A stretch of 52,616 nt of DNA from a virus. Location: IMG/VR virus record IMGVR_UViG_3300036791_000154, positions 1-52,616 of that record. The stretch is one strand, 5' to 3'. Shown piece after piece: positions 1-52,616 of the stretch (position 1 is its first letter; each line of letters begins with the position of its first letter). The notes under the pieces are model-generated. The model searched no databases. It was not told the origin of the DNA and saw nothing but the letters and a program-made list of their open reading frames with translations. Both the position numbers and the translations under genes were made by a program.

Positions 1-3000
1 CAAATCTAAGTGTTTCTGTATATGTTGGATTGCCTGGCAGAGTTATACGTCGCTGTACCACAAGCCCAGTAGCACCAAGTGTAATCTCGGCTCCAGCATT
101 GTCGCTTAATGGGTGTGCATGGGTCGCACTGCCACCAGCCATACCTGGATTTCCACCATATGGGAAACGACTATTCATGCTAGGCAAATCAAAGGTAGTT
201 GTGCCATCTCCAACACCGTATGCCGTACCAATAGCTGCAAACAATGCCGAGTAAGTTGATCGACTTACTGCTGATCCATCACATAGCAACCATCCTGATG
301 GAGCAGCGTTTCCAGCAAACATCATTACCGATGCTGTCGGTGCTGCACCAGATGATGGTCCAGCCGCACCTTGTGGACCTGGAATGCCTTGTGGGCCAAC
401 TAAACCTGGACCCTCAGCATCCATAAACCAACGGCCACCAACTGAGACATAGCCGTTAGTACCACCATTGCTAAGGAATACTAAAGATAGTGAGCCATCT
501 TGTAATGCATCAATACGAGCACCAGCATTATCATATGAAACATTCACGAATATATGCTCATATTTAGGTGGGAATGGAATACTTCCAGCAGCACACAGCA
601 ACGTATTTACCGATGTAGTACCACCCTTGATGAGACCACGTACCGTGCAAACACCATTCTTATTAAGTGTGAACGTCAAGCTAGCAAAGCCAGCACCGTA
701 GTTCGCCCATGAATTGAGCAGCGTTGGAAATCGCCAATCACCTTGCGGGCTAGCAAGGACAACGCCATCTAGGCAAACCCATCCATTACTACCACCGCCA
801 GTATATCCATTGAGATAGATATTGCCATTACTCCAGATATCAAGCCGTGCCATAGCTGTACCAGCGGTTCCAGCACAAGCAACAACAAACATCTGATTAG
901 CATCTGGCCTAATATTGGCTGGTAGTGTAGCGATAGCCGATGGCTGGATTGAGCCATTTTGGATTGTACCGGATAGATGAACATCACCAACATTATCAAC
1001 GTAATATCTAGCTGGCGCACTACTGTAATTAGTCCAGCCACTGCCTAATGTTAACGGCTGCCAATTCAATGATTGGGCATCATCAGCCATAAATGTTATG
1101 CCTTCAACACCATAACCACCAGCAGTAGCAACACCAATCCAGTAATATACTTCACCAGTTGGATTAATACGCCAACAGGCACCACCCCATGTTAATTCAT
1201 AGATAACATAGCCAGGTCTAAAGCCAACAGGCAATGTAAATATGGGTGTTGTTTGTGATGGTGCGATGTTGTTAAAGAATCCTTCAAGAAATACACACCC
1301 AGCTTGATCACGACGAAATCGACCAGCCGTATATGTCTTACCAGTAGCATCATATCCAGCAGCGTTACGTACTGGCTCGCCAGGCTGAGCTAAATAATGC
1401 CAACCAGAATCTGATGGACCACTAGGTATAACAGTTTGCCATTGCGCGTCATAATCAGTATTGGATTTCTTAGCCAATGCTTGGCCAGTAGTACCGCCAG
1501 GTGGAATACCATTAAAGGCTGTCGGCGACTGAGCAATACTAAGATTGGCTCTATCGCATTGGGCATTCCCACCGCCACTAGGCAAGTTAAGCGTGACAAC
1601 AAAGCGCATAAGACCGACACCAGATGGAATCATGAATGTCGGCGCTTGATAATGCGCCCATGTTGACGTCAAAGCTGTTGGCGCTAAGACATCATTAACA
1701 ACTGAACCAGTTACAAAGTAATCAGGATTGCCACCAGGCGGCGCAGTGATCAATGTTAGTTGAACTGTTGCGCCAGGCGTTGGCGACTTTGCCCATACGT
1801 CACAAGTCCAAACTTGCCCAGGTGTGACGGCAATAACCTGATTTTCAAATCGCTGATATGACTGGGTTGTGCCACTAATCTGGGCACCATTCGCATCATA
1901 TGAATTGGGGTAAATAATATGCGATATTGTTGGGTTACCAGTCTGCCAGTAAATACCCCATGCGCCTGGTGTATTCGCGTTTTGCCATTGATCAAATGAA
2001 TAATCAACGAGCACATTCGCTGCTGGATTATCTGGTGGTCCTGGCGGTCCTGCTCCACCGGGTACACCTTGTGATCCTTGTGGACCTTGTGTGCCTTGAA
2101 TTCCCTGCGGTCCTTGCGGTCCAGGTGGTCCTTCTAATTGGCCATCTTGATTCCATTGGGTGCCATCATAGACCCACATTATCCCAGTATCATAAAGGAA
2201 AACGTCACCGTTAGCGGGTGATGGAACGGAGCCAGCATCATTATATGGCTCGCCTTGCACATACCATTTAGTTCCAGGTGGTCCTGTTGGTCCAGGCGGT
2301 CCACCGGGCGTCCCTGGAACACCTTGCGCGCCTGTATCGCCTTGTGGTCCTTGTGGACCTAATGGTCCTTGTGGACCTGTTGGACCAGCAACACCAGCAG
2401 GTCCAGTATTACCTTGTGCGCCAGTTGCTCCAGTGGGACCGATTGGCCCAGTAGCGCCTGGCAATCCTTGCGCGCCAGTAGATCCAGCAGGTCCGGTAGC
2501 GCCAGTATTTCCAGTTGCACCCGCTGGTCCAGCCGGTCCAGTTTGCCCTTGTATTCCTTGCGGTCCTGTTGCTCCAGTCGGACCTTGCGCGCCGTTTGCC
2601 CCAGTAGGCCCAGGTATTCCTTGCGGTCCTTGCGGTCCAGGCACTGTTGACGCTGGTCCCGCTGGGCCTTGTGGTCCAATTGGCGAAGCTTCTAAATCAA
2701 CCAACCAACGCATTGCCAATGAAACATAGGCATTCGTGCCACCTGATTGAAAACCTTGGAAGCTAAGCGAACCATCAATCATGATGTCAACGCGACAACA
2801 AGTATTTGCATTGGCACCATTGACATACAGATATTCATATCGAGGCGATACGCCAGGATTGGGGAAGTTATTAGCTGCTACAACTGGTGTTGGGATAGTG
2901 ACAGTGCCACCCTTTATCAAACCGCGAGTAGCAGATACACCAAACTTATTCTGACAGTGTTGTGCTGGTGCCCATACAGAACCGTAGTTCACCCATGAGT

Positions 3001-4090
3001 TAGTTAGTGTCAAGTTTCCCCATGTACCACTGGGGTTCGAGATGACTATGCCATCTAAACTTACTGCGGCATTGCTGCCAGTGCTAGCAAAGCCCATGAC
3101 CATAAGGTTGCCGTTAGCGTCAAGGTCAACCCTGGCTGTTCCACCTCCACCAGCACCACCAGCAGCAGCAACATATATCGTCTGGAAATTACCAGTCGAT
3201 GCTAAACCAGCAGGCAATGTTGCAAAGAAATTGCCAACGCCAGTAGTACCACCAGCGATGCGTCCTGATAGGTGAACATCACCAGCTGGATCAACATAAT
3301 ATCGTGCTGGTGCATAGCCAGACATGTTTGTCCAGCCGCTACCTAATGTTAGTAGCGTCCATACTGGTGGCGATGCAGAATCCTCAGCCATATACTGACA
3401 ATTATGGAATGCGACTGGCTGGCTCGTATTGCCAATGTCGCCATTGTAGAACACATCACCATTGGGATTGATGAGAATAGCGCCAGTGTTTCCACCACCA
3501 CATTGACCAATCATTACAATGGGATACGCAGGTCTAAAGCCTGGCGGCATTGTAAAGACTGGCACTGTAGATGATGGCAACATAGAGCCAATAAACAAAT
3601 CAATCCATACTTGCCCTGCACCATCACGTCTAATGCGACCGCGACCAAACCCAATTGCACTTTGTGTATATGGTGCCGCTGGAGATGCAGGGTTGAATGA
3701 GATATCCCCACTGACACCAAAGTAAAGCCAACCGCTATCTAGTGATGATGCTGCGCCTCCACCGGCGGCTTCTGTTATCCAGTGAGTGTCATAATCAGTA
3801 GCACTTTGCTTCGCTAATATCTGGCCGGTTGCACCCGCTGCTGGAATTCCTTGCCCTGGATTTCCTTGTGGCCCCGTTGGCCCAGTAGCACCAGCCGATC
3901 CAGTATTACCTTGTGCGCCTTGCGATCCTGTGGGACCTTGCGGTCCTGTCGAGCCTGTTGGACCTGTTGGCCCAGTTGGTCCTGCTGGACCTTGCGCGCC
4001 TTGTCCTACATAGGTTTTGCGCTCCAGTACGCCAACACGACCATTCAAATTGTCTAGCGCCTTTATAGGATTGGGAGGCAATGTGGCCAT
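1..4090 (-). CDS. Tail fibre with collagen-like repeats and C-terminal collar domain (5' part; continues at 52616)
   Basis: The frame is open from ATG 4090 to the window edge and, if the window is circular, continues at 52616 to a TGA at 52558, giving 1382 residues. The Shine-Dalgarno AAGGA lies 9 nt before the start and overlaps the preceding stop. Collagen-like Gly-X-Y runs lie at about residues 30-85, 470-602, 640-685 and a short one near 1225-1240. A block of about 370 residues (nt 3840-2690) recurs at nt 1500-400, sharing ARYYVD, GDVHLSG and GLIKGGT. The C-terminus from nt 335 is a Phage_Tail_Collar domain ([14 protein letters not shown]). This is the likely receptor-binding fibre at the tail tip. 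Confidence 0.93.
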
Positions 4091-4102
4091 GTTTTCACAT
4101 CC

Positions 4103-5155
4103 TTAGTACGGCATAAATGGTGGCTTGACTAAGGTCAAATTAACCTGATGATCAGCACCATCATCAGATAAAGTAAGGTCCAATTGGGTTATGCGGTAGT
4201 TGTCGTTGATGTTGATGCGACCACTTTTGACGATAAACTTTATGATGTCGCCAACCCATGCGTCAGCCTGATTAATCCAAACGCCTTTCTTTAGCTGGCA
4301 TGTCCATGTCGCTGCGACTAGTTGCATGTTAGTTGCTTGCTGATTAGCGAACGCTACTAAGTGAGAATGATCAACGATACTTGGGTCACTTGCTACATTC
4401 ATTAATCGACCTTGCGGGGCAGTCGCGATGCCTGCTGCATCTTGCACTATTGGAGTAAGTGCCATATCACCGCTAGCAAAAACAGAGTCGGCAAAAGACC
4501 CAGTATCAAGGCTTCGACTAACCTGCGCAACTGCACCGCCATACTCCATAACGAAAGTATTGTTTTGCCGATAGTAGAATGGCGAAACGGCTTTCAGGTT
4601 TAAGCCCAACAATGAAACTGGAATCACTTGCCAGCCAAAGCCATTCATGGACGCAATGACATCTTTAGCTGTACCGCCAACCAACGTATCAAAGTTAATT
4701 GTGCTTGTTGGCATCTGACTTGAATCAAGCGTTAACTGTGGCTGTATCCCAGGACGCCCCAATATCCAAACGAGAATGTCGTTCATGACTTTTGCTGATG
4801 TCACGCCACGCCACGATAAGGGTGCGCCAGGTCCAAGGATTTGCCGACCTAACCATTCACGATAATCAAAGCAATTTATCGTTGTCTTATGGCTTTGCTC
4901 ATCAATTGCATCTGACGTTGTGCCAACGCGCCCACGCCAAAATAATTGGCCATACCGATAAACCCATACATCAGTTACTAGTTCTGTGATGTACTGGAAT
5001 ACCGTGTCATGGCCATCTAATATAAACTGAAACTTGCTCGCATCATCGACTAAGAAATTAAATTGCCTCCCAGTTGCATTAGCGATAGCGACTTGCGGAC
5101 CAGTATTCCACTGCCCCGCAGCCATTGTCCATGGTGACTGTGTAGTAGCAGTCAT
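4103..5155 (-). CDS. Minor tail protein (Gp37-like / baseplate hub type)
   Basis: A 350-residue protein between the other baseplate genes and the fibre. The N-terminal part (W-rich strands, a YGQLFWRGRV segment near residue 70, a CFDYREWLGRQIL segment near 105) resembles Siphovirus Gp37-like minor tail proteins. The start overlaps the preceding stop by 4 nt (ATGA coupling). It is probably part of the tail tip that carries the fibre. The family call is from pattern memory only; the tail role is firm from position. Confidence 0.75.
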   Translation of the reverse strand: MTATTQSPWTMAAGQWNTGPQVAIANATGRQFNFLVDDASKFQFILDGHDTVFQYITELVTDVWVYRYGQLFWRGRVGTTSDAIDEQSHKTTINCFDYREWLGRQILGPGAPLSWRGVTSAKVMNDILVWILGRPGIQPQLTLDSSQMPTSTINFDTLVGGTAKDVIASMNGFGWQVIPVSLLGLNLKAVSPFYYRQNNTFVMEYGGAVAQVSRSLDTGSFADSVFASGDMALTPIVQDAAGIATAPQGRLMNVASDPSIVDHSHLVAFANQQATNMQLVAATWTCQLKKGVWINQADAWVGDIIKFIVKSGRININDNYRITQLDLTLSDDGADHQVNLTLVKPPFMPY

Positions 5156-6378
5156 GTCCTAGCCAGGCGCGTTAAAGTCATTTTCACTGGGACAGTGTTG
5201 CTATGCGCTGGATATGAACGTGTAGCCAAACTATCCTGATACACATCCATTTCTATTGCAGTACCAGCCGTTAACCAATCCATGCCGCTAAGAGTGTCGG
5301 CAACACCAGTAACCGCTGCATGCAAACTTTGACTAATGATTACACCAGAAGTCGCATTGTTGATTCGCAGACCAACACGCCCAGTTGCTGATGCATGCTG
5401 CACGGCACAATTGATTTCCCAGAAGCCATCAGTAGGCACCTTGACTTGCGCGCCAGTGATCGTAAATAAACCGTCTGGCTCACTTGATTTTGGATAAGCT
5501 TGCTTTGTCATTGTCAAGCCTGTCCACGTTGCATTGTTAACGTTTTGCACTGCCGCATGCGTTGCCACACAACGCGATGGTGCCGTAACTGGAATCCATG
5601 TTCCCCATACGCCACCGACTAAAGCTCGCGTCCACATAACCGTCGGTGCCGCTAATGTCATTGCCATTTGCGTTTGATTATTGGCATCTTGCACAGCGAC
5701 ATACAACAGAGAACCACTAGCAATTGATGGGGTATTCGCGTCTCCAGTACCGATGTAGTAAAAGCCGCTATGCATAATCGCATTAGCATCTGGAGCATGC
5801 ACTGCTAAAGGATTGTTTGACGCATGCGGCTGAACATTTGTAATCATGTTAGTGAGGATGTTCACCCCACCAACAGAACGCAAAATCGTTGCCAAAAGTA
5901 TTGCGTCATTGGGTGTCGCGGGTATTACCGGCGTCGCTGCCTCTTGCCCCGCAATCGCTTGAATTGACCAGCGATAGTTATGGGTATTTGTTATCTGGCC
6001 ATCTTCGATGACAAGGCAAATGATGTCGTAACGCTGATACGTTACTGGCTGACTTGGAGGCTGCACATTGACAGTCGATGGGTTATAAACGAGATAACTA
6101 CCCTGATTAGCAATGGTAGTTCCTGGGATTATTGCAGTGCCTAGCGAGACATTGCACGTAGGATCACCGTTGCCATTTTGGGTAACATTGAATTCGCCAT
6201 TGTTAATGACGCCTGGCGATGTGAATACAGCGCCAATCAATGACCTAAAGTTTTGCGAGCTATAGCAAATTTGCGCATCACCTGGAGCTGGCTGCATCCA
6301 CACTGGTGGGCTTGCACCATAGGCGATTGGCCCACTAGCCAAAGGCGAAACTTCTGGAGCCAGAGTTTCAGTTGTCAT
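5152..6378 (-). CDS. Minor tail / baseplate protein
   Basis: I start this 408-residue protein at ATG 6378, which has AGGAG about 6 nt upstream (inside the previous stop region), not at the GTG 18 nt further upstream. The N-terminal half (residues 30-190) has the beta-rich pattern of actinophage upper-baseplate proteins, with an RYDIICLVIEDGQ segment and an ATILRSV strand. The C-terminal half (from about residue 270) looks like a jelly-roll or C1q-like domain that could bind a receptor or trimerise. No enzymatic motif is visible. Confidence 0.72.
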   Translation of the reverse strand: MTTETLAPEVSPLASGPIAYGASPPVWMQPAPGDAQICYSSQNFRSLIGAVFTSPGVINNGEFNVTQNGNGDPTCNVSLGTAIIPGTTIANQGSYLVYNPSTVNVQPPSQPVTYQRYDIICLVIEDGQITNTHNYRWSIQAIAGQEAATPVIPATPNDAILLATILRSVGGVNILTNMITNVQPHASNNPLAVHAPDANAIMHSGFYYIGTGDANTPSIASGSLLYVAVQDANNQTQMAMTLAAPTVMWTRALVGGVWGTWIPVTAPSRCVATHAAVQNVNNATWTGLTMTKQAYPKSSEPDGLFTITGAQVKVPTDGFWEINCAVQHASATGRVGLRINNATSGVIISQSLHAAVTGVADTLSGMDWLTAGTAIEMDVYQDSLATRSYPAHSNTVPVKMTLTRLART

Positions 6379-6386
6379 GGCTACTC

Positions 6387-7292
6387 CTAAATCCACCTAT
6401 GGCGATATTGCATAGTGCAAGTGCCAGCAGCGCTACCGCTAAACGTGTAATTGATTTGATTCATACCTGGAGCCAATGTCAACCACGAGCTTTTCGTATA
6501 GTCATATAAACTAAGGCGATTAAGCGTGGGATCATTGTTCTCATAAATAGTGCGGTTATGACAGGCAATCCATAACACTTGTCCAGGATTTACCGTACCA
6601 TTTAAGTAGATTCCCTGCTTAGTTGTCATGTTGATAATCGCAGGATTGACTACTTGCCCAACTATGATAATGATTGGGTAGACAACGACATTGCCTTCAT
6701 TATCAATCTCTGTCGTTGTCCCTACATAGCCTTGTGGGATAGTGAACGCACAAGGATCGGCACTAAAGCAATACCCAGTGTTTGTTACACAAAGTCCACC
6801 AGTGCCTACTCCAGCAGCAATCGGCGATGACACTTGATCAGCAGATTCACTAACACCTGCTGGGGCTTTCCACGCTGCGCTCGCTGAAATGACAGGTCCA
6901 TATTGGCGCGTCAATGGCGACGTTAATGTGTCACCGCGTAATTGAATTCGACGCTCACCGTCATAACCATTCTCTTGAAAGTAAATCCATGGCCGTCGTG
7001 ATGGTGCCGCAAGTGCGCGAATCTTATCCCATATTACTGCGGGATAAGGCGCATCCTGTGTCGGCACAACATAGCCATTCCACGTTACTGCTCTGTCACC
7101 CCAGAATTGCGTAAGGTCAGTTACCCCATCGCTATTGGGGTTATTGTTCTCGACTGCTCTGGGTGCTGGCCAACCATAATCAATCGAGCCAGTGAATATC
7201 GGACCAGCGCAAAAGTGTGGATCAGCGTCATCGTATTGCAACTGGATTGATTCACCAGTAATTTCGTCAACTAATCGCGAGGTAGTAGCCAT
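6387..7292 (-). CDS. Distal tail protein (Dit)-like minor tail protein
   Basis: A 301-residue protein directly after the tape measure, the classic position of the distal tail protein that starts the tail tip. The first 140 residues (DWG-like turns, WGDRAVTWNGYVVPTQ, WIYFQENGYDGERRIQLRGD) fit the Siphovirus tail-component fold; the remainder is a beta-sandwich ending in a TCTMQYRHRWI strand. The start shares one base with the tape-measure stop (TGATG), so translation is coupled. Confidence 0.78.
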   Translation of the reverse strand: MATTSRLVDEITGESIQLQYDDADPHFCAGPIFTGSIDYGWPAPRAVENNNPNSDGVTDLTQFWGDRAVTWNGYVVPTQDAPYPAVIWDKIRALAAPSRRPWIYFQENGYDGERRIQLRGDTLTSPLTRQYGPVISASAAWKAPAGVSESADQVSSPIAAGVGTGGLCVTNTGYCFSADPCAFTIPQGYVGTTTEIDNEGNVVVYPIIIIVGQVVNPAIINMTTKQGIYLNGTVNPGQVLWIACHNRTIYENNDPTLNRLSLYDYTKSSWLTLAPGMNQINYTFSGSAAGTCTMQYRHRWI

Positions 7293-9460
7293 CAGAGCCT
7301 ACTTGCTACTAAGGCAGCTTCCAGCTTTTGCACAATAGCTGCTGGGGAATTGTGCCCAAAGTCGATAGTCGCATTAGGGAATAGATTGATGATACGACCG
7401 CCTGCACTATGCCCAGCCAGACTTACTCCATGACCACTAATCTCAGGTATTGCACCAGCCGCCATCATGCTGGATGCATTCGCTACTAGATGCTTATTCT
7501 TAGTGATGCCACCAGCCATACCCTGCACTACATTAAGACCAATCTCTTCCATCACCTTAGATGGTGACAGCATCTTTAAGACTTTTCTGATTGGAGCAGG
7601 GATGCTATTAACGACAGTGCTTGTAACCGCTGAGACAAGCGAACCAGCCATACTAGTAATGCCATTAATCAAGCCCTGGATAACACTGTTGCCAGCGCTA
7701 ATAAGCCATGATCCAGCACCGCTAACGGCATTGAGCGCATCCTGTCTCAATCCGCTTAAACCGCGACTGATAGCCCCACCTACGGTGCCTGCAAGACTGC
7801 CCAATGCACCCGCTATTCTGCCTGGCAAACTTTGGAACCAACTAGTCGCACTGCCAACAAGGTTAGAGATTGCGCCTATCGCGCTATGCCACATTCCAGT
7901 TACAAAGCCAACGACATCGCTAGCCATACGACTAACAAAGCTTGAAACATCACGCCAAAGCTTCTCAAAGAATGGGGCAATCACATTCCAGTGTTGAATG
8001 ATCAGCAACGGTATGCCGATAAACGGCATGGTCGCAGCAAGGATAATTGGCCCATATTTCTTGATGATATTTACAACAGTCTTCCAAGTATCATCAAAGA
8101 ATTTGATGAAGTCTTTGAATGCACTAGTTACGGCATGCAACGCATCCATGAAGTATTGCTTTAGATCATGCGCAACCAAATTGACTAAATCATGGAACGG
8201 CTTGATCTTCATGTATGCCAGGATAAAGCCACCAGCCAAAAGAGCAATACCAGCAACGATAAGGATAATCGGTCCCAGTGCTGCATCCTCTGATAAGCCC
8301 AAAGCGACGTTAACGCCAGTCGATATCTTGGCGATAGCGTTTTGCAGCTTTTCTATTTCCATGAATTCTTTGAATGCTTTAACGCCTCTTCCTAGCTTGC
8401 CAATAATGCCAGACTCAATGATTGCACCGAGACCCATCATAACTGGCCCAGCAGCTTGTATCGCCGGACCAACCTTTTGCCCCACAGTAGAAGCGAAATC
8501 TTCGATTCTTGCGCGTGCCGCTTTCATGTGTCCAGTGAATGTATCGGCAGCTACGCTTGCCTGTCCAGCAAGCTTTTTAGCTAAAAGATCAGAGGCAGCG
8601 GCACCAATATTGGTGTTCGCAGTCATGCCCTTTATTTCTTTCTGTAAATCCTTTGCTTTTATAGTGTTCGTTGCGATCGCTGCTGTTAACGCCGCGCGCG
8701 TTGCTTTATCCTTTGTATTTATTTTTTCCAGTTTCTCTGTCTCGATTGCTGATTGAAGCTTTGCTAACGCATCTTCCTTTTCTTTCCTAACGCCAGTGTC
8801 AGAAAGTTTATTAATCTCGGCAGTAGTAATCCCATACTGTTTAAGCGTCTTTGTATTGCCGTTCATTACTCTTGCGACGATGCCTGCAGCATTAGCTAGG
8901 CTGACATGTTTTTGGGAAGCAAGGTCAGTTACTAACTGCATGTTTTTATATGACTCAGAAACGTTTCCAGTACGAGATACTAAGACACCCATAGCCCTAG
9001 CGGTATCTACTGCCGTATAACCAAAGTGCTCTTCATGATGGATTGTCTCTTCTGTTTTCTTGCTGTATTCATCCCACGAACCACCAGCATTTACAACGAC
9101 ATCCTTTAGCTGGCCCATGGCGATTTTATCCTTATCACCCATGGTTACAAGCAATGTTCCAGTGGCTGTCGCAGCGGCACCGACACCCAAAAGGCTCTTG
9201 CCTACCTTGCTTTTCATGCCTTCTGTTGCAGTGCCGAATGTGTCCACCTTATCAAGCAATTCTTGCACTGGCGCTAACGCTGGACTAAACGATGACATTA
9301 GCGTGCCACTCATTGCCTTAAACGCAGTGCGAGCACGGTTGGAAGCTTGCTCTGATTTTTGACCGACTTGCTTTTCAACCTGATTGCCAGTGTTCGCTAA
9401 CGCTGGGGAAAACTCATCTTTCATCTTAACGTTAATGAAAGCTTCGCCAAGAATTACCAT
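7292..9460 (-). CDS. Tail tape measure protein
   Basis: A 722-residue protein. Features in order: a basic, coiled N-terminus (residues 1-60), a TP901-like core (about 90-220, with MGVLVSRTGN and ANAAGIVARVMNGN), a charged helical stretch (220-300), two hydrophobic membrane-like segments (about 390-415 and 470-490), then a glycine/alanine-rich C-terminus (560-700). It sets tail length and probably helps DNA cross the membrane. It follows the frameshifted chaperone pair; AAGGGG precedes ATG by 11 nt. It is short for a tape measure, predicting a tail of roughly 100 nm by the usual rule (inference). Confidence 0.93.
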   Translation of the reverse strand: MVILGEAFINVKMKDEFSPALANTGNQVEKQVGQKSEQASNRARTAFKAMSGTLMSSFSPALAPVQELLDKVDTFGTATEGMKSKVGKSLLGVGAAATATGTLLVTMGDKDKIAMGQLKDVVVNAGGSWDEYSKKTEETIHHEEHFGYTAVDTARAMGVLVSRTGNVSESYKNMQLVTDLASQKHVSLANAAGIVARVMNGNTKTLKQYGITTAEINKLSDTGVRKEKEDALAKLQSAIETEKLEKINTKDKATRAALTAAIATNTIKAKDLQKEIKGMTANTNIGAAASDLLAKKLAGQASVAADTFTGHMKAARARIEDFASTVGQKVGPAIQAAGPVMMGLGAIIESGIIGKLGRGVKAFKEFMEIEKLQNAIAKISTGVNVALGLSEDAALGPIILIVAGIALLAGGFILAYMKIKPFHDLVNLVAHDLKQYFMDALHAVTSAFKDFIKFFDDTWKTVVNIIKKYGPIILAATMPFIGIPLLIIQHWNVIAPFFEKLWRDVSSFVSRMASDVVGFVTGMWHSAIGAISNLVGSATSWFQSLPGRIAGALGSLAGTVGGAISRGLSGLRQDALNAVSGAGSWLISAGNSVIQGLINGITSMAGSLVSAVTSTVVNSIPAPIRKVLKMLSPSKVMEEIGLNVVQGMAGGITKNKHLVANASSMMAAGAIPEISGHGVSLAGHSAGGRIINLFPNATIDFGHNSPAAIVQKLEAALVASRL

Positions 9461-9464
9461 GAGA

Positions 9465-9803
9465 TCACCCCTTTGCAGACTGGTGAATCTTGATTCCCAT
9501 TTGAGCCATCATCGCTGGTGACATCTTGAAAGGCTCTGGTTCCACCTTTATGTTGCGCTTGATCATCTCTGCTTGCACCATGTCACTAAGACGCTTATCG
9601 ACTATCTCGCGAGCCTCAACCCTGGATATCTCGAAGTTCATTAAATCCGAAATAATCATGCTGTAGCAAACGTTAACCAATTGCCTCGCATTCATCTTGT
9701 ATGGATTTTGCCCTGCTAATAACAAGCGACCTTCTACATCTTGCCAATTAGCGCGTGCCCAGCCGAATATGACTAGGCACTCTAAGTAGGGCGGTCTCCA
9801 TAT
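9465..9803 (-). CDS. Tail assembly chaperone gpT frame (made by -1 frameshift from gpG)
   Basis: This frame has no good start codon (only a TTG at 9725), but it is open from just after a TGA at 9804 and encodes YLECLVIFGWARANW before the TTG. It overlaps the gpG end and is offset by -1, the arrangement of lambda G/GT-type tail chaperones. The ribosome must shift between 9803 and the gpG TAG at 9782. The best candidate is re-pairing of the proline codon CCT with CCC at 9791-9788, giving a GDRP-YLEC junction. The fusion would help assemble the tape measure just downstream. Confidence 0.78.
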   Translation of the reverse strand: MWRPPYLECLVIFGWARANWQDVEGRLLLAGQNPYKMNARQLVNVCYSMIISDLMNFEISRVEAREIVDKRLSDMVQAEMIKRNIKVEPEPFKMSPAMMAQMGIKIHQSAKG

Positions 9804-10123
9804 TCACCAGCTAACCATTCGAGAATTTCCCCCAGTGTTTCAATGGGAATCGCCGTATCAACGTCATTGATCAATGTCTTGAATCTCGCTCTGTCATAAG
9901 GCATTAAAGCCCCATCAAATAAACGAATCAATTCAGTAGACTGTATGCCAATTTCTGCATTCATTGCCGCTGCGATTTGCAATAGCAAACCACCAGCAAC
10001 ACTTGGGCGCGCTTGAAATTTGTCAGTCTGCTCAACAAATTCGTCATTGACCATGCGATCGTAAGTAACCTCGAAATCCAACGGTGGCCTCTTATCGCGA
10101 GGCGCTTTAAATTGCTTCGGCAT
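9782..10123 (-). CDS. Tail assembly chaperone gpG
   Basis: A small acidic 113-residue protein immediately before the frameshifted gpT frame and the tape measure, the standard tail chaperone position. Helical region with LLLQIAAAMNAE and LGEILEWLAGEYGDR at the C-terminus. The start shares one base with the preceding TAA (TAATG) and has GGAGGGA just upstream. It is probably translated alone and, less often, as a gpG-T fusion. Confidence 0.83.
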   Translation of the reverse strand: MPKQFKAPRDKRPPLDFEVTYDRMVNDEFVEQTDKFQARPSVAGGLLLQIAAAMNAEIGIQSTELIRLFDGALMPYDRARFKTLINDVDTAIPIETLGEILEWLAGEYGDRPT

Positions 10124-10581
10124 TATCCCTCCACCGTTAGATGCAAGTTGTCTGTCAGATATCGATTAGGTGATGTTCCAGGATGTTGCACAACCATCGC
10201 TAATGCAAATCCGCCAGGCGCCCACGCTGCCGGGAATCGCAGAATCTTCGCTACTCGTGGGCGAATCTCATGCGGCTTAGTACCCTCATGATGCATAAGC
10301 GCTATTGGATGCTGACTTCCTACTTGCGCTTGAGGCATACTATCGGGATATTTCCCAGGCATAATGCGTTTGACAATGCTATCGCGAAGATTGCCGTAGC
10401 CTCCACCAGCGTGAACATGCCCCATGCGTATTTGATTTTTCGCTGCATCTTGCAAGACAACACAACGCTTAATCAGGTAGACCATTGCCATGCCATCAGG
10501 TCCATCCAAGATATTGGCAAGAACCTGATTATCAATGATAAAGGTTATGTTCTTGCTATTGTTGGGTCTGCCGCCAATCAT
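10123..10581 (-). CDS. Tail completion / head-tail joining protein (HK97 gp10-like)
   Basis: A 152-residue protein starting at ATG 10581 (TAATG overlap; an upstream GTG at 10593 is possible). The C-terminal half carries a pattern typical of HK97 gp10-like proteins: ALMHHEGTKPHEIRPR, then LRFPAAW, then VQHPGTSPNRYL. These proteins finish the tail top or connect it to the head. The neighbours on both sides are connector and chaperone genes. Confidence 0.8.
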   Translation of the reverse strand: MIGGRPNNSKNITFIIDNQVLANILDGPDGMAMVYLIKRCVVLQDAAKNQIRMGHVHAGGGYGNLRDSIVKRIMPGKYPDSMPQAQVGSQHPIALMHHEGTKPHEIRPRVAKILRFPAAWAPGGFALAMVVQHPGTSPNRYLTDNLHLTVEG

Positions 10582-11081
10582 TAGCCTACCCACCCTGTAG
10601 GATTCATGACAAGCTCAACTGAATACATAATCTGATTGGCAACAAAGCCACCCATTGGGCCAATTGTATTCAATTGCCCCACAGTTGTGGGGATATTGCG
10701 GGGTACTACGAGATGCTGCGCATCGATGGCCTCCAATGATTGACGCAAATACATCGCATCATTCATCGTTATTGCCGATGTATTTTCCATGTCTTGCACG
10801 TCAGGCGCGCTACCGTCATCGTTGATTGTTGGGCAGCATCTCACTAACGTTATAAAATACTCGGCTGACCTGCGCATGATTGCATGCATGATTGGTCGTG
10901 GAGAGTCTTGACTTTGAAAGTTGGTAATGATTCTCGATAGATGAATCGTCAGTTGCTCGCAGTCAAAAGCTACGTCCATGCCAGGCGCGCAATAGACACG
11001 CTCTGGGATAGAACACCCCAATGACGTAAGCTGATTCTGCGTCTCAGTCAAAAGACTTTGCGCGAATACGTGAAGATCCAT
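10581..11081 (-). CDS. Head-tail connector / tail terminator candidate
   Basis: A 166-residue protein between a connector and the gp10-like gene. The start overlaps the previous stop (TGATG). An N-terminal helix, a middle segment with CEQLTIHLSRI and a C-terminal IMYSVELVMNPTGWVG strand fit proteins annotated as neck or tail terminator in actinophages. No catalytic motif. The role is assigned by position more than by sequence. Confidence 0.6.
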   Translation of the reverse strand: MDLHVFAQSLLTETQNQLTSLGCSIPERVYCAPGMDVAFDCEQLTIHLSRIITNFQSQDSPRPIMHAIMRRSAEYFITLVRCCPTINDDGSAPDVQDMENTSAITMNDAMYLRQSLEAIDAQHLVVPRNIPTTVGQLNTIGPMGGFVANQIMYSVELVMNPTGWVG

Positions 11082-11371
11082 CAGAATTCAACCGCCTGCT
11101 TAATGCCCTTTTCGTTGACTAAATCAACCGTTGCCGTGTATCTCTGTCCAGGCGAATACTCGACATACTTGTGGACAGCTAAATTAGTGCTGCCTGCCAA
11201 TGGTTCGGCTTCGCCATCGCCCCAATCAACAACCCATTCTTCACCGCTATTGTTAACGGTGATTCTTATCGCGCCAGCAACTTTCTTGCTGTATTCAACA
11301 CCAATAACGCCTTCCCATCCAGCAGCACTTTTGCTAGGTTGTGATGGGGTAAACGGGTCCATGTATGTCAT
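11081..11371 (-). CDS. Small head-tail connector with PKD-like beta domain
   Basis: A 96-residue protein if it starts at ATG 11371, which overlaps the adaptor stop as ATGA; an in-frame ATG at 11383 is equally possible. VDWGDGEAEPL and YSPGQRYTATVDL form a PKD/Ig-like turn-and-strand pattern. Its position after the adaptor suggests the head-tail stopper or a neck protein, but PKD-like domains also decorate virions. Function uncertain. Confidence 0.55.
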   Translation of the reverse strand: MTYMDPFTPSQPSKSAAGWEGVIGVEYSKKVAGAIRITVNNSGEEWVVDWGDGEAEPLAGSTNLAVHKYVEYSPGQRYTATVDLVNEKGIKQAVEF

Positions 11372-12195
11372 GATGCTGGCCATGTCTGACGACGACCAAT
11401 ATTGACAGTATCTGGACTGAATACCATTGGCTTCCTTATCTGATGATTTGGATTGAATGACCTTAAAAACAAGTCAACTTGATACAACCCAGTAAAGCCA
11501 TCTTTCATAAACGTCATAGGGTCTAACACTGCAATGCTGACTCCCTGACGAGTTATGGAAGATACGCGCGATGGTAGTTTGCAGCTACCCGCTAACGCTG
11601 GTGTCATGGACTTGTAAATCTCGCTTGCTAATAGCGTCGCTGCGTTCGAGCCTGCTTGCGGTGGATCTTGGCCGAATGTGAATGAAACTGCGAATGTATT
11701 GGATTCATCCGTAGTTCTCGATAAATCTTGGCATGTCGGCCAACCTGAATAGTCTTGACGGACAAGCCACTTTCCATCATCGACTCGGTAGTCTGCTGGA
11801 TCCAATACTGCTCCATCAATCATCACACTTTCTACGCTGATAATTGGACTTCTACCTAAGCCGATAGTATGCGGGTAATTGCAGCCAGTGAATCCGCATC
11901 CGTAGCAGATTCCCCATAGCCAATTGGCGTTAAAGCCGAATCCCCAGCTATTAGTGCGCATTCTCGATGACCACATATGATCAGGGATTTGTTCTGGACG
12001 AGCAGTTGGCCTAACATCCGCTGACAAGCTTCCTGGATATTGCCTGCCAGATAACGCATAAAGAGTTTCGCTTGCTACTTCCACCGAGTTATCAAGACGC
12101 GCCTGCCCAGCCGTGTCATCAGCCGCAGGCGCATCATTCCCCAATAAATCCGATACATTCTGCGATGATGTCCACAGTTGAGCAGGCGCAGTCAT
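11368..12195 (-). CDS. Head-to-tail adaptor
   Basis: A 275-residue protein. I start at ATG 12195, preceded by GAAGGGAG about 11 nt upstream, because it follows the previous stop. The C-terminal two thirds match the actinophage adaptor pattern: DYRVDDGKWLVRQD, a FTFGQDPP strand, a LASEIYKSMTPALAGSCKLP helix and RVSSITRQGVSI. A Cys/Trp-rich middle segment (WGICYGCGFTGCNYP) is notable. It would sit under the portal and link capsid to tail. Confidence 0.8.
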   Translation of the reverse strand: MTAPAQLWTSSQNVSDLLGNDAPAADDTAGQARLDNSVEVASETLYALSGRQYPGSLSADVRPTARPEQIPDHMWSSRMRTNSWGFGFNANWLWGICYGCGFTGCNYPHTIGLGRSPIISVESVMIDGAVLDPADYRVDDGKWLVRQDYSGWPTCQDLSRTTDESNTFAVSFTFGQDPPQAGSNAATLLASEIYKSMTPALAGSCKLPSRVSSITRQGVSIAVLDPMTFMKDGFTGLYQVDLFLRSFNPNHQIRKPMVFSPDTVNIGRRQTWPAS

Positions 12196-12215
12196 GATAA
12201 CTTTGCTCCCTTCTA

Positions 12216-13064
12216 TTACGGTGCTTGCCCCACTTGCCAGGCAGTGCCATCCCAATAGGTATGGCTGTTGTCGCCGAGCACAACGTAATCGCCAGTAACC
12301 CATGCAGTTGTTGGCGATGCAACAATTGATGTGCTCATCTGCGAGAAGTTGGCCGGTGGAGACGCGCCTGCTGGCGTCCATGTTCCAGGTGTGCCAGCGG
12401 TTGCGCCTGTCGCAACTTGACCTGGAACTTTTTGCATGCCTATCTGAATGGTAGGCAATGTGTCGTCATACATGACCTGGACAACTTTACTGCTGTCGAA
12501 AGGCCAATCTCCCAGCGGACCATCGCCCCACGACGGATTCTCGATTGCGAATCCATCAAAGATTGTGGCCATTGAGTTAATGTCCACAGTGCGATTGCCT
12601 TTGCGCAAATACATACGCGGCCACAGCCAACGTAGATACGGTTGCCCTGCTGGCTGATATCCGTCCACGACATAGCGTGTCCACGCTTCTACGCCAATGC
12701 CATTGGGTGTCGGATCAGTCAACAATGCCGGGTACTGGAAGCCCATGACATCGGTGGGCTGTGCTGTTGCGTAGAAGATTTCCCCACCAGTCATTAGCAC
12801 TTCTAGCTCTGGGTCTGGAACACAAAGCTCTGTCTCAATCGTTAGACGCTTGAGTAAATCTGGCGTCCGATAAACAACGCACAGATTGCCACTAGCCCCA
12901 CGATTGCTGATTTCTTGCCCCGCTTCGATATCAGGGTTGAAATCGATTTTGACAAGCTGATCGCTGGTATACATGTTGTTTCCAGCAGCAGGTGATCCAT
13001 CAAAATCAAGAGCCGTTACTCTGATAGCCGCACATTGTAGTGAGGCTCCAGCCTGATTCGCCAT
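12216..13064 (-). CDS. Major tail (tube) protein candidate
   Basis: A 282-residue protein with an excellent ribosome site (GGGAGGCAAAAAGC-ATG). CAAIRVTALDFDGSP, YTSDQLVKIDF, IEAGQEISNRG and ETELCVPDPELEVLMTGG resemble actinophage major tail proteins. The C-terminal 50 residues form a separate short motif (TAWVTGDYVVLGDN, YWDGTAWQVGQAP) of the carbohydrate-binding type often appended to virion proteins. It lies between capsid and adaptor genes, not in the usual place before the chaperones, where no other tube candidate is found. Confidence 0.6.
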   Translation of the reverse strand: MANQAGASLQCAAIRVTALDFDGSPAAGNNMYTSDQLVKIDFNPDIEAGQEISNRGASGNLCVVYRTPDLLKRLTIETELCVPDPELEVLMTGGEIFYATAQPTDVMGFQYPALLTDPTPNGIGVEAWTRYVVDGYQPAGQPYLRWLWPRMYLRKGNRTVDINSMATIFDGFAIENPSWGDGPLGDWPFDSSKVVQVMYDDTLPTIQIGMQKVPGQVATGATAGTPGTWTPAGASPPANFSQMSTSIVASPTTAWVTGDYVVLGDNSHTYWDGTAWQVGQAP

Positions 13065-13079
13065 GCTTTTTGCCTCCCC

Positions 13080-13955
13080 TCACAATGTGATTGTTGTAGA
13101 AACGCGAGCGAATGCAACGCCATCCCACGACGCGCAAGCCATTCGATACGCACGAGTTTCCACAGTGTTTGTAACCTTGTTTAGCGCTTGATACATGTCT
13201 CCTTCTGGCCATGGAATAATCGAGCCGATTCTTACATCCGTTATTCCAGTTGCATAGATGTTGAAAGTACCCGTCGGTGCAACTGGCGGGCCACCCACCG
13301 AGCCAGGGTATAAACCATACCCAGAGCCAGGTACGAGAATCGTATCGCGAACAGTGAGAAGCAAATTACCATCTCGGCGCATTGCTCCTGCGGGTAGGTA
13401 AGCCGAAACCCACGCTGGCATATGGATAATCCCACGTCCACCATATGTCATCTGCGAGAGATAAGACTCGCAAATTGCGAGTGCCTCGACTACCGAAGTA
13501 GCGGTATAAAGATCCACACCGCTGCCTTGCTCTAAATACAAGTTATGGTATCCAGCAGCCTGCGTTAACAAGCCATGCCATAGCTCGTATTCAAGCAACT
13601 TTGGCGTTGCTGCATCGAGTAATCCTTGGGCGCGCTTCTGGTGTTCTGCAAGATCAGCGCCCATCGCTGAGCATGTGTACTTCGATGACAGAATGTATGG
13701 CGTCCAGAATCTTGCCGCCGCATTCTTTGTAACTGGAACAGCGATATTGTCTCCAGCACAAGCATCATCAATGTTTAGTTCACCATCGCTCAGCGGTAAA
13801 TAACTAAACCCTTGCTCCCATCTAACATCCGCAGTATCAATGGGATTTCTCGATGATCTAACGAGATTCACTGGCGATTGAGTTAGTGGCGCAGGATCGC
13901 TGACACCAGCGAATGCAACCATTGCACCCAATCCGAATTCAACAGTTTCTGTCAT
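13080..13955 (-). CDS. Virion structural protein next to capsid, role unassigned
   Basis: A 291-residue protein; I prefer ATG 13955 because AGGAGG then sits 5 nt upstream (the ATG at 13958 is too close). Segments RWEQGFSYLPL, ACAGDNIAVP, KLLEYELWHGLLTQAAG, GGRGIIHMPAWVSAYLP and TVRDTILVPGSGYGLYPG form a conserved-looking pattern I associate with actinophage structural genes beside the capsid. It may be a second capsid-lattice or decoration protein. No enzymatic residues are recognised. Confidence 0.6.
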   Translation of the reverse strand: MTETVEFGLGAMVAFAGVSDPAPLTQSPVNLVRSSRNPIDTADVRWEQGFSYLPLSDGELNIDDACAGDNIAVPVTKNAAARFWTPYILSSKYTCSAMGADLAEHQKRAQGLLDAATPKLLEYELWHGLLTQAAGYHNLYLEQGSGVDLYTATSVVEALAICESYLSQMTYGGRGIIHMPAWVSAYLPAGAMRRDGNLLLTVRDTILVPGSGYGLYPGSVGGPPVAPTGTFNIYATGITDVRIGSIIPWPEGDMYQALNKVTNTVETRAYRMACASWDGVAFARVSTTITL

Positions 13956-13990
13956 CATGGCCTCCTAATTACCATGGGGAGGTTTGATGA

Positions 13991-15652
13991 TCAGCCTGGA
14001 ACGTCGCCAGTATTGACGGTACCAGCCGAAAGTCCAGTCGGCTTGCATGTGATAGTGACCTTGAGAGATTCGTTGCCACGCATGGCCAAACCCTCAAAAT
14101 CCTCGCGCCAGATTTCGTAATCGTTGGTGCTGTTGAGCGTGGAATCCCGAACAACGCCAAGGTCAATCTGCCCGCCATCCAAGAACTGGAATGTGCCTTC
14201 TGCGAACAGATACGCGACGAATGTTGCTGGCCACAATTGAGCAGGTCCAGCAGCGGGCGGCGTCCACGGTGCTGCCAGAGTTTCTAGCAGCCAGATAGGC
14301 GAACAATTGCGCGCCATAAACCACGCATCGATATCAGCGTCACTGATCGCAAGCGGATCGCGATTGTCAGTGTCGTGCGCGAGTTCCATCGCGATGTCTG
14401 CTCGCATCATGTCATGCACCCAGTCAGGCAATGCCATACGCAGTACGGCATTCGCCAAACGATGCCGATATTCATACGACGAAATGATGCGATCGAGTGT
14501 CGTAAGAATCGTGCGCGCGGCACCCAAAACATCAGTAGCCGTAAGGGCAAGACTCGCTGCATCGATCGCAGTAACCAACTGCAATTCAGCAGTACGAGCA
14601 GCCGCAACATCCAGCAATGCCGTTTGCGCGGTAACTTGTTCAGGATTGAATTTGCCCAGCATATTGCCGACTTTGACACACACTGGGATGCCGTAGATTT
14701 CGGCTGATGTGAAAGGCTCACATACAACAGTCATGCAAGCCTTTGTTGCAGTACCGGCCTGATCCATCGCAACAGTCCATGGGACTGGCGGGGTGATCGC
14801 CGAGAGCTTTGGCGGCACCATGAATTGCACGCCACCGCGCGATGCACCGAAATTCGGCAATGCCGACTTCAATGGACGCACGGTATCGCCGATGGTCTCC
14901 ACCGTGTAGTCGATGGGCAATGGTGCGCAGATTCCACCATATGCCACAAGGGCTTTCGGCGCCATCGCTTCACGGAACTTGCGACTGTTCACAGTCGCAT
15001 CGTCGCCCAGTTGACGCTCTTCTGGGAATTCCTTGATAACCGATGCAACGAGAACATCGTCAGGCGTTCCACCGCGACCCAAGCCGTGAAGCTTGCGAAT
15101 GATTGCCTGCGACAGTTGATCACTGGTAGTGATTTCTTGTCCGACACCAAAGCCTGGAATATCGCCAGCAGCGACAAGGCGTGTCTTAACACGCATGCCA
15201 TTGTTGTTCTTTGCTGGAGGATTGCCCTTGCCAGCAACGCGATTCAGGCTTGGACGCTTCGGCTTCGCAGACGCCGCGACAGGCTCTGTTGCCTTTGTCG
15301 AAGATGAATCTAAACTGGAATCAGTTTCGTCATCATCTTCATCAGAATCAGAATCGCTACTGTCGTCGCTGCCAGAGTCAGCAGAATCCCCAGTAGGATC
15401 AGGATGAACATTGGCGCGCAATTCAGCAAGAGTTTCGGCAGCTTCTGCCTCAGCCGTTGCTTGCGCTTCTTGGGCGGCTCTGACATCTGAAATGGCTCCA
15501 CTGATACCATTGAGATCAGTCAGACTCCCACCGTCACTGTCTGCCTTATCGAATGCATCGATAAGCTCTTGCTCCAAGGCAGCAAGCTCATCAGAGGACA
15601 ATGTCCCCAGATTCGCAAGCCTTTCCTCGAATGCCGTTCTCCACTCTTCCAC
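13991..15652 (-). CDS. Major capsid protein with N-terminal scaffold-like extension
   Basis: A 553-residue protein starting at GTG 15652 with GGAAGG upstream. Residues 1-90 are helical; about 90-120 is an Asp/Ser-rich acidic linker; about 120-150 is basic and Pro/Lys-rich. This is the arrangement expected for a fused scaffold (delta) domain removed by the protease. The HK97-fold part starts near residue 160, with YGGICAPLPIDYTVETIGD, EIYGIPVCVKVGNM, LDVAAARTAELQLVTAID and the C-terminal REDFEGLAMRG. The protease gene lies immediately upstream. Confidence 0.9.
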   Translation of the reverse strand: MEEWRTAFEERLANLGTLSSDELAALEQELIDAFDKADSDGGSLTDLNGISGAISDVRAAQEAQATAEAEAAETLAELRANVHPDPTGDSADSGSDDSSDSDSDEDDDETDSSLDSSSTKATEPVAASAKPKRPSLNRVAGKGNPPAKNNNGMRVKTRLVAAGDIPGFGVGQEITTSDQLSQAIIRKLHGLGRGGTPDDVLVASVIKEFPEERQLGDDATVNSRKFREAMAPKALVAYGGICAPLPIDYTVETIGDTVRPLKSALPNFGASRGGVQFMVPPKLSAITPPVPWTVAMDQAGTATKACMTVVCEPFTSAEIYGIPVCVKVGNMLGKFNPEQVTAQTALLDVAAARTAELQLVTAIDAASLALTATDVLGAARTILTTLDRIISSYEYRHRLANAVLRMALPDWVHDMMRADIAMELAHDTDNRDPLAISDADIDAWFMARNCSPIWLLETLAAPWTPPAAGPAQLWPATFVAYLFAEGTFQFLDGGQIDLGVVRDSTLNSTNDYEIWREDFEGLAMRGNESLKVTITCKPTGLSAGTVNTGDVPG

Positions 15653-15682
15653 CGCTGATCACCTTCCAAACGTGGTAGTTGT

Positions 15683-15811
15683 TTACAACGTTTGGCAATA
15701 GGGATCAATGTTCAAAGCTACGTGAGAACCTTGATCTTGCTTGCCTGCTAAGCCATTGCTACGCAAGGCTTCGGCAATTGTAGCCTTATTTAATTGGACG
15801 GTGTACTTCAT
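15683..15811 (-). CDS. Small conserved-position protein between protease and capsid
   Basis: A 42-residue frame (MKYTVQLNKATIAEALRS... to DPYCQTL) that fills the gap before the capsid gene. Its ATG lies inside the last codons of the protease gene, overlapping by 26 nt. The ribosome site is weak (GAGAA next to ATG), so it may depend on translational coupling. Amphipathic helix then a short strand; function unknown. Confidence 0.45.
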   Translation of the reverse strand: MKYTVQLNKATIAEALRSNGLAGKQDQGSHVALNIDPYCQTL

Positions 15812-17615
15812 TTCTCAATGCAGTGCGAGCCTGTCGTGAAAGAATTTCTGTTGCTGTTGCAAGTGTTGAGTCTTGCTTTGCCTCCATAGTTTGCCCTTGC
15901 TCTGTCGATAGTTTCTTCATCCGATCACGCAAACGAATAACGTTCGTTGGCGTCATTGCACCAGCAGCAACCAATGCGACTGGACGTCCACTCGCCGTCC
16001 TTGCTTTCGGACGCTTGATTGGGAAGCCTTGAACATTAACGGCCAAAGCCGCAATCAATTCGAGATGTCCACCAATTTCTCGCCAGTCGCCAGACAATGC
16101 CGCGCCTCGCAAACGTCGTGGAGTAAGCTCATCAACGTCTGGTCTGAGAGCGCCAGCAACCCATATGCCGTAAGGGTCATCTCCAACGGCAATGTCAGCG
16201 ACAACAAGTCCAGTGTTGTCATAGTGCGCCTTTGAACTTTCGGGACTCTGCCAAATTTCAGCATGCCCGGTATTCATCGTGATTACCCCAGTAGGGATTG
16301 ATGATCCGTCATCAGACAGAACATATCCAGTAGTGAAGTATGCATAGTCAGATGCACTATGGGGCGCCCTCATGCAACTATCGAGATAGCCAATATGGCA
16401 ATCCGTCCACGCCGCAAGATGGCCATAAATTTGGCCATCTTCGGTAACGGTAATTGGGTTGATTTCATCGAACATTGGGTCTTCAAACCACTTGCTCGGC
16501 GGGGTAATCGGTGCAGCCGCAGCAGCAGTCAAACCGCTAAACACTCTTGGGGATTTCTGCATAACGTGCATACTCGGCCACCTTTCTCCATCGTATCCGG
16601 CCGATGCTGCCATCGCAGTTTCCCCAATGACTACATAGGCATCCTCGAATGCAGGGAATGGGCAGATTGTTGCGCCCATGATTCGCCCGCTGATAATTTT
16701 CTCGCCAAGCGTCACGCCATCGGCAGAGGCAGTGAATCCGAAAAGCAAGTCGAATAAATCCCAGTCGTCATTGTCCTCGACTTCATTGCCGTCAGCATCG
16801 ATCCACACTAGATCGCTTACGGCGTCGCCGATATCTGCGCTAACGCCTCTTAGCATGCCATCGCTAATAAGGCGCGCGACTTCTTGGGCATCAGCAGCCG
16901 TATCAAATTTCCCTTGTGCAGAAAGGATTGATGTGCCTTCTGGATATGGCTGGCCAGTGCGACCATCCACCGCATCTGGGTCAACTGGCTTACGCTCGAT
17001 GCCAGTCAATTTCCCAGCAAGGCTCGCGCCTTCATGGCCATATCCGCCGGTAGTCAGTTTCGCCATAGCTGGTAAGGGCAAACTTCTCCAGCTAAGTGCG
17101 TCGTTGTTGATAAAGCGACTGTCACCAGTCCAGACGCCTTCCATCAGCATGATAGGCATACTGAATGTGTTGTCTGATGTCTGATCCTGTGGGTCGGCAT
17201 TGTCAATAACGCCGACAGACTCACCATCAGCAGTAACGCCCGATGATTGCAAGTCTGGAGGCTCTGCGCCTGAATCCGCGATATGCTTTGACAAGTGATT
17301 GTAAACAGCGGTCTTTTCGTCCGCCGGGACACTATGTCCACCGCGCGCACCATTCAATGCTGCAATGCCCGATGAGCACGCCGTAGTGTTTGCTGCGCCA
17401 GGCGTCCCATCAGCATTGATATTGTGATGGGGAAAACTGTAGCTGGTCTTTGCGTCAGGATCGCCACTGGGATCAACGTATGCATGTGCCCCGCGTAAAT
17501 CAGATTCGTTAGCATTAACAGCCTTTGTAGCTGCGCCACCATCCCAGGTGCCAGTCGCATCAGTCGCAGTCGAGTGCGACCTAATGGGATCGAAAGTCTT
17601 TGTTTCTTTGGCCAT
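15786..17615 (-). CDS. Capsid maturation protease with N-terminal accessory domain
   Basis: A 609-residue protein between portal and capsid. Residues 10-110 form the domain often fused to actinophage proteases (YVDPSGDPDAKTSYSFPHH, IAALNGARGGHSVP, YNHLSKHI). Residues 125-330 carry the prohead-protease pattern: GVWTGDSRFI, GGYGHEGASLAGKLTGIER and GMLRGVSADIGD, where the Ser after GV is the likely nucleophile and the GHEG histidine a catalytic candidate. The rest is a long C-terminal extension. It would cleave the capsid scaffold domain. GAGGAG overlaps the portal stop. Confidence 0.85.
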   Translation of the reverse strand: MAKETKTFDPIRSHSTATDATGTWDGGAATKAVNANESDLRGAHAYVDPSGDPDAKTSYSFPHHNINADGTPGAANTTACSSGIAALNGARGGHSVPADEKTAVYNHLSKHIADSGAEPPDLQSSGVTADGESVGVIDNADPQDQTSDNTFSMPIMLMEGVWTGDSRFINNDALSWRSLPLPAMAKLTTGGYGHEGASLAGKLTGIERKPVDPDAVDGRTGQPYPEGTSILSAQGKFDTAADAQEVARLISDGMLRGVSADIGDAVSDLVWIDADGNEVEDNDDWDLFDLLFGFTASADGVTLGEKIISGRIMGATICPFPAFEDAYVVIGETAMAASAGYDGERWPSMHVMQKSPRVFSGLTAAAAAPITPPSKWFEDPMFDEINPITVTEDGQIYGHLAAWTDCHIGYLDSCMRAPHSASDYAYFTTGYVLSDDGSSIPTGVITMNTGHAEIWQSPESSKAHYDNTGLVVADIAVGDDPYGIWVAGALRPDVDELTPRRLRGAALSGDWREIGGHLELIAALAVNVQGFPIKRPKARTASGRPVALVAAGAMTPTNVIRLRDRMKKLSTEQGQTMEAKQDSTLATATEILSRQARTALRNEVHRPIK

Positions 17616-17621
17616 TGGATC

Positions 17622-20282
17622 TCACTCCTCGCTTTGGCTTTCTGATTCGCTGCTTTCTGGTTGTGTCCAATTGACGTAGAAATCGCAACCGCAACCATCA
17701 TGATCACCTGGCATGTAGTAATCACGATCAGGGAAATCCCCAGTGTTTGCAAGGACATCGTCCGTCCAGCCGTTAAACTCTGTGCCATCTAAATCAGCAT
17801 GCGGCTGAAATGGATTAGGCACATAACCATGTACCCACGTATAGCTGCCAACGTTTAAACCGTTATCCGATAAGGTGTCTGTAACAATCGGCCCAGACGT
17901 TATGCCAGTCATCGGCGTTACCGTCGTGGGATCACTATCGCCAAATTTCACGCCAGGGCTATTAGCGGTGGGTTGTCCGCCCGCTCTGCTGATGGCCTCT
18001 TTGATAAGATCCCACGGCACTAATTGTGTCGTTGTTATCTCTTCGGCTTCTCCAGCGACAGACGCCGAGTCACTGAGATATCCCTTTGCTACTTGGGACA
18101 ATCTCTGCTCAAGCCAACCCCAACCAGCGTCAGCACCCTCGCTCAAACGATCAGCCATATCAACGAAATCGCCGGTGGGCATCTTTAGCATTTTGGCAAT
18201 TGCATTGGCCGTATCAATGCTGGCAGAATCCATATACTCTTGCCACTCAGTTTGCAGTTGTCCCCATGAATTGCTGAGCAAAGTCTGCTCATCAAGTCCA
18301 GCAGCAGCGATCATCGCATTGCTAATCAGGAAGCAAAGCTCAATGTTTGAATGCCCCATGCACCATGCTCGCCCAGATGCTGTCTTACCAACGTTAGTGC
18401 GAATTCGCGCGCCAGCCTTTTCTAATGCTCGTGACATTGCCCCATTAGCGGCAGTCTGAATCTTCGCTGTTAGATCAGATTCAATGCGCGCTAATTTGGC
18501 ATTACCTGCTTTTATATGGGAGTCATCTGCCTTAGTTGCTGCGACTAACGATGCAACTGTCGGTGCTGGACTAGGCGGATTCGGCGTTGTTACTGGAGCA
18601 GGATTTCCTTGCTGTGGTTGACCATTTTGGGGTGGACCCTCACCAGAGCTGGGAGGCGATATCCCTGATGAGGGTCTCCCAACTGGCGCGCCTGCGGGAT
18701 TTTGAGTCGCGGGTGTGCCAGGCGCAGGAACTACAGCGCTAATATCGAGCGTTGTATCCATCCGCTTAATCAATTGCGCTGCAATTGTTGGATCAAGCCT
18801 TGTTTGTTTAACGACAAGTCTTTCTAGAATTTCTGTCTCGCTCGGTGCCATAGTCTCAGGGAAGCCCATGGTGTCGCGCAATCCCTCTTGCGATAAGGCC
18901 ATTCTGTCGTAAGCCTGAATCGCATCTTGACTGCGATCTGGGTGCCTCACAAGCCGCGTGGCATCATGCCATATCAAGACACGATTAACCCATAAAGGAT
19001 CTAGCCCTTCTGTCTCTGCGAGCATCACACGCAAATAGCCTGCGGTAAGAGCATCATCCATGACGATAATTAGCGGCTCGATATGGTCGCTAAACGTATC
19101 ATCAGAGACAGCCCATGCCGTCCAGTGATTGAGATCAGCCTTACCAGTAAGCACTTCTGCTGGAAGATCGATGCTCGTTGCAATGCGCTCGATTAGCTCG
19201 ACTCGCTTTTGAGCATTCGCAGCTTCTGGACGCGAAATTGTTACTTGCCTAACGGCTGCAAGTGCGTCCATTGGTCCGCGAACGATTAGCGGCACGATTG
19301 CGCTTGCACTGCCTTCATCCTGTATCGCAGTCATAGCAGCCGAGATTAACTCTTGCATAAATGGGTCTTGCTCTTCATCGTTGGCATCTTCGGCAGTGCT
19401 GGATTTTACGACGGTAAGACTGTCAGGCAAAAGCAGTAAACCGTTATTTGCTAAGCGGCTTCTACCGCTAGCGCGAACGTCGCGCGACAGAATTAATAGC
19501 TCTTCGCAGATGTCGAGAATGGCAGCAAATGGAGAGTCAGCTAACGCCTTGATACGCGGGTGTGGATACCAGAGTCGCGAATAAAAAGAGCCGCTAGGGA
19601 TAGGCTCTCCAGAGCCAGTCATGCCAGCTTCCTTGACTAAGATATCCCCATCATTTGTTGCCTTAACTTCACTGACGCTGCGTATCTCCCATAGCTCATC
19701 AGGGTTGTCTTGTGTGGGGCATAGCATCGGCGGCCAACCGATAAGACTGCACTCTCCAGCTACCTCGAAATTCTCGGTAACGTCACGCAAAAGCCCTGCC
19801 ATTGCTGATGGATTGGCAGCTAAGCGCTCCATCGCATCGGTAGCAGCCGCTAACACGTTTGCCGGGCATTCGTCGATTTGTTCAAGCGGTATTGGATCTA
19901 ACTCGCCTGGCATGTATGCCGCAGGGAATAGTTTTACGCGCCTGGCAGCATTGCCCAAGTATGTCGTGGCATAACGCAATTCACCTACTGAATCGCGATA
20001 AGCCCAGGCATCCTCTTGCCATGCTTGCCTAAGCTTTGTCAATCGCGCGGCTTCTGTGCGATTAACCGTCGTCCCATTGATTATGTTTGTTGCGCTCGCC
20101 ATAAGCGCGCGTTGTTGTCTTTTACCGTCTGGCGCAGTGCCCCAAAAGCCTTGTCGCCGTGGAAGAGTTTGCCCTTGCTGCTCTGGGGCTTCATGCTTGC
20201 TTGTTTGCGGGCGCGCGAATGGCAACACGGCATTGCTTTTATGCCCATTGTGTCTAGGCTCGTTGCGCTTCAATAGTGGCAT
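17622..20282 (-). CDS. Portal protein fused to MuF-like C-terminal domain
   Basis: An 886-residue protein. Residues 60-520 show the portal pattern (GNAARRVKLFPAAYMPGE, YPHPRIKALADSPF, ATSIDLPAEVLTGKADLNHWTAWAV, WHDATRLVRHPDRS). A Pro/Gly/Gln-rich linker spans about 545-600. The C-terminus is MuF-like: LDGTEFNGWTDD, DYYMPGDHDGCGCDF. Portal rings are the DNA gateway at one capsid vertex; MuF domains are minor head components. Fusion of the two is known in actinophages. A Ser/Glu-rich tail closes the protein. Confidence 0.9.
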   Translation of the reverse strand: MPLLKRNEPRHNGHKSNAVLPFARPQTSKHEAPEQQGQTLPRRQGFWGTAPDGKRQQRALMASATNIINGTTVNRTEAARLTKLRQAWQEDAWAYRDSVGELRYATTYLGNAARRVKLFPAAYMPGELDPIPLEQIDECPANVLAAATDAMERLAANPSAMAGLLRDVTENFEVAGECSLIGWPPMLCPTQDNPDELWEIRSVSEVKATNDGDILVKEAGMTGSGEPIPSGSFYSRLWYPHPRIKALADSPFAAILDICEELLILSRDVRASGRSRLANNGLLLLPDSLTVVKSSTAEDANDEEQDPFMQELISAAMTAIQDEGSASAIVPLIVRGPMDALAAVRQVTISRPEAANAQKRVELIERIATSIDLPAEVLTGKADLNHWTAWAVSDDTFSDHIEPLIIVMDDALTAGYLRVMLAETEGLDPLWVNRVLIWHDATRLVRHPDRSQDAIQAYDRMALSQEGLRDTMGFPETMAPSETEILERLVVKQTRLDPTIAAQLIKRMDTTLDISAVVPAPGTPATQNPAGAPVGRPSSGISPPSSGEGPPQNGQPQQGNPAPVTTPNPPSPAPTVASLVAATKADDSHIKAGNAKLARIESDLTAKIQTAANGAMSRALEKAGARIRTNVGKTASGRAWCMGHSNIELCFLISNAMIAAAGLDEQTLLSNSWGQLQTEWQEYMDSASIDTANAIAKMLKMPTGDFVDMADRLSEGADAGWGWLEQRLSQVAKGYLSDSASVAGEAEEITTTQLVPWDLIKEAISRAGGQPTANSPGVKFGDSDPTTVTPMTGITSGPIVTDTLSDNGLNVGSYTWVHGYVPNPFQPHADLDGTEFNGWTDDVLANTGDFPDRDYYMPGDHDGCGCDFYVNWTQPESSESESQSEE

Positions 20283-20288
20283 GGGCTA

Positions 20289-20624
20289 TTAACCTCGCTC
20301 ACTTATTAAGCCAGCGATTGTGCTAATTGATAGCACCGCTGCAATCAAAATCCACCATGGGCGTGTCGCGTCAAAGTACGTCAAGACTGCCGCAACAATC
20401 GCGAGCCAAAAACTCAGGCACCATATGCAATTAACCAACGTAACAAGCGAACCGTGATAGTGCGCTTCCAACCTATGCCGCGATTTATCGCTAACGCTGT
20501 CTTGGGCGATGATGCGCGCGACGCGATAAACACCCAGTGCTGAAACGAGAATCCAGAACGTTAGCTCCCACGCGCTTGGGTTGCTAACGACAAAAACTGC
20601 TGGCCAGTGACCATGATTAATCAT
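20289..20624 (-). CDS. DUF1360-like membrane protein
   Basis: A 111-residue protein with three hydrophobic segments (about 20-38, 60-82 and 90-106). GVYRVARIIAQD followed by NCIWCLSFWLAI matches the DUF1360 pattern (Y-R-x-x-R-I and C-x-W-C-x-S-x-W). It sits between terminase and portal, where such genes are common in actinophages; function unknown. The start overlaps the preceding stop as ATGA. Confidence 0.7.
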   Translation of the reverse strand: MINHGHWPAVFVVSNPSAWELTFWILVSALGVYRVARIIAQDSVSDKSRHRLEAHYHGSLVTLVNCIWCLSFWLAIVAAVLTYFDATRPWWILIAAVLSISTIAGLISERG

Positions 20625-21094
20625 TGATAACCTGCCGTTACTTGCTGCGTTGCTGGGTGATTTTGTGCTTGTGGCACTGGGTGATTCATCATGGGGAAGT
20701 GTGCCGCTAGGGTTTGCTCGATTGGCGTGCGGTTATTGATTTCATGTTGTGTCGGCGGTAGTTGCTTTAGCCTGCTACCGCACCCGCAACCTGGCAACGC
20801 TTGGACGTGAATGTCCGCTGAAATAAGGCCAATCTCGACTGTTAGCTCGACGTATTGACGCTTACGCGGGTACCGTGGGTTAAGCGTGCTTTCGATTATG
20901 TCAATGATTGGCGCAGTGAAAACAAGCATTGGCTGATGGGGATATAACGCTTGTTCAACCCATACCTCAATGTAGGTTTGGTTAGTGCGCACTCGCGCAC
21001 GTTGATAAAGCGTTGACGTGTCACCTGTTGTAATTCGCACGTCTGCGGGGTGAACGTCAATGTTGCGATCGCGCCAGTCGGTTTGGGTTGTCAT
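20621..21094 (-). CDS. Hypothetical protein between terminase and portal
   Basis: A 157-residue protein starting at ATG 21094, which overlaps the terminase stop as ATGA; GGTGAAG is about 6 nt upstream. A beta-rich core (residues 10-100) with VEQALYPHQPMLVFTAP and VQALPGCGCGSRL; the tail is Gln/Pro/His-rich. I do not recognise the family. Tight coupling to terminase and DUF1360 implies a late packaging or head role. Confidence 0.65.
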   Translation of the reverse strand: MTTQTDWRDRNIDVHPADVRITTGDTSTLYQRARVRTNQTYIEVWVEQALYPHQPMLVFTAPIIDIIESTLNPRYPRKRQYVELTVEIGLISADIHVQALPGCGCGSRLKQLPPTQHEINNRTPIEQTLAAHFPMMNHPVPQAQNHPATQQVTAGYQ

Positions 21095-22722
21095 CGCTGC
21101 TTCACCAGCCTTGTTGCTTGGCTGATCGCTGGATGAGAATGCCGTTGATAAAGCTGGACATTTCTGGGTGGTGGCGTAATGGCAATTTGCGTGCTTCGCA
21201 TGCTGGGCCAAAGTGCATACAAAAATGCATCGGCGTTGTCTGGTGATCTGCCGATGCGAGATTTGATGTCTTCCTTAGCCTCAATCCATATCTTGCCTTT
21301 CTTGATAAAGTATCGTGGCTGCAAAAGTTGCGCTTCTAAGTCCATTTGGTTGTCAGCTTGGCTTGTGTCAATCATGCCATCTTGAAAGAGTGTTCTAGCC
21401 GTCCACCAAAGCTCGGCGCGCTGATTACCGTACTCTTTTGAATGTGGCGCCTGAGAGGCGTTAAACCCAGTAATCGTGGGTTGTTTGTTAGCGGGGAGCG
21501 ACTGGATGGCCTCGTGTTGTTTCACGCTCGCAAGAATGCCAAAGCCGACCCCAATGCTGTCAATGATCACTTGGCTGGGCATTGTAGTAATGATTGCCCT
21601 AACAATGTGGTCAGTGACTTCGATGGGATCGGCGGTACGTGCGCGCCATTCAACCGTTGGCTTGTGAAGTTGATGGATGTTGTTGGTTGTGCTTGTGTTG
21701 CTATGGGTTGTAACAAGGCGAATCACTGTCTCATCGCCTGTGTCTGACCCAGCAACGTCAACGCCTAAAACCGTCGCACTGGTTTGGGGAATGGCGCTGA
21801 CTTCGCTGGGTGGCTTGTTTGCCCTTTCGCTAAAGGGAATTCTTGCCTTTATCAAGTCATGCAACTTGATAACGCTGCTGGTGTCAATCGGTGGGAATTC
21901 GGCTTCAACCTTTGACAGCCAGAACGGATGTTGCTCGCCCCACGCCTTACGTCGCGCTTCAACCCATTCAGTGCTGAGCAAGACTTCCCTTAGTTCATTG
22001 GGGAAAGGTCTGCCAGTTATGGGGTCTTGTTTATCTGGGTTGCCCTCATCGGTAAAGTTTGGTGTGTCCCACGCGCTAATTTTGATGGTGTGATAGCCGT
22101 GCTTTATCGGATCATTGTGAATCTGAGCAAACAAAGAGGCTGGATCGTCAGGGTTGCCAATCATTAAAATGCGCGCATGAACGTTGGTCGCTAACGTCTC
22201 TGCCGCGTCAATCAATGCGTTGGGTACGCCTGATGCCTCATCAATGATAATCAGCATGTATCGCGCGTGCATGCCCTGGAAGGCAGCGGGGTTGTAATCC
22301 GATGGCTTGCGACCAACGCCCGCAAGATACGAGCCAATCCACCATTCGGTTTGATTCATGCGCCCAGGCAAATCGTAGTTCGCGTGAAGCTGGTTAAGCT
22401 CAACCCAGAGAATGCCCTTAACCTGCATGGCTGTTGGCGCAGTTGTGATAACGCGCGCTTGCCCAATGGGGTGAACGTCAAGCCATCGCGCGGCAGCAAT
22501 TGCCGCAGTAAAGCTCTTACTGCTATCGTGGCACGCTCGCACAGCAACGCGATTGTGGACGGTTAGCGCCTCAAGTATTTCACGTTGCTTTGACCAAAGG
22601 TAGACACTGGGCAACGCCGTTTGCACCCAGTTTAGTGGGTCGTTAATTTGCGTTGCCTTTTGGGCTTGTTTTATGGCTTGGCGAAATGGAGCGTCGGCGT
22701 CTAGTGACTTTGGCTGCTTCAT
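21091..22722 (-). CDS. Terminase large subunit
   Basis: A 543-residue packaging motor. ATPase domain: adenine-binding YLWSKQREIL near residue 45, Walker A variant RACHDSSKS at 62-70, motif near 92 (ITTAPT), Walker B LIIIDEAS at 157-164 and GNPDDP as coupling motif. Nuclease domain (from about 315): LGVDVAGSDTGDE, VIIDSIGVG and DNADAFLYALW give the RNase H-like acidic residues. It uses ATP to package DNA through the portal and cuts the concatemer. The start overlaps the preceding stop (ATGA). Confidence 0.93.
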   Translation of the reverse strand: MKQPKSLDADAPFRQAIKQAQKATQINDPLNWVQTALPSVYLWSKQREILEALTVHNRVAVRACHDSSKSFTAAIAAARWLDVHPIGQARVITTAPTAMQVKGILWVELNQLHANYDLPGRMNQTEWWIGSYLAGVGRKPSDYNPAAFQGMHARYMLIIIDEASGVPNALIDAAETLATNVHARILMIGNPDDPASLFAQIHNDPIKHGYHTIKISAWDTPNFTDEGNPDKQDPITGRPFPNELREVLLSTEWVEARRKAWGEQHPFWLSKVEAEFPPIDTSSVIKLHDLIKARIPFSERANKPPSEVSAIPQTSATVLGVDVAGSDTGDETVIRLVTTHSNTSTTNNIHQLHKPTVEWRARTADPIEVTDHIVRAIITTMPSQVIIDSIGVGFGILASVKQHEAIQSLPANKQPTITGFNASQAPHSKEYGNQRAELWWTARTLFQDGMIDTSQADNQMDLEAQLLQPRYFIKKGKIWIEAKEDIKSRIGRSPDNADAFLYALWPSMRSTQIAITPPPRNVQLYQRHSHPAISQATRLVKQR

Positions 22723-23345
22723 TGCGGTTTGCCGTTGGTTTGTTGGGTGTCGTTGGTTTGGCCGTTGGTTTGGCCTTGTGGCTCTGGGTGTTCTGGGTCA
22801 AGCAAGGCGTCGAAAATGGTTTGTTGAACCTTTGGGTCGGCAGGGTCAAGCTTGTTTAACAAGGCAAAGCGGGTGATCGCAAGAATAAGTTTGTCGGCTT
22901 GTTGCCGGGTAAACTCCATGTTGTCAAGCTTAATGCCAAGGCCAATTGCAGCGCTTGTGGCCTGGACTAAGTGGTGTCGCTCAGTCTGTAGCTCTTTGAT
23001 TGCCGGGTGAGTGCTTTGCTTTATGGTCTGGGACTTCTGTTGCCTTTTGCGGTTAATTTCAAGCTGGTAAGCGGGGTGACCTTGTGGCGTGGGCTTGCCG
23101 TACCGCGTTATTTCGTGCTCTTGCAATTGGTCTTGCGCCATGTTCTGGAAGATGCTGTCTTTTGTTAGGTTGGTCGCGATGTAGTTTTCGAGCCAAAGAA
23201 TGTGGGAGTGAGTGCGGCGGATGTCGTCAAGCAAGGCTTCTAAAGCGGTAATGTCGCTAGGCGCATTAACGCCATAAGTGTTGTGAAGATACTCATGGGC
23301 GACAGAGTCCCTATGAGGATCATAGAAAGGAACAATGTCGCCCAT
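22719..23345 (-). CDS. Terminase small subunit candidate
   Basis: A 208-residue, largely helical protein directly upstream of the large subunit and first in the late operon. Two long helical charged segments (residues 30-75 and 95-150) and a Gln/Asn/Thr-rich tail. No clear helix-turn-helix motif. The small-subunit role is inferred from position; it could be another early-in-operon packaging protein. Confidence 0.55.
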   Translation of the reverse strand: MGDIVPFYDPHRDSVAHEYLHNTYGVNAPSDITALEALLDDIRRTHSHILWLENYIATNLTKDSIFQNMAQDQLQEHEITRYGKPTPQGHPAYQLEINRKRQQKSQTIKQSTHPAIKELQTERHHLVQATSAAIGLGIKLDNMEFTRQQADKLILAITRFALLNKLDPADPKVQQTIFDALLDPEHPEPQGQTNGQTNDTQQTNGKPQ

Positions 23346-23403
23346 TGCTGACTGCCTTATGGCTCGCTGATTACCCTTGATTTATTGGGGAATTTGGCGA
23401 TCG

Positions 23404-23433
23404 GATAGCACCCTGGGTAGAAGATAGCACCCT
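23404..23433 (-). repeat. Direct repeat AGGGTGCTATC (two copies) at late promoter
   Basis: AGGGTGCTATC on the minus strand occurs at 23433-23423 and 23414-23404, 19 bp apart (about two helical turns). The first copy contains most of the -10 element and the second lies at the predicted transcription start. This looks like a paired binding site for a regulator of the late promoter. Confidence 0.55.
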
Positions 23434-23449
23434 TTTAACATTGGGTCAA
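23421..23449 (-). promoter_or_regulatory. Sigma70-type late promoter upstream of terminase
   Basis: TTGACC (23449-23444), a 17-bp spacer and TATCTT (23426-23421) lie about 75 bp before the first late gene, in the only sizeable gap upstream of the packaging/structural operon. Spacing is ideal and -35 matches 5 of 6. Transcription would start near 23414 and run through the head and tail genes. Confidence 0.65.
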
Positions 23450-23583
23450 GAGGCAATAGTACGTACTTTAGTTTGGTTTTAGAATATTTTTTGGAAGGGT
23501 GGGGTAGTTAATCTGGCGATATCATGCGATCCATGCGCATGATTATTATTTTTCTGCATGCATTTTTGTATGGCACGGCACCC

Positions 23584-23603
23584 AAAGTTGTCTAGACAAC
23601 TTT
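23584..23603. promoter_or_regulatory. Perfect 20-bp palindromic operator
   Basis: AAAGTTGTCTAGACAACTTT is perfectly self-complementary. Its GTCTAGAC core fits the operator form of HutC-type GntR regulators (GT-x-TA-x-AC). It lies about 135 bp upstream of the late promoter -35, just after the resolvase stop. No GntR-family gene is in the genome, so a host protein may bind here. Confidence 0.6.
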
Positions 23604-23635
23604 CAAATTGCTACCCAAGGCAGTACCCGCTATGT

Positions 23636-23649
23636 GTTGTCTACACAAC
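23636..23649. promoter_or_regulatory. Second operator half-palindrome GTTGTCTACACAAC
   Basis: A 14-bp near palindrome with one mismatch, sharing GTTGTCTA with the perfect palindrome, the two centres being 49 bp apart. It touches the end of the resolvase gene. The two together look like a tandem operator. Confidence 0.5.
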
Positions 23650-23652
23650 TTG

Positions 23653-24147
23653 TCAGAGCGGCGTTGTTGACTCCAAGCCTCGCTTCTCTATCAACTTAGT
23701 ATAGATTTCTGGGTGCTGAGTTACCCTGCGAACTAAGGTGATTAGGTGCCGCGTTGCGTCCATGGCATGCGGTCGTCCACGCTCCCATAGGTCATTGTCC
23801 TTTAGATAATCATCCCTAATCGTTGTCATTGCCAAACTCGGTTGTTGCAATATCCAACGTTGCTTGTCTAACCAAAGCAACATGCCTAGTTGATTCGCTA
23901 CACGCACTGGACTTAAAAACCAACGCGCCTTATCAAGTCGCATTGGGATAAAGTCTTCGATCACAACAGCGCATGGGCGCAATGCTTTGATCATTGAGTA
24001 TAAGTCGAATGCCTGTTGAAACTCATCGCCGTTTAATTGCCCTGTCATCCAAGGCCAATCGCAACACGTCATGCGGGTGTCTAAGTCGGAGCATGCCGCC
24101 CACCCAGTCGTTGTCCCTGGATCAATCGCAAACACACTTAGAATCAT
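23653..24147 (-). CDS. RuvC-like Holliday junction resolvase
   Basis: A 164-residue RNase H-like nuclease. Acidic residues expected for RuvC folds: D9 in AIDPGTTTGWA, E64 in VVIEDF, and H127/D130 in HAMDATRHLI. It would resolve branched replication intermediates before packaging. It starts at ATG 24147 with AGAGGAG 9 nt upstream. It lies between the candidate origin and the late promoter. Confidence 0.85.
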   Translation of the reverse strand: MILSVFAIDPGTTTGWAACSDLDTRMTCCDWPWMTGQLNGDEFQQAFDLYSMIKALRPCAVVIEDFIPMRLDKARWFLSPVRVANQLGMLLWLDKQRWILQQPSLAMTTIRDDYLKDNDLWERGRPHAMDATRHLITLVRRVTQHPEIYTKLIEKRGLESTTPL

Positions 24148-24735
24148 GGGGCAAACTCCTCTGGACTGGCAGAAATCCTTTTATAATAAGGCTAATCGGG
24201 CAGGCATTAGATACCCACAAGCTGGCAATAGTCACCCTGGCAGATAAGTGCAAATCGCTCCAGGCCTTATCCTTACTACCTCTAGTCACCCTAGACACCC
24301 TATTAGGTAAGTAGAGAATATATGGTTTAGAAGTTGATCTCCAAGGAAATTCCCTTGGGATACAACGGCTTGTGGTCCCAATCGATCTTGAACGCTCTAC
24401 AGCATTAGGTATAAGGGCAGGGTAGCTATAGCTAACTAGCAAGATCAACTGACCTACTTTGCCCTAGTATTCCTGGCATCCAATCGATTCTCCATTAGTC
24501 ACCCAGCCTAGTTGTTGATCATGAAACAGGGTGACTAAGGTATCTCTGACCTAGTTTTGCTATACAAAACGGTTATATACATTGTGTCGCTTCCATCAAA
24601 CCCAGGGTCCAACTAGCTACCCTAGTCACCCACATCAAAGAATCACCCACCAACATAAGGGTATCTAAGCTACCTAAGTTAGTCTAGTCACCCTAACGAC
24701 AAACCAAAGCGACCTAACGCCAAACCACACCCAAA
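24148..24735. other. Non-coding candidate origin with TAGTCACCC iterons
   Basis: 588 bp without a supported gene. The 9-mer TAGTCACCC occurs at 24229, 24283, 24496, 24623 and 24685, and inverted at 24529-24537. AT-rich patches with TTATATAC and TTTTATAATAA lie among them. Frames here have no ribosome site and no recognisable protein. Position between the primase-helicase/zinc gene and the resolvase, plus the iterons, suggests a replication origin; a regulatory leader is the alternative. Confidence 0.55.
24495..24538. repeat. Inverted iteron pair (10-bp perfect stem)
   Basis: TTAGTCACCC at 24495-24504 and its exact complement GGGTGACTAA at 24529-24538 flank a 24-nt loop. It is formed by two copies of the local repeat in opposite orientation. 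Confidence 0.65.
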
Positions 24736-25041
24736 TTAGCCAACAACAACAACGCAATCATAATCGCGCGAGACACCATCATTAAGCGCACAATGTGCCA
24801 CCCAATTACCAAGATTCTCGCCACTAACAAGCATTCGTTCTCCGATTGGTCCGCTGCCATGCCAGTGGATTGCCCCGCAATGTGGGCACTTGCCGCAAAG
24901 CGACGCCTCACGCAACTTACGCCCATCAAACGACGTCCACCGAATGTATCGGTTAACCGTGACATACATAATCGCACTAGCGCCACTGTAACTAGCGCCC
25001 ACGCCCACGCCCACTGCTTCCACCGGCAATTCTGCCATCAT
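24736..25041 (-). CDS. Small zinc-ribbon protein
   Basis: A 101-residue protein in a different frame that overlaps the last 50 nt of the primase-helicase gene; start at ATG 25041 (tandem ATGATG). The middle holds LCGKCPHCGAIHWHG, a CxxC zinc knuckle followed by a His pair, then HCALNDG. Probably a DNA/RNA- or protein-binding accessory of replication. The ribosome site is weak, so it may be translationally coupled. Confidence 0.6.
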   Translation of the reverse strand: MMAELPVEAVGVGVGASYSGASAIMYVTVNRYIRWTSFDGRKLREASLCGKCPHCGAIHWHGSGPIGERMLVSGENLGNWVAHCALNDGVSRDYDCVVVVG

Positions 25042-27838
25042 CACTACCGCCAATCCATGTCCACGGTACGCGCCATGCGTTAACCTGCCGACCATTTCCC
25101 CATATGGCAGACGACGAGCGTAGCTTTTCATACCCGCGAGCGCCAAGTCCAACCAAAAGCGAACTAAACTTTTGCACGGTATTAATCTGCTCTGCACGTT
25201 CTGCGTCGGCAATCTCTGCCCATGAATGCCAGTTGTTGAATAATCCGCCAGTTGCAACAATCGCGCCATCTTTGCCAGCACTAGCTCGCGTCCACAAACC
25301 ACTAGTCTCGAAATAAGCCGACAACGGATCACTACTATCCCACAAGGCTTGTGTTGCCTCGATAACCTTTTTAGCCTTAATTACAAAGCCACCCAAGCCT
25401 TCATCACTAACAACTAAGCCATTCCCACCGCGCACAATGACACGCAATAAGCCTTCATACATCCAGGTGAGAATAACGTCAGCCATTGGCGCCCATGTTT
25501 CGCCTGCTCTGCCAATAACCCTGTCTTTATAATCACCGTGTCTCAGTTTCACTCTGCCGTCTTGGACGCCACTGCGATATTCGTCTAGACCAATTACGCT
25601 TTCATCAACGAGCGATAAGTTCCACTGCACAATGACAATGCGCCCACGCAACGCCTCCGACACATCACCCCGCAAATCAAGATCTTTGTTCGTCATTGCC
25701 CAGAATGTGCCTACGTTTACGACTGATCCCCATGCACCATAAAGTCTGCGACCCATCATCTCTGTTTCACCAGTGAAAGTCTTTAATAGGTCAATGTCTA
25801 ATGGTCTATCGCCGACTTCGGTTATCTTGATAAGTCGCTTATGACTCATCTGGGCAATAGCGCTTGACTTAGCGTTCGATCCTGCGCCAGAACCTCGCAT
25901 ACTACTACCGCGAGTCAAGATATCCCCAGAGATTTCATACGAATACTCGCCTAGTGCAAACTTCATGCCATCCATAAGCATTGACTTACCACTACGTCCA
26001 CTGCCACGTAATACAATCAATGCCTCATCTAGTTTGCCGCGCAAACACAAGCCACCATATTCTTGCAGCATGCGCACGACGTCTGCGCCATCTTTATCTG
26101 GATGCCATTCATCAAGCATTTGATTCCAGAAGTCAACACAGATGTTCCACTTATCGCCCCATTTAGTTACACCAGAATCACCCAATAAAATAGACCCATT
26201 CGTTGTCAGCGAGCAGTATTGGTTACGTGCTTCCATGCCGCTAAGTAACTTGCCATTAATCAAGTCGAATACACCATTGGGCGTACCTAACATCATCGGA
26301 TTGTTATCCCATATTTCATTGATGCCTGGGTCTAACTTGCACAATCCAAGATGGCCACACATCGAAACAATGTTGCCTATTCGCCCCGCACTTTGCGTTG
26401 ACTTTGCCCATTTAAACAAGGTAACCGCTAATGCAGTGTTGCCATTATCTCTTGCTGCGATTGCCTCTTCTGCAATGTAGTTGCTAATTCTTGCGGCATG
26501 ATCCCACACTTGTGATGTGCCATCGCGCCATTGAACGCCATCCCAATATAACCAACCGCGAACAGGATGATAGACAAGGAATGGGAAGTAATGATTGAGT
26601 CGATAAGCATTAGCCTTATCAGTGTTTAAATCGTCAACAGCAGCAGTATCCAAGAATGAGCGCGAGACATGGCCATACACAAACGACACAGTAAGTTTAT
26701 CGGCTTTAGGTATTTCGCGGTCCCACATTTCAATCAACTTGTTAACGACATCTTCCTGGACTAACTCTGCGAGCGTCCATCCTTTGCGACTTGCTAATCG
26801 TCCAAAGTGATATGAGCCTTGCGCGCGACTGCCACCATGATTACGTGCATATTGCAATGACAACGATAACAATTCATCAATCTCTATAAGGTGAATCCCA
26901 CTTACCAATACATTGTCAAGCGTTGGCTTCGACGACACAATTTCACTAATGCCCAATAGTGATCGTGCTGCATTAACGCCAACGCCTGCACTTTCAGCAG
27001 CATTCAATAATGGGCGACCAACACGCTCTCCATGTGGCGACTTTGACCATCGCATTAAGTCGCTAATATCCCAGCCGTCTTTCATGCCTGACTCTTGCCA
27101 ACCAACTATCTGCCTAAGATCAATTGCTCTAACGCCAGACCAATTGCTACCGCCCAACAAGTCACTAGCGCGCCCAGTTTCGTCCTCTGCAACTAAACCG
27201 CTAATCATCTTCTCTAATGCATCAACGAATTGCACGCTGCCTAATCGTCCAGTGTCGTCAACGTCAAAGCACACGACGATGCCACGCAGATTCCCCAGCA
27301 AAGTAAGGGCATTCGCGCTCCCACCAAACTCGCGCAATAGCATCTCAGGTTGCGGGTGCGATGCCTCGCCATTGATTGACGTTGTCGCAAACCACCCAAC
27401 CGACCGCAACTGCAAACAATCCCATTCACCCGCAGTAAACCAAAGCCAACGCTTTTCCCATGGCACACCACCAACGCCATTAGCGTTGCCCAAGTGATCT
27501 AAAAACCAACCAACGTCAAACAGTCTGCCGATTGGCTCGTTATTGCGTTCAATCATTCTTGTTGTTGCCCAGCCTGCTGTAATCCATTTGCCGCCACTAG
27601 GTCGCCATAGTTTTGCGGCATACCTAACACCATGGACATTCCACAATGGCAATACCCAACTACTAGTCTCGGTATCAAAGCCGAGACCAGCAATTGCCGT
27701 TAACAATTGCCCAGCGTCATCGAAGCCTCGCAATGTGCAAAGCTGCGCTAACCTTTCATCAGTTAACGCAGCCTCACACTTTGCAAACCATTCTTCGGTT
27801 AGCTGGCGGTTTGCCCATTCACCAGGCTTACTAGGCAT
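24992..27838 (-). CDS. Bifunctional primase-helicase (TOPRIM + SF3/D5-like)
   Basis: A 948-residue protein. TOPRIM-like primase part: E138 in FTAGEWD and D192-V-D194 in VVCFDVDDTGR. A long linker region (210-500) includes YLYWDGVQWRD-type segments seen before D5/P4 helicase domains. The helicase domain starts near 590, Walker A GSGRSGKS at 612-619, then HKRLIKITEVGDRPLD and TFWAMTNKDLDLRG. A Gly/Arg-rich tail ends it. It would prime and unwind at the phage origin, plausibly the iteron region just downstream. Confidence 0.88.
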   Translation of the reverse strand: MPSKPGEWANRQLTEEWFAKCEAALTDERLAQLCTLRGFDDAGQLLTAIAGLGFDTETSSWVLPLWNVHGVRYAAKLWRPSGGKWITAGWATTRMIERNNEPIGRLFDVGWFLDHLGNANGVGGVPWEKRWLWFTAGEWDCLQLRSVGWFATTSINGEASHPQPEMLLREFGGSANALTLLGNLRGIVVCFDVDDTGRLGSVQFVDALEKMISGLVAEDETGRASDLLGGSNWSGVRAIDLRQIVGWQESGMKDGWDISDLMRWSKSPHGERVGRPLLNAAESAGVGVNAARSLLGISEIVSSKPTLDNVLVSGIHLIEIDELLSLSLQYARNHGGSRAQGSYHFGRLASRKGWTLAELVQEDVVNKLIEMWDREIPKADKLTVSFVYGHVSRSFLDTAAVDDLNTDKANAYRLNHYFPFLVYHPVRGWLYWDGVQWRDGTSQVWDHAARISNYIAEEAIAARDNGNTALAVTLFKWAKSTQSAGRIGNIVSMCGHLGLCKLDPGINEIWDNNPMMLGTPNGVFDLINGKLLSGMEARNQYCSLTTNGSILLGDSGVTKWGDKWNICVDFWNQMLDEWHPDKDGADVVRMLQEYGGLCLRGKLDEALIVLRGSGRSGKSMLMDGMKFALGEYSYEISGDILTRGSSMRGSGAGSNAKSSAIAQMSHKRLIKITEVGDRPLDIDLLKTFTGETEMMGRRLYGAWGSVVNVGTFWAMTNKDLDLRGDVSEALRGRIVIVQWNLSLVDESVIGLDEYRSGVQDGRVKLRHGDYKDRVIGRAGETWAPMADVILTWMYEGLLRVIVRGGNGLVVSDEGLGGFVIKAKKVIEATQALWDSSDPLSAYFETSGLWTRASAGKDGAIVATGGLFNNWHSWAEIADAERAEQINTVQKFSSLLVGLGARGYEKLRSSSAIWGNGRQVNAWRVPWTWIGGSDDGRIAGGSSGRGRGR

Positions 27839-27887
27839 AACAAGAAAACCCCCAACGAACTAAGGCCAAACTCAATCGATCAACTAA

Positions 27888-27905
27888 AGTCAGTCAACTA
27901 ACTAA
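27888..27905. repeat. 18-bp repeat AGTCAGTCAACTAACTAA, copy 1
   Basis: Lies in the 63-bp gap between ThyX and the primase-helicase. An identical 18-mer is at 29899-29916. On the transcribed strand it reads as TTAGTTAGTTGACTGACT, itself a tandem of GTTA/GACT-type steps. Possible regulator site in the leader. Confidence 0.5.
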
Positions 27906-28933
27906 ATTGATCGCGATGGTTTGAACGTGCGATTAGTTTCTCTTGCCCATGGGAAGTCGCATTGCTCATCGACTTTCTCCCACCCTTGAAAAGTGCAGGC
28001 ATGCTGCGTGATGCCACCATCAATTGATTGCCGCGTTTTCTCGCAACTAATGCGTGGCTCTGCCCCAGTACCAATGATCCATGGCGATTGATCCTTTAAC
28101 AATCTGCCCATCTCGCGAACGACATGCACGATTTCCCAGTTAAACATTGAGCATGCACGATAGTCATACACTGCGAGAAACTCCCGCAATGAATACTCGC
28201 ACATAATGTAATTCTCTGTGCCTTCTGGGAGAATGTACCTTGCATCTTGATACGAGATATCGGCTTCGCACGCCATGCGATAAGCGCGCCTAGAATAAAA
28301 CAATGCTTCTGTCCAGGCATCGATTAACTCTTGATTTGGCTCGCTAACATCAAAGCCACTAACGCCACCGCTTTCTTGCATTTCTCGCCATACTGACTCA
28401 GGTACGCGAACGTTTGCTGGGGTGCCATCGATGTCCACATACGATGTTGCGCGTTGTGATTGCTGGTGAAATCCAGCACGCCGTGACCTAACAATCTGGT
28501 GCGTGCAAGCGCGACTAACACCAGATACCTCGAAGACAATCACAAACGCTTCCATGACAGCCTGCAATCCGCCGCGCAAGATGTCTTCCCAATGCTCGTC
28601 AATAAGCTCATCACTTTCAACAAGCGATGGGTCATAAGTTTTTACGTCAAAGCCAGTTGTTGCATTCATTGCCCGCGACATTACCTGGGCGACTTCCCTG
28701 CGTGGCGGTAAACCACGCAATAACCTTACTTGAATCCCATCAATGCCGACGTGGTTTATCCCTTGCGCCAAAGGCGAAACGTGATGCCAACCTCCAGCCG
28801 CATTCTTGCTATGGCTGTTAAAAGCAACATCGCGCAGTAGTGGTCGTGGGTCCAATTCATTGTCATCTCGCGACCATTCACTATCGTCCATGTCATGGCC
28901 AGTATGCCTGTCGTTAGTGCTTTCATCACTCAT
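27902..28933 (-). CDS. thyX: Flavin-dependent thymidylate synthase (ThyX), long form
   Basis: A 343-residue protein; ThyX proteins are usually 220-260. The signature RSRRAGFHQQSQR at 149-161 matches RHRxxSxxxxSxR except that His is Ser and the first Ser is Phe-flanked. NYIMCEYSLREFLAVYDYRACSMFNWEI follows the later active-site region. The enzyme makes dTMP from dUMP with FAD and NADPH. It has a strong ribosome site (GGGAGG). An extra N-terminal 40 residues are acidic and disordered-looking. Confidence 0.85.
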   Translation of the reverse strand: MSDESTNDRHTGHDMDDSEWSRDDNELDPRPLLRDVAFNSHSKNAAGGWHHVSPLAQGINHVGIDGIQVRLLRGLPPRREVAQVMSRAMNATTGFDVKTYDPSLVESDELIDEHWEDILRGGLQAVMEAFVIVFEVSGVSRACTHQIVRSRRAGFHQQSQRATSYVDIDGTPANVRVPESVWREMQESGGVSGFDVSEPNQELIDAWTEALFYSRRAYRMACEADISYQDARYILPEGTENYIMCEYSLREFLAVYDYRACSMFNWEIVHVVREMGRLLKDQSPWIIGTGAEPRISCEKTRQSIDGGITQHACTFQGWEKVDEQCDFPWARETNRTFKPSRSI

Positions 28934-28954
28934 TACTTTCGCCTCCCAGCGATG

Positions 28955-29392
28955 TTAGATCGATCCGCTAATACCAAAGTCTGGTAATTCGTTAGTGCCA
29001 TCTACTCTGCCCCATAAGTGCAATGCCATTGGATGAATGTTAACGTGTACTTTCTCAGGCACAAACACTTGATAGGCATAACGCTTGCGTCCAAAGATTG
29101 CCCTATGCAATAAGGCTAAATCTTCATACGTTGGCATCAGTTGCTTACCATTCGGCTTCTTTTCCCATTTAACAACAGATGCATGCATCCACATGTTGCC
29201 TAATTCATCGCCGATAGGTTGCGGCGCTTCTGTGACAATGTATTCAGTCATTATCATGTCATGGGGCACATGCTCCATAAGAATCTTTATGCCTCTTATG
29301 CCAAATGCCGAATAGGCAACAACGCGCAAGCCAGCATTCTTTAGCACAATCTCCATGCCATTGTTAATTGTCAAAGCATTGTCAGACGTCAT
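28955..29392 (-). CDS. Conserved phage protein, DUF7694-like
   Basis: A 145-residue protein. The C-terminal half, YEDLALLHRAIFGRKRYAYQVFVPE, then ALHLWGRVDG and LPDFG, resembles a small domain common in actinophages (helix, strand, HLW motif). The start overlaps the previous gene by 11 nt. Function unknown. Confidence 0.6.
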   Translation of the reverse strand: MTSDNALTINNGMEIVLKNAGLRVVAYSAFGIRGIKILMEHVPHDMIMTEYIVTEAPQPIGDELGNMWMHASVVKWEKKPNGKQLMPTYEDLALLHRAIFGRKRYAYQVFVPEKVHVNIHPMALHLWGRVDGTNELPDFGISGSI

Positions 29393-29657
29393 AAGAGTCT
29401 AACCATGCTGTCGCGATCGCTGCGATGTTTACCAATGCCCTTTCAATATCGCTCTTATCGCTAATGCCATTGTTACTACTCGTGTTAGCGATATGCCCAG
29501 TAAGTTGCGTGACAGATTGCATCAGCATTGACAAACGATCAATGTTAGTCATGTCAGGCGCATTGAAATCGACATGCTGGGCATTCATGATAACGCGAGC
29601 GCCAGCAATGGCATTCAGCGTTAAACCGCTACCAGCCTTGAAATCCGTTGCAGTCAT
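29382..29657 (-). CDS. Hypothetical helical protein
   Basis: A 91-residue protein; start chosen at ATG 29657 because GAGGGAG precedes it. Residues 10-45 alternate hydrophobic strands; residues 35-85 are helical (RLSMLMQSVTQLTGHI, ALVNIAAIATAWLDS). No recognised family. Confidence 0.6.
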   Translation of the reverse strand: MTATDFKAGSGLTLNAIAGARVIMNAQHVDFNAPDMTNIDRLSMLMQSVTQLTGHIANTSSNNGISDKSDIERALVNIAAIATAWLDSYDV

Positions 29658-29684
29658 GAGTGATTCTCCCTCGCTCAATCTCGG

Positions 29685-29885
29685 CTAATGACGTTGCTTT
29701 TCTTGCACGTTGTGCTTATGCCAGTCATTCATAAACTTGGAATACAATGCCATCATTGCGACTCGCTTATCATTGTTGGCATCGTTATCGTCATCACTCC
29801 CATGATTATCGAGCCATTCTTGCATTGCCTCTTGCAATACTTGCGCCTGCAATTCATCAGGCAGCAATTGTCCTACGTACGCCAT
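29685..29885 (-). CDS. Hypothetical acidic protein
   Basis: A 66-residue protein with GGGAGG 4 nt before its ATG. An acidic Asp/Asn-rich middle (DDDNDANND) separates two helices (LQAQVLQEAMQEWL and MMALYSKFMNDWH). No recognised family. Confidence 0.6.
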   Translation of the reverse strand: MAYVGQLLPDELQAQVLQEAMQEWLDNHGSDDDNDANNDKRVAMMALYSKFMNDWHKHNVQEKQRH

Positions 29886-29898
29886 AATGCCTCCCAGC

Positions 29899-29916
29899 AG
29901 TCAGTCAACTAACTAA
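29899..29916. repeat. 18-bp repeat AGTCAGTCAACTAACTAA, copy 2
   Basis: Identical to 27888-27905. It lies just upstream of the 66-residue gene, next to the ribosome site, in the 148-bp gap 29886-30033 that otherwise shows nothing. Confidence 0.5.
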
Positions 29917-30033
29917 CATTTGTTTGCGACATCAACCCAAATGCCGCAAGTCTGATACCCGCGTCACACCGTAATCGCTCACCCAGCATAAGCCACTAAT
30001 GCTGCCCATGAGCGCATCAGACTTCCCCGAATT

Positions 30034-30204
30034 TCATTCGTCGCTATCGCATGCGTGGCAATCTCGACAGCAACCACCATCCACAATATCCCAGTAAGTA
30101 TTGGTGGAACCACATACCCCACAAGCGTCGCCAGGCTCCCATGACGCCTTATCACTTCTATTATCAGAGATTGTATGGCTCGTACTGCTTTGCTCCTGGG
30201 GCAT
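30034..30204 (-). CDS. Zinc-ribbon miniprotein
   Basis: A 56-residue protein (ATG 30204). CGVCGS and CRDCHAC give two CxxC knuckles, a zinc-ribbon pattern. It overlaps the upstream gene by 41 nt. Such proteins often bind nucleic acid or host transcription components; no specific role can be given. Confidence 0.5.
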   Translation of the reverse strand: MPQEQSSTSHTISDNRSDKASWEPGDACGVCGSTNTYWDIVDGGCCRDCHACDSDE

Positions 30205-30364
30205 GATCTTCTGCCTTTCTTTTAGCATCTAATGCCTCGAAGAATGTTGCACCTGACTTCCACCCGCATTCGCACTCTGCCCAATAAACCCTCATCTTCC
30301 AACTATCATCATGCCGTGTGTATAAGCGAAAAGTGTGCTTGCTGTCGCTATCTTTGTCTGGCAT
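30164..30364 (-). CDS. Small protein with CxC motif
   Basis: A 66-residue protein starting at ATG 30364, sharing one base with the preceding stop (TGATG), AGGGAG just upstream. WAECECGWKSGATFFEALDAKRKAEDH resembles short phage domains in which a CxC-W turn precedes a helix and His. Function unknown. Confidence 0.55.
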   Translation of the reverse strand: MPDKDSDSKHTFRLYTRHDDSWKMRVYWAECECGWKSGATFFEALDAKRKAEDHAPGAKQYEPYNL

Positions 30365-30534
30365 CACTCCCTACGCTTGGGCTTGAAATACTTTAAGCGT
30401 CGATACATTCTGTCGGCATCTTCTGGCCAACAAGCGACACCTTTAACCCATCTGACTTTTACCCCACACCATGCGCAATAATCCTCTCCAGGTCTTGCAT
30501 GATGGCCTGTCGCTGACTCTGGACAATTACTCAT
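30364..30534 (-). CDS. Zinc-finger miniprotein
   Basis: A 56-residue protein starting at ATG 30534, overlapping the PPOX gene stop. HARPGEDYCAWCGVKVRW is a CxxC knuckle with an upstream Cys/His; the C-terminus is basic (RLKYFKPKRRE). Probably nucleic-acid binding. Confidence 0.55.
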   Translation of the reverse strand: MSNCPESATGHHARPGEDYCAWCGVKVRWVKGVACWPEDADRMYRRLKYFKPKRRE

Positions 30535-30922
30535 CAATACCGACACTGTTTATTTTGTCAGGCCAAATCCGAATGAATGCCTCGCCAAAGTTTGGCTTAA
30601 CGCCAATCTCAACAATGCGTCCAAGATTAGTTCCACCGGATGTCATTGCAAGAGCCTGGCCTCTGATTTCGAGCATTCTTGGCCGCCATGGATCAAGTAG
30701 CAAGTCATCAATAACTATTGCTGCCCAGCCTGTATCCTTAACGTCATTAAATCGCTTAGTCTGTAGTACATGATGTCCACCAACGTCAATCGTTCCTAAT
30801 TCATAGTTGTAATTGAGCGTTGTTGGCACAACATGCGGGATGCCATCTAAACCAACTGTCGCGATGCGCCCAAGCAATTGGCTTTCAAGATAAGCGATTT
30901 GCTTATCAGTCAGCTTTGTCAT
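30527..30922 (-). CDS. PPOX-fold flavin/F420-dependent protein
   Basis: A 131-residue protein of the pyridoxamine 5'-phosphate oxidase-like split-barrel fold. LLGRIATVGLDGIPHVVPTTL, KRFNDVKDTGWAAIVIDD, RPRMLEIRGQALA and IRIWPDKINSVGID follow the F420/FMN-binding PPOX pattern almost end to end. In Actinobacteria such proteins use F420 or FMN to reduce small molecules. It is an auxiliary metabolic gene, coupled (ATGA) to the DNA polymerase gene; substrate unknown. Confidence 0.8.
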   Translation of the reverse strand: MTKLTDKQIAYLESQLLGRIATVGLDGIPHVVPTTLNYNYELGTIDVGGHHVLQTKRFNDVKDTGWAAIVIDDLLLDPWRPRMLEIRGQALAMTSGGTNLGRIVEIGVKPNFGEAFIRIWPDKINSVGIDE

Positions 30923-33900
30923 TCTGGATCAATCACCCACATTCTATTGACTTCTATCTTTCGCCCAAAGGTTTTATTGCGGTATCCGTCAACAACGAGC
31001 AAGTCATGATCTAGTCGAATACGCATCACCAAATCCTTTAAGTGAGGGAACTTCCAGCGATTAACACGCACGTTTATCTCATCTGTGTCGTCGTAACCAT
31101 GCATAACAACACTGCCTGATAAGTCTGGGCGCTTAATTGAATTGGGGTCTAAGTCTGTGCCATATCGTGATCGGTGCTCTTCAAAAATATCCTGCAAGTT
31201 TCGCGCGTGAATCCTGCCAACCCACACAACAGGTATTGAGTCATAACTCCAGATGACATTGCCATTCTCATCATAGAATTGAACGCCAATATCTAGCGGT
31301 AAATCCTCTGACTTATGCGAGGTAGCAGGCAACATTACCCCATAACTATCGATCAATTGGCCATTACGCAATAGTTGCCGAGTCTCATTCAACTTATCGC
31401 GCAATGCGCTAATACCAAACGGATCGACGCTCTTTCTATTGGTCCATGTTTTAACCACTTCTAGTTTCTTTGGGCCAATTCCTGGCAATCCACCGACATC
31501 ATCGATGCCCCAGTTTTCCCCACGTTCCCAAGCAACATCTCTATCGGCAACCATTAACAATGCTAGCGATTCGCCAATGCCTGGCATCTGTGCAAACCCT
31601 GGGAGAATACCATCACTATTGACTGCCCATGTCATTTGCGATAGCTCTAAATCTGCGCCAAGTATCGACACTGGCTTACCATTACCCCGCTTAACGCAGA
31701 ACTTTTGATCTTGCGCATCACGCATTATCGCTTGCCATTTGTCTTTGGGTAGCTTTCGCAATTGCGCCGCGTAGAATTCTCGTGGGTGATAGGTCTTGAA
31801 GTACATACTCCAATAGCCAAGCAAACTGTATGCAACAGCGTGTGCAAAGTTGAATGTATACTGTCCAGCAGTCATCATTCGCTTAAAGATAATCTCTGCC
31901 ATTTTCTCATTGATATCGACTGTTGCCGCGCCTTCTACAAACCTTTGCCGATATGCATTGAATGCTGCCTCACCATATTTCCATGAAACAATGCGCCTGA
32001 TTTGCGCAGTGACGATCCAATCGAATTGGCCAATCTCTCGGCATATCGAAAGTAGTTGTTCTTGGAAGATAATCTGGTATTTTGTTTGCTCGCAAATACG
32101 AGCCATTATAGGGTTGTATGTCCAGGCATTTCTTGGCTCGTCTCGATCCCAGTTTCCCCATTTAATGCTGATGTAATCGAGCGTTGTTCCTGAGTGATAT
32201 GGTCCAGGTCTTGATAATGCGTTGATATCGATAAGCTCAAGAAAGTTATCTGGTTTAAGCTGAGTGACAACGTTACGAGTAGTTCTGCCTTCATATTGGA
32301 ATATGCCTCTAACATCGCATCGACGAAATGCGTCAATAATTCGCTCGTCATTAGTTGGGAGTCTATAGAGTTCATCTAATGTCATGCCTCCAACTAGCTC
32401 CATGCAATTCTTCAACATCCCCAATGTTGTAAGGCCAAGAAAATCAATCTTCATCATGCCTAGGTATTCAGCATCGCGCTTATCGACAGACAGCACCGAT
32501 AGTTTGCGCTTTGGCCCACCAGCGACTCTAGACTTTAGTTCGCGGGTGTATAGCGCGACCGTATCCGTTAATGGTGCTTCGGATACAACTAAGCCAGCAC
32601 TATGGACGCCAAAGCCTTTGAGATTCCCCTCTAACGGTAAGGCTTTCTCTAACTCTGGATGCTTGTCCCAGATGGCTTTGGCCAAAGGGAATTGCTCGAC
32701 AGTGTCCATCAATGTCTTTGTTGCTCGCGAGTCTGCGTTAGTGCGATCAATGATGAATTCTTTAAATCGCTCGATATCTAATCTGGGCAATGAATGAACG
32801 CGCGCAACGTCATCAATCGCGTTGCGACCTTTCCATGCCGTATACGTGCCAATGTTGCCGACATGGTCGCGACCATATTTCCCCATCAAATACTGGCGAA
32901 TCTCATCTCGACGTTCATCATCAAAGTCAAGATCAATGTCCGGCAGGTCCATGCGATTAGGATCAATAAAGCGTTCAAAATACATCTGCGGATAGAGCAT
33001 GGGGTCGATTTCTGTAATGCGCAATAGATACACAACAAGGCTGGCAGCGGCACTACCGCGTGCTGGACCAACGAGTATGCCATTATTCTTAGCCCATCGG
33101 ACGACATCGGCCAACATTAGAATTGAATCGACGTAATCCTTTTCGATAATGACATCCATTTCTCGTTTTAATCGAGCAACATAATCATCGCTTGTTGTAT
33201 TGGGTGCTAAGTGCATTGTCATATCGCGATGTCGCCAACCATCACGCAACCATTCCCACATTAAATCAACAGCCGAGTTTACCCCAGTAGGCAAAGGGAA
33301 TCGCATGCGCTCTGTCTTGGGCAAGATCACATTGCAACGCTCGGCAATCTCTAACGTTGTGTCTAATGCAGCAACGCATTGCTCATGATTTAAGCCAGTC
33401 ACTTTCAATCGTCGTCCGATTTCTTGCCTGTCAAGCAATGTCATCGGTACGTCATAATCCCATTCGGCCTCTTGCTGGTCAACCGTTTTCTTACCCGCTG
33501 CTCCACCGCGCGCTATTGCGTGAATCAATGGATGCATCTCTTGATTATCGAGTCGCGGGTAATGCGCATCAAGCGTGACCACTAAAGGAATCCCCAGTGT
33601 TTCCGACACATTCGCAATCATCTGATTGAATTGCTGCGTCTTTGGTAGCTCTGGAAATGCCTGTACTTCGAGGTAATATCTGTCGCCGAATTTGTCACGC
33701 ATTGATTCTGCGATTGTTAGTGCTGTCTTGATTCCACCACCCACAGCGACATCTTTTCCACCAATCGACTTGCAGGCAATCGCTGAGCCGAGACAGCCAG
33801 ACAGCACGATTAGCCCATCATTATGGGTGAAAAGATTATCGCTAGTGGTAGTCGGATGATAATAAAAGTTTTCCCATGAGCGACTGACAAGCCGTAATAG

Positions 33901-34197
33901 ATTCTGGTATCCGCCCGCATTCATGGCCAATACCCCAAGATGATATTTGTGCTTGCTTGGCTCGTTGCGGGTGTATAACTCACAGCCATATATCGGCTTA
34001 AATTCAAAGCCTTCATCGCGTGCCGCTTGGGCAGCCTTTTCAAGTTTTACATGCGAACTAACATTGCCATGTTCCGTTAGCGCTAGAGCAGTTTGCCCCA
34101 ATTCTATCGCACGATTCACGAATTCTGCTGGCTGTCCAAAGCCATCGCCATACGAGTAAGTCGAGTGCGTGTGAAGCGAGACAAAGTCATTTCGCAT
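30919..34197 (-). CDS. dnaE: DNA polymerase III alpha subunit (DnaE-type)
   Basis: A 1092-residue replicative polymerase. PHP domain at the N-terminus (SLHTHSTYSYGDG, LALTEHGN, GCELYT). Palm domain with GPARGSAAASL and the catalytic acidic motif PDIDLDFDDERRDE near residue 417-430. Then YEGRTTRNVV and the finger region with QEQLLSI, and a helix-hairpin-helix (DVGGLPGIGPKKLEVVK) near 890. It copies the phage genome from a nearby primase. It is distinct from the family A polymerases of many actinophages. Confidence 0.93.
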   Translation of the reverse strand: MRNDFVSLHTHSTYSYGDGFGQPAEFVNRAIELGQTALALTEHGNVSSHVKLEKAAQAARDEGFEFKPIYGCELYTRNEPSKHKYHLGVLAMNAGGYQNLLRLVSRSWENFYYHPTTTSDNLFTHNDGLIVLSGCLGSAIACKSIGGKDVAVGGGIKTALTIAESMRDKFGDRYYLEVQAFPELPKTQQFNQMIANVSETLGIPLVVTLDAHYPRLDNQEMHPLIHAIARGGAAGKKTVDQQEAEWDYDVPMTLLDRQEIGRRLKVTGLNHEQCVAALDTTLEIAERCNVILPKTERMRFPLPTGVNSAVDLMWEWLRDGWRHRDMTMHLAPNTTSDDYVARLKREMDVIIEKDYVDSILMLADVVRWAKNNGILVGPARGSAAASLVVYLLRITEIDPMLYPQMYFERFIDPNRMDLPDIDLDFDDERRDEIRQYLMGKYGRDHVGNIGTYTAWKGRNAIDDVARVHSLPRLDIERFKEFIIDRTNADSRATKTLMDTVEQFPLAKAIWDKHPELEKALPLEGNLKGFGVHSAGLVVSEAPLTDTVALYTRELKSRVAGGPKRKLSVLSVDKRDAEYLGMMKIDFLGLTTLGMLKNCMELVGGMTLDELYRLPTNDERIIDAFRRCDVRGIFQYEGRTTRNVVTQLKPDNFLELIDINALSRPGPYHSGTTLDYISIKWGNWDRDEPRNAWTYNPIMARICEQTKYQIIFQEQLLSICREIGQFDWIVTAQIRRIVSWKYGEAAFNAYRQRFVEGAATVDINEKMAEIIFKRMMTAGQYTFNFAHAVAYSLLGYWSMYFKTYHPREFYAAQLRKLPKDKWQAIMRDAQDQKFCVKRGNGKPVSILGADLELSQMTWAVNSDGILPGFAQMPGIGESLALLMVADRDVAWERGENWGIDDVGGLPGIGPKKLEVVKTWTNRKSVDPFGISALRDKLNETRQLLRNGQLIDSYGVMLPATSHKSEDLPLDIGVQFYDENGNVIWSYDSIPVVWVGRIHARNLQDIFEEHRSRYGTDLDPNSIKRPDLSGSVVMHGYDDTDEINVRVNRWKFPHLKDLVMRIRLDHDLLVVDGYRNKTFGRKIEVNRMWVIDPE

Positions 34198-34229
34198 GAT
34201 TCTTTCCTTTGATTCGCTATTGCCTTTGA

Positions 34230-34271
34230 GATGGGCTGACCAACTGGGGGTTTAGAGTCAGCCAGCCCATC
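34230..34271. other. Hairpin between a small gene and DNA polymerase
   Basis: GATGGGCTG at 34230-34238 and CAGCCCATC at 34263-34271 form a perfect 9-bp stem that can be lengthened with G-U pairs on the transcribed strand. It lies in the 84-bp gap before dnaE. No U-tract follows, so it may tune rather than end transcription. Confidence 0.5.
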
Positions 34272-34281
34272 GGCCATTTAG

Positions 34282-34509
34282 CTAAGCGTTCTCGCCTGGG
34301 ACTTCTGTCGCATCACTAAAGGTGAAAATGATGTCCAGGAAAATCTCTTCGCCATCTTCATCGAAAGTGCCAAGGTCATTGTCGTTAATAACCTCTTCGA
34401 TTGCCGAATTGACGTTGTTGGGGTTTAAGCCATTGCCTGGCTCTTTTGGGTTGCCCTCTTCATCCACTGTCTCGGCAACACCAGTAATCGTGAAGTTAAA
34501 CTTAGCCAT
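34282..34509 (-). CDS. Hypothetical acidic protein
   Basis: A 75-residue protein with GGGAGG upstream. Alternating strands (FNFTITGVAETV, IFLDIIFTFSDATEV) flank an acidic linker. No recognised family. Confidence 0.6.
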   Translation of the reverse strand: MAKFNFTITGVAETVDEEGNPKEPGNGLNPNNVNSAIEEVINDNDLGTFDEDGEEIFLDIIFTFSDATEVPGENA

Positions 34510-34536
34510 TGCGACTGCCTCCCGCTTTAAATGGTT

Positions 34537-34845
34537 TTAGAATGTCCTGCCTTCTGTGGGTGTTCCCTCGCCCCAATCCCTAGACATCACCTCCAGCCAA
34601 GGGAATTCAGCACCGCGCAATATTGGCATCATGTTGTAGTGAATTGCTGCTCGCATGCTTGGCACAAAGCCCACACGTTCGCGCATGTATTGCTTGGCAT
34701 TGTCGCCTAGTTGCTTATATGAGCCGTGGACGTAATCGAATAGCATTTCTTGCGTGACAACAACAAGCCTTGCCTGTAAGGCGAAAACGACTTGATTCAT
34801 GGGCGCGCTATCAGGCAGCAATGGCGGAATATCATTCGTAAACAT
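34537..34845 (-). CDS. Hypothetical protein
   Basis: A 102-residue protein starting at ATG 34845, 2 nt after the preceding stop. Mostly helical (QVVFALQARLVVVTQEMLFDYVH, AIHYNMMPILRGAEFPW). No recognised family. Confidence 0.6.
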   Translation of the reverse strand: MFTNDIPPLLPDSAPMNQVVFALQARLVVVTQEMLFDYVHGSYKQLGDNAKQYMRERVGFVPSMRAAIHYNMMPILRGAEFPWLEVMSRDWGEGTPTEGRTF

Positions 34846-34847
34846 TA

Positions 34848-35354
34848 CTAGTCCCACGATTCATCAGAGTCCCAGCCAATCTTTTGCACTGCTTTGATGT
34901 TCATTCCGATGTGATCATTAAGGTCCCACATCGCCTCCTTGAATCGAGTTTTCCCATGTAAATAAGGGTTTGAGTGATCAAGCGTCACAAACTTGTACCA
35001 CGGTTCAACTCCGAAATGATCTTGGATGTCTTTGACATCGGCTTCTACATTCTGGGTATAGTAAGCCATGTGCGAGACTCCACCGCTTCTGATGTCATGC
35101 GGATAATGCACAATGGGTCGCCAGTATAGAAGCTCGTATTGGAAGCCAGGGATGATGTCGAAATTGAAAGCGAGCACGGCTGTTACATGCTCATCAGATT
35201 TGATTGGGCCAGTCTGAATACAGTAGTCAATTGCCCAGTTTTTAAAGCCAAACTTCATCCATTGCAATCGAGTGTTGCGCCATGTATCAAGTTCTGTATG
35301 CACAATCGATACCTGATTGAATGCCCCAGAATTGATTGTGTCAATGATGTTCAT
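34848..35354 (-). CDS. VOC/glyoxalase-superfamily-like protein
   Basis: A 168-residue protein. QYELLYWRPIVHY, VSHMAYYTQNVEADV, FVTLDHSNPYLHGKTRF and HIGMNIKAVQKI follow the VOC (vicinal oxygen chelate) pattern with candidate metal ligands His and Glu. Related phage genes are common but without a known substrate. It sits in a run of enzyme genes between SDR and DNA polymerase. Confidence 0.6.
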   Translation of the reverse strand: MNIIDTINSGAFNQVSIVHTELDTWRNTRLQWMKFGFKNWAIDYCIQTGPIKSDEHVTAVLAFNFDIIPGFQYELLYWRPIVHYPHDIRSGGVSHMAYYTQNVEADVKDIQDHFGVEPWYKFVTLDHSNPYLHGKTRFKEAMWDLNDHIGMNIKAVQKIGWDSDESWD

Positions 35355-36070
35355 TTACCGCACCTAACTTCGACAATGCTTCCAGTCATTGCTAATGGTG
35401 CATCGTAAAGCAACCATAGCGCGGTCTTTGCTACCTCATCCTTGTATGCCATGCGCCCCAAAGGATTGTTGTTGAAATCGGCTCTGATCTTCGATTGCTC
35501 CCACTCGCGTAGCTCGCCAATACGTATCAAATCCTCATCTGTCATTGGGGTATCGTCGATTACCGTTGGCCTAACGCCAGTAATAAACCAGTCTGGCGCT
35601 AGCTCGCGTGCAGCGACTTTTATTGACATCTCTAACGCTGCCTTGCTGGAGCAATAGGCTGCTGTTGTTCGCATTGGCGTTATTGCTGCCTCACTAGTAA
35701 TAACGCACATTCGCACGGCACCTTGCGAATTCATCAAGCCTTTAAGCACGTTGTAAAAGCCAAAGACATTGACGTTGTAAATCTCTTTCATTGCTTCCAC
35801 GTCTTGATTGCGAATAAACTCAAGCTCTTTGTATCCAGCGCAATAAAACACGTAGCCGAATGCGCCAAACCCCATGGCCATATGGTTTGTTAGAAACTTT
35901 TCGATGCTATCTGGATCGGTAACATCGAATGCCTCTGGTGGCGGCATCCAGACTTTTTGATAACGCGGATCATCGCCTAGAATTTGCCTGAATTCTTTCC
36001 CAACGCCATTTGTTGTACCGCCGATGATAAGCAGATTTCCCCATAATCTACTAGCTGTTTTCTGTGTCAT
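35351..36070 (-). CDS. Short-chain dehydrogenase/reductase (SDR)
   Basis: A 239-residue protein from ATG 36070. Cofactor loop GGTTNGVG near residue 17-24, NVNVFG near 100 and catalytic Tyr-x-x-x-Lys in AAYCSSKAAL; the Ser of VITSEAA supplies the third residue. An NAD(P)H-dependent oxidoreductase of unknown substrate. It overlaps the Nmad1-like gene by 20 nt, so the enzymes are expressed together. Confidence 0.8.
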   Translation of the reverse strand: MTQKTASRLWGNLLIIGGTTNGVGKEFRQILGDDPRYQKVWMPPPEAFDVTDPDSIEKFLTNHMAMGFGAFGYVFYCAGYKELEFIRNQDVEAMKEIYNVNVFGFYNVLKGLMNSQGAVRMCVITSEAAITPMRTTAAYCSSKAALEMSIKVAARELAPDWFITGVRPTVIDDTPMTDEDLIRIGELREWEQSKIRADFNNNPLGRMAYKDEVAKTALWLLYDAPLAMTGSIVEVRCGK

Positions 36071-36359
36071 CAGATACACCCAAGACCCTATCCATCGATG
36101 CGATTGTTAGAAAACAATGCCCCACTAAATCAAGGAGAATCTCCCTAGGCTGCTCACCCCGCAATTCTTGATCATCCCATATTGCTCGCTTTAGTTTGCC
36201 AACCTTGCGGTAGATATCGACAAAGGCACCCTTAGTTCCCAAGCGATTCGCGTCATCGCCATAATCGACATTCTTTTCGGCGAACCTTGCGCGCCATTCT
36301 GGCAACAGACATTCCACGATGTATTCAAAATCGCTATCGCCTAATTCTCTTTGCCTCAT
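36051..36359 (-). CDS. Nmad1/DUF1599-like protein
   Basis: A 102-residue protein. FAEKNVDYGDDANRLGTKGAFVDIYRKVGKLKRAI and EILLDLVGHCFLTI follow the DUF1599 pattern, a domain renamed nucleotide-modification-associated domain 1. Its genomic neighbours here are nucleotide or redox enzymes. The family call is from the residue pattern only. Confidence 0.6.
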   Translation of the reverse strand: MRQRELGDSDFEYIVECLLPEWRARFAEKNVDYGDDANRLGTKGAFVDIYRKVGKLKRAIWDDQELRGEQPREILLDLVGHCFLTIASMDRVLGVSDDTENS

Positions 36360-36966
36360 CGATTAATCCCCTGATTGTCTCGCGAGCTTCCCATAAATCT
36401 TTAACAGATCGGTAGGAATCACTGGGCCTATCTCGATTGTGCAATCGCTCAATCAAGATTGGATAGAGTCCAACTCTTGTTGCTTGCGCGCACATTTCTG
36501 GTAAGTCATCGAGCACGCAAACGACATTCTCTGGGGCAACAATCTTAGCTAGTTGCCGATACTTGTAATCGCCATAAATCGCGTTGTTGTATTTGATATG
36601 GCGACGTTGCAGCCAATGTCTTGTATCTGGGTCCATCGTGTCTAATCGCAAGTATGGTCTGCTCGTGCATATCCAGATAGAAACACCCATGCTTGAAAGG
36701 GATTTCGCTAACTCTGGCGCACCCTCATACATGGGCATACTTCGCTTCATACCGCCAAGCCTATAAGCTAATTTTATCTTGCGATAGGTGTCTCGACTAA
36801 TGCCCAACGACGAATAAAACTGAAACTTACTGGCACCATTCGGCCAACCCAATTCAGGCGTCATTTCGACATCGCGGCCTAACCACAATGCAGCGAATTG
36901 CGTAAAATGGGTGTAGTGATCGCCCAATGTGCCATCAATATCGAGCGCCACTATTGGCGTAGTCAC
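36334..36966 (-). CDS. HAD-superfamily phosphatase (deoxynucleotidase-like)
   Basis: A 210-residue protein. Motif I ALDIDGTLGD (nucleophile Asp in DxDGT), motif II ICTSRP, a Lys near KYRQLAK and motif III VVCVLDDLPEM. The pattern fits HAD 5'(3')-deoxyribonucleotidases, which release phosphate from dNMPs, or the phosphatase part of polynucleotide kinases. It overlaps the Nmad1-like gene and the FAD enzyme gene. Confidence 0.75.
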   Translation of the reverse strand: MTTPIVALDIDGTLGDHYTHFTQFAALWLGRDVEMTPELGWPNGASKFQFYSSLGISRDTYRKIKLAYRLGGMKRSMPMYEGAPELAKSLSSMGVSIWICTSRPYLRLDTMDPDTRHWLQRRHIKYNNAIYGDYKYRQLAKIVAPENVVCVLDDLPEMCAQATRVGLYPILIERLHNRDRPSDSYRSVKDLWEARETIRGLIDEAKRIRR

Positions 36967-37772
36967 AACACCCCAAGCGCCATCTCGAATGCGTCATGGG
37001 AAAGAATGCCCTTTTGCCATAAGCCATATCTTCCAGCACGCACAATGTACGGCCAGCAATCGCAATTCGTTCTAATCGGCTTAATGACTGGCATAACGCC
37101 GTGTGGCATGAATTGATTTATTGCAGCACCAGTCCACTCGGTATTCGCATGATCAAAGATAATCGATGTGCGATACCAGCCTGTCTGTCTTGGATGTGTG
37201 GCATCGAATAGATTGCCATTGCACAACACAACATGCCTTGTGCCGTAACGCTCTTTGTTGCGCTCGATATCCCCACCGTGCCAAGTGTTATCTATCCAGA
37301 CTTTAACGCTAGTGAACACATGGCGTTCGCGTTGATAACACAATGACTTTGCCGGTATCGTGGATATGATCGTGTCGTATTTCTCCATGGCATGTAACAG
37401 GTAATCTTGATCGATTACCTCGCTGATTATCATGGCTTGATACTTCTTCCAGAGCCTGTGGTAAGCCTCGCGAATAGACCATGCTTCATGAAAGCCCTGG
37501 AATAGTTCTGGACTTACCGCGATATCCTCATCGGCATCATCGCCATAGACTTTCGTCCTATAATCGTTGATGTTTCCCTGGAGGACATAGGAAAGCTTGA
37601 CCGATGAATTCAAGTCAAGCTCTGGGATAGTTCTATGCATGTATTGCGCGCCAAGCATTGATGACTTGCGTTTGTTGCTAATTATTGTGACACTGCACCC
37701 CACTAACTTTGCTGCGTGAGCAGCCAGCAATCCCGCTGGTCCACATCCAAGAATTGCAACCTTATTCGGCAT
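36963..37772 (-). CDS. FAD-dependent oxidoreductase
   Basis: A 269-residue protein with an N-terminal Rossmann loop VAILGCGPAGLLAAHAA (GxGxxG) and a beta-strand SVTIISNKRKS. A later IISTIPAKSLC strand is typical of amine-oxidase-like FAD folds. Short for this superfamily. Comparable genes occur in actinophages without a known substrate. It overlaps the HAD gene by 4 nt. Confidence 0.75.
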   Translation of the reverse strand: MPNKVAILGCGPAGLLAAHAAKLVGCSVTIISNKRKSSMLGAQYMHRTIPELDLNSSVKLSYVLQGNINDYRTKVYGDDADEDIAVSPELFQGFHEAWSIREAYHRLWKKYQAMIISEVIDQDYLLHAMEKYDTIISTIPAKSLCYQRERHVFTSVKVWIDNTWHGGDIERNKERYGTRHVVLCNGNLFDATHPRQTGWYRTSIIFDHANTEWTGAAINQFMPHGVMPVIKPIRTNCDCWPYIVRAGRYGLWQKGILSHDAFEMALGVL

Positions 37773-37789
37773 CTGTTTAGCCTTAATTT

Positions 37790-38488
37790 CTAACGATGGT
37801 CGTGTGTGTCATACACTCTTTTCTGATGAAAGCGATCATGGAATGCTTTCAATAGAGATAACCCAGGATCATCCGATGATATTGGGGTTTTGATGTCTGG
37901 CAGCAAGTTATGGAATGTGTTCGCATGCCTGGCAAATTCGGTATCTAGCATTTCTCTTGCTGTTTGAAATACTGGCTTGCCATCAATGATGTAATCGAAT
38001 TTGCCGTCTGGCGAGGGTTGCGGACCATACGTCCATCTATCCGTATCAACCCTAGGCCACCAGTCGCAGATACCTGGATCATCATTGGCGAATAACCCAC
38101 CGTACCATTCGCGGTTACGACGTATCATCGCCGCGCGATTACTCTCATGAAATTTCTTATGGCCCCACCACCATGGAAACTTTAGTTGACTTGTCGGCAA
38201 CAGGGAATACCCCATGAGTTTAAGGGTTTTGTTGTACTCGACTGCTAGGGAATCAACGTCGTTATTAACCGCGCACCATTCCATATTAACCGAGTGCGCA
38301 ATACACGCGAGTAAGTCATCACTAGTAATCCACATTGTGACTCCTGGATGCCATTGCCAGCCTTTCGCTTTGCCGCCAATGGTCTCCAGAATAGTCATCG
38401 CGTTATTGCGCTGAATGGTTAGATCATCCTCGCTCAAACACGTTGTGTTGAGCTTGATATCGTCGTATGGGGTAAAGATTCGCATCAT
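37790..38488 (-). CDS. MSMEG_6728 / pyrimidine-dimer glycosylase-like protein
   Basis: A 232-residue protein from ATG 38488 (shares a base with the SSB stop, TAATG). RIFTPYDDIKLNTTCLSEDD, RNNAMTILETI, WHPGVTMWI and the later KFHESNRAAMIRRNREWYGGLF match the Pyr_excise/MSMEG_6728 pattern of helical proteins related to T4 DenV. The typical KQR of the family is partly kept (IQRNNA). Role in DNA repair is inferred from the family. Confidence 0.65.
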   Translation of the reverse strand: MMRIFTPYDDIKLNTTCLSEDDLTIQRNNAMTILETIGGKAKGWQWHPGVTMWITSDDLLACIAHSVNMEWCAVNNDVDSLAVEYNKTLKLMGYSLLPTSQLKFPWWWGHKKFHESNRAAMIRRNREWYGGLFANDDPGICDWWPRVDTDRWTYGPQPSPDGKFDYIIDGKPVFQTAREMLDTEFARHANTFHNLLPDIKTPISSDDPGLSLLKAFHDRFHQKRVYDTHDHR

Positions 38489-39090
38489 TAGAACGGTGGG
38501 TCTCCACCAGTAACGTGCGAGTCGCCATCTGCCCAAGGATCGTCGCCACTATTCCACGCATCGTCGCCAAATACATCATCGCTGGATTCTGGTAACAGAG
38601 AATCCTCATACGCAGTAGCACTTTCGCTTGCGTCGATATCTTCTGTCGTTACCGTGCCAGGCAATGGCGCAAGATTCTTGATTCCCATACGCTCTTGCCC
38701 TTTGTACCTCTCAACTACGCTGTTGATTAGCAGATATGTTTTGCCAGGACGAGCCGATCCAATGCGTGTGACATTGCCCTTATCATCCGTATCAACTGCT
38801 GACTTTGCGCCAGTACCTAGCGCGGTAAACAATTCCTTCATTTTCCACGCTGTGCTTGCCTCATTGGTAATGTTGTGAAATGCCGGGCAACCGTTGTATT
38901 GCACAACAGATTCTTTCGTAGATTCAAGCACAAACAACACTTTGAGCATCGGCTTCCCAGTGCTCGACTTCACCCACCAGCCTTTCTTGAATAAAGCCTT
39001 ATACAAGCCGTTTGGCGGAATAGGTCCGTCGTATGCCTGGAATTGCCCGCTGTCTGGCGCGTTGGTTGTGTCGATGATGATTTTGACCAT
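38488..39090 (-). CDS. ssb: Single-stranded DNA-binding protein candidate
   Basis: A 200-residue protein: residues 20-145 are beta-rich (MLKVLFVLESTKESVVQY, GKTYLLINSVVERYKG), consistent with an OB fold, and the acidic tail ends in GGDPPF, similar to the SSB tip that recruits partners. It lies directly beside the Sak4-like ATPase gene. The family is not certain from sequence alone. Confidence 0.65.
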   Translation of the reverse strand: MVKIIIDTTNAPDSGQFQAYDGPIPPNGLYKALFKKGWWVKSSTGKPMLKVLFVLESTKESVVQYNGCPAFHNITNEASTAWKMKELFTALGTGAKSAVDTDDKGNVTRIGSARPGKTYLLINSVVERYKGQERMGIKNLAPLPGTVTTEDIDASESATAYEDSLLPESSDDVFGDDAWNSGDDPWADGDSHVTGGDPPF

Positions 39091-39093
39091 TGC

Positions 39094-40056
39094 TTAAAAC
39101 TCCTCTGGATCGTTGTTGGTTTGTGCTTGTGCTTGTGCAGCAGCGGGTATCTCTCGTGGCGCGACTACCTCCGCATCATGGACGTCTGTTGCCGTTTGGG
39201 TTGCCGTCGGCGCTGGAGTTTCCTCTTGTTTCACTGGGGATTCTGCGCCTGCTGGCTGTTCGTGGATGACAATCGGCGTTGCGACTGCCTTATTTTTGTT
39301 GATCAACTCTTCTATCTGTGGGATTGTCGGATTGTCCAGAAATGGGCCTTGGCCTGGCGTCTTTAGAACGTCGTAACGATCCTTTGCACGGTATGGCCCC
39401 ATGGTCTGGAAATAGACGCGACGAATTGTTATCGCCTTATCGTCTTTATCCTTGATCGTTCGCTTGACGCCGTGACCAACAACATGCATATATCCCATAG
39501 CCTGCTGGGCTAATCCTCCCTGCTTGCCATCGATTGCAGGCAAGAAATATGGGTTGCCGTTAGCATCATCTAAGCGATAAGGCAATGCCGTATACAAGCA
39601 ATTGATGCTTAGATCATTGAATCGGCGCAGCATGTTTAGCGTTTGATTCTGCACCTTGAGATGATCTTGAATCTGTGGGACATCTGGATCGCGACTTTCG
39701 TCTTTGAAATGTGCGATTGCTAGCGCGGTATTCATCGAAAGCTTTTGCATCTCAGTGATGCTATCGAGAATGCACCATTGATATTCGCGTTGACCGCCAT
39801 TATTCAAAAAGGCGAATCCCTCTTGTAAATCACGCCAATTCTGAATCGGCCAAACATCGGCGGTACTCCCCATGCGCGAAGCAGAAATGGTCCCACGCTC
39901 TGTCGCTAAGAACAAAGCCTTGGGACCATTCTGCTTACGCTGGTCGGCAGTACCCGCGAGCACAGTCTTACCCCAACCTGATTCAGCGATGATCATCATA
40001 TTGATTGATTCATCCCATGATTCAAGACTGATGATTGCTTCTGGAAGATCGACCAT
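39094..40056 (-). CDS. Sak4-like RecA-fold ATPase (recombinase)
   Basis: A 320-residue protein. Walker A AESGWGKT at 24-31, Walker B-like WCILDSI near 94-100, and a RecA-like core to about 240. The C-terminus is Pro/Ala/Gln/Thr-rich and disordered. Sak4 proteins pair with SSB for single-strand annealing, and the SSB-like gene is next. GGAGAAACTC precedes the ATG. Confidence 0.8.
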   Translation of the reverse strand: MVDLPEAIISLESWDESINMMIIAESGWGKTVLAGTADQRKQNGPKALFLATERGTISASRMGSTADVWPIQNWRDLQEGFAFLNNGGQREYQWCILDSITEMQKLSMNTALAIAHFKDESRDPDVPQIQDHLKVQNQTLNMLRRFNDLSINCLYTALPYRLDDANGNPYFLPAIDGKQGGLAQQAMGYMHVVGHGVKRTIKDKDDKAITIRRVYFQTMGPYRAKDRYDVLKTPGQGPFLDNPTIPQIEELINKNKAVATPIVIHEQPAGAESPVKQEETPAPTATQTATDVHDAEVVAPREIPAAAQAQAQTNNDPEEF

Positions 40057-40093
40057 TGCTAGAGTTTCTCCTTATTTCGCTGGGGATTTAAGC

Positions 40094-40291
40094 TTACGCC
40101 GATCGCTGATCTTCATCAATTCTGCGAGAATCGCCAGAAATGATTTCGATTAGCTTGCTTTCGATTTCCTCAATGCGATCACTGATGTAATCGAAATCAA
40201 CCTTAGTAAGCTGACGCCTGCCGTAATCGTGAGCAACTCGCTTTTTGAATTGCCCAAGATCACGCAAGCCCTGAGTAGTCGCTGACAACAT
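40094..40291 (-). CDS. Small helical protein
   Basis: A 65-residue protein; ATG 40291 chosen because GGAGGTGAAAGTC precedes it. Charged helices (LGQFKKRVAHDYGRRQLT, IEEIESKLIEII). It overlaps the upstream gene by 32 nt. No recognised family. Confidence 0.55.
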   Translation of the reverse strand: MLSATTQGLRDLGQFKKRVAHDYGRRQLTKVDFDYISDRIEEIESKLIEIISGDSRRIDEDQRSA

Positions 40292-40511
40292 GACTTTCAC
40301 CTCCCTCCAATAGATTCATTTGATAGACCTTTTCATTAAGCGCTGGGTCTCTGAGCTTCCTTGCTATGATGCGTAATTGTTTCAAACGTCTAGGCCACTC
40401 TGGGTGATTCCACTCGTGATACTTGCTGCCATAGCCCAATGCTTTAGCCTCTTTGTAAATCAGCATTCGCACCATTGCATATTGGCCGTTAGTCAATTCA
40501 AACTGATTCAC
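40260..40511 (-). CDS. Hypothetical protein
   Basis: An 83-residue protein starting with GTG that overlaps the preceding stop (GTGA). Basic helices (MLIYKEAKALGYGSKY, RRLKQLRIIARKLRD). No recognised family; operon position suggests a replication-recombination accessory. Confidence 0.55.
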   Translation of the reverse strand: MNQFELTNGQYAMVRMLIYKEAKALGYGSKYHEWNHPEWPRRLKQLRIIARKLRDPALNEKVYQMNLLEGGESHVVSDYSGLA

Positions 40512-40645
40512 GACGTGCTCTTTCTAACGCACGGATTCTTTGTTACAGGATCTTTGTGCGGGTAAAGCTTGCCATACTTTGTAAGCGAAACTCGCTTGCT
40601 ACAATATGGGCATTTTGCAGTCTTTGGCTTTTCTGCTGTAAACAT
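40508..40645 (-). CDS. 45-residue zinc-finger protein
   Basis: A small gene in the gap before the Cas4-like gene's end: GAGG about 7 nt before ATG 40645, then CPYCSKRVSL, a His and a Cys (CxxC-H-C), with many basic residues. The stop overlaps the next start. It is compact and typical of phage DNA-binding miniproteins. Confidence 0.55.
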   Translation of the reverse strand: MFTAEKPKTAKCPYCSKRVSLTKYGKLYPHKDPVTKNPCVRKSTS

Positions 40646-40648
40646 TTT

Positions 40649-41635
40649 TTACGCCTCTTTCATTGCTATGCGATGATCGCTGTATGGATCGCGCTTGTTA
40701 TACATGGCATCTCGGTATTCTTGCCAATCGTCTCCAGAGCCGTGAAGCTGGCACATCGCAAAGAAATCACAATCCCACGAGCAATCTTGCATTGCTGTTT
40801 TCGTTATCCCTAACTCGCCATTGCGATAAGCGAGCATTAGCTTTACGTCATTGACAATTTCATTCTTTGTCATCTGACGTTGCCTATCATTGCGCCATAC
40901 TGGATGCCGCATAAATCGAGCCGTACCTTGGACCTTGCTTATTGATCCGTCTTTATTCAGATATTGCCCGCGTTCATTGCGTAGCCTGTCATCAGGCATT
41001 GCTTTGCGAAGAAAGTTGTACGTGATGCCTTCTAGCTTTTCATTGGGCTTCATAATCCCTTGAAATTTAAGGATATTCTCGGCCACCATGAAATACGAGC
41101 TTGCTTGCGTGTCAAGTTCGAGGTAGCCAATGTTGGGCAATTGCAATGCTGTCTTATGCTCCATCAGCCACAATTTCCCTGTTGCCGTATCACGGTAAAC
41201 GCCATCGAACGTACCAGCGTAAACAATGCGTCTGCCGAAATCGGCTTTGATTAATGCCTGGAATTGTTGCTCTGTTGCGATGACGTCCCATTCTTCATCA
41301 TCGCCGTATTCTTCGCGGTAAGAGTCAAGCATCGCAACGCCCATGTCACGCGCATTAACCCATTTTTCTTGATCGATCAAGCCGTTACTATTGCGAATGA
41401 ATGTCTCTTCACGACCAACAAAGCGCATCCATGTTTCTGCTGGATCAGTGCCTCGCTTGCTACCCGCTTGATACCATTCTGCGAGCGCTACATGGATGCC
41501 TGCACCGAACCAAAGTTTATTGTTAATCTCCTTTGGTACAAGGCCATTTCTCCATGCCCACCACCATTTCTGCGGGCATCGATGCAACGCAGTGCGCTCG
41601 CTAGTCCGCACAATGATTTCGTTATTCACTGTCAT
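40649..41635 (-). CDS. Cas4/RecB-like PD-(D/E)XK nuclease with Fe-S cluster motif
   Basis: A 328-residue protein. Nuclease core AGTFDGVYRDTATGKLWLMEHKTA carries the D-(x)n-ExK signature. Four cysteines fit a 4Fe-4S site: C20 (HRCPQKW) and C285, C289, C295 (CSWDCDFFAMC). Such enzymes resect DNA ends for recombination and pair here with the Sak4-like ATPase and SSB. Start overlaps the small membrane gene. Confidence 0.85.
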   Translation of the reverse strand: MTVNNEIIVRTSERTALHRCPQKWWWAWRNGLVPKEINNKLWFGAGIHVALAEWYQAGSKRGTDPAETWMRFVGREETFIRNSNGLIDQEKWVNARDMGVAMLDSYREEYGDDEEWDVIATEQQFQALIKADFGRRIVYAGTFDGVYRDTATGKLWLMEHKTALQLPNIGYLELDTQASSYFMVAENILKFQGIMKPNEKLEGITYNFLRKAMPDDRLRNERGQYLNKDGSISKVQGTARFMRHPVWRNDRQRQMTKNEIVNDVKLMLAYRNGELGITKTAMQDCSWDCDFFAMCQLHGSGDDWQEYRDAMYNKRDPYSDHRIAMKEA

Positions 41636-41774
41636 TCTTTATCTCTTCCCAGAATGCAGCAATCTCGATTTCTTCCTGTGTGTCTGGGCGTGTGCGCTCG
41701 CGAGCAACGCTAAGCATTGCAACGCTGATAACGCAGCTAATGACTAACAGACTCGCCTCAATCAATAAGCCCAT
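41622..41774 (-). CDS. 50-residue single-pass membrane protein
   Basis: ATG 41774 shares a base with the preceding TAA. One hydrophobic N-terminal segment (LLIEASLLVISCVISVAMLSVA) followed by a charged tail, an Nin-type inner-membrane protein. No strong ribosome site, so coupled translation is likely. Function unknown. Confidence 0.5.
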   Translation of the reverse strand: MGLLIEASLLVISCVISVAMLSVARERTRPDTQEEIEIAAFWEEIKNDSE

Positions 41775-42019
41775 TAGTTCAATCTCGCTTTTCTGTGTCG
41801 GCGGATATCCTCAGCGACCGCGTGAATGTACTGGACGAAATCTTCATCTAATATCAGAGTGATAATTTCGCCATCATCAGGCAATCGCATTTTGCCATCA
41901 TCGCCCAGCATGTTGATATGCCCGCAGTCAGTGCAAATGACGAAATCGCCTGGCTGCATTGGGTGAATCTCGCACGTTTCATGCTCCGTGCCGCATGCCG
42001 CGCATGGAAGCGTACTCAT
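41774..42019 (-). CDS. Zinc-ribbon protein
   Basis: An 81-residue protein with CAACGTEHETC and ICTDCGH, two CxxC knuckles at residues 6-33, then an acidic helical C-terminus. It overlaps the upstream gene by 4 nt. Likely nucleic-acid or transcription-factor binding. Confidence 0.6.
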   Translation of the reverse strand: MSTLPCAACGTEHETCEIHPMQPGDFVICTDCGHINMLGDDGKMRLPDDGEIITLILDEDFVQYIHAVAEDIRRHRKARLN

Positions 42020-42390
42020 GCTGAATCATCTACCTCGATGTTTTGGCCATGCGTTAACAGCATTTGGCGGATAATGGCAAGCCGTAGTTCACCCTTATCA
42101 TCCTTGGACATTCTGCCCCAGGCTGGGATTAGATATCCCTCGCGATAGACGTAACGTCGCTTTAGAATATCCCCACTACGCCCACTAATCGTGCGATAAC
42201 GCCTGCTAAAGCAACGCGAGCAGCGCAAGATTTCTTCGATTAGCATGGACCTGCGATCAATCGATGCATCATAAGCACGCCATGAATGCCCCCAGTCACG
42301 ACATTCTTTAAAGCTCTGCTCCATGTTGGCAATAACGACGCTAACGTCAGCCTGCTGGACAACCTTTAGATGATTGCTTCGCTTAGCCAT
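42016..42390 (-). CDS. Conserved phage zinc-binding protein
   Basis: A 124-residue protein. CRDWGHSWRAYD, then LRCSRCFSRRYRTIS and YVYREGYLIPAWGR follow a pattern I recognise as widespread in actinophages, with the Cys/His positions of a small zinc domain. Start overlaps the zinc-finger gene's stop. Function unknown. Confidence 0.65.
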   Translation of the reverse strand: MAKRSNHLKVVQQADVSVVIANMEQSFKECRDWGHSWRAYDASIDRRSMLIEEILRCSRCFSRRYRTISGRSGDILKRRYVYREGYLIPAWGRMSKDDKGELRLAIIRQMLLTHGQNIEVDDSA

Positions 42391-42812
42391 TATGACGCCT
42401 TCCGAAAGACTTCTGGATGCCTAGACTTAACGTGTCCAGCTAATCCGCCACCAGCTTTAGCAACAAAGCCGCAACCCTTTACTGGACAAGGCTTCGGCGT
42501 GTCCTTGCGCGTCTTTCGCTGCGCTGGCTCGCTTGCGATTACCTCGCTCGTGATTTCCCTTGCTACCTTGGGTGAAACTCGCTTCGGCTTGGCGTCTTGC
42601 TTCGGCTTAGCATCTGGCTTAGCGCCAACGTCCAGCATGCATTCAAGCACTGGGCTTACAAGACTGGCGAAATGCTCTTGACATAGCATCAATTCTCGCG
42701 TTGTGTTTTTGATGCTTAGTACGCCAGTCCAGGATGATTCGACTTCCTCACCCTTAGCATTATGCACATCGCATAATTCCTGGACGATGATTTTTCTTGG
42801 CAACTTAGCCAT
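42390..42812 (-). CDS. Zinc-finger protein, possibly Lsr2-like
   Basis: A 140-residue protein with an N-terminal CxxH/CxxH domain (ELCDVHNAKGEEV and LCQEHF), a basic Lys/Pro linker, and a C2H2-like finger CPVKGCGFVAKAGGGLAGHVKSRH. The layout (small dimerisation/zinc domain plus DNA-binding tail) is like phage Lsr2-type silencing proteins, but I cannot confirm that family. GGGAGG abuts the ATG. Confidence 0.55.
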   Translation of the reverse strand: MAKLPRKIIVQELCDVHNAKGEEVESSWTGVLSIKNTTRELMLCQEHFASLVSPVLECMLDVGAKPDAKPKQDAKPKRVSPKVAREITSEVIASEPAQRKTRKDTPKPCPVKGCGFVAKAGGGLAGHVKSRHPEVFRKAS

Positions 42813-42894
42813 CCTCCCTGTTGCGCCTGTCTGACAGCCACAAAATGGCTCCCCAGATAATGAATGAAATCATTAGCATGATTGCTACTAACAA
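42805..42894 (-). CDS. 29-residue single-pass membrane peptide candidate
   Basis: A TTG-start frame with AAGGTG a few nt upstream: LVAIMLMISFIIWGAILWL then RRNRE. One transmembrane segment with a basic end. It overlaps the zinc-finger gene's start by 8 nt. Too short to be sure. Confidence 0.3.
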   Translation of the reverse strand: MLVAIMLMISFIIWGAILWLSDRRNREDG

Positions 42895-42905
42895 CTTTCA
42901 CCTTA

Positions 42906-43039
42906 TTCTATTGGGGGATTTAGGGTGCGCCTGTCCAAAACGCACCCACTCCCAAACCCTACTAAACATACCTACTTACTAGACAAACCCTACTCCCCTA
43001 GGGCAAAAAGGTATAGGTCCGTTACCGAACCGTTACCTT
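42906..43039 (-). terminator. Intergenic region with two hairpins after the helicase gene
   Basis: On the transcribed strand, AAAGGTA pairs with TACCTTT around an inner GGTTC/GGACC stem and is followed by TTG (about 43005-43036), starting at the helicase stop. A second hairpin pairs GGGTGCG with CGCACCC around 42925-42948. The first resembles a terminator with a short U-tract; the second is a plain stem. No gene is seen. Confidence 0.45.
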
Positions 43040-44878
43040 TTACCTGATACCTCCAATGATTGCCCGAATGTAATTATCGACGCCTCGCCTACCGTCAAGA
43101 ATTGCTTTTGTTATGGCTTCCTTTCTCCCTGTTACGTCACTGATGTATTCGTCGATAGTGTCCTTACACTTCAAGTAATAAATCGTGACTTGATGAATGC
43201 GACTAACGCGGTGGATACGATCTTCCAATTGCTCTTGATCGTCAGGCGTCCACGTTTCGTCAATGATGACAAGCTCATCGCAATAGGCATCGAGCGTGAT
43301 TGACACGCCTCCAGCGGTAGTGTTCATGAGCATTACGCGCGGTCCACCCGCTGCTTGCCAGCGACTAGTAACCGCTACCCTCTCAGATTCCCTTACTTCA
43401 CCAGTAATCTTTAGAGTTTCAACGCCGATTGAAGCTAACCATTCTTCGCAAGAATTGATGACTTGCGTAAACTGGCTTGCAATAACAATCTTGTTTTCAC
43501 CCTGTCGATCATCCTTTGGACCTGCGATGCCACGCTCTTCCAGCATCTCCAAAATCACCGATGCCTTACCGCTATGAATCGGCTCAAACATCGCTACTGG
43601 CTTAGGTGTCTGTACGGCTCGCCATGCGCAATTAGAGAATTGCTTTAAGCGAGTTATAACCGCGAGGATACCCACAGCGCTAAGGGCTTCATCTTCCATG
43701 TCGATAAGCTCAGCCATAGCCTTATCGCGCATCTGCACATACATTCGTTGCTGAGCGTCGGTCATATCGCAATACACCGTAATACGCTGCTTTGGCGGTA
43801 GCTCTTTTACAACTTCTGCCTTAGTGCGGCGCAGCATTACATCATCCAAGGATTTGAAGAATTCCTTTTCAGCGTAAGGCTTAACCTCACCGTAGGTAGT
43901 TCCCCAGCCGCTGTTATACATGACTAGGTATCTTTCAGCCCACTTCCAAAACGACGGATATTGCTCTGGCCTAAGCCAATGCAACGTACCCCACAGATTC
44001 TTAGGCTTACCCCGCATCGGTGTACCTGATAGCGCAATTTTCACGCCATCATTTGCAAGTTTAAGTCCAAGGATGCCTTTACCTACTTGCGTGACATCCT
44101 GCTTGCCTTTCACGCCGCTAAGATATTTGTGACTCTCGTCCAAGACAAGAGCTTGAAATTCTAGCTCGCATAAAAGCTGGTACTTTTTCTTTGCATCTCG
44201 CACCATTTCGGGATTCACCACTAGAATATGTGGCGATTCAGGGTTATCCAGATAGTGTTCAACCCACTGCTGGATGATTACCCCACGTGCATAAGCGGAA
44301 TCTCGCTTCTGTGGCACACCAATTACGGTGTACGCATCAGGCGCGTACTTTTTAAGCTCAGTATCCCAGACAGGACGTAATGACGTTAGCGGAGCAGCAA
44401 CTAGGATCAATCCTTGCCAACAATCGGCTTCGATCAATCCAGCTATTGCCTCTAACGTCTTGCCCAATCCTGGCTCATCCGCGATTAATGCTTGCCTTTG
44501 TTTTGCAATGAATTTCGCACCGACTTGCTGATATGTGCGCGTAGACATTGCTTCAACTAACCGCTGATGATTACCTAGCTTATCCAGTTTGGCTTCGCCA
44601 GCTTTCACCATCTCTGCAAGGGCATTCTCTTCTGCTATGGCGTCACGCGCCCAAGCATTGAGTTTCTTACCAATCTGCAATTCCTTATCGAAAAACTTTC
44701 GCAGATTACGGCACATATCAAGGGATAATGGCATATGCCAAAGTTCCCTTTTCTTGTCCCATCTTGCACCTAGGCGCCTAAAGTAATACTGATTACCGTA
44801 GGGTGTCTGAGCCCAGATTTCGCCATTGAAGATTTCGACCTTAACGATTCTTTCTGGATCTACGTTGTCGTCAGCCAC
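43040..44878 (-). CDS. SNF2-family superfamily 2 DNA helicase
   Basis: A 612-residue protein; I choose GTG 44878, which overlaps the preceding stop, over an upstream start lacking a site. HIRAN-like strands lie before the core. Walker A DEPGLGKT at 134-141, LDESH (DEAH-type) near 235-240, SGTPMRGKP, and C-terminal motifs NTTAGGVSITLDAYC, then QLEDRIHRVSRIHQV. It would remodel or unwind DNA during replication or repair. Confidence 0.88.
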   Translation of the reverse strand: MADDNVDPERIVKVEIFNGEIWAQTPYGNQYYFRRLGARWDKKRELWHMPLSLDMCRNLRKFFDKELQIGKKLNAWARDAIAEENALAEMVKAGEAKLDKLGNHQRLVEAMSTRTYQQVGAKFIAKQRQALIADEPGLGKTLEAIAGLIEADCWQGLILVAAPLTSLRPVWDTELKKYAPDAYTVIGVPQKRDSAYARGVIIQQWVEHYLDNPESPHILVVNPEMVRDAKKKYQLLCELEFQALVLDESHKYLSGVKGKQDVTQVGKGILGLKLANDGVKIALSGTPMRGKPKNLWGTLHWLRPEQYPSFWKWAERYLVMYNSGWGTTYGEVKPYAEKEFFKSLDDVMLRRTKAEVVKELPPKQRITVYCDMTDAQQRMYVQMRDKAMAELIDMEDEALSAVGILAVITRLKQFSNCAWRAVQTPKPVAMFEPIHSGKASVILEMLEERGIAGPKDDRQGENKIVIASQFTQVINSCEEWLASIGVETLKITGEVRESERVAVTSRWQAAGGPRVMLMNTTAGGVSITLDAYCDELVIIDETWTPDDQEQLEDRIHRVSRIHQVTIYYLKCKDTIDEYISDVTGRKEAITKAILDGRRGVDNYIRAIIGGIR

Positions 44879-45059
44879 GATTATCACTGACAAACAACTT
44901 GCTGATTTGGCAGATGCGCAAAGCACATTTGCCATCAACGTTGACCCAGATTACCTTGCCATCTTCCCTGAATTCGACTTCTACGATGTCGGGAGCAGTA
45001 ATATCTAGCATCCCTTCACTGTAGTTATATCGTCCAGGTAATACTGGCTCGTTATTCAT
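44871..45059 (-). CDS. Small hypothetical protein before the helicase
   Basis: A 62-residue protein with leader GGGAGGCACTGA before the ATG, the same leader type as the ribozyme-linked genes. Beta-rich (DIVEVEFREDGKVIWVNVDGKC). It overlaps the helicase start. No recognised family. Confidence 0.6.
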   Translation of the reverse strand: MNNEPVLPGRYNYSEGMLDITAPDIVEVEFREDGKVIWVNVDGKCALRICQISKLFVSDNRG

Positions 45060-45109
45060 TCAGTGCCTCCCAACACTAAGGTCTGACTATCGATTTGATA
45101 GCCATGAAA

Positions 45110-45130
45110 AGCAGCAAACTAGTTGCTGCT
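45110..45130 (-). terminator. Terminator-like hairpin
   Basis: AGCAGCAA and TTGCTGCT around a CTAGT loop, followed by TTTC on the transcribed strand, 20 nt after the stop of the 136-residue gene. A second small hairpin (CTATC/GATAG) follows. This junction has no hammerhead. Confidence 0.55.
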
Positions 45131-45148
45131 AATCATGAACATCATTCG

Positions 45149-45559
45149 TTAGAAAACGTCATCTCCAGAATCAAGCTCGCGCAATAATTCGCGCGCACGC
45201 TCAACACGCGCCTCCATTCTGGCTCGCTGCTCTGCTAATTTTGCCGCTCGGGCCTTGTCTTTCTCCAAATGCTCTTCTGCCTCTTTTGCAGTCATCGGCT
45301 TATAGCGCTCTGGATCTATGTCTGCCGATATCTCGAATAGAACATCATTCGCGACGATATCAGCAGGCACATTTGTGCTCCAGAACCAATCGCCTTCAAG
45401 GCCATTAAGCAATAGCACGACTAGCGCTTTTTCAAGCTCATTGTCATACGCGCCTTGGGCTTGCAGACTGTTGTAAACCTCCGAACAACGTTGCTGAGCC
45501 GAACCGTTAGGCGCGTACTTTTGCAAAATCCCCAGTAACGCATAGGCATTTTCATTCAT
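45149..45559 (-). CDS. Coiled-coil hypothetical protein
   Basis: A 136-residue protein, ATG overlapping the previous stop region. Globular N-terminus (residues 1-85), then a highly charged helix (KEAEEHLEKDKARAAKLAEQ, ARVERARELLRELD). The helix resembles that of the 185-residue protein further upstream, hinting at shared ancestry or function. No recognised family. Confidence 0.6.
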   Translation of the reverse strand: MNENAYALLGILQKYAPNGSAQQRCSEVYNSLQAQGAYDNELEKALVVLLLNGLEGDWFWSTNVPADIVANDVLFEISADIDPERYKPMTAKEAEEHLEKDKARAAKLAEQRARMEARVERARELLRELDSGDDVF

Positions 45560-45894
45560 CGGTCATACTCCAGACGCTTGCCTGAGCCTTTAATGCGATC
45601 GTTGGCAGCATCAATCAATTGATATATCGACTTGCCAGTCATCTGGGTATACGCTCGCGCATACCCTTCTAACCAACCTTTTCGATATTCAGTCGATTGA
45701 TCGAATCCAGCAGTCATCACGATTAACGAGATGGTTTGAGCGAATGTTTTTTCGATCAATCCATTGATACCCGTTCTATCGGGAGTATCTGCCCGCGACT
45801 TGTTTGGAGAGCCATACCACGATTCATTGGCGAATTGATCTTCGCCATAGTTCCCAGTGATGTGGCGGTCCAGTGACTCTTGCCATCGTTCCAT
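45556..45894 (-). CDS. Hypothetical early protein
   Basis: A 112-residue protein with leader GGGAGGCGCAC. Polar N-terminus, then helices (LIEKTFAQTISLIVMTAG, GWLEGYARAYTQMTGKS). The hammerhead element lies directly upstream of its leader. Confidence 0.6.
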   Translation of the reverse strand: MERWQESLDRHITGNYGEDQFANESWYGSPNKSRADTPDRTGINGLIEKTFAQTISLIVMTAGFDQSTEYRKGWLEGYARAYTQMTGKSIYQLIDAANDRIKGSGKRLEYDR

Positions 45895-45920
45895 GTGCGC
45901 CTCCCTGACGCTATTCTGAT

Positions 45921-45979
45921 GGTCTCATCAGACAAGCATTTAGCTTGTGACACCCTTACAAAATAAGGGTGTTTCGACC
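45921..45979 (-). ncRNA. Type II hammerhead ribozyme, copy 1
   Basis: Read on the minus strand from 45979: GGUC (stem II 5' side), GAA, stem III ACACCCUUA/UAAGGGUGU with a 5-nt loop, C17, stem I ACAAGC-UAAAU-GCUUGU, then CUGAUGA and GACC closing stem II. All hammerhead core positions are present. Predicted cleavage is between 45949 (C17) and 45948. It begins on the base right after the preceding stop codon (TAA at 45982-45980). CAUCAG just downstream can pair with CUGAUG. Confidence 0.93.
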
Positions 45980-46228
45980 TTAGATCGGCAACGATCGATC
46001 ATCCGCGCGCATGATATCCGCATAGTTATCGTGAATGTATGCATGAATACGTGACGCCTCATGCGTTGCATCCGCGATGACATCGTCCAGAGTGCTTGCC
46101 CTGACGTTATCGGCACTTCTGCCATTCTGCATGCCGCTAGCGCGAATAGCCTCTTGAATAAAGGCTAACTCTTCGGCGTCCAATGAAATCATCGTTGTGA
46201 CGACAACTTCATTCTTGAAGCTTGCCAT
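45980..46228 (-). CDS. Hypothetical early protein
   Basis: An 82-residue protein; ATG 46228 chosen because GGGAGGCACA precedes it (an upstream ATG lies inside hammerhead copy 2). Strand, then helices (DAEELAFIQEAIRASGM, VIADATHEASRIHAYIHD). No recognised family. Its TAA is immediately followed by hammerhead copy 1. Confidence 0.6.
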   Translation of the reverse strand: MASFKNEVVVTTMISLDAEELAFIQEAIRASGMQNGRSADNVRASTLDDVIADATHEASRIHAYIHDNYADIMRADDRSLPI

Positions 46229-46256
46229 TGTGCCTCCCAGCACTAGTGTTTCTGAT

Positions 46257-46315
46257 GGTCTCATCAGCGCACGATTAACGCGCGGACACCCTTACGCTTA
46301 AAGGGTGTTTCGACC
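46257..46315 (-). ncRNA. Type II hammerhead ribozyme, copy 2
   Basis: Same 59-nt layout: GGUC/GACC stem II, GAA, stem III with ACACCCUU/AAGGGUGU, C17, stem I CGCGCG-UUAAU-CGUGCG (one G-U pair, which is allowed only in the transcribed-strand RNA), CUGAUGA. Cleavage predicted between 46285 and 46284. It lies 14 nt after a terminator-like hairpin. CAUCAG downstream can pair with CUGAUG. Confidence 0.92.
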
Positions 46316-46328
46316 TTTCGCGCATAAC

Positions 46329-46365
46329 AAAAGCGAGCCAACCCAAGTTAGGCTGACTCGCTTTT
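46329..46365 (-). terminator. Terminator-like hairpin before hammerhead copy 2
   Basis: AAAAGCGAG with CTCGCTTTT form a long stem with further pairs, followed by TTTTGTT on the transcribed strand. A good intrinsic-terminator shape just before the ribozyme, which is odd: the ribozyme would then depend on readthrough, as only 13 nt separate them. Confidence 0.55.
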
Positions 46366-46391
46366 GCTACGCGACTTTTGCAGAAAAGCCT

Positions 46392-46949
46392 TTAGAATGC
46401 TGGCTCTTCTTGGGGTGCTGGCTCTGCGGGAGTCTCTGCGGTAGCAGCTTCGCCCGCTTGTCCAGCAGCCATTTTCGCCTGCAATTCGCGGACACGCGCG
46501 GCACGTTCGGCGTAACGCTTCGCCTGCGCTTCCAGTTGCTTCATCCGCTTTTCGTCCTTTGCCAATTGCGCGGCAGCCTCTTCTGGGGTTGTCGGCAAAG
46601 GCTCTTCCTTTGGACGCGGTCCCGCTGCTTCCAACTCTTCCGAAAGCTTGATGAATTCATCCGTCTTTCGGAAGACCTGATAAAGCGCCTGGCAAGCAAC
46701 GATAGTCGCCATGTCCATGGTGTACTTTTCGTTGCTTTCGCGATTGATCCAATTGGCAAAGGCAACGTGTTTCGGCGCATTCCAATTACGCTTCATCGCC
46801 TTGTCAATTGTCGTCGCGAAATCGGCGTCAACTTCTGTCGCCTCTTCGGTGTGATCCGCTTTTGCTTCGGTGCTCGCAGCATTAGCAGCATCGGTGCTCG
46901 CATCGGTGCTAGGTGCATCGGTGCTCGCGATGTCGGCAACGTCTGTCAT
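46392..46949 (-). CDS. Alanine/glutamate-rich coiled-coil early protein
   Basis: A 185-residue protein with GGGAGGTAGGAA before its ATG. Acidic Ala/Thr/Asp N-terminus (1-45), a central domain (47-110, NWNAPKHVAFANWINRES), then a long coiled coil (115-165) and an Ala/Glu/Pro tail. Codon use is richer in GC than its neighbours. Likely an abundant early structural or host-binding protein; no family recognised. Confidence 0.6.
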   Translation of the reverse strand: MTDVADIASTDAPSTDASTDAANAASTEAKADHTEEATEVDADFATTIDKAMKRNWNAPKHVAFANWINRESNEKYTMDMATIVACQALYQVFRKTDEFIKLSEELEAAGPRPKEEPLPTTPEEAAAQLAKDEKRMKQLEAQAKRYAERAARVRELQAKMAAGQAGEAATAETPAEPAPQEEPAF

Positions 46950-47008
46950 TTCCTACCTCCCAGTAGGTTCTAGCTAGCCTGTCTGACTAGCTCCTATCAA
47001 TGCTGACA

Positions 47009-47035
47009 CTAGCGGTTAGAGTGCTAATCCGCTAG
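47009..47035. other. Hairpin in leader of the coiled-coil gene
   Basis: CTAGCGGTTAG and CTAA(T)CCGCTAG form an 11-bp stem with a bulged T and a 4-nt loop. It lies between hammerhead copy 3 and the next ribosome site, i.e. in the 5' leader left after cleavage. Confidence 0.45.
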
Positions 47036-47065
47036 ACCTTATCGCCAATTTTTCTAGCTCATTTT

Positions 47066-47124
47066 GGTCTCGTCAGTGTGCGCGTTACGCACAGACACCC
47101 TTTGTTACTAAGGGTGTTTCGACC
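47066..47124 (-). ncRNA. Type II hammerhead ribozyme, copy 3
   Basis: Stem II GGUC/GACC, GAA, stem III ACACCCUU/AAGGGUGU, C17, stem I UGUGCG-UAACG-CGCACA, then CUGACGA. The C at core position 7 is the variable position of the hammerhead consensus. Cleavage predicted between 47094 and 47093. It starts 8 nt after the preceding stop. This copy has no CAUCAG competitor. Confidence 0.93.
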
Positions 47125-47132
47125 TAGCTTGC

Positions 47133-47288
47133 TTAGGCTTCTAATGCCGCTAGTAGCTTGCGGCACCTATCGGAAACATTCCCACGATTAGTGCCTAACC
47201 GCGTGAATTCCAACGCTTGCATCATCGTTCGATATTCAGCGTTGCTAAGCACAATCACCTTGTTTCCAGTGGCAATCCGCGTTGCCAT
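47133..47288 (-). CDS. Small hypothetical early protein
   Basis: A 51-residue protein from ATG 47288, which overlaps the preceding stop (TGATG), with AAAGGG 8 nt upstream. Basic; helix TMMQALEFTRL. Its stop is followed by hammerhead copy 3. Confidence 0.55.
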   Translation of the reverse strand: MATRIATGNKVIVLSNAEYRTMMQALEFTRLGTNRGNVSDRCRKLLAALEA

Positions 47289-47584
47289 CACTTTTGCCCT
47301 TTGAATATAGGGCATGTTTCCAAGTGTGGCTCAGTGTGGCATTCATACAATGATGAAAGCGCAAATTCATTGGCTTCTAGATAAGCGTTTTTCTCTTCTC
47401 CAGAGGCCATGCCTGCGTATTTCTCAGTCATCGCATCAATGTATTTCCAATCACCCTGGCTCATGATGCATTCGATTTCAGCGATCTTTTCGGCTTCTGA
47501 GTCATTCGCCCAGGCATATTTCAATAGCCATTCGCGAATTTCTGCCTCCAAGAACACTGGCTTGTCTGATTCATTTTCAGTCAT
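47288..47584 (-). CDS. Small acidic early protein
   Basis: A 98-residue protein, start overlapping the preceding stop (TGATG). Helical and Glu-rich (DSEAEKIAEIECIM, EEKNAYLEANEFALSSLY), with C-terminal Cys/His (ECHTEPHLETC). No recognised family. Confidence 0.6.
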   Translation of the reverse strand: MTENESDKPVFLEAEIREWLLKYAWANDSEAEKIAEIECIMSQGDWKYIDAMTEKYAGMASGEEKNAYLEANEFALSSLYECHTEPHLETCPIFKGQK

Positions 47585-47820
47585 CAGACGCGCCTATCTT
47601 CTGGACCGCCGAGCTTCGCAATATGCGCATTAAGATCAGCTAGCGCACCCTTGCGAGTGCGAGCTTTCGTAATGCCCTGTCGCTGTAACGCCTTTAGCGT
47701 TGACTGACGAAACATGATGCCCTTGATTTCCAAGTGCAATCGTCCGCGCATGCTCAGCAGTGCGAACATATTGATTTCGTCTGGCGTGTCCAGGATAATG
47801 TCGCCATTATCGTTAATCAT
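47584..47820 (-). CDS. Small actinophage-type early protein
   Basis: A 78-residue protein with leader GGGAGGCACAA. FALLSMRGRLHLEIKG, then QSTLKALQRQGITKARTRKGALADLNAHI is a basic helical pattern common in actinophage early proteins. Likely nucleic-acid binding; no proven role. Confidence 0.65.
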   Translation of the reverse strand: MINDNGDIILDTPDEINMFALLSMRGRLHLEIKGIMFRQSTLKALQRQGITKARTRKGALADLNAHIAKLGGPEDRRV

Positions 47821-47839
47821 TTGTGCCTCCCTGACACTT

Positions 47840-47905
47840 GTAATTGATCTTGCTTATCCTAATCGGATAGGGAATCACCCACATTCCATGGGTAATTCGC
47901 AATCG
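47840..47905 (-). other. Three-way-junction-like element, possible degenerate hammerhead
   Basis: At the one junction of the array without a good hammerhead, the transcribed strand can form the same topology: closing UUGC/GCAA, GAA, hairpin UUACCC/GGGUGA, then hairpin UAUCC-GAUUA-GGAUA. CUGANGA and the GUC triplet are absent, so it should not cleave. It begins just after the stop of the 65-residue gene. The resemblance may be chance. Confidence 0.35.
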
Positions 47906-47907
47906 GA

Positions 47908-48105
47908 TTAGTTGTCAGCTAATGCCTTGTCACCCTCAATAGCGCCAACTAGCAGCGCATCAGAAAGCGAGCAATAACGTCCAACAGCGGTTAGCGTAAC
48001 CGAACCGTCGGAATTCCAAGACATCTTCGATAGTGTTGCCGTAGCGTCACCATCTCTCTGAATTACAGCATGACTTTCGCCGTAATAGATTATGCCTTTT
48101 TGCAT
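47908..48105 (-). CDS. Small hypothetical early protein
   Basis: A 65-residue protein with leader GGGAGGCACAAA. Beta-rich (IIYYGESHAVIQRDG, SVTLTAVGRY). Hammerhead copy 4 lies upstream of its leader. Confidence 0.6.
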   Translation of the reverse strand: MQKGIIYYGESHAVIQRDGDATATLSKMSWNSDGSVTLTAVGRYCSLSDALLVGAIEGDKALADN

Positions 48106-48144
48106 TTTGTGCCTCCCATGACACTGGTATTTCTAATTTCTGAT

Positions 48145-48203
48145 GGTCTCATCAGTGACGCATTAAGCGTCAGACACCCTTACGAACAAAGGGTGTTTCG
48201 ACC
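48145..48203 (-). ncRNA. Type II hammerhead ribozyme, copy 4
   Basis: Stem II GGUC/GACC, GAA, stem III with ACACCCUU/AAGGGUGU, C17, stem I UGACGC-UUAAU-GCGUCA, CUGAUGA. Cleavage predicted between 48173 and 48172. It starts 2 nt after the preceding stop. CAUCAG just downstream can pair with CUGAUG, an alternative fold. Confidence 0.93.
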
Positions 48204-48205
48204 TT

Positions 48206-48706
48206 TCACCAATCGTATTTTTTAGCGCAGATTGGTCCAATACCGCGTGCAATCGACTCAGGATCGGTTAGCGGACTACCGCAAATACCGCATGCGCCAA
48301 CCTGCATTCCAAACGCCTGACTCGCAAGCGCAGGATCTTTTACGATTTCCGCGACAGCAAATCGCCAATCGGCAGCGCTAACGCGCGTGTACCGGAAATC
48401 GCCAGGGCTTCCAAGAACCTTTTGCACATAACGTCTTCCGTTATTGCGCGAGGTAGTAACCCTAAAGAAACGCCAGGTGTTGTCAGTACCGACAATCGCG
48501 TAACGACCATCGGGAATCGTGTCAGGCACAATCCAAGAAGTTGCCTTCTTAGGCATGCCTAAAAGCTGCTCAATAATCGTGCTAGCAGCAACGCGATCCA
48601 GATTTGGCCGTAACTCAGCGAGCTTTATCACGTAGTCAGCGGGTATTTCTCTACCCTCCAACAGACTATCGATAAAAGCGCTCTGCTTTTCGGTTACATC
48701 AGCCAT
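48206..48706 (-). CDS. DUF6011-like early protein
   Basis: A 166-residue protein from ATG 48706, with GGGAGG 10 nt upstream. C-terminal motif CGICGSPLTDPESIARGIGPICAKKYDW matches the DUF6011 pattern (CxxC plus GIGPxC), a small domain spread among phage and bacterial early proteins. The N-terminal half is a helical/beta domain of unknown type. Confidence 0.65.
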   Translation of the reverse strand: MADVTEKQSAFIDSLLEGREIPADYVIKLAELRPNLDRVAASTIIEQLLGMPKKATSWIVPDTIPDGRYAIVGTDNTWRFFRVTTSRNNGRRYVQKVLGSPGDFRYTRVSAADWRFAVAEIVKDPALASQAFGMQVGACGICGSPLTDPESIARGIGPICAKKYDW

Positions 48707-48752
48707 TGTGTTTGTGCCTCCCATGACACAGTGCAATAGAGTGACTATTGCT

Positions 48753-48811
48753 CATCTCATCAGACAAGTAACTAACTTGTGACACCCTTATTTCGTAAGG
48801 GTGTTTCGATG
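48753..48811 (-). ncRNA. Type II hammerhead ribozyme, copy 5
   Basis: Stem II is CAUC/GAUG: both outer base pairs differ from copies 1-4 yet pairing is kept (covariation). GAA, stem III ACACCCUUA/UAAGGGUGU, C17, stem I ACAAGU-UAGUU-ACUUGU, CUGAUGA. Cleavage predicted between 48781 and 48780. It starts 5 nt after the preceding stop. A further hairpin (GCAATA/TATTGC) follows in the leader. Confidence 0.94.
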
Positions 48812-48816
48812 TTTGG

Positions 48817-49113
48817 CTATCGATACGTAACGCCGTTATGTATCGCGAATTCGCCGATTTGCGACTGTCGCGCAATCTCGGTAATTGGCCACCATGTCTC
48901 GAAGCCGTTTACCAACGTGACTCGCACGTAGCAATCTCTGACGTCATCGGGACGCGGCGAATCGTTGTCTCCAGAAAGGTAGCGAAGCGTACCCTCTGCG
49001 ATTTCACCGCCCGGCATGTATCGCCTGACTTTTGCGTTATGCATAAGCGCGCGCATGACATCAGCTAAGCCGTAAACTTCACCTGGCGTTAGCGGACCAT
49101 GATTTTTAGACAT
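48817..49113 (-). CDS. Small hypothetical early protein
   Basis: A 98-residue protein from ATG 49113 with GGGAGGCACA just upstream. Polar; helix GEVYGLADVMRALMHNAKV then strands (DCYVRVTLVNGFETWWPITEIARQ). Hammerhead copy 5 follows its stop. No recognised family. Confidence 0.6.
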   Translation of the reverse strand: MSKNHGPLTPGEVYGLADVMRALMHNAKVRRYMPGGEIAEGTLRYLSGDNDSPRPDDVRDCYVRVTLVNGFETWWPITEIARQSQIGEFAIHNGVTYR

Positions 49114-49152
49114 TGTGCCTCCCTGGCACTCACTGCGAAGCGATCGCAGGAA

Positions 49153-49211
49153 AATCTCATCAGGCAAGTAGCTAACTTGCGACACCCTTATTTCGTAAGG
49201 GTGTTTCGATC
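49153..49211 (-). ncRNA. Type II hammerhead ribozyme, copy 6
   Basis: Stem II is GAUC/GAUU (one G-U pair in the transcribed RNA). GAA, stem III ACACCCUUA/UAAGGGUGU, C17, stem I GCAAGU-UAGCU-ACUUGC, CUGAUGA. Cleavage predicted between 49181 and 49180. The preceding gene's TGA stop (49212-49210) overlaps stem II, so a ribosome at the stop codon would block folding. A CTGCG/CGCAG hairpin lies further down the leader. Confidence 0.93.
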
Positions 49212-49626
49212 ATGCGCTAACAAGCGCTGCAAGCATGGCTTCCAACTCAGCGATCAGTGACGCAGTGTCAGAAGCGGTAACCGTGACTGTCTCAGTCGCA
49301 ACAGGCGCGGTCTCCATGGTGGCAGCCTTAGCAAGCTCGCGAGCAGCCTTACGGGCCGCGCGAACCTTGATACGGTCGCACTTGGCAGGCACTTCCACGC
49401 CCGCCATCTTGTGGCAAACCTTGCAGCCAAAGAGTCCAGAATCGACTGCCTCAGCGTAAGTCATGCCTGACGTACCCGTTAGACGGTACGTTGTGAAAAC
49501 CTCATTGCCCTGGCTAGCGTGAGTCGTCCAGCCAAGCACAACCCCACGGCAGTCATCGAAAAGGTGAAAGTGGTTACCGTTCACACTGTTGATAACGAAT
49601 GACTCAGGGTTAATTACGGTGCTCAT
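49210..49626 (-). CDS. First early gene of the array
   Basis: A 138-residue protein with GGGAGGGCAAA before ATG. NHFHLFDDCRGV and CKVCHKMAG give His/Cys pairs suggesting a small zinc site; a basic helix (RIKVRAARKAARELAKAA) and a Thr/Ala tail follow. It is the first gene after the 1.4-kb non-coding region, so probably the most abundant early protein. Confidence 0.6.
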   Translation of the reverse strand: MSTVINPESFVINSVNGNHFHLFDDCRGVVLGWTTHASQGNEVFTTYRLTGTSGMTYAEAVDSGLFGCKVCHKMAGVEVPAKCDRIKVRAARKAARELAKAATMETAPVATETVTVTASDTASLIAELEAMLAALVSA

Positions 49627-50181
49627 TTTGCCCTCCCAGGCGATAGTTGCTTATCCCTTTGACAAGCAGCCAGTGACACAAGCCTTGCAAGTGTTGCTCT
49701 TATGTCCTAGGCAATCTGTCAAACGACAGCTTGCGAAAAACGACCTAGCAGCTTTTGTGTTTCGGGAGGCCACTAGGTCTCGGGAGTCTCTATTTAATGT
49801 CTACCCGCAAGGTTAAAGGGTTGATATTCCCTGTACATGCTTGACCACACGAGACAGAATTTACGTAGCTACCGCTGAATGCAACTACCAGCCAGCATGT
49901 CGCGTAATCATCAGATAGGCTTGAATCTTGCGATTCCGCCACTTCCCTGCATCCGCGCGACCATCGTTTCAGATGTGCTCTCGATAGGTCACTAGTCAGC
50001 GCTTGCGTAAAACTCGCGCTATCAAGGTGCCTTACCCTTGCGAATCTATTTTCTTGTTTTTCGCTTGCAAGAGAATCTTCGCACGGATTCCCAGAAAACC
50101 TCAACTTTTGAGGCTCGTTGTTACCAAACCGTGACCATACCGTTATGGAACCGTGACTTAGTGTCCCATATTGCCCTACTT

Positions 50182-50306
50182 TGTCCGATTCCCTGATTGT
50201 CGGCATCGCGTGGACCGTCGGCAATGTCCGATTCCTGGATTGCCTCGATTGCCTGGGATGTCCGAATACTGGGCCTGCCGACGGCACAAGATGTCGCGAT
50301 TGTCCG
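50182..50306. repeat. Cluster of TGTCCG motifs
   Basis: TGTCCG at 50182, 50225, 50259 and 50301, mostly as [AT]TGTCCGA, with several GATTGCC/GATTGTC copies between. Spacing 43, 34 and 42 bp. It may be a regulator array or origin iterons. Confidence 0.4.
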
Positions 50307-50542
50307 TATTTTGGGACCGTTACCTTACGGCGTGACCTTGCGAGATTTGCCGATTGCCGAGCTTGTGAGCCAATCTGAGACATGTTGATCTTGACCTAGT
50401 AGGGTCACACCCCGGATTACTTGATCTTGTTAGCGTCGATTCTAGGCGTTCGATAGTTCGCGAAACTAACTATCTCTTGCGATTTCGGCTCGTTGGACCG
50501 CCAGACTCCCGTATTTACTGGCCTGTAGCCCTGGATTGGCCG

Positions 50543-50727
50543 TTAACGAGCCTGAGATGGCCGTAGGCCCAAGATCATTTAGCATGCTTGCAGCCACCCT
50601 AGGTACCCCAAAAACTCCAGCCTACGGCGATCTGGGTCTTAACGGCTCTGAGATGGAGTCTAAGCCATGATCTTTTAGCATGGTCGCAACTACCCTCGAC
50701 ACCCCAAAAAAGTCGCTTAGGCTCCAT
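50543..50727. repeat. Tandem pair of about 96-bp structured repeats
   Basis: Unit A begins at 50543 and unit B at 50639, each with TTAACG, CTGAGATGG, then GATC-TTTAGCATG, ACCCT and ACCCCAAAAA in the same order. Each is closed by its own stem: A GCCGTAGGC/GCCTACGGC (50560-50568, 50620-50628), B a 13-bp stem from ATGGAGTC to GGCTCCAT (50653-50665, 50715-50727). The stem sequences differ but pairing is kept. Confidence 0.6.
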
Positions 50728-50782
50728 CGACCCTATTTGATCTTGGAATCGAGTTTCGCCTTATTCTATAAGCCCAAACGAG

Positions 50783-50807
50783 TTTGCCCTTGCAAAATAA
50801 GGGCAAA
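50783..50807. other. Hairpin 1 of trio
   Basis: TTTGCCCTT (50783-50791) and AAGGGCAAA (50799-50807), a perfect 9-bp stem with a 7-nt loop. Confidence 0.55.
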
Positions 50808-50812
50808 TGGAA

Positions 50813-50842
50813 AACTAGGCTCGGTGAGGCCCAAGCCTAGTT
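50813..50842. other. Hairpin 2 of trio
   Basis: AACTAGGCT (50813-50821) and AGCCTAGTT (50834-50842), a perfect 9-bp stem with a 12-nt loop. Confidence 0.55.
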
Positions 50843-50876
50843 CTCCTACCATATTTAGTTGTTCTGTTTCTCCTAC

Positions 50877-50918
50877 AGAATTAGTAGACAACCCGTGGAC
50901 CTTTTGTCTACTAATTCT
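50877..50918. other. Hairpin 3 of trio, with operator-like half-sites
   Basis: AGAATTAGTAGACAA (50877-50891) and TTGTCTACTAATTCT (50904-50918) form a perfect 15-bp stem with a 12-nt loop; CTAC/GTAG extend it past a bulge. The arms contain GTTGTCTAC-type half-sites shared with the operators at 23584 and 23636. Confidence 0.6.
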
Positions 50919-51027
50919 AGTAGTCCTATAGATAACGTCCAGGTAGCGGAGTGTGGCCTCTGTCCCAATCCTCTTAACCGCGTTTAAATGCATTAATCAA
51001 TGCGAGGCACCTGGACAAGCCTATTAG

Positions 51028-51852
51028 TTAGTAAGTAAAGAGATGCGCCCAGTCATCCGACCAACATTGCCCATAAAGCGTTGTCGTCGCTGAGTATTCT
51101 TCACGTTGCCATGCCGCGCATGCGTCCGTCGTTGGCTGCTCCCACTTGCCGTCGGCCCATGACGAGCTGGGATTACTAACGCCTGGCACATAGCCCAACT
51201 CAATCAGCCTTTGTTGTATGGCCTTCACGTCAGGCTGCTCGTTGGCGTAATAACCACCATGCGATTCATTGGGACCGTTGATATCGCCAAAGTAATCGTT
51301 TGGCCCCATATAACTGGGCCATTGTCGATGGAGAGTACCTCCCCCAGACGCTGGTGGCGGGGTAATTGGCACGCCTCCACCGCTAGCTCCCGCAGTAATC
51401 ACGGCTGCAATTCCCTGTAGCGCTGGGCCATCGTTGCAGTATTGACGCAGAATCGACAGATGGACATGCCACAGATGGGAATCATCCGATGTGCATGGGT
51501 AATTGCCCTTGTAGTCATAGCCAATGACGTTGTAGCCATCAGCACTGCCAAAGAATGACCGCGCTGGATTCATTCGAGAATCGTTGGCAGCATTGAGCAA
51601 TCGTTGGCTAACCGTGTAATGATCGCTTGCACTGTTCCAACTGATGTCAAGCGCGCTAGCAGCTTCTCCATCGCCTTGCTTGTCTTCGGCGTATTGGACA
51701 CTGTAGTCATCACCGCCGACATAATTGCGTCCGCGATGGTAGCCATAAGTGTGTGCAGAATCGCCGACAATCCCACCCATCAATGCCGATGGAATGGCAC
51801 TTTGGACCGTGTTGAAAAGGTCTTTGATGGCTTGCGGCGCATACTCACTCAT
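51028..51852 (-). CDS. Endolysin: M15-like peptidase with peptidoglycan-binding domain
   Basis: A 274-residue lysin. Residues 20-140 resemble M15/VanY-type D,D- or L,D-peptidases: HTYGYHRG (H34, H39), ALDISW (D69), and SHLWHVHLS (H126-H131). A Gly/Pro linker (about 150-170) leads to a PG_binding_1-like domain (DVKAIQQRLIELGYVPG to the end). It digests the host cell wall at lysis. ATG overlaps the preceding stop (ATGA). No signal peptide, so a holin is needed. Confidence 0.82.
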   Translation of the reverse strand: MSEYAPQAIKDLFNTVQSAIPSALMGGIVGDSAHTYGYHRGRNYVGGDDYSVQYAEDKQGDGEAASALDISWNSASDHYTVSQRLLNAANDSRMNPARSFFGSADGYNVIGYDYKGNYPCTSDDSHLWHVHLSILRQYCNDGPALQGIAAVITAGASGGGVPITPPPASGGGTLHRQWPSYMGPNDYFGDINGPNESHGGYYANEQPDVKAIQQRLIELGYVPGVSNPSSSWADGKWEQPTTDACAAWQREEYSATTTLYGQCWSDDWAHLFTY

Positions 51853-52013
51853 TCGTCTGTGCCATTCTCTGAGTCTTTGTCTTGCGGCTCGTGGCGTTCA
51901 CTACGCTCTCCATGCCGCAATTCTTTAAACCAATCTGGCGCCTTATCCTTTAGTCGCTCGCGGTCGCCAACATCACGAAATTCAGGCTCTTTGCTTGGCT
52001 CTTTGCTGGTCAT
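51849..52013 (-). CDS. 54-residue charged protein in the lysis cassette
   Basis: ATG 52013 with GGGAGGCAGA just upstream; the stop overlaps the endolysin start. Very charged (KEPSKEPEFRDVGDRERLKDKAPDWFKELRHG). No membrane segment. Its strong ribosome site and tight coupling support a real gene; possibly a lysis regulator. Confidence 0.6.
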   Translation of the reverse strand: MTSKEPSKEPEFRDVGDRERLKDKAPDWFKELRHGERSERHEPQDKDSENGTDE

Positions 52014-52022
52014 TCTGCCTCC

Positions 52023-52364
52023 CTAGGCTATTGGAATACGGTTGCCTTCCGCATCAAAGTAAAGCATGGCTATTTCTGGATAATCACCTTGTACCGCCGA
52101 TAGAATCTGCTCATCTTGGATGCGACTTGCGATGACTGCGCCATCCTCATCAGCAGCACTATCCGCCATGCCTGGAGCAGAAGCAGCCATACGGATAAAG
52201 GTAGAGATGATGGACTGATTGTTGCGCAGGCAGTCTGTCGCCAATGCCTTAATGTCTGCCCGTGTGTCATTGATGTATGTCTGGGATTGCTCGTTAACAC
52301 AAGCTGAAACTCGCTCGTTGAACTCAACATCTTGGGCAAGATTGGCAATCGCCAGGTACGTCAT
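52023..52364 (-). CDS. Small conserved virion/lysis-region protein
   Basis: A 113-residue protein, ATG overlapping the preceding stop (ATGA). MTYLAIANLAQDVEFNERVSACVNEQ opens with a helix pattern common in small proteins encoded near actinophage tail and lysis genes. Acidic middle and a C-terminal strand. Role unknown. Confidence 0.6.
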   Translation of the reverse strand: MTYLAIANLAQDVEFNERVSACVNEQSQTYINDTRADIKALATDCLRNNQSIISTFIRMAASAPGMADSAADEDGAVIASRIQDEQILSAVQGDYPEIAMLYFDAEGNRIPIA

Positions 52365-52555
52365 GATGAACCACCATTCTTGTGATTGTTACTTGTTGGC
52401 AATGAGACGACAACGATTGCCAGTCCACCAAGAATCCCAATAGCAGCAAGGATATCTGTCGATGAATCACGGTTCAAAATAAAGACAATGATGGACAACG
52501 TCAGCACAGCAACGCCAAGCAAAATCATGATTGCGAGCTTGCGCGTAGGTGTCAT
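52361..52555 (-). CDS. Putative holin
   Basis: A 64-residue protein (ATG 52555; a GTG at 52561 is also possible) with two transmembrane segments (LAIMILLGVAVLTLSIIVFIL and ILAAIGILGGLAIVVVSL) joined by a short polar loop, and a short charged N-terminus. It follows the tail fibre and precedes the endolysin. Size, topology and position fit a class II holin; no family confirmed. Confidence 0.65.
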   Translation of the reverse strand: MTPTRKLAIMILLGVAVLTLSIIVFILNRDSSTDILAAIGILGGLAIVVVSLPTSNNHKNGGSS

Positions 52556-52557
52556 GA

Positions 52558-52616
52558 TCACGTCTTGATAATGAAGTTGAATGCTTGGAACGGTGGCAAT
52601 TCTGATATTGTATCAG
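52558..52616 (-). CDS. Tail fibre, 3' end across the circular junction
   Basis: Reading on from position 1 into 52616 keeps the frame: after ETLRF comes ADTISELPPFQAFNFIIKT and a TGA at 52560-52558. This ending is typical of tail-collar proteins (PP-x-x-A-x-N-x-IIK). The total length 4149 nt is a multiple of three. The stop lies next to the holin start. Confidence 0.9.
   Translation of the reverse strand, partial: DTISELPPFQAFNFIIKT

Follow-up and report, generated by a model that had tools for sequence, protein, structure and literature searches.

Six type II hammerhead ribozyme elements were identified at gene junctions on the coding strand of a putative early gene block of an uncultured phage, and they are probably catalytically competent, cutting the polycistronic transcript of this block while it is being synthesized. 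Two further junctions of the same block carry long imperfect hairpins that probably represent RNase III sites. The analyzed window is an IMG/VR virus contig of 52.6 kb, taken as the whole stretch from position 1 to 52,616.

Gene context of the locus

The gene block at 49.6–43.0 kb is read on the minus strand toward replication-type genes. It is followed by genes for helicase, exonuclease, Sak4, DNA polymerase, thymidylate synthase and primase, while portal, capsid and connector genes are located further along the contig. From this gene content and order we infer that the block is expressed early. A nucleotide search with the 44.9–49.7 kb region against phage records returned no match, and a search for close relatives of the 185-aa gene likewise gave none. 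Features of the locus are compiled in Table 1.

Table 1. RNA elements and reference genes of the early gene block (positions refer to the window).
Feature	Position	Strand	Basis and remarks
Type II hammerhead copy 1	45921..45979	-	Descriptor; fold z -5.0; predicted cleavage 45949/45948
Type II hammerhead copy 2	46257..46315	-	Descriptor and fold; RF02276 27.3 bits; predicted cleavage 46285/46284
Type II hammerhead copy 3 (CUGACGA core)	47066..47124	-	Descriptor and fold; RF02276 25.3 bits; predicted cleavage 47094/47093
Type II hammerhead copy 4	48145..48203	-	Descriptor and fold; predicted cleavage 48173/48172
Type II hammerhead copy 5 (stem II CAUC/GAUG)	48753..48811	-	Descriptor and fold; predicted cleavage 48781/48780
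Type II hammerhead copy 6 (stem II GAUC/GAUU)	49153..49211	-	Descriptor and fold; predicted cleavage 49181/49180
Predicted anti-core hairpin, copy 1 (CUGAUG-AGAC-CAUCAG)	45916..45931	-	Minimum-energy fold; recurrence
Predicted anti-core hairpin, copy 2	46252..46267	-	Minimum-energy fold; recurrence
Predicted anti-core hairpin, copy 4	48140..48155	-	Minimum-energy fold; recurrence
Ribosome-site hairpin (GUGCC-AGGGA-GGCAC)	49115..49129	-	Example
Ribosome-site hairpin (GCGUC-AGGGA-GGCGC)	45897..45911	-	Compensated variant
Imperfect hairpin, 21 bp	47859..47911	-	Overlaps stop codon, no hammerhead at junction; z -4.1
Imperfect hairpin, 25 bp	45087..45152	-	Overlaps stop codon, no hammerhead at junction; z -5.5
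Perfect hairpin, 24 bp	46322..46372	-	After gene 46392-46949, upstream of copy 2; z -7.9
DUF6011-domain gene	48206..48736	-	Pfam PF19474; between copies 5 and 4
SNF2-type helicase gene	43040..44938	-	Downstream of array; query for finding relatives

Sequence and structure of the hammerhead elements

A first-pass annotation had proposed six minus-strand type II hammerheads. A strict full-core descriptor recovered exactly these elements, each 59 nt long and all on that strand, and the rest of the window contained no further match. The predicted cleavage site follows from a count of 31 nt starting at an element's first base, and the positions proposed earlier agree with this rule. In all six copies stems I and III are closed and stem II is open, the order being stem II 5' side, stem III, stem I and stem II 3' side, and the core (CUGANGA, GAA, A15.1-U16.1 and H17) is intact. 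The stem III arms and the core are nearly invariant among the copies and stem I differs in most of them. Consistent with the earlier statement that stem I always pairs, the copies' own arms form 36 of 36 possible pairs (35 of them Watson-Crick), compared with a mean of 2.5 out of 6 when arms are swapped between copies. The G-U pairs reported for copies 2 and 6 were also found as described. A looser hammerhead descriptor gave zero matches on shuffled phage DNA.

Fold z-scores of the six copies range from -3.3 to -5.0. The RNAfold minimum equals the exact three-stem fold for copies 1–4, copy 5 is predicted to adopt an alternative structure and copy 6 loses its stem II, which contains a G-U pair. 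Stem II comprises only 4 bp in the window copies and loop I is small. The less clean predicted folds of copies 5 and 6 and the short stem II count against catalytic competence. Core conservation, covariation and recurrence in relatives together strongly support the view of the first-pass annotation that these are coding-strand hammerheads of type II.

An Rfam search with the Hammerhead_II covariance model (RF02276), which had been suggested as a check, detected none of the six copies at the gathering score. Below this score only copies 2 and 3 were hit, reaching 27.3 and 25.3 of the required 37 bits. The cut-off is a detection threshold and carries no statement on mechanism; two elements of L131 exceed it. 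The low scores are probably due to the subtype represented here, which is devoid of the pseudoknot between loop I and the 3' tail, as no window copy offers 4 bp of such pairing. This pseudoknot is typical of, and stabilizing in, most but not all published type II ribozymes. Elements with a GGWC stem II, to which four of the six window copies belong, did not show loop I-tail pairing more often than expected (5 cases versus 5.3), whereas elements with other stem II sequences did (8 observed versus 1.6 expected). Moreover, of 220 GGWC elements whose loop I is small, 175 have an A directly after stem II. The Rfam model thus misses a widespread hammerhead subtype, and the speed of cleavage in vivo is uncertain because the pseudoknot is absent.

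Position of the elements relative to genes

The placement of the elements is closely tied to the ends of genes. Among 62 elements from ten contigs, 85% begin at -2 to +6 nt relative to where a stop codon ends, compared with 9% of random positions, counting those stop codons that end open frames of at least 40 codons. Copy 1 starts 0 nt after the end of the upstream stop codon. The start codon with its ribosome site mostly follows 12–46 nt past stem II. Regarding the earlier claim that almost every non-overlapping junction is occupied, hammerheads reside at six of the eight such junctions between 49626 and 45059, and the other two carry long hairpins, so that all eight gapped junctions of this interval hold one or the other element. 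The remaining junctions are gene overlaps, and no element lies between these translationally coupled genes.

Strong hairpins at gene ends would also be expected of transcription terminators, promoters or protein-binding sites that resemble hammerheads by accident. This explanation is extremely improbable, since such signals would not conserve an entire hammerhead core and the hammerhead junctions are devoid of U-runs and of terminator- or promoter-like matches. Scans for promoter- and terminator-like motifs gave fewer matches than shuffled sequences, and none at the hammerhead junctions.

Recurrence in relatives and other phages

Viral contigs and bacterial genomes were screened with the pattern GGTCGAAAC..GTC..CTGATGAGACC, in which stem I was left free. 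At least 120 matching stretches were obtained from viral contigs and 57 from bacterial genomes. A stem I of at least 5 bp at the fixed place was present in 169 of 179 distinct elements among the matches listed, compared with 8.6 for shuffled arms.

Relatives of the virus were selected via the helicase protein, a choice that introduces no bias toward the RNA elements. In L014 (59% helicase identity) the strict descriptor detects nine elements in the same operon, which also contains at least one more whose stem III is extended, and L015 (55%) has eight elements in the same operon. L205 and L204 (52%) contain 12 each, 11 of those in L205 being located upstream of the helicase gene. One hammerhead each was found in L206 (57%) and in L023 (58%), the latter with an extra base in stem II. 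Beyond the helicase relatives, phages L087 and L122 possess eight and six elements, respectively, and the cultured Streptomyces phages ShakeNBake, Lizz, Dryad, Rooney, Yara, phiRKBJ001 and Wentworth harbor two to six each. The four elements of Dryad all lie on the coding strand within gaps annotated as intergenic, and the structural half of the genome contains none. The six-element operon, regarded as unusual in the first-pass annotation, is accordingly not unique, given helicase relatives with 8–12 elements, other phages with up to eight and the Streptomyces phages with two to six.

Nearly identical stem III arms combined with varying stem I sequences, together with inter-element gene content that varies among relatives (several of these genes are not shared), could also indicate repeats spread by recombination that serve as shared joints for gene shuffling, with cleavage being incidental. 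This reading is judged very unlikely, as stem III sequences of the relatives are unrelated to those of the window and still pair, cores are kept intact, and placement is bound to the stop codon and ribosome site. Furthermore, a search of the window and five relatives that required the stems and left the core free yielded 29 intact cores and 15 other hits. The latter are scattered, chance-like matches, one of them being copy 1 out of register; therefore, the cores are under strong selection.

Long hairpins in place of hammerheads

The hammerheads proposed in the first-pass annotation were all recovered, but the two non-hammerhead elements at junctions, the anti-core hairpins and the ribosome-site hairpins had been overlooked. 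The architecture of the 21-bp hairpin also occurs in L023 and L206, and the 3' part of the 25-bp hairpin is nearly identical to an element of L023. The position corresponding to the perfect 24-bp hairpin holds a long hairpin in L014, L015, L205 and L206.

Comparison of junctions between relatives revealed that hammerheads and long hairpins substitute for each other. The junction after gene A carries a hammerhead in the window, L014, L015 and L205 and a hairpin in L023 and L206; that before the acidic gene has a hammerhead in the window and L014 and a hairpin in L023; that between the DLDCPPG gene and its neighbor has a hammerhead in L014 and a hairpin in L023; and that before the helicase gene has a hammerhead in L014, L015 and L205 and a hairpin in L023 and L206. 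Orthology of gene A, the DUF6011 gene and the helicase is backed by identities of flanking proteins, and that of the acidic gene (29% identity) is the weakest among the junctions compared.

With 21 and 25 bp, the two stop-codon hairpins of the window show the shape of RNase III sites, namely an imperfect duplex of approximately 20 bp with an internal loop. A duplex of this length with its U-rich internal loop resembles RNase III sites such as those in the early mRNA of phage T7. By this analogy the two hairpins are probably RNase III sites. Pseudoknots and another class of ribozyme were weighed as alternatives for the extra hairpins and set aside: these RNAs fold as one long imperfect hairpin and an Rfam search with their L023 relatives found no family, which is why the RNase III-like reading is preferred. 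A covariance model could not be built from the extra hairpins because their MAFFT alignment was of insufficient quality. The exchange of a ribozyme for a hairpin at the same junction represents the best available evidence that transcript cutting is their shared function.

Anti-core and ribosome-site hairpins

In copies 1, 2 and 4, an AUCAG sequence past stem II can pair with the CUGAU of the core, forming a hairpin that is incompatible with stem II and the core. For these copies it is the predicted minimum both in the full uncut leader and in the 3' product. An NTCAG tail is present in 37 of 252 distinct elements (14.7%) compared with 1.9% in shuffles, and its first base complements core position N7 in 30 of 34 elements with U and in three of three with C. 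The anti-core hairpin may act after cleavage by freeing the upstream product, or before cleavage by keeping the ribozyme inactive. Moreover, a hairpin displaying the ribosome site precedes nearly every early gene.

In the uncut leaders of these three copies the anti-core hairpin already represents the predicted minimum, so that it might just as well turn cleavage off. Such a role would fit a regulated ribozyme, in which a terminating ribosome over stem II or the anti-core hairpin gates cutting, so that cleavage reports translation or timing instead of being constitutive. The contact or overlap of the stop codon with stem II, seen in 85% of elements, and the recurrence of the tail with N7 complementarity are in line with this idea. 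However, the tail occurs in only about 15% of elements, a minimal intercistronic spacer also predicts adjacency to the stop codon, and no ligand or protein partner is known; gating is therefore considered unlikely.

Proposed mode of transcript processing

Separation of mRNAs from a polycistronic transcript is the best-supported among the proposed functions of the hammerheads, because they consistently sit after a stop codon and ahead of a ribosome site and because RNase III-like hairpins replace them at the same junctions. The stop codon of the upstream gene lies at the 5' edge of stem II, with the ribosome site and start codon past its 3' edge, and in the proposed course of events each hammerhead junction would cleave itself co-transcriptionally. 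The upstream mRNA would then end in the stem III hairpin with a 2',3'-cyclic phosphate, and the downstream mRNA would begin with the stem I hairpin and a 5'-OH. For copies 1, 2 and 4, refolding of the 3' product into the anti-core hairpin could disrupt stem II; the upstream piece would thereby be set free and the cut made irreversible. At two junctions the task of cutting would fall to the long hairpin that overlaps the stop codon, a probable RNase III site. Independent expression and stability of the genes would be the benefit.

More tentatively, these observations may be combined into a general scheme, which is possible without being favored. Across a family of phages, interchangeable hammerhead and RNase III-type modules would abut the stop codon wherever early genes do not overlap and would separate the genes of one transcript. 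They would also program the ends of the products: stem III would cap the 3' end and stem I the 5' end, the refolded anti-core hairpin would make release irreversible, and a further hairpin would display the ribosome site.

Comparison with known systems

In phage T7, host RNase III cuts the early polycistronic mRNA at gene junctions, yielding separate mRNAs with hairpin ends. In contrast to T7, where the host enzyme acts at every site, self-cleavage is proposed here for six junctions and RNase III-like hairpins occur at two.

Type II hammerheads and prophage clusters flanking single genes were described by Perreault et al. 2011 (PMC3088659), who showed that three arrays cleave in vitro and one in E. 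coli, and who proposed mRNA processing by clustered prophage hammerheads. The first-pass annotation was right on hammerhead identity, and its processing idea, likely as judged from position and hairpin replacement, had already been put forward in 2011. The type II ribozymes of RF02276 and of that study share the core, the three-stem topology with open stem II, the phage setting and the clustering with the elements described here, which differ in their 4-bp stem II, small loop I, missing loop I-tail pseudoknot and sub-gathering scores. Arrays of 6–12 elements fixed to stop codons also contrast with the triple arrangement in the text of that paper. In ardA-type clusters of Agrobacterium, Azorhizobium and Clostridium scindens (pro)phages, several ribozymes flank single genes of one transcript, as in the window; for these ardA-flanking and similar clusters cleavage was demonstrated and mRNA processing proposed (PMC3088659). 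Here, by comparison, a gene block beside replication genes has nearly every non-overlapping junction filled, and the pattern is conserved in related phages.

Searches of an open-access paper library turned up no report dealing with arrays as large as these or with the Streptomyces phages listed above. The stop-codon rule, the hairpin replacements and the cultured Streptomyces phages carrying the elements now make the role of phage hammerheads, a question since 2011, directly testable in the laboratory. Compared with the known systems, clustering and the processing idea date from 2011, and the scale of the arrays, their anchoring to stop codons, the replacement by hairpins and the anti-core hairpin are new.

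Predicted RNA Structures in the Putative Early Region

At the starts of early genes of the window (termed early from gene content and order), the ribosome site GGGAGG is enclosed in a small hairpin. Such hairpins precede nearly all early genes, whereas late genes mostly lack them, and their arms carry compensated changes (GUGUC/GGCAC, GCGUC/GGCGC, CCUACU/GGUAGG).

Features of the early region in the window and in relatives' contigs (L014, L023, L206)
Feature	Sequence	Position	Strand
Ribosome-site hairpins (examples)	Window	49115-49129, 46949, 45897-45911	−
Perfect 24-bp hairpin (z −7.9)	Window	46322-46372	−
Long imperfect hairpins overlapping stop codons, junctions without hammerhead	Window	45087-45152, 47859-47911	−
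Same	L023	7104, 7396, 7707, 9476, 9819	
Same	L206	6161, 9142, 9908	
Hairpin-like or tandem repeats	L014	about 4436-4492, 4609-4662	
Same	Window	50569-50710	
Hammerhead whose core and stem II are separated by one additional base (CUGAUGA-U-GACC)	L023	8547-8610	

The long stop-codon hairpins, which have a second hairpin competing with them on the 3' side, are possible RNase III sites; alternatively, they may be a processing RNA of a kind not yet described. The perfect hairpin lies 3' of the acidic gene, immediately ahead of hammerhead copy 2; a long hairpin also occupies the equivalent position in four relatives' contigs (L014, L015, L205, L206). The repeats are located in the non-coding stretch 5' of the first early gene, a possible control or origin region. 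The variant hammerhead of L023 possibly cleaves slowly or not at all.

Distribution of the GGWC Subtype

Among the matches listed from the type II pattern scan, hammerheads with a GGWC stem II, as in four window copies, were widespread in viral contigs (L024-L143) and in genomes of uncultured gut and rumen bacteria (L144-L200), many of the latter being Gastranaerophilales. At least some of these listed elements are paired, with a spacing of about 360 bases.
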